In this document: positions 1 through 32,883 of the stretch, in pieces
Layout: each line of letters opens with the position of its first letter
Position numbering within the stretch: position 1 is the first letter of the stretch
Assembly: GCA_021802585.1 (NCBI GenBank)
Contig: JAJZRQ010000011.1
Coordinates: 19,281 to 52,163 of the forward strand
Length of the DNA: 32,883 nucleotides
Origin: Chloroflexota bacterium
Lineage (GTDB): Bacteria; Chloroflexota; Limnocylindria; Limnocylindrales; CSP1-4
Direction: 5' to 3'
Notes under the pieces: generated by a model
What the model was told of the DNA's origin: nothing
Seen by the model: only the letters and a program-made list of their open reading frames with translations
Databases searched by the model: none
Made by a program: the position numbers and the translations under genes

Positions 1-436
1 GCAACCGACAGCCTCCCCGCCGGCCCGCGCGGCAACGGGATGGCCTTCGGGGGCATCCGGACGATGGGCGGTGGTCGGGTCGCGGGCCGGCGACCGCCGC
101 ATGCCACCGCGGGCCGGCGGCCGCCGCGCCGACCTTCCGGTCTGCTCCCCGATGCTGATCGTGCGATCACTGGGCGACGGGATGGCCCGGGATCGGGCTC
201 CCATCCGTTCGGAATTCCTCTCCAATGATGCCTGGGGGCCGCAGCGAGGAGACAGTCCGGCTCGCCGAGGGCCCTGGGCGTCGCACCGCGGGCGACAGGA
301 GGCCCGGCCTTCCGACGAATGATCCGGGTGGCCGCATTGGGAAGGAAGCTGCTCGATACCTGCCGTCCCCCGAGACGGCGTCCACGAGCCGGTTCGCCGG
401 CCCCCGCGCCGCACGGGTCGCGGGGCTTCCCCCCGG
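1..436. other. Intergenic or decayed stretch, no supported gene
   Basis: I find no convincing gene here. Short open frames exist on both strands, but their translations are Arg/Pro/Gly-rich and resemble no family. The composition is less regular in its three-base periodicity than the neighbouring genes. A perfect inverted repeat, TGATCG-TG-CGATCA, lies at 156-169 and could be a protein-binding site. The stretch lies downstream of the minus-strand S9 peptidase, so it may hold that gene's 3' end and an unrelated neighbour's control region. Confidence 0.5.
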
Positions 437-2467
437 CTACAGGAGCGCGGGACGCTCGAATGGGCGGCCGAGGAGGTGCTCGTCGAGGTACGCGAGGACG
501 GTCGCGTACCAGACGCGCGCGTTCTGCGGCTTGAGGATCCAGTGGTTCTCGTCCGGGAAGTAGAGGAACTTCGCCGGCACCCCGTGCCGCCGGAGGTCGG
601 TCCACAGGCGGAGAGCCTCGCTCACCGGGACGCGGAAGTCCTGCTCTCCGTGGATGACGAGCATCGGCGTGCGGATCTTCGCGAGGTGCTCGAACGGGCT
701 CTGCCGGACGTAGCGCTCGGGCTCCGCGTACGGGTCGCCCATCTCGCGCTCCCAGAACGCGCCGGTGTCGGTCGTGCCGTGGAAGCCCCGCAGCTCCCAG
801 AGGCTGGCGTGGGTGACGATCGCCCGGAAGCGCTCCGTGTGGCCGGCGACCCAGTTCGCCATGTACCCGCCGTACGAACCGCCCATGAGCGCGGTCCGCC
901 CCGCGTCGAGGTCGTCGCGCGTCGCGAGGGCGGCGTCGACCGCCGCGGTGATGTCGTCGTATGGCGCGCCGCCCCAGTCGTTCCAGCCCCGGTCGATCAT
1001 CCGCTGCCCGTAGCCGGTGGAGAGGGCGGGGTCGGGCATGAGCACGGCGTAGCCCCGGGCTGCGAGGAGGTGCGGGCTCCAGCGCCAGTGCCAGCCGCTC
1101 CACGAGCCGATCGGGCCCCCGTGGACCCACACGACGAGGGGGGCCTTCGCGGTGACGGAGGCGCCCGCCGGGCGGACGAGCCAGCTCCCCACCGCCGTCC
1201 CGTCGGCGGCGCGCGCGGTGAGCCGCTCGACGACGCCCGGCGCGACGATCCCGTGCTCGTCGATCCCGTTCGCGAGGGCGACCGGCGCCTGGTCGGCGAT
1301 CCGTGCGTCCAGGCGAACAATTCGTGGCGGCGAACCGACGGTGGCGGCGAGGGCGAAGATCGCCGTCCCGTCGGGGGTCGGGCAGAGGTCGGTGAGGGCC
1401 CCGTCGGCGCTGAGCCGCGTCACGCGGCCGCCGGCGAGGTCCGCCCGGAACGCGGCGTGGTGGCCCTCGTCGTCGGCCGTGAAGAAGACGGCCGTGCTGT
1501 CCGGGGCCCAGACCGGGCTCTGGGGCCACCGGTCGAGGTCCGCGGCGAGCGTCCGCTGCGCGCCGGTCGCGAGATCGACGAGGACGAGCGTCACCCGGCT
1601 CGCCTCGTCGGGGCCGCCGAACGTCGTCCGGATCGCCGCCACGGTGCGCCCGTCCGGCGCGACGACCGGCGCGTCGTACCAGGCATCGCCGGCCGTCAGC
1701 GTTCGCGCCGCGCCGGTCGCGACGTCGTACGCGACGAGGTCCTCGAGGATCTGCGGCAGGGCGCGCGCGTCGTGGCGGGCAGCCACGAGGGTCGTCCCGT
1801 CGGGGCTCAGGGCGAAGCCGGTCTCCTCGAACGTCAACGTCGCGACGTCCGGCTCGACGTCGCGCGGCGCCGCGAGCGGCGCCTCCGGGTCGTCGCCGAG
1901 GGCCGCCGCGAAGAGGCGGCGCCGCCGGGGGGCGAGCCAGTGGTCCCAGTGGCGGATCGGGTAGTCGTCCTCGAAGAGGAGCGCCGCCACGCCGGCGTCC
2001 TTGCGGGCCTTCGCCCGCTCGGCGTCGACCGCGAAGTCGGGCGCCCCGGCGAAGACCCCCGCCCCGAAGGCGACGACGGGGGCGCTGCGGGCCGCGACGA
2101 GCCCGTCGACGCCGCCCTCCGGGGCCGCGAGGAGCCGGGCCTCGCCGCCGTCGGACGGCAGGAGCCAGAGGGCGTGGACCGTGCGGTCCGGGTCCGGCTT
2201 CGTGTCGGGGTCGGGGCGGCTCGAGGCGAAGAGGAGCGAGCCGTCGGGGAGGAACGCGGCGCCGCCCGCCTCCCCCGCCGCGGAGCGGGTCAGCCGCCGC
2301 GGCGGCGCCGTCCCGGCGGGGTCGACCTGCCAGAGCGCGGAGCGCATCCGCTTCCCCTCCGGGTCGGGCCCGCCGACGGCCACGACGAGGCGCCGGCCGT
2401 CGGGCGAGAGGCGGAGGCCCGAGAGGCGCGGGAGCGCCAGCAAGCGGTCGAAGTCGAAGTCGTTCAT
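437..2467 (-). CDS. S9 family (prolyl oligopeptidase/acylaminoacyl-type) serine peptidase
   Basis: Predicted serine peptidase of the S9 (prolyl oligopeptidase) family, which cleaves oligopeptides or releases blocked N-terminal residues. About 676 aa. The N-terminal ~390 residues carry WD/propeller-like repeats (LSPDG, FLPDG, WAPDST motifs). The C-terminal alpha/beta-hydrolase domain has VWVHGGP as oxyanion-hole region, nucleophile Ser531 in GGSYGGYMAN, Asp610 in HGEQDFRVP and His642 in DENHW, so the triad is complete. No signal peptide is visible, so it is probably cytoplasmic. I chose the ATG at 2467 because GAGGAG lies just upstream. An in-frame GTG at 2485 would add six residues. The KDPG aldolase gene lies 70 nt upstream on the same strand, so they may be co-transcribed, though the substrates give no obvious link. 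Family confident, natural substrate unknown. Confidence 0.93.
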   Translation of the reverse strand: MNDFDFDRLLALPRLSGLRLSPDGRRLVVAVGGPDPEGKRMRSALWQVDPAGTAPPRRLTRSAAGEAGGAAFLPDGSLLFASSRPDPDTKPDPDRTVHALWLLPSDGGEARLLAAPEGGVDGLVAARSAPVVAFGAGVFAGAPDFAVDAERAKARKDAGVAALLFEDDYPIRHWDHWLAPRRRRLFAAALGDDPEAPLAAPRDVEPDVATLTFEETGFALSPDGTTLVAARHDARALPQILEDLVAYDVATGAARTLTAGDAWYDAPVVAPDGRTVAAIRTTFGGPDEASRVTLVLVDLATGAQRTLAADLDRWPQSPVWAPDSTAVFFTADDEGHHAAFRADLAGGRVTRLSADGALTDLCPTPDGTAIFALAATVGSPPRIVRLDARIADQAPVALANGIDEHGIVAPGVVERLTARAADGTAVGSWLVRPAGASVTAKAPLVVWVHGGPIGSWSGWHWRWSPHLLAARGYAVLMPDPALSTGYGQRMIDRGWNDWGGAPYDDITAAVDAALATRDDLDAGRTALMGGSYGGYMANWVAGHTERFRAIVTHASLWELRGFHGTTDTGAFWEREMGDPYAEPERYVRQSPFEHLAKIRTPMLVIHGEQDFRVPVSEALRLWTDLRRHGVPAKFLYFPDENHWILKPQNARVWYATVLAYLDEHLLGRPFERPALL

Positions 2468-2520
2468 CGTCTCCTCGTTCTCCACGAACCGCCCCGGCCG
2501 AACGTGGTCCGGCCGCGACG

Positions 2521-2537
2521 TCCCGGCGATGCCGGGA
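2521..2537 (-). terminator. 7-bp hairpin directly after the KDPG aldolase stop codon
   Basis: TCCCGGC and GCCGGGA form a perfect 7-bp stem around a 3-nt loop. The hairpin starts at the base after the aldolase TGA on the minus strand. There is no U-tract, so it may be a weak terminator, an attenuator or an mRNA 3'-end stabiliser between the aldolase and the S9 peptidase. Confidence 0.4.
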
Positions 2538-3218
2538 TCACCCGGCGAGATCGGCGCGGGCGGCCCGGATCCAGCCGAGGAAGCGGGCGGTGCGCTCCGC
2601 GATCGCCGACCGGTCGCGCGACGCGACGAGGTCCGCGGGGTAGAGATGGCCCCCGACGCCGAGGGCGGCGGCGCCGGCGGCGACCCAGGCGCGGGTCGCC
2701 TCCTCGGTCGCGAGGACGTTCGTCGGCATGACCCTCGACCCCGGACTGGGGGCGAGGAAGTTCCGGACGAACGCCGGGCCGTCGTAGGCGGCCGCCGGGA
2801 AGAGCTTCACGATCTCGCAGCCGAGTTCCTCGGCCGCGGCGATCTCCGTCGCCGTCCCGCAGCCCGGGATGTAGACGACGCGACGGCGGTTGCAGAGCCG
2901 GGCGACCTCCTCGCGGAACGACTGGCCGACGACGAACCGCGCGCCGGCGGCGATGAAGAGCGCGGCCGTCGGGGCGTCGATGATCGTCCCGGCGCCGAGG
3001 ACCACGCCCGGCAGCTCGTCCCGCACGCGGCGGGCGAGCTCGACGAACGTCCCGTACGCCCCGTCGCCACGGTTCGTGAACTCGATCGCCCGCGCCCCGC
3101 CGGCGGCGCAGCCGGCGGCCATGTCGAAGGCGGTCTCCGGGTCGCCGGCGGTGAACGTCGGGACCGCGCCGTCCTCGAGGATCGCGTTGAGGATCGAGAG
3201 GCGGTCGGGGGCTGGCAT
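2538..3218 (-). CDS. eda: Bifunctional KHG/KDPG aldolase
   Basis: Class I aldolase splitting 2-keto-3-deoxy-6-phosphogluconate to pyruvate and glyceraldehyde-3-phosphate, and 4-hydroxy-2-oxoglutarate to pyruvate and glyoxylate (Entner-Doudoroff and hydroxyproline/uronate routes). 226 aa, close to the family's roughly 210-220. Visible signatures: catalytic Glu46 in AIEFTNR, GAGTI at about 75-79 (phosphate/substrate barrel loop), Schiff-base Lys138 in EIVKLFPA, and the GVGGHLYP C-terminal phosphate-binding loop. The ATG at 3218 opens the conserved region cleanly. AGGAG lies about 12 nt upstream, somewhat far. It is divergent from the MarP-like gene with a 114-nt shared control region, and upstream of the S9 peptidase on the same strand. 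No other Entner-Doudoroff enzyme is in the window, so which sugar acid it serves cannot be told from context. Confidence 0.92.
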   Translation of the reverse strand: MPAPDRLSILNAILEDGAVPTFTAGDPETAFDMAAGCAAGGARAIEFTNRGDGAYGTFVELARRVRDELPGVVLGAGTIIDAPTAALFIAAGARFVVGQSFREEVARLCNRRRVVYIPGCGTATEIAAAEELGCEIVKLFPAAAYDGPAFVRNFLAPSPGSRVMPTNVLATEEATRAWVAAGAAALGVGGHLYPADLVASRDRSAIAERTARFLGWIRAARADLAG

Positions 3219-3318
3219 GCGTCGGACGGCTCCTGCGGCGGTCGGGGCGATCGCGGCCCGCGGACGGCCCGCGGTGGGCGCGTCGCGTCCCCATGGTGCC
3301 GGAATCGCGTCCGTCCCG

Positions 3319-3324
3319 CACAAT
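3319..3324 (+). promoter_or_regulatory. -10 box for the MarP-like gene (leaderless spacing)
   Basis: CACAAT ends 8 nt before the ATG at 3333. With normal -10-to-start-site spacing, transcription would begin at or within two bases of the start codon. There is no Shine-Dalgarno sequence in between. No good -35 match is seen. Confidence 0.5.
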
Positions 3325-3332
3325 CGACCGGG

Positions 3333-4526
3333 ATGAACGACCTCCTCCCGGTCAACACGATCGACCTCATCGTCGTCCTCGCGATCGTGGCGACGGCCGT
3401 CCTCGGGTTCCGCTCGGGCGCGATCCCGCAGGTCCTCGGGCTCGCCGGCGCCGGCGCGGCCGTGGCCCTCATCGTCGCCTTCGCCCCCCAGATCACGAAC
3501 GCCCTCGCCGGCGTCGAGCAGCCGGCCCGGGCCCTCGTGGCGATCGGCGGGGCGCTCCTCGCGGTCGCCCTCGGCCAGGCGATCGGGGCCGGGCTCGGCA
3601 CGGTCGTGCGGGGCATGGTCGGCGGGGGCCTCGCCGGCGGCATCGACAGCTCCCTCGGGGCGCTCCTCGGCGCCTCCCAGGCGCTCGTCATGGCCTGGCT
3701 CATCGGGGGGCTCCTGGCAACGAGCTCGATCCCCGTCCTCGCCGCGACGGCGCAGCGGTCGGGGGCCGTCCGATGGCTCCTCGACGTCCTCCCGCCGCCC
3801 GCCGACGTCGTCGGCGAGGTGGGGGCGATCATCGACGAGTCCGGGCTGCCCCAGGTGTTCAGCGGCCTCGAGCCGCTCCCGGCGCCGCCGGTCGACCTCC
3901 CCGCCGACGCGCGGACCGCCGAGATCGCGGCCCGCGCCGTGGCGAGCACCGTGCGGGTGGAGGCACAGGCGTGCGGCGCATCGTTCACGGGGGCCGCGTT
4001 CTCCGTCGCCGAGGGGTACTTCGTGACGAACGCCCACGTCGTCGCCGGCGCCGACCGGATCGTCCTCCGGGGCGCCACCGGGACGACCCGGGGCACCCTC
4101 GTCCTCTTCGACCCCGACCTCGACGTCGCCCTCGTCCGAGCCCCGGGGCTCCGCCTCCCGGCGCTCGTGCTCGCCTCGCACGCGCCGGGGCGGGGCGCCG
4201 TCGGCGCGGCCATCGGCTACCCCAACGGGGCGGGGCTCACGACGCTCCCCGCGGCGGTCACGGCCGAGGTGCGGGCCCGGGGCCGCGACCTGTACGGGCG
4301 GGCGCCGGTCGTCCGCGACATCCTCGAGCTCCGGGCGGCGGTCGAGCCGGGGATGAGCGGCGGGCCGCTCGTCCTCGCGGACGGCACGGTCGGGGGCGTC
4401 GTCTTCGCCGAGTCGCGGACGGACCCGATGGTCGGCTACGCCCTCGACCCGACGGCCGTCGCGGTCGAGGTGGCGGCCGGGGTCGGCCACGGCGCCGCCG
4501 TCGACCCGGGGCCCTGCATCCGGTAG
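3333..4526 (+). CDS. marP: MarP-like membrane serine protease (CvpA domain + trypsin-like domain)
   Basis: 397 aa, the same size as Mycobacterium MarP, a periplasmic protease needed for acid and oxidative stress survival. Residues 1-130 hold four hydrophobic segments of the CvpA/colicin-V-production type. Residues about 195-395 are a chymotrypsin-like protease with His235 (TNAHVVAG), Asp264 (DLDVALV) and Ser342 (EPGMSGGP). Cys214 and Cys395 flank the protease. As I recall MarP, the triad and a disulfide pair sit at essentially these numbers, so the architecture appears conserved, with the protease outside the membrane. The start at ATG 3333 begins exactly at the first transmembrane helix. It reads away from the KDPG aldolase and appears to be a single-gene unit, since ilvD has its own -10 box 115 nt after the stop. 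In MarP the known substrate is a peptidoglycan hydrolase. No such hydrolase is nearby here. Confidence 0.93.
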   Translation: MNDLLPVNTIDLIVVLAIVATAVLGFRSGAIPQVLGLAGAGAAVALIVAFAPQITNALAGVEQPARALVAIGGALLAVALGQAIGAGLGTVVRGMVGGGLAGGIDSSLGALLGASQALVMAWLIGGLLATSSIPVLAATAQRSGAVRWLLDVLPPPADVVGEVGAIIDESGLPQVFSGLEPLPAPPVDLPADARTAEIAARAVASTVRVEAQACGASFTGAAFSVAEGYFVTNAHVVAGADRIVLRGATGTTRGTLVLFDPDLDVALVRAPGLRLPALVLASHAPGRGAVGAAIGYPNGAGLTTLPAAVTAEVRARGRDLYGRAPVVRDILELRAAVEPGMSGGPLVLADGTVGGVVFAESRTDPMVGYALDPTAVAVEVAAGVGHGAAVDPGPCIR

Positions 4527-4598
4527 GTCGAGGCCGGCCGGCGCGACGCGGCGGGGGTCGCCGGGGCGGTCAGTCGGCCGTCCAGCGGCCGCCTCGAC
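4527..4598 (+). terminator. Inverted repeat after the MarP-like gene
   Basis: GTCGAGGC begins right after the stop codon (4527-4534) and is matched perfectly by GCCTCGAC at 4591-4598. A second possible stem, CGGCCG-TCCAG-CGGCCG, lies inside at 4575-4591. It would separate the marP-like transcript from ilvD. No U-tract, so Rho-independent function is uncertain. Confidence 0.3.
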
Positions 4599-4640
4599 GG
4601 ATGACGACGCCGCCCGCCGCCCCCGGGGGCGCGTCGCCCG

Positions 4641-4646
4641 TACACT
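4641..4646 (+). promoter_or_regulatory. -10 box for ilvD
   Basis: TACACT sits 42 nt before the ilvD ATG, giving a predicted leader of about 36 nt that contains GAGG ahead of the start. This is a conventional leadered arrangement, unlike the leaderless spacing of several other genes in the window. Confidence 0.45.
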
Positions 4647-4688
4647 GCGGGGCGACGCCGCGCCCCGTCCCGACCCGAGGTTCCGCCG

Positions 4689-6425
4689 ATGCCCGACCGC
4701 GTGCTCCCCTACGGCCAGCCGTCCCACCCCGCGAAGCGCCACTCGGCGCGCCTCACCGACGGCCCCGACCGGGCGCCGGCGCGGGCGATGCTGAAGGCGA
4801 TCGGCTTCACCGACGAGGACCTCGCGCGACCGATCGTCGGCGTCGCCACGAACTGGATCGAGACGATGCCCTGCAACTACAACCAGCGCCGCCTCGCGGA
4901 GGCGGTGAAGGAGGGCATCCGGGCGGCGGGCGGCACCCCCATGGAGTTCAACACGATCGCCGTGAGCGACGGCGTGAGCATGGGCACGGAGGGGATGAAG
5001 GCGAGCCTCGTCTCCCGCGAGGTCATCGCCGACTCGATCGAGACGGTCGCCCGGGGGCACCTCTTCGACGGCCTCGTCTGCCTCGTCGGCTGCGACAAGA
5101 CGATCCCCGGCGCGGCGATGGCGCTCCTCCGGATGGACCTCCCCGGCCTCGTCCTCTACAACGGGACGATCTACCCGGGCGTCTACAAGGGGCGGAACGC
5201 CGACATCGTCACCGTCTTCGAGGCCGTCGGGGCGTACCGGGCCGGGAAGATCACGCTCGACGACCTCTACGAGATCGAGGGCGCCTCGTGCCCGGGCGCC
5301 GGGGCCTGCGGCGGGCAGTACACGGCGAACACGATGAGCACGGTCATGGAGTTCATCGGGCTCTCCCCGGCCGGCCTCAACGGCATCCCCGCCGAGGACC
5401 CCGCGAAGGACGCCGCGGCCCGGCGCTGCGGCGAGCTCGTCATGGACCTCGTCGCGCGCGACGTCCGGCCGTCCTCGCTCGTCGACCGGCGCGCGCTCGA
5501 GAACGGGATCTCCGCGGTCGCGGCGACCGGAGGTTCGACGAACGGCGTCCTCCACCTCCTCGCGATCGCCCGCGAGGCGGGCGTCCCGCTCGAGCTCGAC
5601 GACTTCAGCCGGATCGCGGACGCCACCCCGATCGTCGCCGACATGAAGCCGGCCGGCCGCTTCTCGGCCTCCGAGATGCACGACGCGGGCGGGGTCGCCC
5701 TCGTCATGCGGGAGCTCCTCCGGCGCGACCTCCTCCGCGGCGACGCGCCGACCGTCGACGGGCGGACGATCGCCGAGATCGCCGCCGCGGTCGTCGAGAC
5801 ACCCGGCCAGCAGGTCGTCGCGCGGATCGAGTCGCCGGTGAAGGCGACGGGCGGCCTCACGATCCTGCGGGGCACGCTCGCCCCCGACGGCTGCGTCATC
5901 AAGCTCGCCGGCCATGAGCGCCGGCATCACCGGGGGCCGGCGCGGGTGTTCGACTCGGAGAATGCCTGCTTCGACGCCGTGAAGGCGGGGTCGATCCGGC
6001 CCGGCGACGTCATCGTCATCCGCTACGAGGGCCCGGTCGGCGGGCCGGGGATGCAGGAGATGCTGTCGGTGACGGCGGCGCTCGTCGGCGAGGGGCTCGG
6101 CGAGCAGGTCGCGCTCCTGACGGACGGCCGCTTCTCCGGCGGGACCCACGGGCTCATGATCGGCCACGTCGCGCCGGAGGCTGCCCTCGGGGGGCCGATC
6201 GCGCTCGTCGCCGAGGGTGACGAGATCGAGATCGACGTCGACCGGAAGGCCCTCGACCTCCTCGTCCCGGAGGCGACCCTCGCCGCGCGGCGCGCGACCT
6301 GGACCCCGCCGCCGCCGCGCTACCCGGGCGGCGTCTTCGCCAAGTACGCCGCCCTCGTCTCGTCCGCCTCCGAGGGTGCGATCACGACCGGCGCCCGGCT
6401 GCGGGCCGCCCTCCCGAACGCGTGA
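4689..6425 (+). CDS. ilvD: Dihydroxy-acid dehydratase
   Basis: Iron-sulfur dehydratase converting 2,3-dihydroxy-isovalerate and dihydroxy-methylvalerate to the 2-oxo acids in valine, leucine and isoleucine synthesis; cytoplasmic. 578 aa, normal for the IlvD/Edd family. Signatures: N-terminal [13 protein letters not shown] with a cluster Cys, [10 protein letters not shown] (second cluster Cys and the carbamylatable Lys region), [19 protein letters not shown] with the third Cys, and the C-terminal [11 protein letters not shown] substrate loop. The MPCN context and lack of sugar-acid features favour IlvD over Edd. GAGG lies 8 nt before the ATG. Its TGA overlaps the GTG of the LLM oxidoreductase (GTGA), so the two are translationally coupled. 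No ilvBNC or leu genes are in view. Confidence 0.96.
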
Positions 6426-7366
6426 GCGGCGGCGGCTCGACGATGGCGGCGTCCTCCGGCCGGGACGCCCGCCGCCCCGGCCTCCTCGGCTTCCGGATCG
6501 CGGCGACCGCCGCCGCCGGCGTCGACTGGCGCCGGCTCGACGAGACCTGGGCCCTCGCCGGCGAGCTCGACGCCTTCGCCGCGGGCTGGCTGAGCGACCA
6601 CCTCTCCGATGCGGCCCAGGAGCGGGGCGGGCCGGCGCTCGAGGCGCTCACGACGGCCGCCGCACTCGCCCACCGGGTGCCCGGGAAGTGGATCGGGATC
6701 GCGGTCCTCGCGAACACGTTCCGGCATCCGGCCGTCGTGGCGAAGGCGGCGACCGTCCTCGACCAGGCGACGGGCGGCCGATTCATCCTCGGGATGGGGG
6801 CCGGCTGGCACGCCGGGGAGCACGAGGCGTTCGGGATCCCGCTCCCGCCGATGGCCGAGCGATTCGACCGCTTCGAGCGTGCGGTCCGGACGATCGCGGC
6901 GCTCTTCTCCGACGCGGCCCGCGCCGCCCCGGGGGTGACGCTCGACGACCCGTACTACCCGCTCCGCGACGCGACGAACGAGCCGTCCCCGCTCCGCCCG
7001 GGCGGGCCCCCGATCTGGCTCGGCGGGCAGCGCCGGCGCGGGATCGCCCTCGCCGTCCAGTACGCCGACGGCTGGCCGATGCCGGGCAACCGGCCCGGCG
7101 ACGTCGCGTACTTCGCGGAGAAGCGTGACGAGATCCGGCGCGCCCTCGCGGCCGCCGGTCGCGATCCCGACGCGTTCACGTTCGCCGCCCAGCTGAGCTG
7201 CGGAACGACGACCGCGGAGCGCCGGGCCGCGCGCGAGACCGGGGCGGCGTTCCTCCGGGCGGGGGCGGGCCACGTCATCCTGGGGCTCCCCGCGAGCGAC
7301 GCGCCGGCCGGGCTCGCCGACGTCGCACGCGAGGTCGCCGAGCCGCTCGCGGCGACGGCGGGCTGA
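6422..7366 (+). CDS. LLM-class (luciferase-like, possibly F420-dependent) flavin oxidoreductase
   Basis: 314-aa TIM-barrel oxidoreductase of the luciferase-like monooxygenase class, using FMN or coenzyme F420. Visible family blocks: [20 protein letters not shown] near the N-terminus, a strand with SDHL at about 58-61, [20 protein letters not shown], the barrel signature [17 protein letters not shown], then [12 protein letters not shown], and the C-terminal PPIWLGG with DGWPMPG. These are typical of F420-type LLM proteins, but sequence alone does not settle the cofactor or substrate. The start is the GTG at 6422 overlapping the ilvD stop. An ATG at 6443 would remove seven non-conserved residues. 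Coupling to ilvD suggests co-expression, not a proven shared pathway. The next small gene follows 3 nt after the stop. Confidence 0.9.
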
Positions 7367-7369
7367 GCG

Positions 7370-7654
7370 GTGGCCGACGAGCGCCCGCCCCTCGAGCCCG
7401 AGGTCGAGGGCTTCGTCCCCGGCGGGCCGGACGGCGTCCCGGTCCCGATCCACGCCACGCCGGATCGCCGGCGCGGGCTCGACTCGTCCTTCGCGCCGGG
7501 AGGCGAGGACGACGCGCCGCCGGAGCGCGTCGCCGACGAGCGGCGGATGCTCCGGCTCCTCGTCCTCATGATCGCCCTCCTCGTCGGCATCCCGACGCTC
7601 CTCACGATCCTCGCGTTCGCAGCCGCCGCCCTGGCGGCGCGCGGGGGCGGATGA
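7370..7654 (+). CDS. Small single-pass membrane protein, function unknown
   Basis: 94 aa starting at a GTG 3 nt after the LLM oxidoreductase stop, so almost certainly in the same operon as ilvD. Residues 1-58 are polar and proline/acid-rich. Residues about 60-90 form one strong hydrophobic helix (MLRLLVLMIALLVGIP onward) ending in AARGGG at the C-terminus. This is the pattern of a tail-anchored or C-terminally anchored protein with a cytoplasmic N-terminal part. I do not recognise the family. It ends 6 nt before the stop of the convergent GDT1-type transporter gene. The reading frame has the strong third-position G/C bias of real genes here. Confidence 0.65.
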   Translation: MADERPPLEPEVEGFVPGGPDGVPVPIHATPDRRRGLDSSFAPGGEDDAPPERVADERRMLRLLVLMIALLVGIPTLLTILAFAAAALAARGGG

Positions 7655-7660
7655 CCGCGG

Positions 7661-8236
7661 TCAGGGGAGGCCGAGGCCCTCGAGGACGAGGATCACGCCG
7701 AAGACGACGAACGAGCCGGCCGCGAACAGCCTGATGGCGCGCTCGGGGAGCCGCGCCCCGAGAAGCGCCCCGGCGCCGATCGCGATCGCGTCGGCGGCCA
7801 CCATCCCGGCCGTCGATCCGAGCCAGGTGCCGATCGCGTCCTCCGTCGTCGCAAGCGTCACCGTCGCGAGCATCGTCTTGTCGCCGAGCTCGGCGAGGAA
7901 GAAGGCGGCCCCGATCGTGAGCATCGCCCAGCGCGTGGAGCGCGCGGCCCGCGCCGCGTCGCGCTCCCCGAGGTGGTCGCCGCGGAGCGTCCAGGCGGCG
8001 AACGCGAAGAAGGCGATCCCGGCAGCGATGCTGATGACGGGGGTCGGGAGGGCGAGCGCGGCGACGGAGCCGAGCACGACCGAGCCGGCGTGGACGACGA
8101 GCGTGGCGATCGTGACCGCGCCGAGGACCGTGAGCGCGGGGTAGCGGGCGGCGAAGGCGAGGGCCATGAGCTGGCTCTTGTCGCCGAGCTCGGCGAGCAG
8201 CACGATGCCGAAGCTGAGCCAGAAGGCCTCGATCAC
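7661..8236 (-). CDS. TMEM165/GDT1 (UPF0016) family cation transporter, probably Mn2+ exporter
   Basis: 191-aa inner-membrane protein with two internally repeated halves of about three helices each. Each half carries the family signature E-x-G-D-K-[ST]: AELGDKSQ at about 15-22 and AELGDKTM at about 114-121. The acidic residues there form the cation site. Members (yeast Gdt1, human TMEM165, bacterial MneA) move Mn2+ or Ca2+ out of the cytoplasm. The start is a GTG at 8236 with a weak ribosome site. The upstream MarR-family gene ends only 27 nt away on the same strand, so the two form an operon. Bacterial manganese exporters are often under a yybP-ykoY riboswitch, but the 27-nt gap has no room for one. 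Transport specificity is inferred. Confidence 0.9.
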   Translation of the reverse strand: MIEAFWLSFGIVLLAELGDKSQLMALAFAARYPALTVLGAVTIATLVVHAGSVVLGSVAALALPTPVISIAAGIAFFAFAAWTLRGDHLGERDAARAARSTRWAMLTIGAAFFLAELGDKTMLATVTLATTEDAIGTWLGSTAGMVAADAIAIGAGALLGARLPERAIRLFAAGSFVVFGVILVLEGLGLP

Positions 8237-8263
8237 GGGATTCGCCGGGTGCCGGCCAATCGC

Positions 8264-8914
8264 CTACAGCGGGCGCTGCTTGATCAGGCGGCCGCGTCGC
8301 GAGACGGCCCGGGTGGCGAGGGCGGCGACGCCCATCGCGACGATCGCCCGCTCCGGGGCCGGGAGCGGCCGGACGACGGCGAGGAACTGGTCGGCCCGGG
8401 CCCGGTCGATGACCGCGACGAGGGCGCGCCCCCGCTCGGTGAGCCAGACCGAGCGCATCCGGCGGTCGTCCGGCTCCTCGCGACGCTCGAGGAGGCGCCG
8501 CCGCACGAGCCCGTCCACGAGGCGGGACGTCGCCGAGGGGGAGCGGTTCAGGGTGTCGGCGAGGTCGACGATCGTCGTCGTGCCGCCGTCGGCGACCGCG
8601 TAGAGCGCCGCCAGCTGGGTGAACCCGAGGCGCAGCTCGCCGAGCTGGGCGGCGAAGCCGATGACGAGCTCGCGCCAGAGCGCCTTCCCGATCGCGACCC
8701 GCTCCGACAGCTCGCGCGGATTCTGCATCCGGCTGCGGGCGGCCGCGACCGGGGCGAGGAGGACGTCGTCGGCCATCGCCTCGAGCGACGCGGTCGACAC
8801 CCGGGCCGCATGGGGGCGCGGCCGGGCGGCGTGCGGGCGCGGCGCCGAGGCGTGGGGGCGCGACCCGCCGCCCGGGGCGGGGGACGCCGGGTCGCCGGAG
8901 CCCGGGTCGGCCAT
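8264..8914 (-). CDS. MarR-family transcriptional regulator
   Basis: 216-aa winged-helix regulator. The DNA-binding domain spans about 90-180: TTTIVDLADTLNRSPSATSR is the helix-turn-helix, followed by LVDGLVRRRLLERREEPDDR and the wing SVWLTERGRAL, a classic MarR arrangement. The first ~40 residues are low-complexity, with repeated RPHAAR-like units, and are not part of the fold. The ATG at 8914 is preferred because GGAGG lies 6 nt before it. A GTG at 8923 is also in frame. It is divergent from fabD with a 245-nt control region and lies upstream of the GDT1-type transporter, so it may control that gene and itself. A role in controlling fabD is possible but unproven. No metal-binding motif is obvious, so the ligand is unknown. 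Confidence 0.9.
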   Translation of the reverse strand: MADPGSGDPASPAPGGGSRPHASAPRPHAARPRPHAARVSTASLEAMADDVLLAPVAAARSRMQNPRELSERVAIGKALWRELVIGFAAQLGELRLGFTQLAALYAVADGGTTTIVDLADTLNRSPSATSRLVDGLVRRRLLERREEPDDRRMRSVWLTERGRALVAVIDRARADQFLAVVRPLPAPERAIVAMGVAALATRAVSRRGRLIKQRPL

Positions 8915-8962
8915 CGCGCGCACCTCCGCCGTCCGCCGCGACGGGCGGCCGCGGTCGACGAC

Positions 8963-8968
8963 AGCCTA
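8963..8968 (-). promoter_or_regulatory. -10 box for the marR-GDT1 operon
   Basis: TAGGCT on the minus strand, about 48 nt before the MarR ATG, predicting a leader of about 42 nt that includes the GGAGG ribosome site. A weak CTGCAA lies 17 nt upstream as possible -35. Confidence 0.35.
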
Positions 8969-9030
8969 GCCCGCCGGGGCGATCGTTGCAGGCGTGCACG
9001 CGATCCGCGGGAGCCACGCTCGCCCGAGCG

Positions 9031-9036
9031 TACGCT
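9031..9036 (+). promoter_or_regulatory. Possible -10 box for the fab cluster
   Basis: TACGCT lies in the divergent marR/fabD spacer. Transcription from it would give a leader of roughly 117 nt before fabD, long and GC-rich. I see no recognisable riboswitch or FapR/FadR-type operator in it. Confidence 0.3.
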
Positions 9037-9159
9037 GCGGATGCACCGGGGCCGGGCCAGCGCGTCCCGCCCGGGCCCGGTGCCACCCGCCGATCCCTGG
9101 TCCGGGAACGACCCGGCCGCCACGGGCGGCCCGGCGCCCCGGGCCCCACGAGGAGTTGC

Positions 9160-10134
9160 ATGTCCACGCTCGCCTTCGTCTTCCCCGGCCAGGGCTCGCA
9201 GGCCGTCGGCATGGGCCGCGCCCTCGCCGACGCCTCGCCGGCGGCCGCCGCGGCCTTCGCCGAGGCCGACGCGGCGCTCGGCGAGGCCCTCTCGCGGCTC
9301 GCCTGGGAGGGGCCCGCGGAGGAGCTCGACCTCACGGTCAACGCCCAGCCCGCCCTCCTCGCCGCGTCGATCGCGTTCCTCCGCGCCCTCGAGGAGCGCC
9401 GGGGGGCGGCCGGCCGCGGCCCGATCGCACCGGCGTTCGCCGCCGGCCACTCGATGGGCCAGTACTCCGCCCTCGTCGCCGCCGGCGTCGTGACGCTGGC
9501 CGACGGCGTGCGCCTCGTGCGGGAGCGGGGCCGCCTCATGCAGGCCTCCGGCGAGGGCAGCCCGGGTGCGATGGCCGCGATCATCGGGCTTCCCGACGAG
9601 CGGCTCGACGACCTCGTCGCCGCCGGCGCCGCTCACGGCACGTTCGGCGTCGCGAACCGCAACTCCCCCGGGCAGGTCGTCGTCTCCGGCGTCCGGCCGG
9701 CCGTCGAGGCCGCCGCCGCGGCGGCGAAGGGCCTCGGGGCGCGGCGGGCGGTCATCCTCCCGGTGAGCGTCGCGGCCCACTCCCCGCTCATGGCCGGAGC
9801 CGCCGCGGGGATGCGCGCGGCCCTCGCCGGGGTCGCCTTCCGCGACCCGTCCGTGCCGCTCCTCGCGAACGCCGACGCGACCCCCCTCACGACCGGCGAC
9901 GCCTGCCGCGACGAGCTCGTCGACCACCTCACGACCGGCGTCGACTGGATCGCCGCCGTCGAGGCGATGACCGCCGCCGGCGTCACCCGCTTCGTGGAGG
10001 TCGGCCCTGGCCGCGTCCTCTCTGGCCTCGTCCGCCGGATCGTCCCCGACGCCGAGACGCTCCCCCTCGACGACCCCGGTGCCCCGGGCGGCCTCGCCGA
10101 CCCGGACGCCCCGTCCCCCACCGCGGCGGCCTGA
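9160..10134 (+). CDS. fabD: Malonyl-CoA:ACP transacylase
   Basis: Transfers malonyl from CoA to acyl carrier protein, feeding fatty acid elongation; cytoplasmic. 324 aa, slightly over the usual ~310. Signatures: FPGQGSQAVGMG at 8-19, nucleophile Ser98 in GHSMGQYSAL (usually GHSLGEYSAL, so Glu is Gln here), Arg region RLVRERGRLMQ, catalytic His207 in SVAAHSPLM and the C-terminal VGPGRVLSGLVRR. The start ATG at 9160 has GAGGAG a few bases upstream. In-frame sequence before it does not resemble FabD. It is the first gene of a plus-strand cluster with two ketoacyl synthases. Neither acpP nor fabG follows, unlike the common fabD-fabG-acpP-fabF order. Confidence 0.96.
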   Translation: MSTLAFVFPGQGSQAVGMGRALADASPAAAAAFAEADAALGEALSRLAWEGPAEELDLTVNAQPALLAASIAFLRALEERRGAAGRGPIAPAFAAGHSMGQYSALVAAGVVTLADGVRLVRERGRLMQASGEGSPGAMAAIIGLPDERLDDLVAAGAAHGTFGVANRNSPGQVVVSGVRPAVEAAAAAAKGLGARRAVILPVSVAAHSPLMAGAAAGMRAALAGVAFRDPSVPLLANADATPLTTGDACRDELVDHLTTGVDWIAAVEAMTAAGVTRFVEVGPGRVLSGLVRRIVPDAETLPLDDPGAPGGLADPDAPSPTAAA

Positions 10135-10198
10135 GGGCCGTCGAGCCAGCAGAGCCCGCTGCCGCCGGAGGCGGCCCGCCACAGGAGATCCTCGACCC

Positions 10199-11461
10199 GT
10201 GCGCAAGCCCGACTTCACCCGCCGCGTCGCCGTCACCGGGATGGGCCTCGTCAGCCCGATCGGCGACGAGCTCGACACCGTCTGGGGCAACCTCGTGAAC
10301 GGGGTCTCCGGCCTCAAGCGGATCACGTACTGGGATCCCGAGCCGTACGACTGCAAGGTCGCCGGCGAGGTCCCCGACTTCGATCCGAACGCCTGGATGA
10401 ACTTCAAGGAGGTCCGCCGGACCGATCGCAACGTCGTCCTCGGGGTCGCCGCCGCGAAGAAGGCGCTCGCCCACTCGGGCCTCGAGGTGACCGACGCGAA
10501 CCGCGACGACATCGGGATCCTCTTCGGCTCGGGCGGCGGCGGCTCGAAGCTCCTCATGGACAACCTCGTCGTCTGGGAGTCGAAGGGGGCGCGCTCCGTC
10601 AGCCCGTTCTTCATCGCGAACATGCTCCCCGACACGGCGTCGGGCCAGATCGCGATCGAGACCGGGATCCGCGGCCCCAACATGTGCATCGTCACCGCCT
10701 GCTCCACCGGCACCCACAACATCGGCGAGGCGGCGGAGCTCATCCGCCGCGGCGACGTCGTGGCGGCGGTCGCCGGGTCCACCGAGACGCCGCTCCACGA
10801 GCTCGTCCACATCGGCTTCTCGAACATGCGGGGGATGGGCACCCCGCGGGAGGGCGACGTCGAGCAGTCGGTCTCGCGGCCCTTCGACCTCTCCCGCAAC
10901 GGGTTCGTCCTCGGCGAAGGCGCGGGGGCCGTCGTCCTCGAGGACCTCGAGCACGCGCGGGCGCGCGGGGCGACGGTCTACGCCGAGGTCGTCGGCTTCG
11001 GGTCGGCCGCCGACGCCTGGGACCTGATCCAGCCCGTGGAGCAGGGCGACGGCGTCCGGCGGGCGCTGCTCCAGGCCCTCGAGCGCTACGACGTCCGGCC
11101 GGAGTGGATCGACATGATCAACCCGCACGGCACCTCGACCCCTCTCGGTGACCTGCGCGAGGCGCAGGCGTTCCGGGCCGTCTTCGGCGACCGGACCCCG
11201 GAAATCAGCATCAGCGCGACGAAGTCGCTCACCGGGCACCTCATGGGCGCCGCCGGCGCCGTGGAGGCGATCTTCACGATCCTCGCCGTCCACCACCAGG
11301 CCGTCCCCGGCGTCCCGACCTTCCGGGACCCCGATCCGGAGATCGACCTCAACGTCCCGGTCGCGACCGTCGAGCGCGAGATCCGCTACGCGATCTCCGA
11401 CAACGTCGGCCTCGGCGGCCACAACGGCGCCGTCGTCTTCAAGCGCTACGAGGGCGCCTGA
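10199..11461 (+). CDS. fabF: Beta-ketoacyl-ACP synthase II-like, with altered gate residues
   Basis: Condensing enzyme that extends acyl-ACP with malonyl-ACP. 420 aa, normal for FabF. The thiolase-fold catalytic set is complete: Cys168 (VTACSTGTH), His310 (NPHGTSTP), Lys342 and His347 (TKSLTGHLMG). Two regions depart from typical FabF. The usual N-S-F-G-F-G-G gating loop reads DNVGLGGHN (401-409), replacing both phenylalanines with Val403 and Leu405. The usual DAYHxTxP region reads ADAWDLIQPVEQ. This suggests changed acyl-chain selectivity. The start is the GTG at 10199 with AGGAG about 11 nt upstream. Upstream in-frame sequence is Arg/Pro-rich and not conserved. It lies 64 nt after fabD. KAS identity is sure, exact chain-length role unknown. 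Confidence 0.93.
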   Translation: MRKPDFTRRVAVTGMGLVSPIGDELDTVWGNLVNGVSGLKRITYWDPEPYDCKVAGEVPDFDPNAWMNFKEVRRTDRNVVLGVAAAKKALAHSGLEVTDANRDDIGILFGSGGGGSKLLMDNLVVWESKGARSVSPFFIANMLPDTASGQIAIETGIRGPNMCIVTACSTGTHNIGEAAELIRRGDVVAAVAGSTETPLHELVHIGFSNMRGMGTPREGDVEQSVSRPFDLSRNGFVLGEGAGAVVLEDLEHARARGATVYAEVVGFGSAADAWDLIQPVEQGDGVRRALLQALERYDVRPEWIDMINPHGTSTPLGDLREAQAFRAVFGDRTPEISISATKSLTGHLMGAAGAVEAIFTILAVHHQAVPGVPTFRDPDPEIDLNVPVATVEREIRYAISDNVGLGGHNGAVVFKRYEGA

Positions 11462-11471
11462 TCACGCGGCC

Positions 11472-11477
11472 TACAAT
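11472..11477 (+). promoter_or_regulatory. -10-like box before the second KAS gene
   Basis: TACAAT lies 11 nt after the first KAS stop codon and about 67 nt before the second KAS GTG. It would allow the second synthase to be transcribed separately from fabD and the first KAS. Confidence 0.45.
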
Positions 11478-11544
11478 CGGCCCGACCACGCCGCCCGTCG
11501 CCGGCTGACGGCCGCGCCGCCCGCCCGATCCGAGGAGTCCCACC

Positions 11545-12816
11545 GTGCCGCCAAGCCACGATCCCGCCCGCCGCGCCGTCGTGACCGGCCTGGGCGCCGT
11601 CATGCCGATCGGCAACGACTTCGAGACGTACTGGCGGAACCTCCGGGCCGGCGTGTCCGGCGTCGCCCCGATCACCGCCTTCGACGCGTCGCGGTTCGAG
11701 GTCCGGATCGCCGCCGAGGTGAAGGGCTTCGACCCCGGCGTCGCGATGGACCCCAAGATGGCGCGCCGGATGAGCCGCTTCATCCACCTCGCGATGGCGG
11801 CCGGCAGGGAGGCGGTGGCCCATGCCGGCATCGACTTCGCGGCCCTCTCCCCGGAGGCGCGGGACCGGGTCGCGGTCGCCGTGAACACCGGCGGCGGCGG
11901 GATCGAAGAGGTCATCGAGGGGACCCACACGGCCGACACGCGCGGTCCGCGGTTCGTGAGCCCGTTCGCGATCCCGGCCCTCTCCGGCTCGATGGCCGCC
12001 TGCATGCTCTCCATGGAGTGGGGCCTCACCGGCCCGGTCATGGCCCAGACCGCGGCCTGCGCCACCTCGGTCATCGCCTTCCACGACGCCCTCCGCCTCG
12101 TCCAGGCCGGTGAGGTCGACGTCGTCCTCGCCGGCGGCAGCGAGGCCCCGATCCTGCCGGTCGGGATCGCGGCTCTCGGGAACATGGGCGCGCTCTCGAA
12201 GCGGAACGACGAGCCCGAGCGGGCGAGCCGGCCCTTCGACCGCGACCGCGACGGGTTCGTCCTCGGCGAGGGCGCGGGGGTCGTCGTCGTCGAGTCGCTC
12301 GCCCACGCGCTCGCCCGCGGGGCCGCGCCGATCGCCGAGATCCTCGGCGGGGCTCTCACCGCCGACGCGTTCCACATCTCCGCCCCGGAACCGACCGGGC
12401 GCGGCGCCGCGCGGGCGATGACGATGGCCCGGGAGCGCGCCGGCATCACCGCCGACGAGATCGACTGGATCGTCGCCCACGGCACGTCGACGCCCCTCAA
12501 CGACGTCACCGAGACGCGCGCGATCAAGGCGTCGTTCGGGGCCGCCGCGGCGAAGGTGGCCATCTCGTCGCCGAAATCGATGGTCGGGCACCTCGTCGGC
12601 GCGGCGGGGATCGCGTCGGCGCTCGCGGCCCTCGGCGGGATCCGCGACCAGGTGATCTCGCCGACGGCGAACCACGAGAACCCCGACCTGCCGGAGTGCG
12701 ACCTCGACTACGTGCCGCTCGCGGCCCGGGCGGCGAAGGTCGACACCGTGATGGTCAACGGCTTCGGGTTCGGTGGCCAGAACGCGGTGACGATCCTCCG
12801 CCGCTACGCGGGGTAG
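11545..12816 (+). CDS. fabF: Beta-ketoacyl-ACP synthase II (FabF type), second copy
   Basis: 423-aa ketoacyl-ACP synthase, paralogous to the preceding gene. The catalytic set is intact: Cys172 (TAACATSV), His312 (VAHGTSTP), Lys344 and His349 (SPKSMVGHLVG). Because the Cys is present it is an active KAS, not a chain-length-factor (KAS-beta) partner. The gate loop VNGFGFGGQN (404-413) and DAFHISAP match ordinary FabF, in contrast with the neighbour. The start is GTG at 11545 with GAGGAG 8-9 nt upstream. There is an 83-nt gap from the first KAS, containing its own -10-like box. The pair may divide substrates (initial versus long-chain or branched acyl-ACP). Sequence cannot say which is essential. 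Confidence 0.95.
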   Translation: MPPSHDPARRAVVTGLGAVMPIGNDFETYWRNLRAGVSGVAPITAFDASRFEVRIAAEVKGFDPGVAMDPKMARRMSRFIHLAMAAGREAVAHAGIDFAALSPEARDRVAVAVNTGGGGIEEVIEGTHTADTRGPRFVSPFAIPALSGSMAACMLSMEWGLTGPVMAQTAACATSVIAFHDALRLVQAGEVDVVLAGGSEAPILPVGIAALGNMGALSKRNDEPERASRPFDRDRDGFVLGEGAGVVVVESLAHALARGAAPIAEILGGALTADAFHISAPEPTGRGAARAMTMARERAGITADEIDWIVAHGTSTPLNDVTETRAIKASFGAAAAKVAISSPKSMVGHLVGAAGIASALAALGGIRDQVISPTANHENPDLPECDLDYVPLAARAAKVDTVMVNGFGFGGQNAVTILRRYAG

Positions 12817-12843
12817 CGTCCCGAGCCGGGAGGGCGTCGGGCG

Positions 12844-12849
12844 TACCAT
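12844..12849 (+). promoter_or_regulatory. -10 box with leaderless spacing (170-aa membrane protein)
   Basis: TACCAT ends 6 nt before the ATG at 12856, which places the expected transcription start on the start codon. No ribosome site can fit. A small TCCCG-AGC-CGGGA hairpin lies just upstream and may end the fab transcript. Confidence 0.5.
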
Positions 12850-12855
12850 CGGGTC

Positions 12856-13368
12856 ATGGGCCGCCTTCACCTTGCCGCCTGGCTCCGTCGGGGAGTCGAA
12901 GCCGGCGTCTTCGCGGCCCTCCTCGCGCTCGTCACGGTCCTCAGCCTCGCCTGGGAGGGCCACGGCCCGGGGCCCCTCCGGCTGCCCGACGGCCTCGGGG
13001 CCGGCCTCGTCCTCGCCCTGCCCGTCCTCTCCCTCGGCGTCCTCGCGATCGCCTACCCGATCGCCCTCGCCGCCACGCGGGGCGACGCGATCCTCGGCGC
13101 GATCACCGGCTGGGTCGTCGCCGCCAACGTCCTCGTCGTCGTGACCGCCGTCATGGGCCAGCGGATCCTCCTCCTCTCGGCCGGCGTCGCGATCCCCCTC
13201 GGGGTCGTCGCCGGGCTCTTCGCGGCGCCCGTCGCCCTCGCCGGCCTCCTCGCCGCGGCGCTCCTCACGCCACTCGGCTTCGGGCGTCGCGCGGGACGGG
13301 TCGCCGCGGTCGCGGCGACGCTCGTCGCGACGCCGATCCTCCTCCTCGTCGTCCCGGCCGCCGCCTGA
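12856..13368 (+). CDS. Polytopic membrane protein, function unknown
   Basis: 170 aa, almost entirely hydrophobic, with about five predicted helices: near 14-32, 45-72, 80-99, 103-134 and 145-168. A short basic N-terminus (MGRLHLAAWLRR) suggests the N-terminus is cytoplasmic. No catalytic or transport motif is recognisable, and no charged residue lies inside the helices apart from a few Arg/Asp at the loops. Composition is dominated by Ala, Val and Leu, so chance hydrophobic similarity to many families is likely. It has its own leaderless-type promoter, 39 nt after the second KAS and 128 nt before the kinase gene. No function is proposed. Confidence 0.7.
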   Translation: MGRLHLAAWLRRGVEAGVFAALLALVTVLSLAWEGHGPGPLRLPDGLGAGLVLALPVLSLGVLAIAYPIALAATRGDAILGAITGWVVAANVLVVVTAVMGQRILLLSAGVAIPLGVVAGLFAAPVALAGLLAAALLTPLGFGRRAGRVAAVAATLVATPILLLVVPAAA

Positions 13369-13378
13369 CCGGGGCCCG

Positions 13379-13393
13379 CCGGGGGACCCCCGG
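13379..13393 (+). terminator. GC hairpin after the 170-aa membrane protein gene
   Basis: CCGGGGG-A-CCCCCGG is a perfect inverted repeat, folding as a 6-bp stem with a 3-nt loop 10 nt after the stop codon. It lacks a U-tract, and could be a terminator or simply GC-rich structure. Confidence 0.35.
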
Positions 13394-13450
13394 GGCGGAC
13401 GTGCCGGGCTCCGGGCGCCAGGGGCGTCCGGGCTCCATGTCAACGGCGGG

Positions 13451-13459
13451 TGCGATACT
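13451..13459 (+). promoter_or_regulatory. Extended -10 box for the Ser/Thr kinase gene
   Basis: TGC-GATACT fits an extended -10. It predicts a leader of about 30 nt carrying AGGAGG ahead of the GTG at 13497. The bases after it (ATACTCCCCGGG, 13455-13466) match one half plus centre of the palindrome at the copA promoter. The second half does not match, so this is probably coincidence. Confidence 0.4.
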
Positions 13460-13496
13460 CCCCGGGCGGTCCGGACCGCGGATCGCAGGAGGTCGC

Positions 13497-15170
13497 GTGA
13501 TCACGCCGCTCCCGGCCGGCAGCACGTTCGCCGGCTACCAGGTCGACGCCGTCCTCGCCCGGGGCGGGATGGGCGTCGTCTACCTCGCCACCGAGCTGCG
13601 GCCGCGGCGGGCGGTCGCCCTGAAGCTCATCGCGCCGGCGCTCGCCGCGGACGCGGCGTACCGCGCGCGGTTCCTCCGGGAGGTCGACGCGCTCGCCGCA
13701 CTCGAGCACCCGAACGTCGTCCCGATCCACGCCGCCGGCGAGTGGGACGGCCAGCTCTACCTCGCGATGCGCTACCTCGACGGCCCGGACCTCGCCGAGG
13801 TCGTCCGGACCCGCGGCCCGCTCCAGCCGGCGGAGGCCATCGCCCTCCTCGCCCCGATCGCCGACGCCCTCGACGTCGCCCACGCCCGGGGGATCGTCCA
13901 CCGCGACGTCACGCCGTCGAACATCCGCCTCGACGGCCGCGGCGTCCCGTACCTCACGGACTTCGGCCTCACGAAGCGGGCCGCCTCGGCCGCCGCCCCG
14001 GGGCTCACCCTCGGCCCGATGGGGACGCCGGCGTACATGGCGCCCGAGCAGTTCGCCTCGCCCTCCACCGACGGGACGGCGGCCGTCCCCGACCCGGCGC
14101 TCGCCTCGCGGGCCGACGTCTACGCGCTCGGCTGCGTCCTCGTCACCCTCCTGACGGGCGCGCCGCCGTACCCCCGCGATTCCTCGGAGGCGGCGCTCTG
14201 GGCGCATGTCCACGCGGAACCCCCGAGCCTCGCCGCGCGCCGGCCCGGCCTGCCCCCGGCGATCGACGCAGTGGTCGCCCGGGCCCTGGCGAAGGATCCC
14301 GCGGCCCGGTTCGCCTCGCCGGGGGCGTTGATCGCGGCCGCCCGCGCCGCGCTCCTCCGGCCGGGGCCCGTCGCCCCCGTGACCGGCGCCTCCCCGACGG
14401 AGACGACGATCGCCGTGCCTCCCGCACGGGGAGGCGAGCCCCGGCCCGGGCCCACGACGGCGCGGCGCCGGCGGGCTCCGGCGCTGCTCGCGCTCGCGGC
14501 GTTCGTCGTCGTCGCCACCGTCGCCGGGGCTGTGGCGATCGGGTCGGGCCTCCTCCGCGGCGGGTCCGGATCGCCGCGACTGGGCGGGACTGGAGATCCG
14601 TCGGGGGCGGCGGCCATCCCCTCCCCGACCCCCGTCCCGACCCCCGTCCCGACGCCGAGCCCGAGCCCGACGCCGAGCCCGAGCCCGACGCCAAGCCCCA
14701 CGCCCCGGCTCGGGCAGCCCGAGGAGGTGGCCCGGCTCCGGGCCTGGGTCCCCCACGCGCTCCGGGACGACTGCACGACGACGCCCCTGCGGAGCCCCGA
14801 CGAGGTCGCCGCACTCCGCTGCCCGACGAAGGACGAGGCGCTCGTCCGCTACGTCCTCTATGCCAGCGCCGAGCGGATGGACATCCGCTGGGGCTGGTTC
14901 GTCGAGCAGGCGCAGATCACTCCCGGCGGTCGCTGCGCGGACGGTGAGGAGGCGAGCGGGACCTGGGGCGACCACGGGCTCCTCGGCTTCTTCGGCGAGG
15001 CGCGCGGCTCGCTCGCCTGCACCGTCGAGGCGGACGGCGACGCCCGGATCGACTGGACGACCGTCGACGCGCCGATCTGGGCGACGCTGTGGCGCGCGGA
15101 CGGCGACATCGCCGCGGCCTACGCGACGTGGCTCCAGGGCCGCCTCAACCCGCTCCGCTCGCCGCGCTGA
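13497..15170 (+). CDS. Receptor-type Ser/Thr protein kinase (PknB-like) with extracellular Cys domain
   Basis: 557-aa Hanks-type kinase anchored in the membrane. The kinase domain is about 10-288: glycine loop ARGGMGVVYLA, Lys43 (ALKLI), Glu62, catalytic loop HRDVTPSN (135-142), DFG at 155-157, MAPEQF, and the R near 271 closing the fold. The invariant-type Lys of HRDxKxxN is Thr139 here. Related bacterial kinases with Ser at this place exist, so activity is possible but should be checked. A basic linker leads to one helix (about 328-349), then a Pro/Thr/Ser repeat stalk (374-404) and a ~150-residue outer domain with four cysteines (426, 442, 480, 508), probably two disulfides. No PASTA repeats. 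The GTG start is chosen for the AGGAGG 5 nt upstream; an in-frame ATG at 13437 lacks one. The ligand is unknown. Confidence 0.92.
   Translation: MITPLPAGSTFAGYQVDAVLARGGMGVVYLATELRPRRAVALKLIAPALAADAAYRARFLREVDALAALEHPNVVPIHAAGEWDGQLYLAMRYLDGPDLAEVVRTRGPLQPAEAIALLAPIADALDVAHARGIVHRDVTPSNIRLDGRGVPYLTDFGLTKRAASAAAPGLTLGPMGTPAYMAPEQFASPSTDGTAAVPDPALASRADVYALGCVLVTLLTGAPPYPRDSSEAALWAHVHAEPPSLAARRPGLPPAIDAVVARALAKDPAARFASPGALIAAARAALLRPGPVAPVTGASPTETTIAVPPARGGEPRPGPTTARRRRAPALLALAAFVVVATVAGAVAIGSGLLRGGSGSPRLGGTGDPSGAAAIPSPTPVPTPVPTPSPSPTPSPSPTPSPTPRLGQPEEVARLRAWVPHALRDDCTTTPLRSPDEVAALRCPTKDEALVRYVLYASAERMDIRWGWFVEQAQITPGGRCADGEEASGTWGDHGLLGFFGEARGSLACTVEADGDARIDWTTVDAPIWATLWRADGDIAAAYATWLQGRLNPLRSPR
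14616..14708 (+). repeat. Pro-Ser/Pro-Thr coding repeat (kinase stalk)
   Basis: Tandem short units encoding PSPTP/PVPTP, with an 18-nt unit (AGCCCGAGCCCGACGCCG-like) repeated toward the 3' end. It forms the presumed extended stalk between the membrane helix and the outer domain of the kinase. Such repeats vary in copy number between strains. Confidence 0.7.
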
Positions 15171-15182
15171 GCGGCGGCTCTC

Positions 15183-17969
15183 CTAGCGCACCTCGAAGAT
15201 CGCCGCGGGGAGGGCGGCTGCGCCGCCCATCGAGCCGTCCGCCATGCCCGCGACGGAGGCCGTCGCCGCGAGGGGGGCACAGGCGAGGGTGTACCTCCCC
15301 GGCGTCCCGAGCGCGAAGCGCGCGGCCTGCGCCTGGCCCGGGCGGGGGTTCAGCTCGACCTTGGGGGCCCCCGGCAGGGTGCAGACGACGAGCGCGTCCC
15401 CGTCGTTCGTGAACGTGACCCGGACCTGCTCGCCCGTCGCGACCTGCCAGACCGGGGCCGGGCCGCCGAGGGCGGTCGCCCGGATCGCCACGGGAACGGC
15501 CGTCGCGTCGAGCCAGCGGTTGACGCCGATGACGCCCGCCGCCACCCCGACGGCGAGGCCCGCGATCACCGCGAGGTACGCCGCGTCCTTCACCCGGGTC
15601 CACGTCCGGTGCTCGGATGCGGCGAGGACCGCCGCCGGGCGCGGGTCGTAGCCGCGGAGGCGGAGCGAGTTCGAGATGACGCTCACCGAGGAGAGGGCCA
15701 TCGCCCCGGCCGCCATCGCCGGGTTGAGGGTGATCCCGAAGAACGGGTAGAGGACGCCCATCGCGATCGGGATGAGGGCGACGTTGTAGGCGAATGCCCA
15801 GAAGAGGTTCTGGCGGATGACCGCCATCGTCCGCCGCGAGAGGGCGATCGCCGCGACGACGCCGCGTGGATCGCCCCCGACGAGGGTGACGTCCGACGCC
15901 TCGATCGCGACGTCCGCCCCGGTCCCGATCGCGACGCCGAGGTCGGCGGCCGCGAGGGCCGGCGCGTCGTTGATCCCGTCGCCGACCATCGCGACGACCG
16001 CGCCCCGAGCGCGCAGCTCCTCGACGACGGCGGCCTTCGCGCCGGGCAGGACCTGGGCCCGGACGCGCTCGGGCGGGATCCCGACCTGCGCCGCCACGGC
16101 GAGGGCCGTCGCCCGGTGGTCGCCGGTCACAAGCCACGCCTCGATGCCGGCCGCGCCGAGGCCGCGGACCGCCTCGGCCGCCTCCGCCTTCACCGGGTCG
16201 GCGACCGCGACGAGGCCCGCCGGGACGCCGTCGACCGCGACGAAGATCGGGGTCCGGCCGACGGCGGCCTGCGCCTCGCCCTCCGCGCCGAGCGGTCCGA
16301 GGTCGACGCCCCGTCCTTCGAGGAAGCGAGCGCTCCCGACGAGGACGGGCCGGCCGTCGATCGATGCCTCGGCTCCCCCGCCGGCGGTCGCGACGAACGC
16401 GTCGCCGGTGGGGAACGCGAGCCCGCGCTCGCGCGCCGCGAGGAGGATCGCCCCGGCCAGGGGGTGCTCCGAGCCGGCCTCGACGGCCGCCGCGAGCCGG
16501 AGGAGGTCGTCCGGCGACAGGTCGCCGGCGGGGAGCACCTCGGCGACGGCCGGCTTGCCGCGGGTGAGGGTCCCGGTCTTGTCGAGGAGGACGGCCGTCA
16601 CCCGGTGGGCGTTCTCGAGCGCCTCGCCGCCGCGGACGAGGATCCCGGCCTCCGCTCCGCGTCCCGTCCCGACCATGATCGCCGTCGGGGTGGCGAGCCC
16701 CATCGCACAGGGGCAGGCGATGATGACGACGGTGATGAAGGCCGCGAGGGCGAGCGTCACCTTCGGCTCGGGGCCGAGGAGCCACCAGAGGGCGAACGTC
16801 GCCGCGCCGGTCGCGAGGACGAGCGGCACGAAGACGCCGCTGATCTGGTCCGCGAGACGCTGGATCGGGGCCTTCGAACCCTGGGCGCGGCGGACCATCT
16901 CGACGATCTGGGCGAGCGCCGTATCCCGCCCGACGCGCGTCGCGCGCATGACGAAGCTGCCGGTCGTGTTGAGGGTCGCCCCGATCACCTCGTCGCCGGG
17001 GCTCTTCGTGACCGGCATCGCCTCCCCGGTGAGCATCGCCTCGTCGACGGCGCTCGAGCCCTCGCTGACCACGCCGTCGACGGGGACCTTCTCGCCCGGG
17101 CGGACCCGGAGGAGGTCACCCGGCTGGACCTGCTCGATGGCCACATCGACGTCGCCGGAGGCGCGGACGAGGCGAGCCGTCTTCGCCTGGAGGCCGACGA
17201 GGCGGCGGATCGCGCCCGTCGTGCGCCCCTTCGCCCGCGCCTCGAGCCACTTCCCGAGGAGGATGAGGCCGATGATGATCGTCGAGGAGTCGAAGTACGT
17301 CTCCGCGGGCAGGCCGGCCCGCATGATGACCTCGGGGTACATCGTCACGAAGACGGAGTAGCCCCACGCGGCGCTCGTGCCGACGGCGACGAGCGTGCTC
17401 ATGTTCGTCCCGCCGTGGCGGGCGCTCTTCCACGCGGCCTGGTAGTAGCGGCGCCCGGCCCAGAACTGGACGAACGTCGCCGGCCACAGGACGAGTCGGT
17501 TGACGTCGGCCATCGCGAGGCCGAGCGGGCCGAACATGAGGGCCATGATCCCGACCGCGACGGCGATGCTCACCGCGGCCTGGATCCCCATCTCGCGCTG
17601 CTCGCGGGCCCGGGTCCGCTCCGTCTCGTCGAGCTCCGCGTCGGCCGACGCGGCCTCGCCGGCGCCGGTCGCCCGCGCCTCGGCGGCCTCGAGCGACCCG
17701 GGGCGAACCTCGTAGCCGGCCTTCTCGATCGCGCCGACGAGCTCGGCCCGCCCGACCGCCTCGGGGAGGAAGCGGATCGTCGCGACCTCGGTCGCGAGGT
17801 TGACGTTCGCCTCGACGACGCCATCCGTCTTCCGCAGGAACCGCTCGATCCGGTTGCTGCACGAGGCGCAGGTCATCCCGACGACGGGGAACGAGACCTC
17901 GACGGGCTCGACGGCCGACCCGGCCGATCCGGCGGGGCCGATGGGGGCGGTGGGGACGCTCGCGTTCAT
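15183..17969 (-). CDS. copA: Cu(I)-exporting P1B-type ATPase with C-terminal cupredoxin-like domain
   Basis: 928 aa. It pumps Cu(I) out of the cytoplasm using ATP. Order: N-terminal HMA domain (22-95) with GMTCASC (Cys34, Cys37); eight-helix ATPase core with TGEA 314-317, transmembrane CPC 419-421, phosphorylated Asp463 in DKTGTLT, HP at 502-503 and GDGINDAP from 663. Asn729 (AYN) and MALSS (758-762) complete the Cu(I) site of the P1B-1 class. Ordinary CopA ends near residue 775-790. Here an extra helix (about 797-818) leads to ~110 residues resembling a cupredoxin: [16 protein letters not shown]. Cys897 and Met909 match two copper ligands, but the usual histidines are absent and the first is Cys863 instead. 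The added domain would lie outside the membrane. It is convergent with the kinase gene (12-nt gap). No csoR/cueR is in the window. Confidence 0.95.
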
Positions 17970-17984
17970 ACTCCCCGGGAGTAT
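17968..17984 (-). promoter_or_regulatory. Palindromic operator overlapping the copA -10 box and start codon
   Basis: ATACTCCC and GGGAGTAT form a perfect 8-bp-arm inverted repeat with a single central base. Read on the copA strand, the left arm overlaps the -10 box TATACT and the right arm runs into the ATG. A bound protein would block initiation, so repression is expected. The A/T-ended, G/C-tract palindrome resembles operators of CsoR-type copper repressors. No regulator gene is adjacent, so the cognate protein is unknown. Confidence 0.6.
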
Positions 17985-17988
17985 AGCA
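17980..17988 (-). promoter_or_regulatory. Extended -10 promoter of copA
   Basis: TGC-TATACT ends 10 nt before the copA ATG at 17969, implying a leader of only about three or four bases, too short for a ribosome site. It is one of the best -10 matches in the window. Confidence 0.6.
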
Positions 17989-18101
17989 CCGCGTCAATGG
18001 CTGCCTGCCCCTTGCCCCTGCGGAGACCGAACGCGCCGGCGAGCATCCGCTGAGCCTGCTCATCGCGGCCGTCGACGCGATCCAGAAGACTCGGGACAAC
18101 C

Positions 18102-18226
18102 TGTCACAGCGTCACACAGAGAGGCCGGCGCTGGGCGAACCGGCGAGAGGGAGGCCCAGGGTGTCACAGACGCACACCTATACAGCAGCGGACGCCGGAC
18201 GAACCGGCGACGGCACAGGGAGTCAC
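18102..18226 (+). repeat. Two-copy imperfect direct repeat (~60 nt unit) in the copA-ogt spacer
   Basis: Unit one begins TGTCACAGCGTCACAC (18102) and unit two TGTCACAGACGCACAC (18162), 13 of 16 matching. Both contain an identical CGAACCGGCGA (18136-18146 and 18200-18210), and both end in CAGGG-[TA]-GTCAC (18157-18167 and 18216-18226). The remaining bases have diverged and there are small indels. Within unit one GTCACA is itself doubled 8 bp apart. The bases are less GC-rich than the surroundings. It may be a regulatory array for the small ORFs that follow, or a decayed duplication. Confidence 0.5.
18179..18184 (+). promoter_or_regulatory. Possible -10 box for the small-ORF pair
   Basis: TATACA, inside the second repeat unit, would start a transcript near 18191 with a leader of about 40 nt before the ATG at 18231. 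The GTCACA element (18163-18168) would sit in the spacer/-35 region, a plausible place for a regulator. Confidence 0.35.
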
Positions 18227-18230
18227 CGAC

Positions 18231-18347
18231 ATGAACACCAGCTGCCACCACAACATGTCGAGGGTTGCGTGCGGCCACTGCGGGCGGGCCGCGCGGATCG
18301 GGCGCGTCCACCGGCGCGACCGGACCCGGGGAACAGCCCGGTGGTAA
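18231..18347 (+). CDS. Putative 38-aa zinc-knuckle small protein
   Basis: Short open frame from ATG 18231 to TAA, encoding MNTSCHHNMSRVACGHCGRA followed by a basic tail. C-G-H-C together with the upstream Cys and two His could bind one zinc ion, as in small zinc-ribbon proteins, and the Arg-rich tail would suit nucleic-acid binding. GGGAG lies 9 nt before the start, and a TATACA box lies upstream. It ends 11 nt before the ATG of the next small gene. It is too short for codon statistics to decide, and I recognise no family. It could also be a leader peptide for the downstream ORF. Confidence 0.35.
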   Translation: MNTSCHHNMSRVACGHCGRAARIGRVHRRDRTRGTARW

Positions 18348-18358
18348 CCCGCCTCGAG

Positions 18359-18652
18359 ATGATCGAGTCGAAGTGCTTGTTCGCGATGCGATCGGCCGCC
18401 CGGCTCCGCCGGTACGCTGGGATGCCGGACGCGCCTCCCGAGATCGTCGAACACGAGCGGCGCCTTCTCGTGCGCCTCGTCAGGGAGATCGACCTCATGT
18501 GGTCGCTGGACGACGACCACGTGCTCTTCGCGCCGGGCTGGCAGGAAGAAGCCGAGGAGCAATCGGGTGTCTCAGGCCGGACCCAGGCGGCGGGGACGAG
18601 TCTCGCGTCGTCCGTCGTCGCGTGGCTGAACCCGGCGAGGAGGCCTCATTGA
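18359..18652 (+). CDS. Hypothetical 97-aa protein
   Basis: Open frame of 98 codons with strongly G/C-biased third positions, so probably coding. Residues 1-50 look helical and charged (IESKCLFAMRSAARLRRYAG, then EIVEHERRLLVRLVREIDLMW). The remainder is acidic, then Ser/Ala-rich, with no signal peptide or membrane helix. No family recognised. The start is uncertain: ATG 18359 has no clear ribosome site, and an in-frame GTG at 18341 overlaps the stop of the 38-aa ORF. Either way it is tightly linked to that ORF and 62 nt before ogt, which has its own promoter. The long helical segment would suit a small dimeric adaptor, which is only a guess. Confidence 0.5.
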   Translation: MIESKCLFAMRSAARLRRYAGMPDAPPEIVEHERRLLVRLVREIDLMWSLDDDHVLFAPGWQEEAEEQSGVSGRTQAAGTSLASSVVAWLNPARRPH

Positions 18653-18702
18653 TCGCGAAGCCAAGAAGGACCGAATCCCGACCCGACCGAATTGCCACGG
18701 GC

Positions 18703-18708
18703 TACACT
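18703..18708 (+). promoter_or_regulatory. -10 box of ogt with leaderless spacing
   Basis: TACACT followed by CCGGCG and the ATG at 18715. The six-base gap puts the transcription start on the start codon. The same TACACTCCGGCG string occurs before proC on the minus strand. Confidence 0.55.
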
Positions 18709-18714
18709 CCGGCG

Positions 18715-19347
18715 ATGCCGCGCCCGGCCGCGAGTCCGCCTGCCACCCCGTTCCCGGGCGCACTCGAGCGCGAGCCCGCGTTCGTCGCCGTCCTGGCAAC
18801 CCCGGTCGGGCCCCTCCACGCCGCGGCGACCGACGAGGGGATCGTGGGCCTTGAGTTGCGGACCACCGAGGAGGCGTTCGCCGTCTCCGTGGGGGCGCGC
18901 ACCCGGCGCCCGATCCTGCCCGCCGCCGACCCCGCGGCGCCCGCCGGCGCCCGAGTCCACCTCGCGCAACTGGAGCGCCAGGTCGGCGAGCACCTCGCCG
19001 GCGCGCGCGACGCGTTCGATCTGCCGGTTGTCCTCGAGGGCCTGAGCGAATGGGACCGCCGCGTCCTCGAGGGTGTCCGCACGATCCCCCGCGGCGCCAC
19101 CGCCTCCTACGGGGAGGTCGCCCGGCGGATCGGCTCACCCGGCGCGGCCCGCGCGGTCGGCGGCGCGGTGGGACGCAACCCGATCGGGCTGTTGATCCCC
19201 TGCCATCGCGTGGTCGCCGGCGACGGGACGCTCGGCGGCTACGGCGGCAGCTGGTTCGGCAGCCGCGAGGAGCTCCTCGGCCTCAAGGAGCGCCTCCTGG
19301 AGCTGGAGGGCGTCGTCCCACCGCCGAGGTCGGCCGCCCCCCGCTGA
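18715..19347 (+). CDS. ogt: Methylated-DNA--protein-cysteine methyltransferase
   Basis: Suicide DNA-repair protein that moves alkyl groups from O6-methylguanine to its own cysteine. 210 aa: an N-terminal ribonuclease-like domain (about 20-105) and the C-terminal methyltransferase domain (108-195). The latter contains RTIPRGATASYGEVARRIG (winged-helix DNA binding), RAVGGAVGRNPIGLLIPCHRVV with acceptor Cys163, the Asn hinge before it, and GGYGGSWFG. A 15-residue Pro/Ala N-terminal extension is not conserved. The start ATG 18715 follows a -10 box directly, so the mRNA is probably leaderless. No Ada-type regulatory domain is fused, so expression may be constitutive. Ogt-type versus Ada-C-type naming is a fine distinction. 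Confidence 0.95.
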   Translation: MPRPAASPPATPFPGALEREPAFVAVLATPVGPLHAAATDEGIVGLELRTTEEAFAVSVGARTRRPILPAADPAAPAGARVHLAQLERQVGEHLAGARDAFDLPVVLEGLSEWDRRVLEGVRTIPRGATASYGEVARRIGSPGAARAVGGAVGRNPIGLLIPCHRVVAGDGTLGGYGGSWFGSREELLGLKERLLELEGVVPPPRSAAPR

Positions 19348-19656
19348 GGTCGCCGGGCTCCCGCGACATTCCTCGCCGATGCTCGTCCCCGCATCACTAC
19401 CCGGGTTCCTGGGCAGCGTCAGGTACCCCAACCGTCGACGGACCGTCCCCAGCCGTCGGGTTTCCTCGCTTGTGCGTCGCCGGCGCGTCATCGACGAGGG
19501 TTTCCGACCCCTCCCGGCTCCGCCGACCTCGCCGGGCTCGCCTGGTCGGGCCGGGACGTTCGGTAGTGATCCCCCCGGCGTCATAGGCGAGGGAACTTGG
19601 GGCTGTGGCCGCCGAGAACGCGCGGCGCCGCCCGCTCGGCCGGCACCATCCCGGGA
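19348..19656. other. Non-coding spacer between ogt and a convergent gene
   Basis: About 309 nt with no supported gene. Candidate frames on both strands give Arg/Pro/Ser-rich translations without family features. It contains a CCGTCGACGG palindrome near 19431-19441 and, at its right end, a hairpin suited to ending the minus-strand 158-aa gene. GC content is a little lower than in the genes. I see no recognisable RNA family. Confidence 0.5.
19611..19640 (-). terminator. Hairpin 16 nt after the 158-aa gene
   Basis: GCCGAG (19611-19616) pairs with CTCGGC (19635-19640). The enclosed 18 nt contain a further self-complementary GCGGCGCCGC. Its place, just past the TGA on the minus strand, suits a terminator. 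No U-tract is present. Confidence 0.35.
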
Positions 19657-20133
19657 TCAGAGCCGCTGGACGGGCCGCATGGGGAAGACCCCGATCACGA
19701 TCGGGCTCGTCGGGTCGAGGAGGAGCTCGTATCCGACGTCGCCCTGGCGGAGCAGCTCGCCGAGCAGGCCGGTCTCGCGCTCGGGCAGCCCGATGAAGAT
19801 GCGGTGACCGTCGACGTCCACGCCGGAGACGTCGTCGTCGGCGCCGTTGAGGCCGAAGCGCCGACGCAGCTCGTGGAGCGGCACATACGGCCGGCTCTTG
19901 ATGAAGCGGCGCAGCTGGGCCTGGGTGCAGGGCGTCGGCGCCTCGGCGGCGTCTCCGTTGACGGCGGGCGCGGGCGCGAACGCGCCAGCGTCGGGCGCGA
20001 ACGCGGCGCCGTCGATGGCAAGCGCGGCAACGGGCCCGGCCGCACCAGTGTCGAGCGCGAGCGCGGTGGCAGGCGCGGCGGCGCCGGGAGGGATCTCCTG
20101 CTGGGCCTGCGGCTCCAGCTCCATGTAGCTCAT
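19657..20133 (-). CDS. Hypothetical protein with Ala/Pro-rich N-terminus and small conserved-looking C-terminal domain
   Basis: 158 aa. Residues 1-65 are low-complexity (repeated APDAGAFAPAP, ALAIDGAAF-like units). Residues 67-158 look like a compact folded domain: TPCTQAQLRRFIKSRPYVP, LHELRRRFGL, then alternating strands (VSGVDVDGHRIFIGLP, VGYELLLDP, IVIGVFPMRPVQ). The first part resembles a small helix-turn-helix-like segment and the rest a beta sheet. I do not recognise a family. The ATG 20133 is preferred because GGAG lies about 9 nt upstream; a second ATG three codons later is possible. It is separated by 202 nt from the M24 peptidase gene on the same strand and has its own TATGAT box, so it is probably monocistronic. 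Confidence 0.6.
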   Translation of the reverse strand: MSYMELEPQAQQEIPPGAAAPATALALDTGAAGPVAALAIDGAAFAPDAGAFAPAPAVNGDAAEAPTPCTQAQLRRFIKSRPYVPLHELRRRFGLNGADDDVSGVDVDGHRIFIGLPERETGLLGELLRQGDVGYELLLDPTSPIVIGVFPMRPVQRL

Positions 20134-20205
20134 CGAGACAGCTCCGCGGCGCGGGCCGCGCATGACGGATCGGATGGGCCGGTCGGCTCGGGCCGGCTGG
20201 GCCGG

Positions 20206-20211
20206 ATCATA
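20206..20211 (-). promoter_or_regulatory. -10 box for the 158-aa hypothetical gene
   Basis: TATGAT on the minus strand, 72 nt before the ATG at 20133, predicting a leader of about 66 nt. It is a good match to the -10 consensus in otherwise GC-rich DNA. No convincing -35 at 17 nt. Confidence 0.45.
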
Positions 20212-20335
20212 CCGCCGGACCTCGACAACCGCGGTCGGCCGGCCGCGTTCCCGGGACGGGGGCACTCGACGCGGCCGCGCCCCCGCCGTCGGCCGGTCAG
20301 CCCGCGCCCGGGCGCCGATCGCGCCAGGAAGCGCG

Positions 20336-21502
20336 TCAGCCCGTGACGACGAGCAGGTCGCGGGGCGCCTCGTTGAGGACGATCGGCCCGTCCTCGCCAC
20401 AGACGACGATGTCCTCGATCCGGGCGCCGTAGCGGCCCTCGAGGTAGATCCCCGGCTCCACGCTGAACGCCATCCCCGGCTCGAGCGCCTCGCCGTTGCC
20501 GGCGACGAGGTAGGGGTCCTCGTGGCCTTCGAGGCCGATCCCGTGGCCGGTCCGGTGGATGAAGTGCGCGCCGTGGCCGGCGGCGCCGATGAGCTCGCGG
20601 GCGACGAGGTCGATCCGCTCGCAGGGGACGCCGGGCCGGACCGCGTGGGTCGCCTCGGCCTGGGCGGCCCGGAGGACGCTGTAGAGGCGCAGGTACTCGT
20701 CGTCGGGGCCGCAGGTGGCGTCGCCGCCGGTGACCCAGACGGTCCGGGTGATGTCGCTCCCGTAGCCGCCGAGCGGGCCGCCGATGTCGAGGACGATCGG
20801 CTCCCCGGCCCGGATCACGCGGTCCGATGCGGCGTGATGCGGCGAGGCGGAATTGGGCCCCGAGGCGACGATCGCGAACTCGGCGCTGTCGTGGCCCTCC
20901 GCGACGAGCCGGTCCCGGACCTCGCGCGCGACGTCGGCCTCGGTCCGCCCGATGAGGCGGCCGTGCGCCACCTCGTGGATGACGCGGTCGGCGGCGTGGG
21001 CCGCGAGGCGGAGGAGGGCGACCTCGTCGGGATCCTTGACGACGCGGAGGTCCCGCAGGACGAGGGACGCCGGCTCGAAGACCGCCGCCGGCAGCGCCGC
21101 CTGGAGGCGGAGGACGTGGAGGGCCCACAGCCGGTCGGAGACGGCGAGGCGACCCGCAGGTTCCGGCACGAGGTGGCGGACGAGCGCCACGGGGTCGTCC
21201 GTCTCCTCCCAGGTCGCCACCGCCGCCGAGCCGGTCGCGACCGCCGGGCACGCGCGCGCCGGCGCGGCCTCGAGGCGGGGCGCGACGAGGGTCACCGGGC
21301 CCTCGGCCGGGACGACGAGCATCGTCAGGCGCTCGAGCGTCATCGCCGCGTACCCGGCGAGGTAGACGAGGTCCGGGCCGACGCCGACGAGGAGGGCGTC
21401 GAGCCCCCGGGCGCGGACGCCCGCCTGCGCGCGGGCGATGCGCCCGCCGTGGCGGGCGACGGGGATCGCGGGCCGGGGGCCAGCCGGCGCCGGCGTGCTC
21501 AT
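20336..21502 (-). CDS. M24 family Xaa-Pro aminopeptidase/dipeptidase
   Basis: 388-aa metallopeptidase of the pita-bread fold, expected to remove residues preceding proline. The N-terminal creatinase-like domain is about 18-145. The C-terminal catalytic domain is 160-385, with all five metal ligands: Asp239 (VLDIGG), Asp250 (SDITRTV), His320 (HRTGHGIG), Glu349 (SVEPGIY) and Glu363 (ARIEDIV). That favours a dinuclear Mn/Co/Zn enzyme. No signal peptide. Its ATG overlaps the stop of the receiver-like gene by ATGA, placing it last in the korA-korB-receiver operon. Proline-specific peptide breakdown fits loosely with the proC and proline dehydrogenase genes elsewhere in the window, but they are not in one operon. 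PepQ (dipeptidase) versus PepP (aminopeptidase) cannot be decided. Confidence 0.93.
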   Translation of the reverse strand: MSTPAPAGPRPAIPVARHGGRIARAQAGVRARGLDALLVGVGPDLVYLAGYAAMTLERLTMLVVPAEGPVTLVAPRLEAAPARACPAVATGSAAVATWEETDDPVALVRHLVPEPAGRLAVSDRLWALHVLRLQAALPAAVFEPASLVLRDLRVVKDPDEVALLRLAAHAADRVIHEVAHGRLIGRTEADVAREVRDRLVAEGHDSAEFAIVASGPNSASPHHAASDRVIRAGEPIVLDIGGPLGGYGSDITRTVWVTGGDATCGPDDEYLRLYSVLRAAQAEATHAVRPGVPCERIDLVARELIGAAGHGAHFIHRTGHGIGLEGHEDPYLVAGNGEALEPGMAFSVEPGIYLEGRYGARIEDIVVCGEDGPIVLNEAPRDLLVVTG

Positions 21503-22005
21503 GCGGGGGGATCCTCCGGGGCTCCGGCCGGGGCGGGGACGGAGAGCGATCCCGGCGCCGGCACCGGGACCCCCAGCCAGGCCGCGAGCGCGGCGTGGCC
21601 GTCCTCGAACAGCGTGCGGTAGGCGAAGACCCGCTCGGCGCCCGCGGCGAGCGCCGCCCGCCGGAGCGCCGCGTCGTCGTGCTGGCCGACGCAGAGGACC
21701 CGGAGCCCGGAGCCGGACGCCCGCGCGGTCGCGGCGATCGCGTCGTACGCCCGGGCCGTGAGGTCCACGACCGCGCGGGTCGCGGCCCCCGCGGCGGCGG
21801 CCGCCTCGAGGGCGTCCGCGGTGCCGGTCCGGACGGGGACGGCGCCGAGCGTCCGGAGCTGCCCGACGAGGCGGGTCGACCAGATGAGGTCGTCGGCGAG
21901 GACGATCACCGTCTCGCCCGTCGCCGGACCCTCGCCGGGCGCCGGATCCTCGCCGGTCGCGGGCGCAGGCGCTCGGCCGGTCGCGGAGCCGGGTCCGGCG
22001 CTCAC
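21499..22005 (-). CDS. Degenerate response-regulator receiver-like protein in the kor operon
   Basis: 168 aa from a GTG overlapping the korB stop (GTGA) and ending over the M24 start (ATGA), so it is translated within the operon. Residues 1-30 are a Pro/Gly/Ala repeat tail (ATGED, APGEGPATGE). Residues 31-145 look like a receiver fold: VIVLADD (Asp38, Asp39), a long helix, VVDLTA with Asp81 at the phosphorylation position, LRVLCVGQH, and GAERVFAYRT. The conserved Thr/Ser after strand 4 is Gly107, and the conserved Lys after strand 5 is Arg130. So it may not be phosphorylated in the standard way. There is no output domain and no histidine kinase nearby. The receiver assignment is by motif reading and could be wrong. 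A generic Rossmann-like domain is the alternative. Confidence 0.65.
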   Translation of the reverse strand: MSAGPGSATGRAPAPATGEDPAPGEGPATGETVIVLADDLIWSTRLVGQLRTLGAVPVRTGTADALEAAAAAGAATRAVVDLTARAYDAIAATARASGSGLRVLCVGQHDDAALRRAALAAGAERVFAYRTLFEDGHAALAAWLGVPVPAPGSLSVPAPAGAPEDPPA

Positions 22006-23036
22006 TCCACGGTCCAGGTGTCGCCGCCTCCGAGGAGCTGCTGGATGTCGCCCTTGCCGCGGCGCCCGACGGCGTCGCGGATCTGGCCCTCGATGAGCTC
22101 GTCGAGCGTGGGCCGGGGCACGTTCCGGATGACGCCGATCGGCACCGGGAACTCGGGCCAGTAGATCCGGGCGAGCATGTTGTGGATCGTGGGATCCTCG
22201 CTCGCCTCGTCGTGGACGAGGATGTCGGCCTCGGTGATCCCGTCCTCGCCGATCCGGACGACCTCGGGGCGGAGCCCGTTGAGGCGGAGGCCCATGTCCC
22301 GGTTCTTGCCGAAGAGCATCGGCTTGCCGTGCTCGAGGACGAGCATCCGGTCCTCGCGGACCTCGCGGTCGGTGAACGCGCGGTGGGCCCCGTCGTTGAA
22401 GATGAGGCAGTTCTGGAGCACCTCGACGAACGCCGAGCCGCGGTGGAAGCCCGCCCGCTCCATGACCTTCTGGATGTGGTCCACCTGCGTGTCGACCGTC
22501 CGCGCGACGAAGCTCGCCTCGGCGGCGAGGGCGATCATGAGCGGGTGGACCGGGTAGTCGACGGAGCCGACCGGCGTCGACTTCGTCTTCTGCCCGAACT
22601 CCGAGGTCGGCGACGCCTGCCCCTTCGTGAGGCCGTAGATCCGGTTGTTGAACATGACGACGCGGATGTCGACGTTCTTCCGCATCGCGTGGAGGATGTG
22701 GTTGCCGCCGATCGACAGCGCGTCGCCGTCGCCCGTGACGACCCAGACCATGAGGTCGGGGCGGGCGATCTTCAGGCCCGTCGCGAGCGTCGGCGCCCGG
22801 CCGTGGATCGAGTGGAACCCGTACGTGTTCATGTAGTACGGGAAGCGGCCGGAGCAGCCGATCCCGCTCACGAAGACGATGTTCTCCTTCGGGACCCCGA
22901 AGTCGGGCATCACCTTCTGGGTCTGGGCGAGGATCGAGTAGTCGCCGCAGCCGGGGCACCAGCGCGGCTCCTGGTCGCTCGCGAAGTCCTTGCGGGTGAG
23001 CTTGATCGGCTCGGCCGCCATCGTCGTGTCCGTCAT
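22002..23036 (-). CDS. korB: 2-oxoacid:ferredoxin oxidoreductase, beta subunit (KorB)
   Basis: 344-aa thiamine-diphosphate subunit of 2-oxoglutarate (or related 2-oxoacid):ferredoxin oxidoreductase, which decarboxylates the oxoacid to the acyl-CoA and reduces ferredoxin, or runs in reverse. Cluster cysteines are Cys27 and Cys30 (WCPGCGDY), Cys61 (GIGCSGRFPYY) and Cys210 (LQNC). The thiamine site is TGDGDALSIGGNH (101-113) with NNRIYGLTKGQASPTS. The two-subunit form without separate delta ferredoxin matches KorAB of actinobacteria and related groups. The start is ATG 23036, 10 nt after the korA stop, with TGAGG about 8 nt upstream. Its own stop overlaps the receiver-like gene. The 2-oxoglutarate preference is inferred from family resemblance. 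Confidence 0.95.
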   Translation of the reverse strand: MTDTTMAAEPIKLTRKDFASDQEPRWCPGCGDYSILAQTQKVMPDFGVPKENIVFVSGIGCSGRFPYYMNTYGFHSIHGRAPTLATGLKIARPDLMVWVVTGDGDALSIGGNHILHAMRKNVDIRVVMFNNRIYGLTKGQASPTSEFGQKTKSTPVGSVDYPVHPLMIALAAEASFVARTVDTQVDHIQKVMERAGFHRGSAFVEVLQNCLIFNDGAHRAFTDREVREDRMLVLEHGKPMLFGKNRDMGLRLNGLRPEVVRIGEDGITEADILVHDEASEDPTIHNMLARIYWPEFPVPIGVIRNVPRPTLDELIEGQIRDAVGRRGKGDIQQLLGGGDTWTVE

Positions 23037-23046
23037 CGGGCCGGCC

Positions 23047-24900
23047 TCACTGGTCGCCGAGCAGCTGCTCGGCCTTCATCTGGATCTCGCTGATCTGGAA
23101 CGGCTTCCCCCGGACGAGGTTGAAGCCGACCGCGTCGACGAGGAACTCGGAGCGGATCACCGTCCGCAGCTGCCCGAGGTTGATCTCCGGGACGAGCACG
23201 GTGCGGTAGCTGCGGAGGACGTCCCCGGTGTTCGCGGGGAACGGGTTGAGGTGGCGGAGGTGAGCGTGGGCGACCGACGCGCCGCGCGCCTGGAGCCGCT
23301 CCACCGCGCTTCGGATCGCGCCGTACGTCGACCCCCAGCCGAGGATGAGGAGCTCGCCGTCCGGGGGCCCGAAGACCTCGAGGGGCGCGATGTCGTCGGC
23401 GATCCGGGCGACCTTCTCGGCCCGGAGGAGCGACATCCGGTGGTGGTTGTCGGGGTCGTAGCTCACCGTGCCGAGGACGTCGAGCTTCTCGAGGCCGCCG
23501 ATGCGGTGCTCCCGGCCGGGCGTCCCGGGCACGACCCACGGCCGAGCGAGCGTCGTCCCGTCGCGCTGGTACGGGTAGAACGTCGCGCCGTCGCCGGGAC
23601 CCGCGAAGCGGAGGTCCGGGAGGTCGGCGAGGTCGGGCACGCGCCACGGCTCGGTCCCGTTCGCGAGGAACGCGTCGGAGAGGTAGACGACCGGGGTCAT
23701 GTGCTTGAGGGCGATCCGCCACGCCTCGACGGCCATGTCGAAGCACTCCGCCGGCGAGGCGGGGGCGACGATCGCGACCGGCGACTCGCCGTTCCGCCCG
23801 TAGAGCGCCTGGAGGAGGTCCGACTGCTCCGTCTTCGTCGGCATCCCGGTCGACGGGCCGGCCCGCTGGACGTTCACGACGACGAGCGGCAGCTCCACCA
23901 TGACGGCGAGGCCGAGCATCTCGGCCTTGAGGGCCATCCCCGGGCCCGAGGTCCCGGTGAGCCCGAGCGCCCCGCCGTACGAGGCGCCGAGCGCGGCCCC
24001 GATCGCCGCGATCTCGTCCTCGGCCTGGAACGTCTTGATCCCGTAGCTCTTGTAGCCGGAGAGCTGGTGGAGGATGTCCGACGCCGGCGTGATCGGGTAC
24101 GTGGCGTAGACGAGCGGCCGGTCGGCGAGCGTGGCCGCGGCGACGCAGCCGAGCGCGGTGGCCTCGTTGCCGGTGACGTTGCGATACGTGCCGGGCGCGA
24201 GATGGGCGGCCGGCACGATGTAGCGGGCGTGGAAGATCTCCGTCGTCTCGCCGAACGCGTAGCCGGCCTGGAGGGCCCGCCGGTTCGCCTCCGCGACGAC
24301 GGGGCGCCCGCCGAACTTCTCCTCGATCCAGCGGAGCGTCGGGTCCATGCTCCGCTCGAAGAGCCAGAACATGACCCCGAGGGCGAAGAAGTTCTTCGTG
24401 AGGTCAACCTGCTTCGAGGTCATGTCGAGGCCCTCGAGCGCCCGCGCGTTGAGGGTCGAGATCGGGATCGCGAAGACGGAGTAGGCCTTGAGCGAGCCGT
24501 CCGCCAGCGGGCTCGCGGCGTAGCCGGCCTTCGCCAGGTTCGGCGGCGTGAAGGCGTCGGAGTTGACGATGAGCGCGCCGCCCGGGACGAGGTCCTTGAC
24601 GTTCGTCCGGAGGGCGGCCGGGTTCATCGCGACGAGGACGTCGGGAGCGTCGCCCGGCGTGTGGATGTCGGTCGAGCTGAAGCTGATCTGGAAGCCCGAG
24701 ACGCCCGGCAGCGATCCCGCCGGTGCCCGGATCTCGGCCGGATAGTCGGGCAGGGTGCTGATGTCGTTGCCGAAGACGGCGGCGGTGCGGGTGAACTGGG
24801 TGCCGGTCAGCTGCATGCCGTCGCCAGAGTCGCCGGCGAAGCGGATCGTGACGCGGTCCAGCTCTCGGACCGGCACCTCGTGGCCCTTCGTGGTCGTCAC
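23047..24900 (-). CDS. korA: 2-oxoacid:ferredoxin oxidoreductase, fused gamma-alpha subunit (KorA)
   Basis: 617-aa partner of KorB. The N-terminal gamma domain (about 10-190) begins RFAGDSGDGMQLTG and has DVLVAMNPAAL. The alpha domain (about 225-617) has the GNEATALG entry, YPITPASDILHQL at the thiamine/CoA interface, FQAEDEIAAIGAALGASYGG, TGTSGPGMALKAE, and the Kor-typical YDPDNHHRM region before the C-terminal LVPEINLGQL. The gamma-alpha fusion is the usual KorA arrangement. The start is GTG 24900, preceded by AGAGG; upstream in-frame sequence is Arg/Pro-rich and not conserved. First gene of the operon korA-korB-receiver-like-M24, divergent from the EamA gene across 146 nt. It links central carbon metabolism to ferredoxin, for energy or reductive carboxylation. 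Confidence 0.95.
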   Translation of the reverse strand: MTTTKGHEVPVRELDRVTIRFAGDSGDGMQLTGTQFTRTAAVFGNDISTLPDYPAEIRAPAGSLPGVSGFQISFSSTDIHTPGDAPDVLVAMNPAALRTNVKDLVPGGALIVNSDAFTPPNLAKAGYAASPLADGSLKAYSVFAIPISTLNARALEGLDMTSKQVDLTKNFFALGVMFWLFERSMDPTLRWIEEKFGGRPVVAEANRRALQAGYAFGETTEIFHARYIVPAAHLAPGTYRNVTGNEATALGCVAAATLADRPLVYATYPITPASDILHQLSGYKSYGIKTFQAEDEIAAIGAALGASYGGALGLTGTSGPGMALKAEMLGLAVMVELPLVVVNVQRAGPSTGMPTKTEQSDLLQALYGRNGESPVAIVAPASPAECFDMAVEAWRIALKHMTPVVYLSDAFLANGTEPWRVPDLADLPDLRFAGPGDGATFYPYQRDGTTLARPWVVPGTPGREHRIGGLEKLDVLGTVSYDPDNHHRMSLLRAEKVARIADDIAPLEVFGPPDGELLILGWGSTYGAIRSAVERLQARGASVAHAHLRHLNPFPANTGDVLRSYRTVLVPEINLGQLRTVIRSEFLVDAVGFNLVRGKPFQISEIQMKAEQLLGDQ

Positions 24901-24975
24901 GGGACCTCTGGGATCCTCCTGCGTCCTGGTGGCCGGCGCACCGGCGGGATCGGCGCGGCGCGGGCCGGTCCTCGA

Positions 24976-24981
24976 AGGGTA
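24976..24981 (-). promoter_or_regulatory. -10-like box for the korA operon
   Basis: TACCCT on the minus strand in the 146-nt divergent spacer, giving a leader of roughly 69 nt that includes AGGAGG and AGAGG before the GTG. Moderate match only. Confidence 0.3.
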
Positions 24982-25032
24982 CCGCAGGCGCGGACGCGCG
25001 TCCGGGGCGGACACGGGCCCGGGAAGCTCTGG

Positions 25033-25038
25033 TAGGCT
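25033..25038 (+). promoter_or_regulatory. -10 box of the EamA gene with leaderless spacing
   Basis: TAGGCT ends 8 nt before the ATG at 25047. There is no ribosome site between, so the mRNA is predicted to begin at the start codon. Confidence 0.45.
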
Positions 25039-25046
25039 CGCCGGCG

Positions 25047-26009
25047 ATGGACCGTCGCCGCTGGGTCGGGGTGGCCCTCGCGATGGCATCCGCGTGCGGC
25101 TACGGGTCCGGCCCCCTCTTCGCCAAGAGCGTCTACGGGTCCGGCCTCGACTGGCTGGCCCTCCTCTACTGGCGCTTCCTCGTCGGCGGGCTCCTCGTCT
25201 GGGCCTGGGCGCTTCTCGTCCCGGCGAACCGGGCGGCGTTCCGCGACCTCACCCGGCAGCGGACCCTCGCGCTCCTCGGCCTCGGCGCCTTCTTCGTCGG
25301 CAATGCGAGCACGTACTACGCGGCCCTCGAGTCCGTGTCCGCCTCGCTCGCCGCGCTCATCGTCTACATCTACCCGGCCCTCGTCGCCGTCCTCTCGATC
25401 CGCTGGGGCCACGGCCTCCGGGGTCGCCGCCCGTGGGCCGCCCTCGGCCTCGTCACGGTCGGCGTCGCCTTCACCCTCGGCGGGATCGAGACCCGCGCCG
25501 AGCCCATCGGCATCGTCCTCATCGTCGCGTCGCCGCTCATCTACTCCGTCTACATCATCCTCGCGGCCAGGCTCGCCGGTGAGCGGCGGGGCGAGACCGC
25601 GGCCTCGCGGACGGGCGGGGCGGGAGCCGAGACCCGCCCCGCGGTCGCCTCCGCGCTCATGATCACGGGGACGCTCGCCGTCGTGGCGATCGCGGCGATC
25701 GGAGCCGGCGAGCCGGTCGTGCCGGGCCTCGTGCCCTCGGGGGCCTGGTTCGGGCTCCTCGGGATCGCGGTCTTCTCGACGGCCCTCGCGGTCTCGGCGT
25801 TCTACGCCGCCACCGCCCGGATCGGGGCCGCGAACACGTCGCTCGTCTCGACGGTCGAGCCGGTCTGGACGATCACCCTCGCGATGCTCCTCTTCGACGA
25901 GCGGCTGGCGCCGCTCCAGCTCTTCGGCGGGGCCCTCGTCATCGGCGGCGTCATCCTCGCCCAGACGACGCCCGGGGCGACGCCGGATGTCGTCGTCGAG
26001 GAGGCGTAG
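25047..26009 (+). CDS. EamA-family (drug/metabolite) transporter
   Basis: 320-aa inner-membrane carrier with ten predicted helices in two EamA halves (about 5-135 and 150-305). Family features: the YWRFLVGGLLVW segment in helix 2, ALESVSASLAALIVYIYPALVAVLS ending the first half, and AARIGAANTSLVSTVEPVWTITLAMLLFDERL in the second half, the usual VEP-V signature before helix 9. A charged loop (GERRGETAASR) separates the halves. DMT carriers export amino acids, nucleobases or drugs; the substrate cannot be read from sequence. It reads away from korA with a leaderless-type promoter. The hydrolase gene follows, either 15 nt after the stop with a strong AAGGAGG or from an internal promoter. Confidence 0.92.
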   Translation: MDRRRWVGVALAMASACGYGSGPLFAKSVYGSGLDWLALLYWRFLVGGLLVWAWALLVPANRAAFRDLTRQRTLALLGLGAFFVGNASTYYAALESVSASLAALIVYIYPALVAVLSIRWGHGLRGRRPWAALGLVTVGVAFTLGGIETRAEPIGIVLIVASPLIYSVYIILAARLAGERRGETAASRTGGAGAETRPAVASALMITGTLAVVAIAAIGAGEPVVPGLVPSGAWFGLLGIAVFSTALAVSAFYAATARIGAANTSLVSTVEPVWTITLAMLLFDERLAPLQLFGGALVIGGVILAQTTPGATPDVVVEEA

Positions 26010-26161
26010 GGGAAGGAGGGGCGGATGCGGGCCGCGCCGACGGCGGCCGCGGGGCGCCCTCGGCCGGTGACCGCGACGGCGGCGGCCGCCCGGCGCCGTC
26101 GGCGTGATGTGGGCGCCGCGCCCGGCGCCGCAGCCCGGCGCCGCCGCCCGGCCCGCGGCGC

Positions 26162-26167
26162 TACGAT
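26162..26167 (+). promoter_or_regulatory. -10 box of the hydrolase gene with leaderless spacing
   Basis: TACGAT ends 7 nt before GTG 26175, the codon at which family similarity begins. It would allow the hydrolase to be made independently of the EamA gene. Confidence 0.45.
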
Positions 26168-26174
26168 CCACCCC

Positions 26175-27041
26175 GTGCCCGAAACCGCGACGATCCGCGC
26201 CCGGGACGGGATGCCGCTCCTCGCCCGCGCCTGGCCGACCGCCGGAGACCCGTGGGGCACGATCCTCGTCGTCCACGGGCTCGGCGAGCACTCCGGGCGC
26301 CACGACGCGACCGGCGGCCGCTTCGGCGCGGCGGGCCTCCGGGCGACCTCGTTCGACCACCGCGGGTTCGGGGCGTCGGGCGGGCGACGGGCGTACGTCG
26401 ACCGCTGGGCCGACTACCTCGACGACATCGAGGACCGGCTCGCCGCGAGCCGGGTCGCCGGCCGTCCCGCGGCGATCTACGGCCACTCCCTCGGCGGGCT
26501 CCTCGTCGCCGACTACCTCCTCGCGGGCCGGCCGCTCCCGGACGTCGCGGTCCTTTCCGCGCCGGCGCTCGGGGGCGGGACGGTGCCCCTCCGGGCGCTC
26601 GCGGCGGCGCTCGCGCGGGTCTGGCCGACGTTCACCCTGGCGAACCCCTGGGACCCCACGAAGATCGCCCGCGACCCCGCGCCGCCGGTGGCCACCGACC
26701 CGGACCCGCTCGGGGTCGACCGGACGACGGCCCGCCTGGGGCACCTCCTCTTCCGGGCGATGGGCCGGGTCCGCGCCCGGCTCGAGGCCGCCAACGGGTT
26801 CCCGCTCCCGACCCTCGTCGTCCACGGCGGCGACGACACGCTCGTCCCGACCGCGTCGACGGCGTTCCTCGAGCGGTTCCCGACGACGGAGCGGCGGGTC
26901 TACCCCGGCGTTCGCCACGAGCCGCACCATGACCCCTTCGACGGGGAGCGGATCGTCGCCGAGGTGGTCGACTGGCTCCGAGCGCGGATGGGCGCGCCGC
27001 TGACGGGCGACGGCGGGGCGACGGGCGACGGCGGGAGGTAA
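26175..27041 (+). CDS. Alpha/beta hydrolase (monoacylglycerol lipase/lysophospholipase-like)
   Basis: 288-aa serine hydrolase of the lysophospholipase (PldB/MGL) type, expected to cleave monoacylglycerols or lysolipids. Oxyanion region VVHGLGEHSGRH (32-43), FDHRGFGASGG with DHRG, nucleophile Ser105 in GHSLGG, Asp221 in HGGDDTLVP and His248 in GVRHEPHHD; the lid region is about 130-205. HGLGEHS is the classic MGL signature. No signal peptide. The C-terminal GDGGATGDGG is a short repeat. Start choice matters. GTG 26175 sits directly after a TACGAT box and opens the conserved region. ATG 26025 has an excellent AAGGAGG and is 15 nt past the EamA stop, but would add 50 Ala/Arg/Pro-rich residues with no family match. 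Both may be used. Confidence 0.92.
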   Translation: MPETATIRARDGMPLLARAWPTAGDPWGTILVVHGLGEHSGRHDATGGRFGAAGLRATSFDHRGFGASGGRRAYVDRWADYLDDIEDRLAASRVAGRPAAIYGHSLGGLLVADYLLAGRPLPDVAVLSAPALGGGTVPLRALAAALARVWPTFTLANPWDPTKIARDPAPPVATDPDPLGVDRTTARLGHLLFRAMGRVRARLEAANGFPLPTLVVHGGDDTLVPTASTAFLERFPTTERRVYPGVRHEPHHDPFDGERIVAEVVDWLRARMGAPLTGDGGATGDGGR

Positions 27042-27048
27042 CTGCGCG

Positions 27049-27068
27049 CGCACCTACCCGGAGGTGCG
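27049..27068. terminator. Bidirectional hairpin between convergent genes
   Basis: CGCACCT and AGGTGCG form a perfect 7-bp stem with a 6-nt loop, 7 nt after the hydrolase stop and 53 nt past the proline dehydrogenase stop on the other strand. This is a good position for a shared terminator. No U-tract on either strand. Confidence 0.45.
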
Positions 27069-27121
27069 GTGCGGGCTCGCGAAGCGCTCGTTCGCCGTGC
27101 GCTGGGGCGGCGCGTCGCCGG

Positions 27122-28099
27122 TCAGCCGCGGGGCCGGCTCCCGCCCGTCCCCTCCTGCGCCAGGCTCCGGAGCATGAACGTCACGTTCGCCGGCCGCTCG
27201 GCGAGGCGGCGCATGAAGTACGGGTACCACTCCGTCCCGTACGGCACGTAGACGCGGACCCGGTAGCCCCGCTCCACGAGCTGCGCCTGGAGGTCCCGGC
27301 GGATCCCGTGGAGCATCTGGAACTCGTAGCGGTCGCGGGCGATCCCCTCGCCCTCGGCCCACCGGATGAGCCGGCCGATGAGGCGTCCATCGTGCGTCGC
27401 GAGGGCGGGGTAGGCGCCGTCGGCGATGAGCCGCCGCGCCTGCGCCTCATAGGCCGCGGAGATCGCCTCGCGCTCGCGGAGGGCGATCGACGCCGGCTCG
27501 TTGTAGGCGCCCTTGCAGAGGCGGACCCGGGCGCCCTCGGCGATGAGCGCCTCGACGTCGCCGGGCGACCGGCGGAGCGCCGCCTGGATGACGACCCCGC
27601 TGTTCGGGTTGAGCGGGCGCAGCTCGCGCCACAGGTCGAGCGTCGCGTCGGTCTTCGTGTGGTCCTCCATGTCGACCCGGACGAAGGCGCCCTGCTCGGC
27701 CGCCCGGCGGAAGACGCGGGCGACGGTGGCACGGCAGAGGTCACGGTCGATGTCGAGGCCCATCTGCGTGAGCTTGAGGCTCACGTTCCGCTCGAGCCCC
27801 CGCGCAGCGAGGGCGTCGAGGGTGCTCTCGTAGCGGCCGGCGGCCGCGCCGGCGGCGGCTGCGGAATCGACCGACTCGCCGAGCACGTCCACCGTCGTCA
27901 GGTAGCGCCCGTCGCGGAGCTGCTCGAGGACGGGGAGGACATCGTCGAGCGACTCGCCGGCGATGAAGCGGCGGACCATCGGGCGGGTGATCGGGATCCG
28001 CGTGGAGAGGCGCCCGAGCGCCCTCCGGTGGGAGAGCCAGATGAACGTCGCGCGCAGCGCACGCTCGGGGACGGACTCGTGGGCACGCGAGGTGCTCAT
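27122..28099 (-). CDS. putA: Proline dehydrogenase (monofunctional)
   Basis: FAD enzyme oxidising proline to pyrroline-5-carboxylate, first step of proline use. 325 aa, the short monofunctional form as in Deinococcus and Mycobacterium. Barrel signatures in order: VSLKLTQMGLDID, FVRVDMEDH, VRLCKGAYNEP, ALATHDGRLI, FQMLHGIRRDLQ, and the substrate helix YVPYGTEWYPYFMRRLAERPAN, whose two arginines bind the proline carboxylate. The start ATG 28099 has AGGAGG at ideal spacing, and a TACGAT box lies further upstream. The usual partner, pyrroline-5-carboxylate dehydrogenase, is not adjacent. proC, which runs the opposite step, is 3 kb away on the same strand in a different unit. It is convergent with the hydrolase gene across a hairpin-bearing 80-nt gap. 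Confidence 0.96.
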   Translation of the reverse strand: MSTSRAHESVPERALRATFIWLSHRRALGRLSTRIPITRPMVRRFIAGESLDDVLPVLEQLRDGRYLTTVDVLGESVDSAAAAGAAAGRYESTLDALAARGLERNVSLKLTQMGLDIDRDLCRATVARVFRRAAEQGAFVRVDMEDHTKTDATLDLWRELRPLNPNSGVVIQAALRRSPGDVEALIAEGARVRLCKGAYNEPASIALREREAISAAYEAQARRLIADGAYPALATHDGRLIGRLIRWAEGEGIARDRYEFQMLHGIRRDLQAQLVERGYRVRVYVPYGTEWYPYFMRRLAERPANVTFMLRSLAQEGTGGSRPRG

Positions 28100-28162
28100 C
28101 GGACCTCCTGGGTCGGATCGGGTGGGCCGGGGCCGCGGACGATGGGTGGGCCCGACGACCGG

Positions 28163-28168
28163 ATCGTA
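28163..28168 (-). promoter_or_regulatory. -10 box for proline dehydrogenase
   Basis: TACGAT on the minus strand, 63 nt before the ATG at 28099, predicting a leader of about 57 nt ending in the AGGAGG ribosome site. The 194-nt spacer to the DUF1003-like gene is otherwise GC-rich with several short self-complementary runs. Confidence 0.4.
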
Positions 28169-28293
28169 CCGCGCCGCCCGACGGCGACGGAGGCCGCCCG
28201 GCCGCGGGGACGGTGCCCGGCCGGCGTGCGTCCCGCGGCGGCCCCGCGGTCGGCGTGCCCCCCGGCGCGGCGGCCGGGCCGTCGCGGCCGGGG

Positions 28294-28740
28294 TCAGGAG
28301 CGCACGAGGGCCGCCTCGAGCTTCTCGACCTTCTCGAGGAGGGCGTTCATCGCCACGTCCTGCGCCTGAAGGTGGGCCTGGATCTGCTCCGCCTCGTGGA
28401 ACGTCGCGTCGGCGTCCTGGTACGTCATGTCGGCGCGCTTGTCCTGCGCCCGGCCGAGGATGTTCTGGCCGACCATGATGACCGAGAGCATGACGAGCTG
28501 GATGAACGTCTGGCTCAGCCACTGGACCGAGGCGAGGATCCCGCCCTGGACCGCCCCGGGGAGGGCGACGAGGGCGAGCACGGCGAAGGCGTACGCGCAC
28601 CACATCGTCCCGACGGCGGTCGTCACGGCAAGGGCGACCCGGCCGTTGAGGCCGACGTGCTCGTCGGCGGTCTTTGGCGGCCCGGATGCACGGCGTGCCG
28701 CGATCCGCGGATGGGGCTGGTGGACGAAGCTCACTCGCAT
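28294..28740 (-). CDS. DUF1003-like small membrane protein
   Basis: 148 aa. A polar N-terminus (residues 1-33) is followed by two hydrophobic segments, about 34-62 and 68-96. Then comes a charged, helical, probably cytoplasmic tail (AQDKRADMTYQDADATFHEA, and a heptad-like LEKVEKLEAALV end). The second helix with MLSVIMVGQNILGRAQDKRA matches the DUF1003 pattern of a hydrophobic strand, a GQN-like motif and a DKRA turn. The first helix lacks the usual W-x-x-x-N, so it is a divergent member. Function of the family is unknown. ATG 28740 has GGGAG about 8 nt upstream. It lies 104 nt after the S9 peptidase stop on the same strand, with a palindrome between, so it may be a separate unit. Confidence 0.8.
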   Translation of the reverse strand: MRVSFVHQPHPRIAARRASGPPKTADEHVGLNGRVALAVTTAVGTMWCAYAFAVLALVALPGAVQGGILASVQWLSQTFIQLVMLSVIMVGQNILGRAQDKRADMTYQDADATFHEAEQIQAHLQAQDVAMNALLEKVEKLEAALVRS

Positions 28741-28782
28741 CGCTGTGCTCCCGCTTGGGACCCGGCAGACGTCCGGCCGCCG

Positions 28783-28805
28783 CCACCGTCCGGACGGGAG
28801 GGTGG
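28783..28805 (-). terminator. Palindrome between the second S9 peptidase and the DUF1003-like gene
   Basis: CCGTCCGGACGG (28786-28797) is a perfect 12-bp palindrome, flanked by CCACC at 28783 and GGTGG ending at 28805. It may end the S9 transcript or be an operator for the DUF1003-like gene. Confidence 0.3.
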
Positions 28806-28844
28806 CACAGCCGGCGCCGGCTCGCCACGGGCAGGCCGCGGCGA

Positions 28845-31031
28845 TCAGGCGCCGGCGCCCGGAGGCTGATCGAGGACGTGGCGGCGGAGCCAGCCCACGA
28901 TCCGCTCGAACGCGTCGCGGCGGTTCGCCCGACGCTCCCAGCCGTGGCCCTCGTCGTCGTACCAGTGCACCTCGTGGTGCTTCCCTTCGATCTCGAGGGC
29001 CTCGACCATCCGCTCGCTCATGAGCGGCACGACCCGGCGGTCCTTCCGCCCGTGGAGGATGAGGAGCGGGGCCTCGATCGCCGCGGCCCGGTAGACCGGC
29101 GAGCCGCGGCGGAAGAGCTCGGCCCGGGCCGGCTCGTCGGGCGATCCCATCATCCGGTGGAGGTCGATCCGGCCGACCCGGTCGCCGTGGCGGTAGCTCT
29201 CGGCGATCTCCGAGTCCCCGAAGAGGTCGACGCCCGCGGACCACATGCCCGGCTCCTCGACGAGCGCGCAGAGGGTGAGGTACCCGCCGTACGAGCCCCC
29301 GTACATCGCGAGCCGCCCGTTCGACCAGGGCTGCGCGGCGGCCCACCGCGCCGCGTCGATCACGTCGTGGACGTCGGCGTGGCCCCACTCGTCGCGGTTC
29401 GCGAGGCGGTACCGGCGGCCGTACCCGGTCGAGCCGCGGTAGTCGACGGAGAGGACGGCGAACCCCTCCTGGACGAGGAGCTGGCGGAACGGCTGGAAGT
29501 CCCGGAGGACCCATGAGGACGGCCCACCATGGGCGTGGACCACCGTCGGGACCGCTCGGCCGCCGCGGCGCCCGGTCGCCGCGCGCGGGCGCCAGAGGGT
29601 CGCCGGGAGCTCGAGCCCGTCGCGGGCGCGGATCGTGACGCGCTCCGCCTCGACGAACGACGCGCCGGGCACGACGGCCGGCAGGGAGCGGGTGAGCCGC
29701 CGCGGGCGACCGACGGACCTGTCGGCCGCGGGGGCCGGGAGGATCCAGAAGTCCTCCGGGTCGCGCTCGGACTCCCCGACCGCGAGGACCCCGCTCCCGT
29801 CGGGGAGCCAGGCGACGGCGAGCCAGGCGCCGTCGAACGGGTCGATCCGGACGCCCGCGCCGGCGACGGCCTCGGGTGGCCGCGGGTGCTTCGGCGGCCG
29901 GCCGCGGGGTCGCTTTACCGGCGCAGCCGCGGCGAGCGGGGCGACGTGGAGCTCGACGAGCCCGTCGTGGATCACCGGGTGGACGAAGCGCGTCCCGTCC
30001 GGCGCGGGGAGCGGCGCGAGGCCGAACCCGCCCCCGTAGTCGCCGTGCTCGACGGGGCCGGCGGTGAGGACGGACCGTCCGCCGCCGCCGAGCGGCACGC
30101 GGACCACCTGGAACCAGCCGTCCCGGTCGGACGCCACGAGGAGGCCGCTCCCGTCCGGGAGCCAGCGCGGAGACGTCTCCCACGCCCCGTCGCCGGCGAC
30201 GATCTGCTCGCCGCCGGTCGCGACGTCGACGACGCTCACCTGCATCGTCGCGAGGTCGGCGGCGCGCTGGGCGAGGACCGCAAGGCTCGTCCCGTCCGGC
30301 GACCACTGGAGATCCTCGACATCGACCCCGACGGGAGTCAGCGCCCGCGGCTCGGGGTGGGCGGGCGTCGCCGGCGGCCGGCCGCGGCGGGGGAGCGGCG
30401 CGTCGACGAGCCACGCCTGGCTCCAGCCGCGACGCCGCGAGACGAAGGCGAGCCGCCGCCCGTCCGGCGCCCAGCGCGGGGAGTGCTGGCCGGCGGGGTG
30501 GTCGGCCACGAGGGTCGGGCGGGATCCATCGACCCCCACGATCCAGATCGCCTTCTCGCGGACGTACGCCAGCCACGCCCCGTCGGGCGACCACTGCGGG
30601 TCGCTCACCGGGTGCTCGGACGCCGTCACCTGGCGGGCCTGCCCGTTGCGGAGGTCGAGGACGAAGACCTGGCGGGCGCCACCGGCCTCGGCCGTGTACG
30701 CGACCCGGCGACCGTCGCGCGCGAGGCGGGGCTCGCGCGGCGACTCGACGGCGACGATCTGCTCGATCGTCAGCCGGCCGGCGCGGGCCTCGCCGGGCGT
30801 CGTCGCGCGGGGTGCCCTGCCCGGGGGCCGCCCGCGGCGACGAGGGGTCGGCGGGGCGGGAGCGGGTCCCGCGGAGGCGCCGGGACCGGGGGCGGCCGTC
30901 GTCGCGGTGGCGCCGGGACCGGCGACCTCGCCGGGCGCGGCGCTCATGGGCACCGCCGCCGCCTCGAGGGCGGTGGCGGCGTTCGGGAGGAGGGCCTCCT
31001 CGGGCTCCGCGTCGCGGGGCGAGCGTGACAT
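28845..31031 (-). CDS. S9 family serine peptidase with RGRPP (AT-hook-like) inserts
   Basis: 728-aa prolyl-oligopeptidase-family peptidase. The N-terminal ~90 residues are Ala/Pro/Gly-rich, followed by a TolB/DPP-like propeller (about 95-450, with WSPDG, WAPDG, WLPDG repeats) and the hydrolase domain. The triad is Ser580 (GGSYGGYLT), Asp664 (HGRKDRRVVP) and His696 (DDEGHGW), with VVHAHGGPSSW as oxyanion region. Three RGRPP motifs occur: RRRGRPPGR at 65-73, PRRGRPP at 214-220 and KRPRGRPPK at 373-381. The last is a near-perfect HMGA-type AT-hook core, inserted in a propeller loop. No signal peptide is seen, so contact with DNA is at least physically possible. The leaderless ATG 31031 follows an extended -10, TGG-TATAAC. 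It lies downstream of proC on the same strand. Confidence 0.93.
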   Translation of the reverse strand: MSRSPRDAEPEEALLPNAATALEAAAVPMSAAPGEVAGPGATATTAAPGPGASAGPAPAPPTPRRRGRPPGRAPRATTPGEARAGRLTIEQIVAVESPREPRLARDGRRVAYTAEAGGARQVFVLDLRNGQARQVTASEHPVSDPQWSPDGAWLAYVREKAIWIVGVDGSRPTLVADHPAGQHSPRWAPDGRRLAFVSRRRGWSQAWLVDAPLPRRGRPPATPAHPEPRALTPVGVDVEDLQWSPDGTSLAVLAQRAADLATMQVSVVDVATGGEQIVAGDGAWETSPRWLPDGSGLLVASDRDGWFQVVRVPLGGGGRSVLTAGPVEHGDYGGGFGLAPLPAPDGTRFVHPVIHDGLVELHVAPLAAAAPVKRPRGRPPKHPRPPEAVAGAGVRIDPFDGAWLAVAWLPDGSGVLAVGESERDPEDFWILPAPAADRSVGRPRRLTRSLPAVVPGASFVEAERVTIRARDGLELPATLWRPRAATGRRGGRAVPTVVHAHGGPSSWVLRDFQPFRQLLVQEGFAVLSVDYRGSTGYGRRYRLANRDEWGHADVHDVIDAARWAAAQPWSNGRLAMYGGSYGGYLTLCALVEEPGMWSAGVDLFGDSEIAESYRHGDRVGRIDLHRMMGSPDEPARAELFRRGSPVYRAAAIEAPLLILHGRKDRRVVPLMSERMVEALEIEGKHHEVHWYDDEGHGWERRANRRDAFERIVGWLRRHVLDQPPGAGA

Positions 31032-31038
31032 CGGCCGC

Positions 31039-31047
31039 GTTATACCA
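31039..31047 (-). promoter_or_regulatory. Extended -10 box of the second S9 peptidase
   Basis: TGG-TATAAC ends 7 nt before the ATG at 31031, so transcription should start on the start codon. The box also overlaps the stop codon of the 42-codon ORF described next. Confidence 0.6.
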
Positions 31048-31168
31048 CGCCGCGCAGGGCGCCCTCCCGCCCCCCGGGCGCCGGGGCCGGCTCGACCCGG
31101 ACGAACGTCTCGTCGCCGGGGTGGGCGAAGATCGCGAGGAGGCCGCGGGGAGCGGCGCCCCCCGTCAC
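31042..31168 (-). pseudogene. 42-codon ORF with a PIG-L/LmbE-like N-terminal motif, probably a remnant
   Basis: Open frame from a GTG overlapping the proC stop (GTGA) to a TAA inside the S9 -10 box. Residues 8-22 read RGLLAIFAHPGDETF, close to the opening strand and zinc motif AHPDDE of PIG-L/LmbE deacetylases. The zinc-binding His and second Asp are kept, while the first Asp, the usual catalytic base, is Gly. The remaining 20 residues do not match the family, and the ~200 residues that should follow are absent. The simplest reading is the stump of a deleted deacetylase gene once coupled to proC. A chance resemblance over 13 residues cannot be excluded. Confidence 0.35.
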
Positions 31169-32028
31169 GGGCGGCGGCGGTCGGGCGGGGCGGCGACCGC
31201 GGCCTCGAGCTGGTCGCCGAGCTCCACGGTCCGCCGGTACGCGGCCCAGACCGCCTCCGAGAGGACCGTCCGGAGCCGCCCCGACTCGAGCTCGTGGAGC
31301 GCCGCCGCGCTCGTCCCTCCGGGCGAGGTCACCATGTTCCGGAGGACCGCGGGGTGGGCGGCCGACTGCTTCGCGAAGAGCGTGCTCCCTTCGAGCGTCT
31401 CGACGACGAGGTCATGGGCGACGTGGCGGGGAAACCCGAGGTGGACCGCCGCGTCGACGAGCGCCTCCATGACGAGGAAGACGTACGTCGGCCCGGTGCC
31501 CGAGACGGCGGTCGCCATCGCGACGAAGCGCTCGTCGTCGACCTCGATCTCCGCCCCGAGCGCGGAGAGGAGCGCGCGCGCCTGATCGCGCTGCGCGGCG
31601 GTCGTCTCCGGCGTGGCGTACCAGACGGTCATGCCGCGACCGATCTGGGCCGGCGTGTTCGGCATGCTCCGGACGAGGGCCCGGTGCCCGAGGAACCCCT
31701 CGAGGGCGGCGGTCGTGGCCCCGGCGATGATGCTCACGACGAGCTGCCCCTCGGCGAGGTGGGGCCCGATCTCGCGGCCGACGCGGGCGAGCATCTGCGG
31801 CTTCACCGCGAGGAGGACGATGTCGGCGCCCTCCGCCGCGGCGACGTTGCTCGCGGTGACCCGGATCCCGTGCTCCCGGGCGAGCTGCTCGCGGCGATCC
31901 GCCCGCGGGTGGCTGGCGATGACCTGGTCGGGGGTCACGAGCCGCCCACGGATGAGCCCCGCGATCATGGACTCGGCCATGACCCCGGTCCCGATCGTGG
32001 CGAGGGTGCGACCGGCGAGGGGCGACAT
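31165..32028 (-). CDS. proC: Pyrroline-5-carboxylate reductase
   Basis: Last step of proline synthesis, reducing pyrroline-5-carboxylate with NAD(P)H. 287 aa, normally 260-280. The Rossmann motif is IGTGVMAESMIAGLI (12-26), an ALA-type variant of GxGxMA. VLLAVKPQ, SIIAGAT and VRSMPNTPAQIGRGMTVWY follow. The C-terminal helical dimer domain has AVSGTGPTYVFLVMEALVDAAV and VTSPGGTSAAALHEL, the ProC signature. ATG 32028 lies 10 nt after a TACACT box, giving almost no leader. In-frame sequence upstream is not conserved. The stop overlaps the 42-codon ORF. The gene downstream is the S9 peptidase with its own promoter, and the one upstream is the substrate-binding protein, 50 nt away. No proA or proB is in the window. 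Confidence 0.96.
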   Translation of the reverse strand: MSPLAGRTLATIGTGVMAESMIAGLIRGRLVTPDQVIASHPRADRREQLAREHGIRVTASNVAAAEGADIVLLAVKPQMLARVGREIGPHLAEGQLVVSIIAGATTAALEGFLGHRALVRSMPNTPAQIGRGMTVWYATPETTAAQRDQARALLSALGAEIEVDDERFVAMATAVSGTGPTYVFLVMEALVDAAVHLGFPRHVAHDLVVETLEGSTLFAKQSAAHPAVLRNMVTSPGGTSAAALHELESGRLRTVLSEAVWAAYRRTVELGDQLEAAVAAPPDRRRP

Positions 32029-32038
32029 GCTGCGCCGG

Positions 32039-32044
32039 AGTGTA
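32039..32044 (-). promoter_or_regulatory. -10 box of proC with near-leaderless spacing
   Basis: TACACT followed by CCGGCG, identical to the ogt promoter string, and then four bases before the ATG at 32028. The predicted leader is about 3-4 nt. Confidence 0.5.
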
Positions 32045-32078
32045 TCCCACGGCGCGACGCGCCCCCGTCGCGCCGCGG

Positions 32079-32883
32079 TCAGAGAACGGGGACCCAGCTG
32101 CCGGCCGGGGCGAGGTCGACGAAGGCGGCGGGGTCGAAGATCTCGGCGAGGAGCTCGATCCCGTCGATGACGCGGGGGCCTCCCCGACTGACGTACCCGG
32201 CCGCGTCGAGGGCGAACACGCGGCCCCGGCGGACGGCCTGGACCTCGCCCCAGCCGGCGGGACGCGGCGTCCGGCTCCACGCGGCGACCGCCTCGGCGAG
32301 GTGGAGCCCCCACGGGGCCAGGAGGATCATCTCCGGGTCGACCTCCGCGACGGCCTCCCACGACGTCCGGGCGCTCGGGTCGCCGGCGGCGCCGAGCACC
32401 TCCCAGCCGCCGGCCCGGCGCACCTGCTCCGGGACCCAGAGGCCCGCCGACCGCGGCGGGTCGAGCCGATCGAGGGCGACGACGCGCGGCGCGCGGATGC
32501 CCGCTTCGCGCCGCTCCGCCACGACCTCCTCGACGTCGGCGAGGCGCTCCCGGAGGATCTCGACGAGCCCGACGGCCTCGTCCTCGGCGGAGGTCATCGC
32601 GCCGACCGTGGCGACCGCGTGGAAGATGCCCTCGAGGCTCGCCGGCTCCAGGGTCACGACGGACGCGGCGGGCCCGACGGCATCGCGGAGCGGGGAATCC
32701 CCCGCGAGCCGCCGGCCGGCGTCCGCGGCGGGGCTCGTCGGGCCGACGAGGACGAGGTCGGGACGGAGCGCGGCGAGGGCCTCGAGGTCGATCGCGACCG
32801 GGGCCTCCGGATCGCGGGGGGCGGCGGGGCGCGCCCGGCCGCGGGGCGCGGCGCTCGCGGGCGCGCCGGGGACCCGCAGATCG
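32079..32883 (-). CDS. ABC-transporter substrate-binding protein, BtuF/FhuD type (5' end outside window)
   Basis: C-terminal 267 residues of a periplasmic-binding-protein-fold protein for cobalamin, iron-siderophore or haem. The frame is open to the window edge, so the start and any lipoprotein signal are missing. In view: VAIDLEALAALRPDLVLVGPTS, the end of the first lobe; a long connecting helix around AEDEAVGLVEILRERLADVEEVV, typical of the single-helix-hinge class; PRVVALDRLDPP; WEAVAEVDPEMILLAPWG of the second lobe; and RRGRVFALDAAGYVSRGGPR with DGIELLAEIFDP at the C-terminus. These order and spacing features fit BtuF-like proteins. The first in-frame GTG inside the window (32657) is not the real start, because conserved sequence precedes it. 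It ends 50 nt before proC. The ligand is not determinable here. Confidence 0.88.
   Translation of the reverse strand, partial: DLRVPGAPASAAPRGRARPAAPRDPEAPVAIDLEALAALRPDLVLVGPTSPAADAGRRLAGDSPLRDAVGPAASVVTLEPASLEGIFHAVATVGAMTSAEDEAVGLVEILRERLADVEEVVAERREAGIRAPRVVALDRLDPPRSAGLWVPEQVRRAGGWEVLGAAGDPSARTSWEAVAEVDPEMILLAPWGLHLAEAVAAWSRTPRPAGWGEVQAVRRGRVFALDAAGYVSRGGPRVIDGIELLAEIFDPAAFVDLAPAGSWVPVL

Follow-up and report, generated by a model that had tools for sequence, protein, structure and literature searches.

A copper-pump gene with a C-terminal extension

The window, the whole 32,883-nucleotide stretch of Chloroflexota DNA that we analysed, carries on its minus strand a gene for a long copper ATPase whose chain continues past the usual end of the pump. 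The gene and the features of its pump section are:

15183..17969 (-), CopA-cupredoxin fusion gene, 928 aa, ATG start; genus copies L001, L009-L012
17709..17891 (-), N-terminal HMA domain, residues 27-87, with GMTCASC (Pfam PF00403, E 9e-14)
15654..17969 (-), CopA pump core, residues 1-772, with the P1B-1 signature (TIGR01511/TIGR01525 stretches stop at 771-772; Foldseek 4bbj, E 1e-53)
16707..16715 (-), CPC, transmembrane Cu(I) site motif, residues 419-421 (motif scan)

Judged by its sequence, the gene product is a P1B-1 copper ATPase (CopA) and a predicted Cu(I) exporter. The core scored 603 bits against TIGR01511, for which the cut-off is 397, and the protein carries CPC at 419-421, DKTGT at 463, HP at 502, GDGINDAP at 663, and MxxSSx5N[ST] at residues 757-768, so that, with the CxxC of the HMA domain, every sequence mark of the P1B-1 Cu(I)-ATPases (CPC, DKTGT, HP, GDGxND, MxxSSx5N[ST], HMA CxxC) is present. 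While the pump core and its Cu(I) signature are held in common with standard P1B-1 ATPases (LpCopA, 4bbj and 3rfu), the standard CopA models stop at about residue 772 of the window protein and include neither a ninth helix nor an exit-side domain. The fusion protein contains six cysteines, four of which belong to the copper motifs (CxxC and CPC), the remaining two being Cys863 and Cys897.

Upon searching the neighbouring genes of the window against Pfam, we found no recognisable copper operon around the fusion gene. A 170-residue hydrophobic ORF with no Pfam match follows two ketoacyl synthases at 12856-13368 (+). Elsewhere in the same genome (G000), on contig C49 (loci L002 and L155), a second, non-fused CopA adjoins a CupA homologue (PDB 4f2e, E 1.8e-20) that retains a Cys at the His position and C-x-M-x-M (FTCQMGM), and this contig also holds a related second CupA homologue (FTCAMGRY) and a CsoR-like match. 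Another ORF there, L155 (C49:5914-6375 (-)), is small and cupredoxin-like and has a hydrophobic segment at its N-terminal side; it keeps both His and the Met, with an Asp at the copper Cys position (HEFLDPDPGHASAGM).

Fold and predicted placement of the C-terminal domain

Beyond about residue 772, where CopA proteins normally end, the chain continues as a helix followed by a beta domain that spans residues 824-928:

15501..15638 (-), extra (ninth) helix, residues 778-823, hydropathy peak at 793-816 (AF2 full-length model and hydropathy)
15186..15500 (-), predicted cupredoxin-fold domain, residues 824-928 (~105 residues), putatively extracytoplasmic (AF2, Foldseek against the PDB, profile matches)

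The original prediction, made for positions 15183-15581 (residues 797 to the stop), had described a helix and a cupredoxin-like domain beyond the CopA end and had proposed structure prediction and a fold search as its check, and both bear it out. AlphaFold2 modeling of residues 770-928 with 21 sequences yielded seven strands of at least three residues past the helix at a mean pLDDT of 83.5, and a Foldseek search of the PDB gave cupredoxin proteins throughout the 50 matches listed (best E 4.3e-6, probability 1.0), including CuA domains, small laccases, nitrous oxide reductase, nitrite reductase, and Cupredoxin_1. As modeled, the tail domain is a cupredoxin fold. Sequence profiles hardly detect the window domain (PF00127, E 0.013, under the cut-off), but tails of relatives pass, that of L015 for instance (PF13473, E 2.5e-11).

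The C-terminal end of standard CopA lies in the cytoplasm. Because the fusion protein combines an eight-helix CopA with one further helix, and because a K/R-rich stretch (6 K/R within 28 residues) precedes that helix, the domain is predicted to face outward, on the extracytoplasmic side, which is consistent with the outer-side placement put forward originally. An arrangement like that of S. pneumoniae CopA, with the metal-binding domain in the cytoplasm, is less likely, given the one extra helix after the pump and a Cys register unlike that of CupA. In another family of the class, CopA proteins (L026 and L033) were found with the extra C-terminal helix and no cupredoxin.

Ligand positions in the domain

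Alignment with related fused tails located the residues at and near the ligand positions as follows:

15387..15389 (-), Val861, canonical first-His ligand position (alignments)
15381..15383 (-), Cys863, clade-specific, at His+2, the Trp column of relatives (alignments)
15279..15281 (-), Cys897, conserved type-1 copper Cys position (alignments)
15228..15278 (-), lengthened loop that spans residues 898-914 and contains Met909 and Met914 but no second ligand His (variable among relatives)

The window domain does not have the type-1 set of His, Cys, His, and Met: it has Val861, Cys897, no second His, and a Met that is off position. Both His ligands are lost throughout the clade to which the window sequence belongs, in agreement with the initial remark that the usual histidines are missing. 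The rearrangement of ligands proposed alongside that remark did not hold up, however, as the first-His position is a Val and Met909 is not conserved. Cys863, which had been assigned to the first-His position, is off by two residues: all three MAFFT modes placed Val861 in the His column and Cys863 in the column of the Trp of the relatives' FHDW. Canonical tails continue after FTND as xxxxHDWxxxG, and the window sequence aligns there without a gap. Regarding the suggestion that Cys897 and Met909 are ligands, the Cys half agrees with the alignments, in which Cys897 occupies the type-1 Cys position and is invariant within the clade, whereas Met909 lies at Cys+12 instead of the canonical Cys+10 and is not common to the clade as a whole, in which the loop Met is found at Cys+4, Cys+8, or elsewhere. 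In the full-length AF2 model, pLDDT falls below 50 at residues 902-918.

Cys863 and Cys897 are invariant in 8/8 clade sequences, the domains of which are 46-55% identical to that of the window. Homologues lacking both Cys and Met had originally been named as a refutation, and on this point the outcome is mixed: every clade member retains the two Cys and one or more loop Met, while other lineages of the family keep the domain without the ligand set.

Distribution and descent of the fusion

The fused tail was found in 34/107 genomes of the window's own family (matches at E ~1e-40 or better). All five genus members with a copy found carry it in an intact frame, which rules out an artefact or frame error as the source of the tail; no fused copy was found in a further genus member, G003, whose genome is 64% complete. 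The 34 family fusions comprise 10 with the full type-1 set, 8 of the Cys/Cys type including the window, 15 without the set, and 1 that is cut short. In this last case (L099, genome G442), the tail stops in frame after AARPG, past the first His and ahead of the Cys, reflecting either a truncated gene or an assembly fault. A 400-genome sample of the phylum added seven fusions in other Chloroflexota families, six of them canonical (G066, G252, G158, G230, G237, and G244) and one without ligands (G165), such that the canonical type-1 form makes up roughly a third of the fusions within the family and the majority of those sampled beyond it. The ligand-less tail of G165 (L141, SREIVVTLAEQ...GEYPVSVDGTVVG) suggests a further independent ligand loss. 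A scan of named genomes for family-like tails returned Chloroflexota MAGs only; as it used two short patterns typical of the family, other phyla may still carry the fusion. When a plasmid collection was queried by tblastn with the last pump helices plus the tail of L117, 4755 records matched, none covering 80% of the query, and no plasmid-borne fusion was thus recovered from this collection.

Because 16/41 fusions overall hold the complete type-1 set (His...Cys-x4-His-x4-Met in these tails), the ancestral domain was, as far as sequence can tell, probably an ordinary CopI/plastocyanin-like cupredoxin. The eight Cys/Cys sequences form one clade both in the pump-core tree (95/96) and in the tail tree (100/99), while the ligand-less fusions of the family fall at three places in the core tree. 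Non-fused pumps are interspersed among the fused ones, and several close relatives have a CopA lacking the domain. In the window, L117, and L119 alike, the fusion gene lies between a pair of ketoacyl synthase genes and an Ogt-like gene (window genes assigned by Pfam, those of L117 and L119 judged by eye), and this common fab-gene/Ogt-like setting supports vertical descent. The simplest account is that of one inherited type-1 fusion that turned into the Cys/Cys form once, was stripped of its ligands several times, and lost the domain in some pumps, where we infer the direction of change, from type-1 to Cys/Cys. Repeated fusion events are a possible alternative because of the interspersed non-fused pumps. 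The CopA of L021 ends in RGRLVVEP, which resembles the last domain strand of L119 (a short, weak match) and may be all that an in-frame deletion spared of the domain.

Comparison with known copper systems

CopI is a periplasmic plastocyanin-like copper-resistance protein that was first found in a copA gene cluster, and the Cu(I) exported by CopA goes to CusF in the periplasm (PMC7558416). Among NCBIfam models, CopI (NF051440/NF047895) was the best or near-best match of five canonical tails tested (E 4e-8 to 1.5e-13), although at ~33-51 bits these tails stay far below the CopI equivalog cut-off of 280; the window tail gave no match to the CopI models at E 10. CopI is a separate periplasmic protein, whereas the fused tails are part of the pump chain, and the window domain is without the ligands. 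E. coli CusF resembles the fused domain in the proposed role of a Cu(I) acceptor at the pump exit (PMC7558416), but it is a separate protein with an OB-like barrel and His/Met ligands with Trp. It is on account of the hand-over to CusF, the role of CopI, and the CopI-like canonical tails that we read the fusion as a pump that may have its own exit-side acceptor.

A second point of comparison is S. pneumoniae CupA, a cupredoxin-fold protein that binds Cu(I) through two Cys (PMC5646241). CupA and the N-domain of S. pneumoniae CopA are like the fusion in having a two-Cys cupredoxin, in their case one that binds Cu(I), attached to a membrane anchor or to a copper ATPase (PMC5646241, PMC7558416). 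However, CupA acts on the cytoplasmic side and the cupredoxin of that CopA is N-terminal, whereas the window domain is C-terminal and predicted to lie on the exit side. Alignment with the sequences of PDB 4f2e and 4f2f (S. pneumoniae CupA and CopA N-domain), which were reached via the CupA homologue of genome G000, showed their first Cys at, or at most one column from, the His position, with the motif C-x-M-x-M; the window domain, with its Cys at His+2 and no C-x-M-x-M, differs on both counts. Going by these sequences, the original wording of a Cys at the His position fits CupA and not the window domain.

In the open-licence literature we found no description of a CopA with a C-terminal exit-side cupredoxin, in line with the original view that a built-in acceptor is not standard in P1B-1 ATPases, though such an architecture may stand unnamed in domain-architecture databases. 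Likewise, no description was found of a cupredoxin in which the old type-1 Cys and a new Cys at His+2 form a Cu(I) site.

Possible roles of the domain

As the best reading, which we consider to have about an even chance of being correct, the fusion represents an exit-side copper acceptor built into the pump, here rebuilt around a Cys pair. From the sequences, a built-in acceptor is plausible because many fused relatives keep the full type-1 site. A P1B-1 exporter chain would run via its ninth helix into an exit-side cupredoxin of the CopI/plastocyanin type, and in the ancestral form the attached type-1 site (His-Cys-His-Met) would catch the Cu(I) leaving the pump, thereby replacing a separate CusF or CopI. 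In the window clade, the two His would then have disappeared, while the Cys stayed in place and was joined by a second Cys on the former first-His strand. In cupredoxins, the first-His strand and the Cys strand lie side by side. Owing to this adjacency, a Cys two residues below the His could, by analogy, share a metal with the old type-1 Cys. The window domain would thus most likely still bind exported copper, with Cu(I) between Cys863 and Cys897 and a loop Met helping, a site that is favoured because the protein's remaining four Cys all belong to copper motifs. We infer both the transfer of copper from pump to domain and the binding of Cu(I) by the Cys pair. Counting against such an acceptor are the retention of the domain in family groups without the ligand set, the place of Cys863 outside the CupA and canonical ligand positions, the variation of the loop Met positions among members, the lack of a recognisable copper operon around the gene, and the high domain dN/dS of the window copy. 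The more specific proposal, that the type-1 Cys and the new Cys with a loop Met form a Cu(I) site at the pump exit and that a blue-copper-type acceptor has turned into a thiolate acceptor, is put forward tentatively, as a possibility that we would not expect to prevail.

The main rival to the acceptor holds that the domain no longer binds copper: Cys863 and Cys897 would be joined in a disulfide, and the cupredoxin at the pump exit would have a structural task, as a lid or as a docking platform. Retention of the domain evidently does not require metal ligands, since 15 family fusions and G165 outside the family have it without the set, with domain dN/dS of 0.11-0.32 where measured, and the window clade itself is without either His. 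Yet these ligand-less fusions lost the type-1 Cys while the window clade kept it, and in a copper-free scaffold one would less expect just two Cys to be strictly conserved, the former copper ligand among them. Cys863 and Cys897 would moreover form a diagonal pair across adjacent strands, which, from general knowledge of the fold, is less usual for a disulfide. We regard a copper-free domain as possible but rather doubtful.

Selection bears on a further alternative, in which the domain is a relic heading to loss. In pairwise Nei-Gojobori comparisons, where synonymous changes are high in the wider pairs, domain dN/dS was 0.13-0.50 in the Cys/Cys clade, with high values for the window copy (0.39-0.50), and 0.27-0.38 among four canonical copies, compared to 0.05-0.23 for the pump core. 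The domain is under purifying selection in all three types, canonical, Cys/Cys, and ligand-less, and this selection is weaker than on the pump. A relic would agree with a domain dN/dS about twice that of the pump, with the variable C-terminal loop, with the close relatives whose CopA is without the domain, with the helix-only proteins L026 and L033, and with the possible deletion in L021. But dN/dS is below 1 in every measured pair and similar in the canonical copies, the frames are intact in the genus copies, and the fold is well predicted, all of which make decay an improbable explanation.

Lastly, the canonical fused domains could be electron carriers or Cu(I)-oxidising sites, in which the pump would install copper a single time as a cofactor instead of delivering each exported ion to them. 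They share their ligands with the blue copper proteins, and among the solved structures nearest in sequence are CuA domains, auracyanin, plastocyanin, and the cupredoxins of nitrite reductase. The tethering to a pump and the weak similarity to CopI, on the other hand, fit copper handling, and the window clade gave up the type-1 set while retaining the fusion. An electron-transfer role accordingly appears unlikely to us.

Implications

A far-side copper recipient is known for few copper ATPases and, in the cases that we found, it is a separate protein. If the exit-side acceptor reading is true, pump and acceptor reside in one chain, and the hand-over of copper would become measurable within one molecule. 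Furthermore, the fusions constitute a natural series, from a full type-1 site through a Cys pair to no ligands, which separates metal-dependent from metal-independent roles of the domain.
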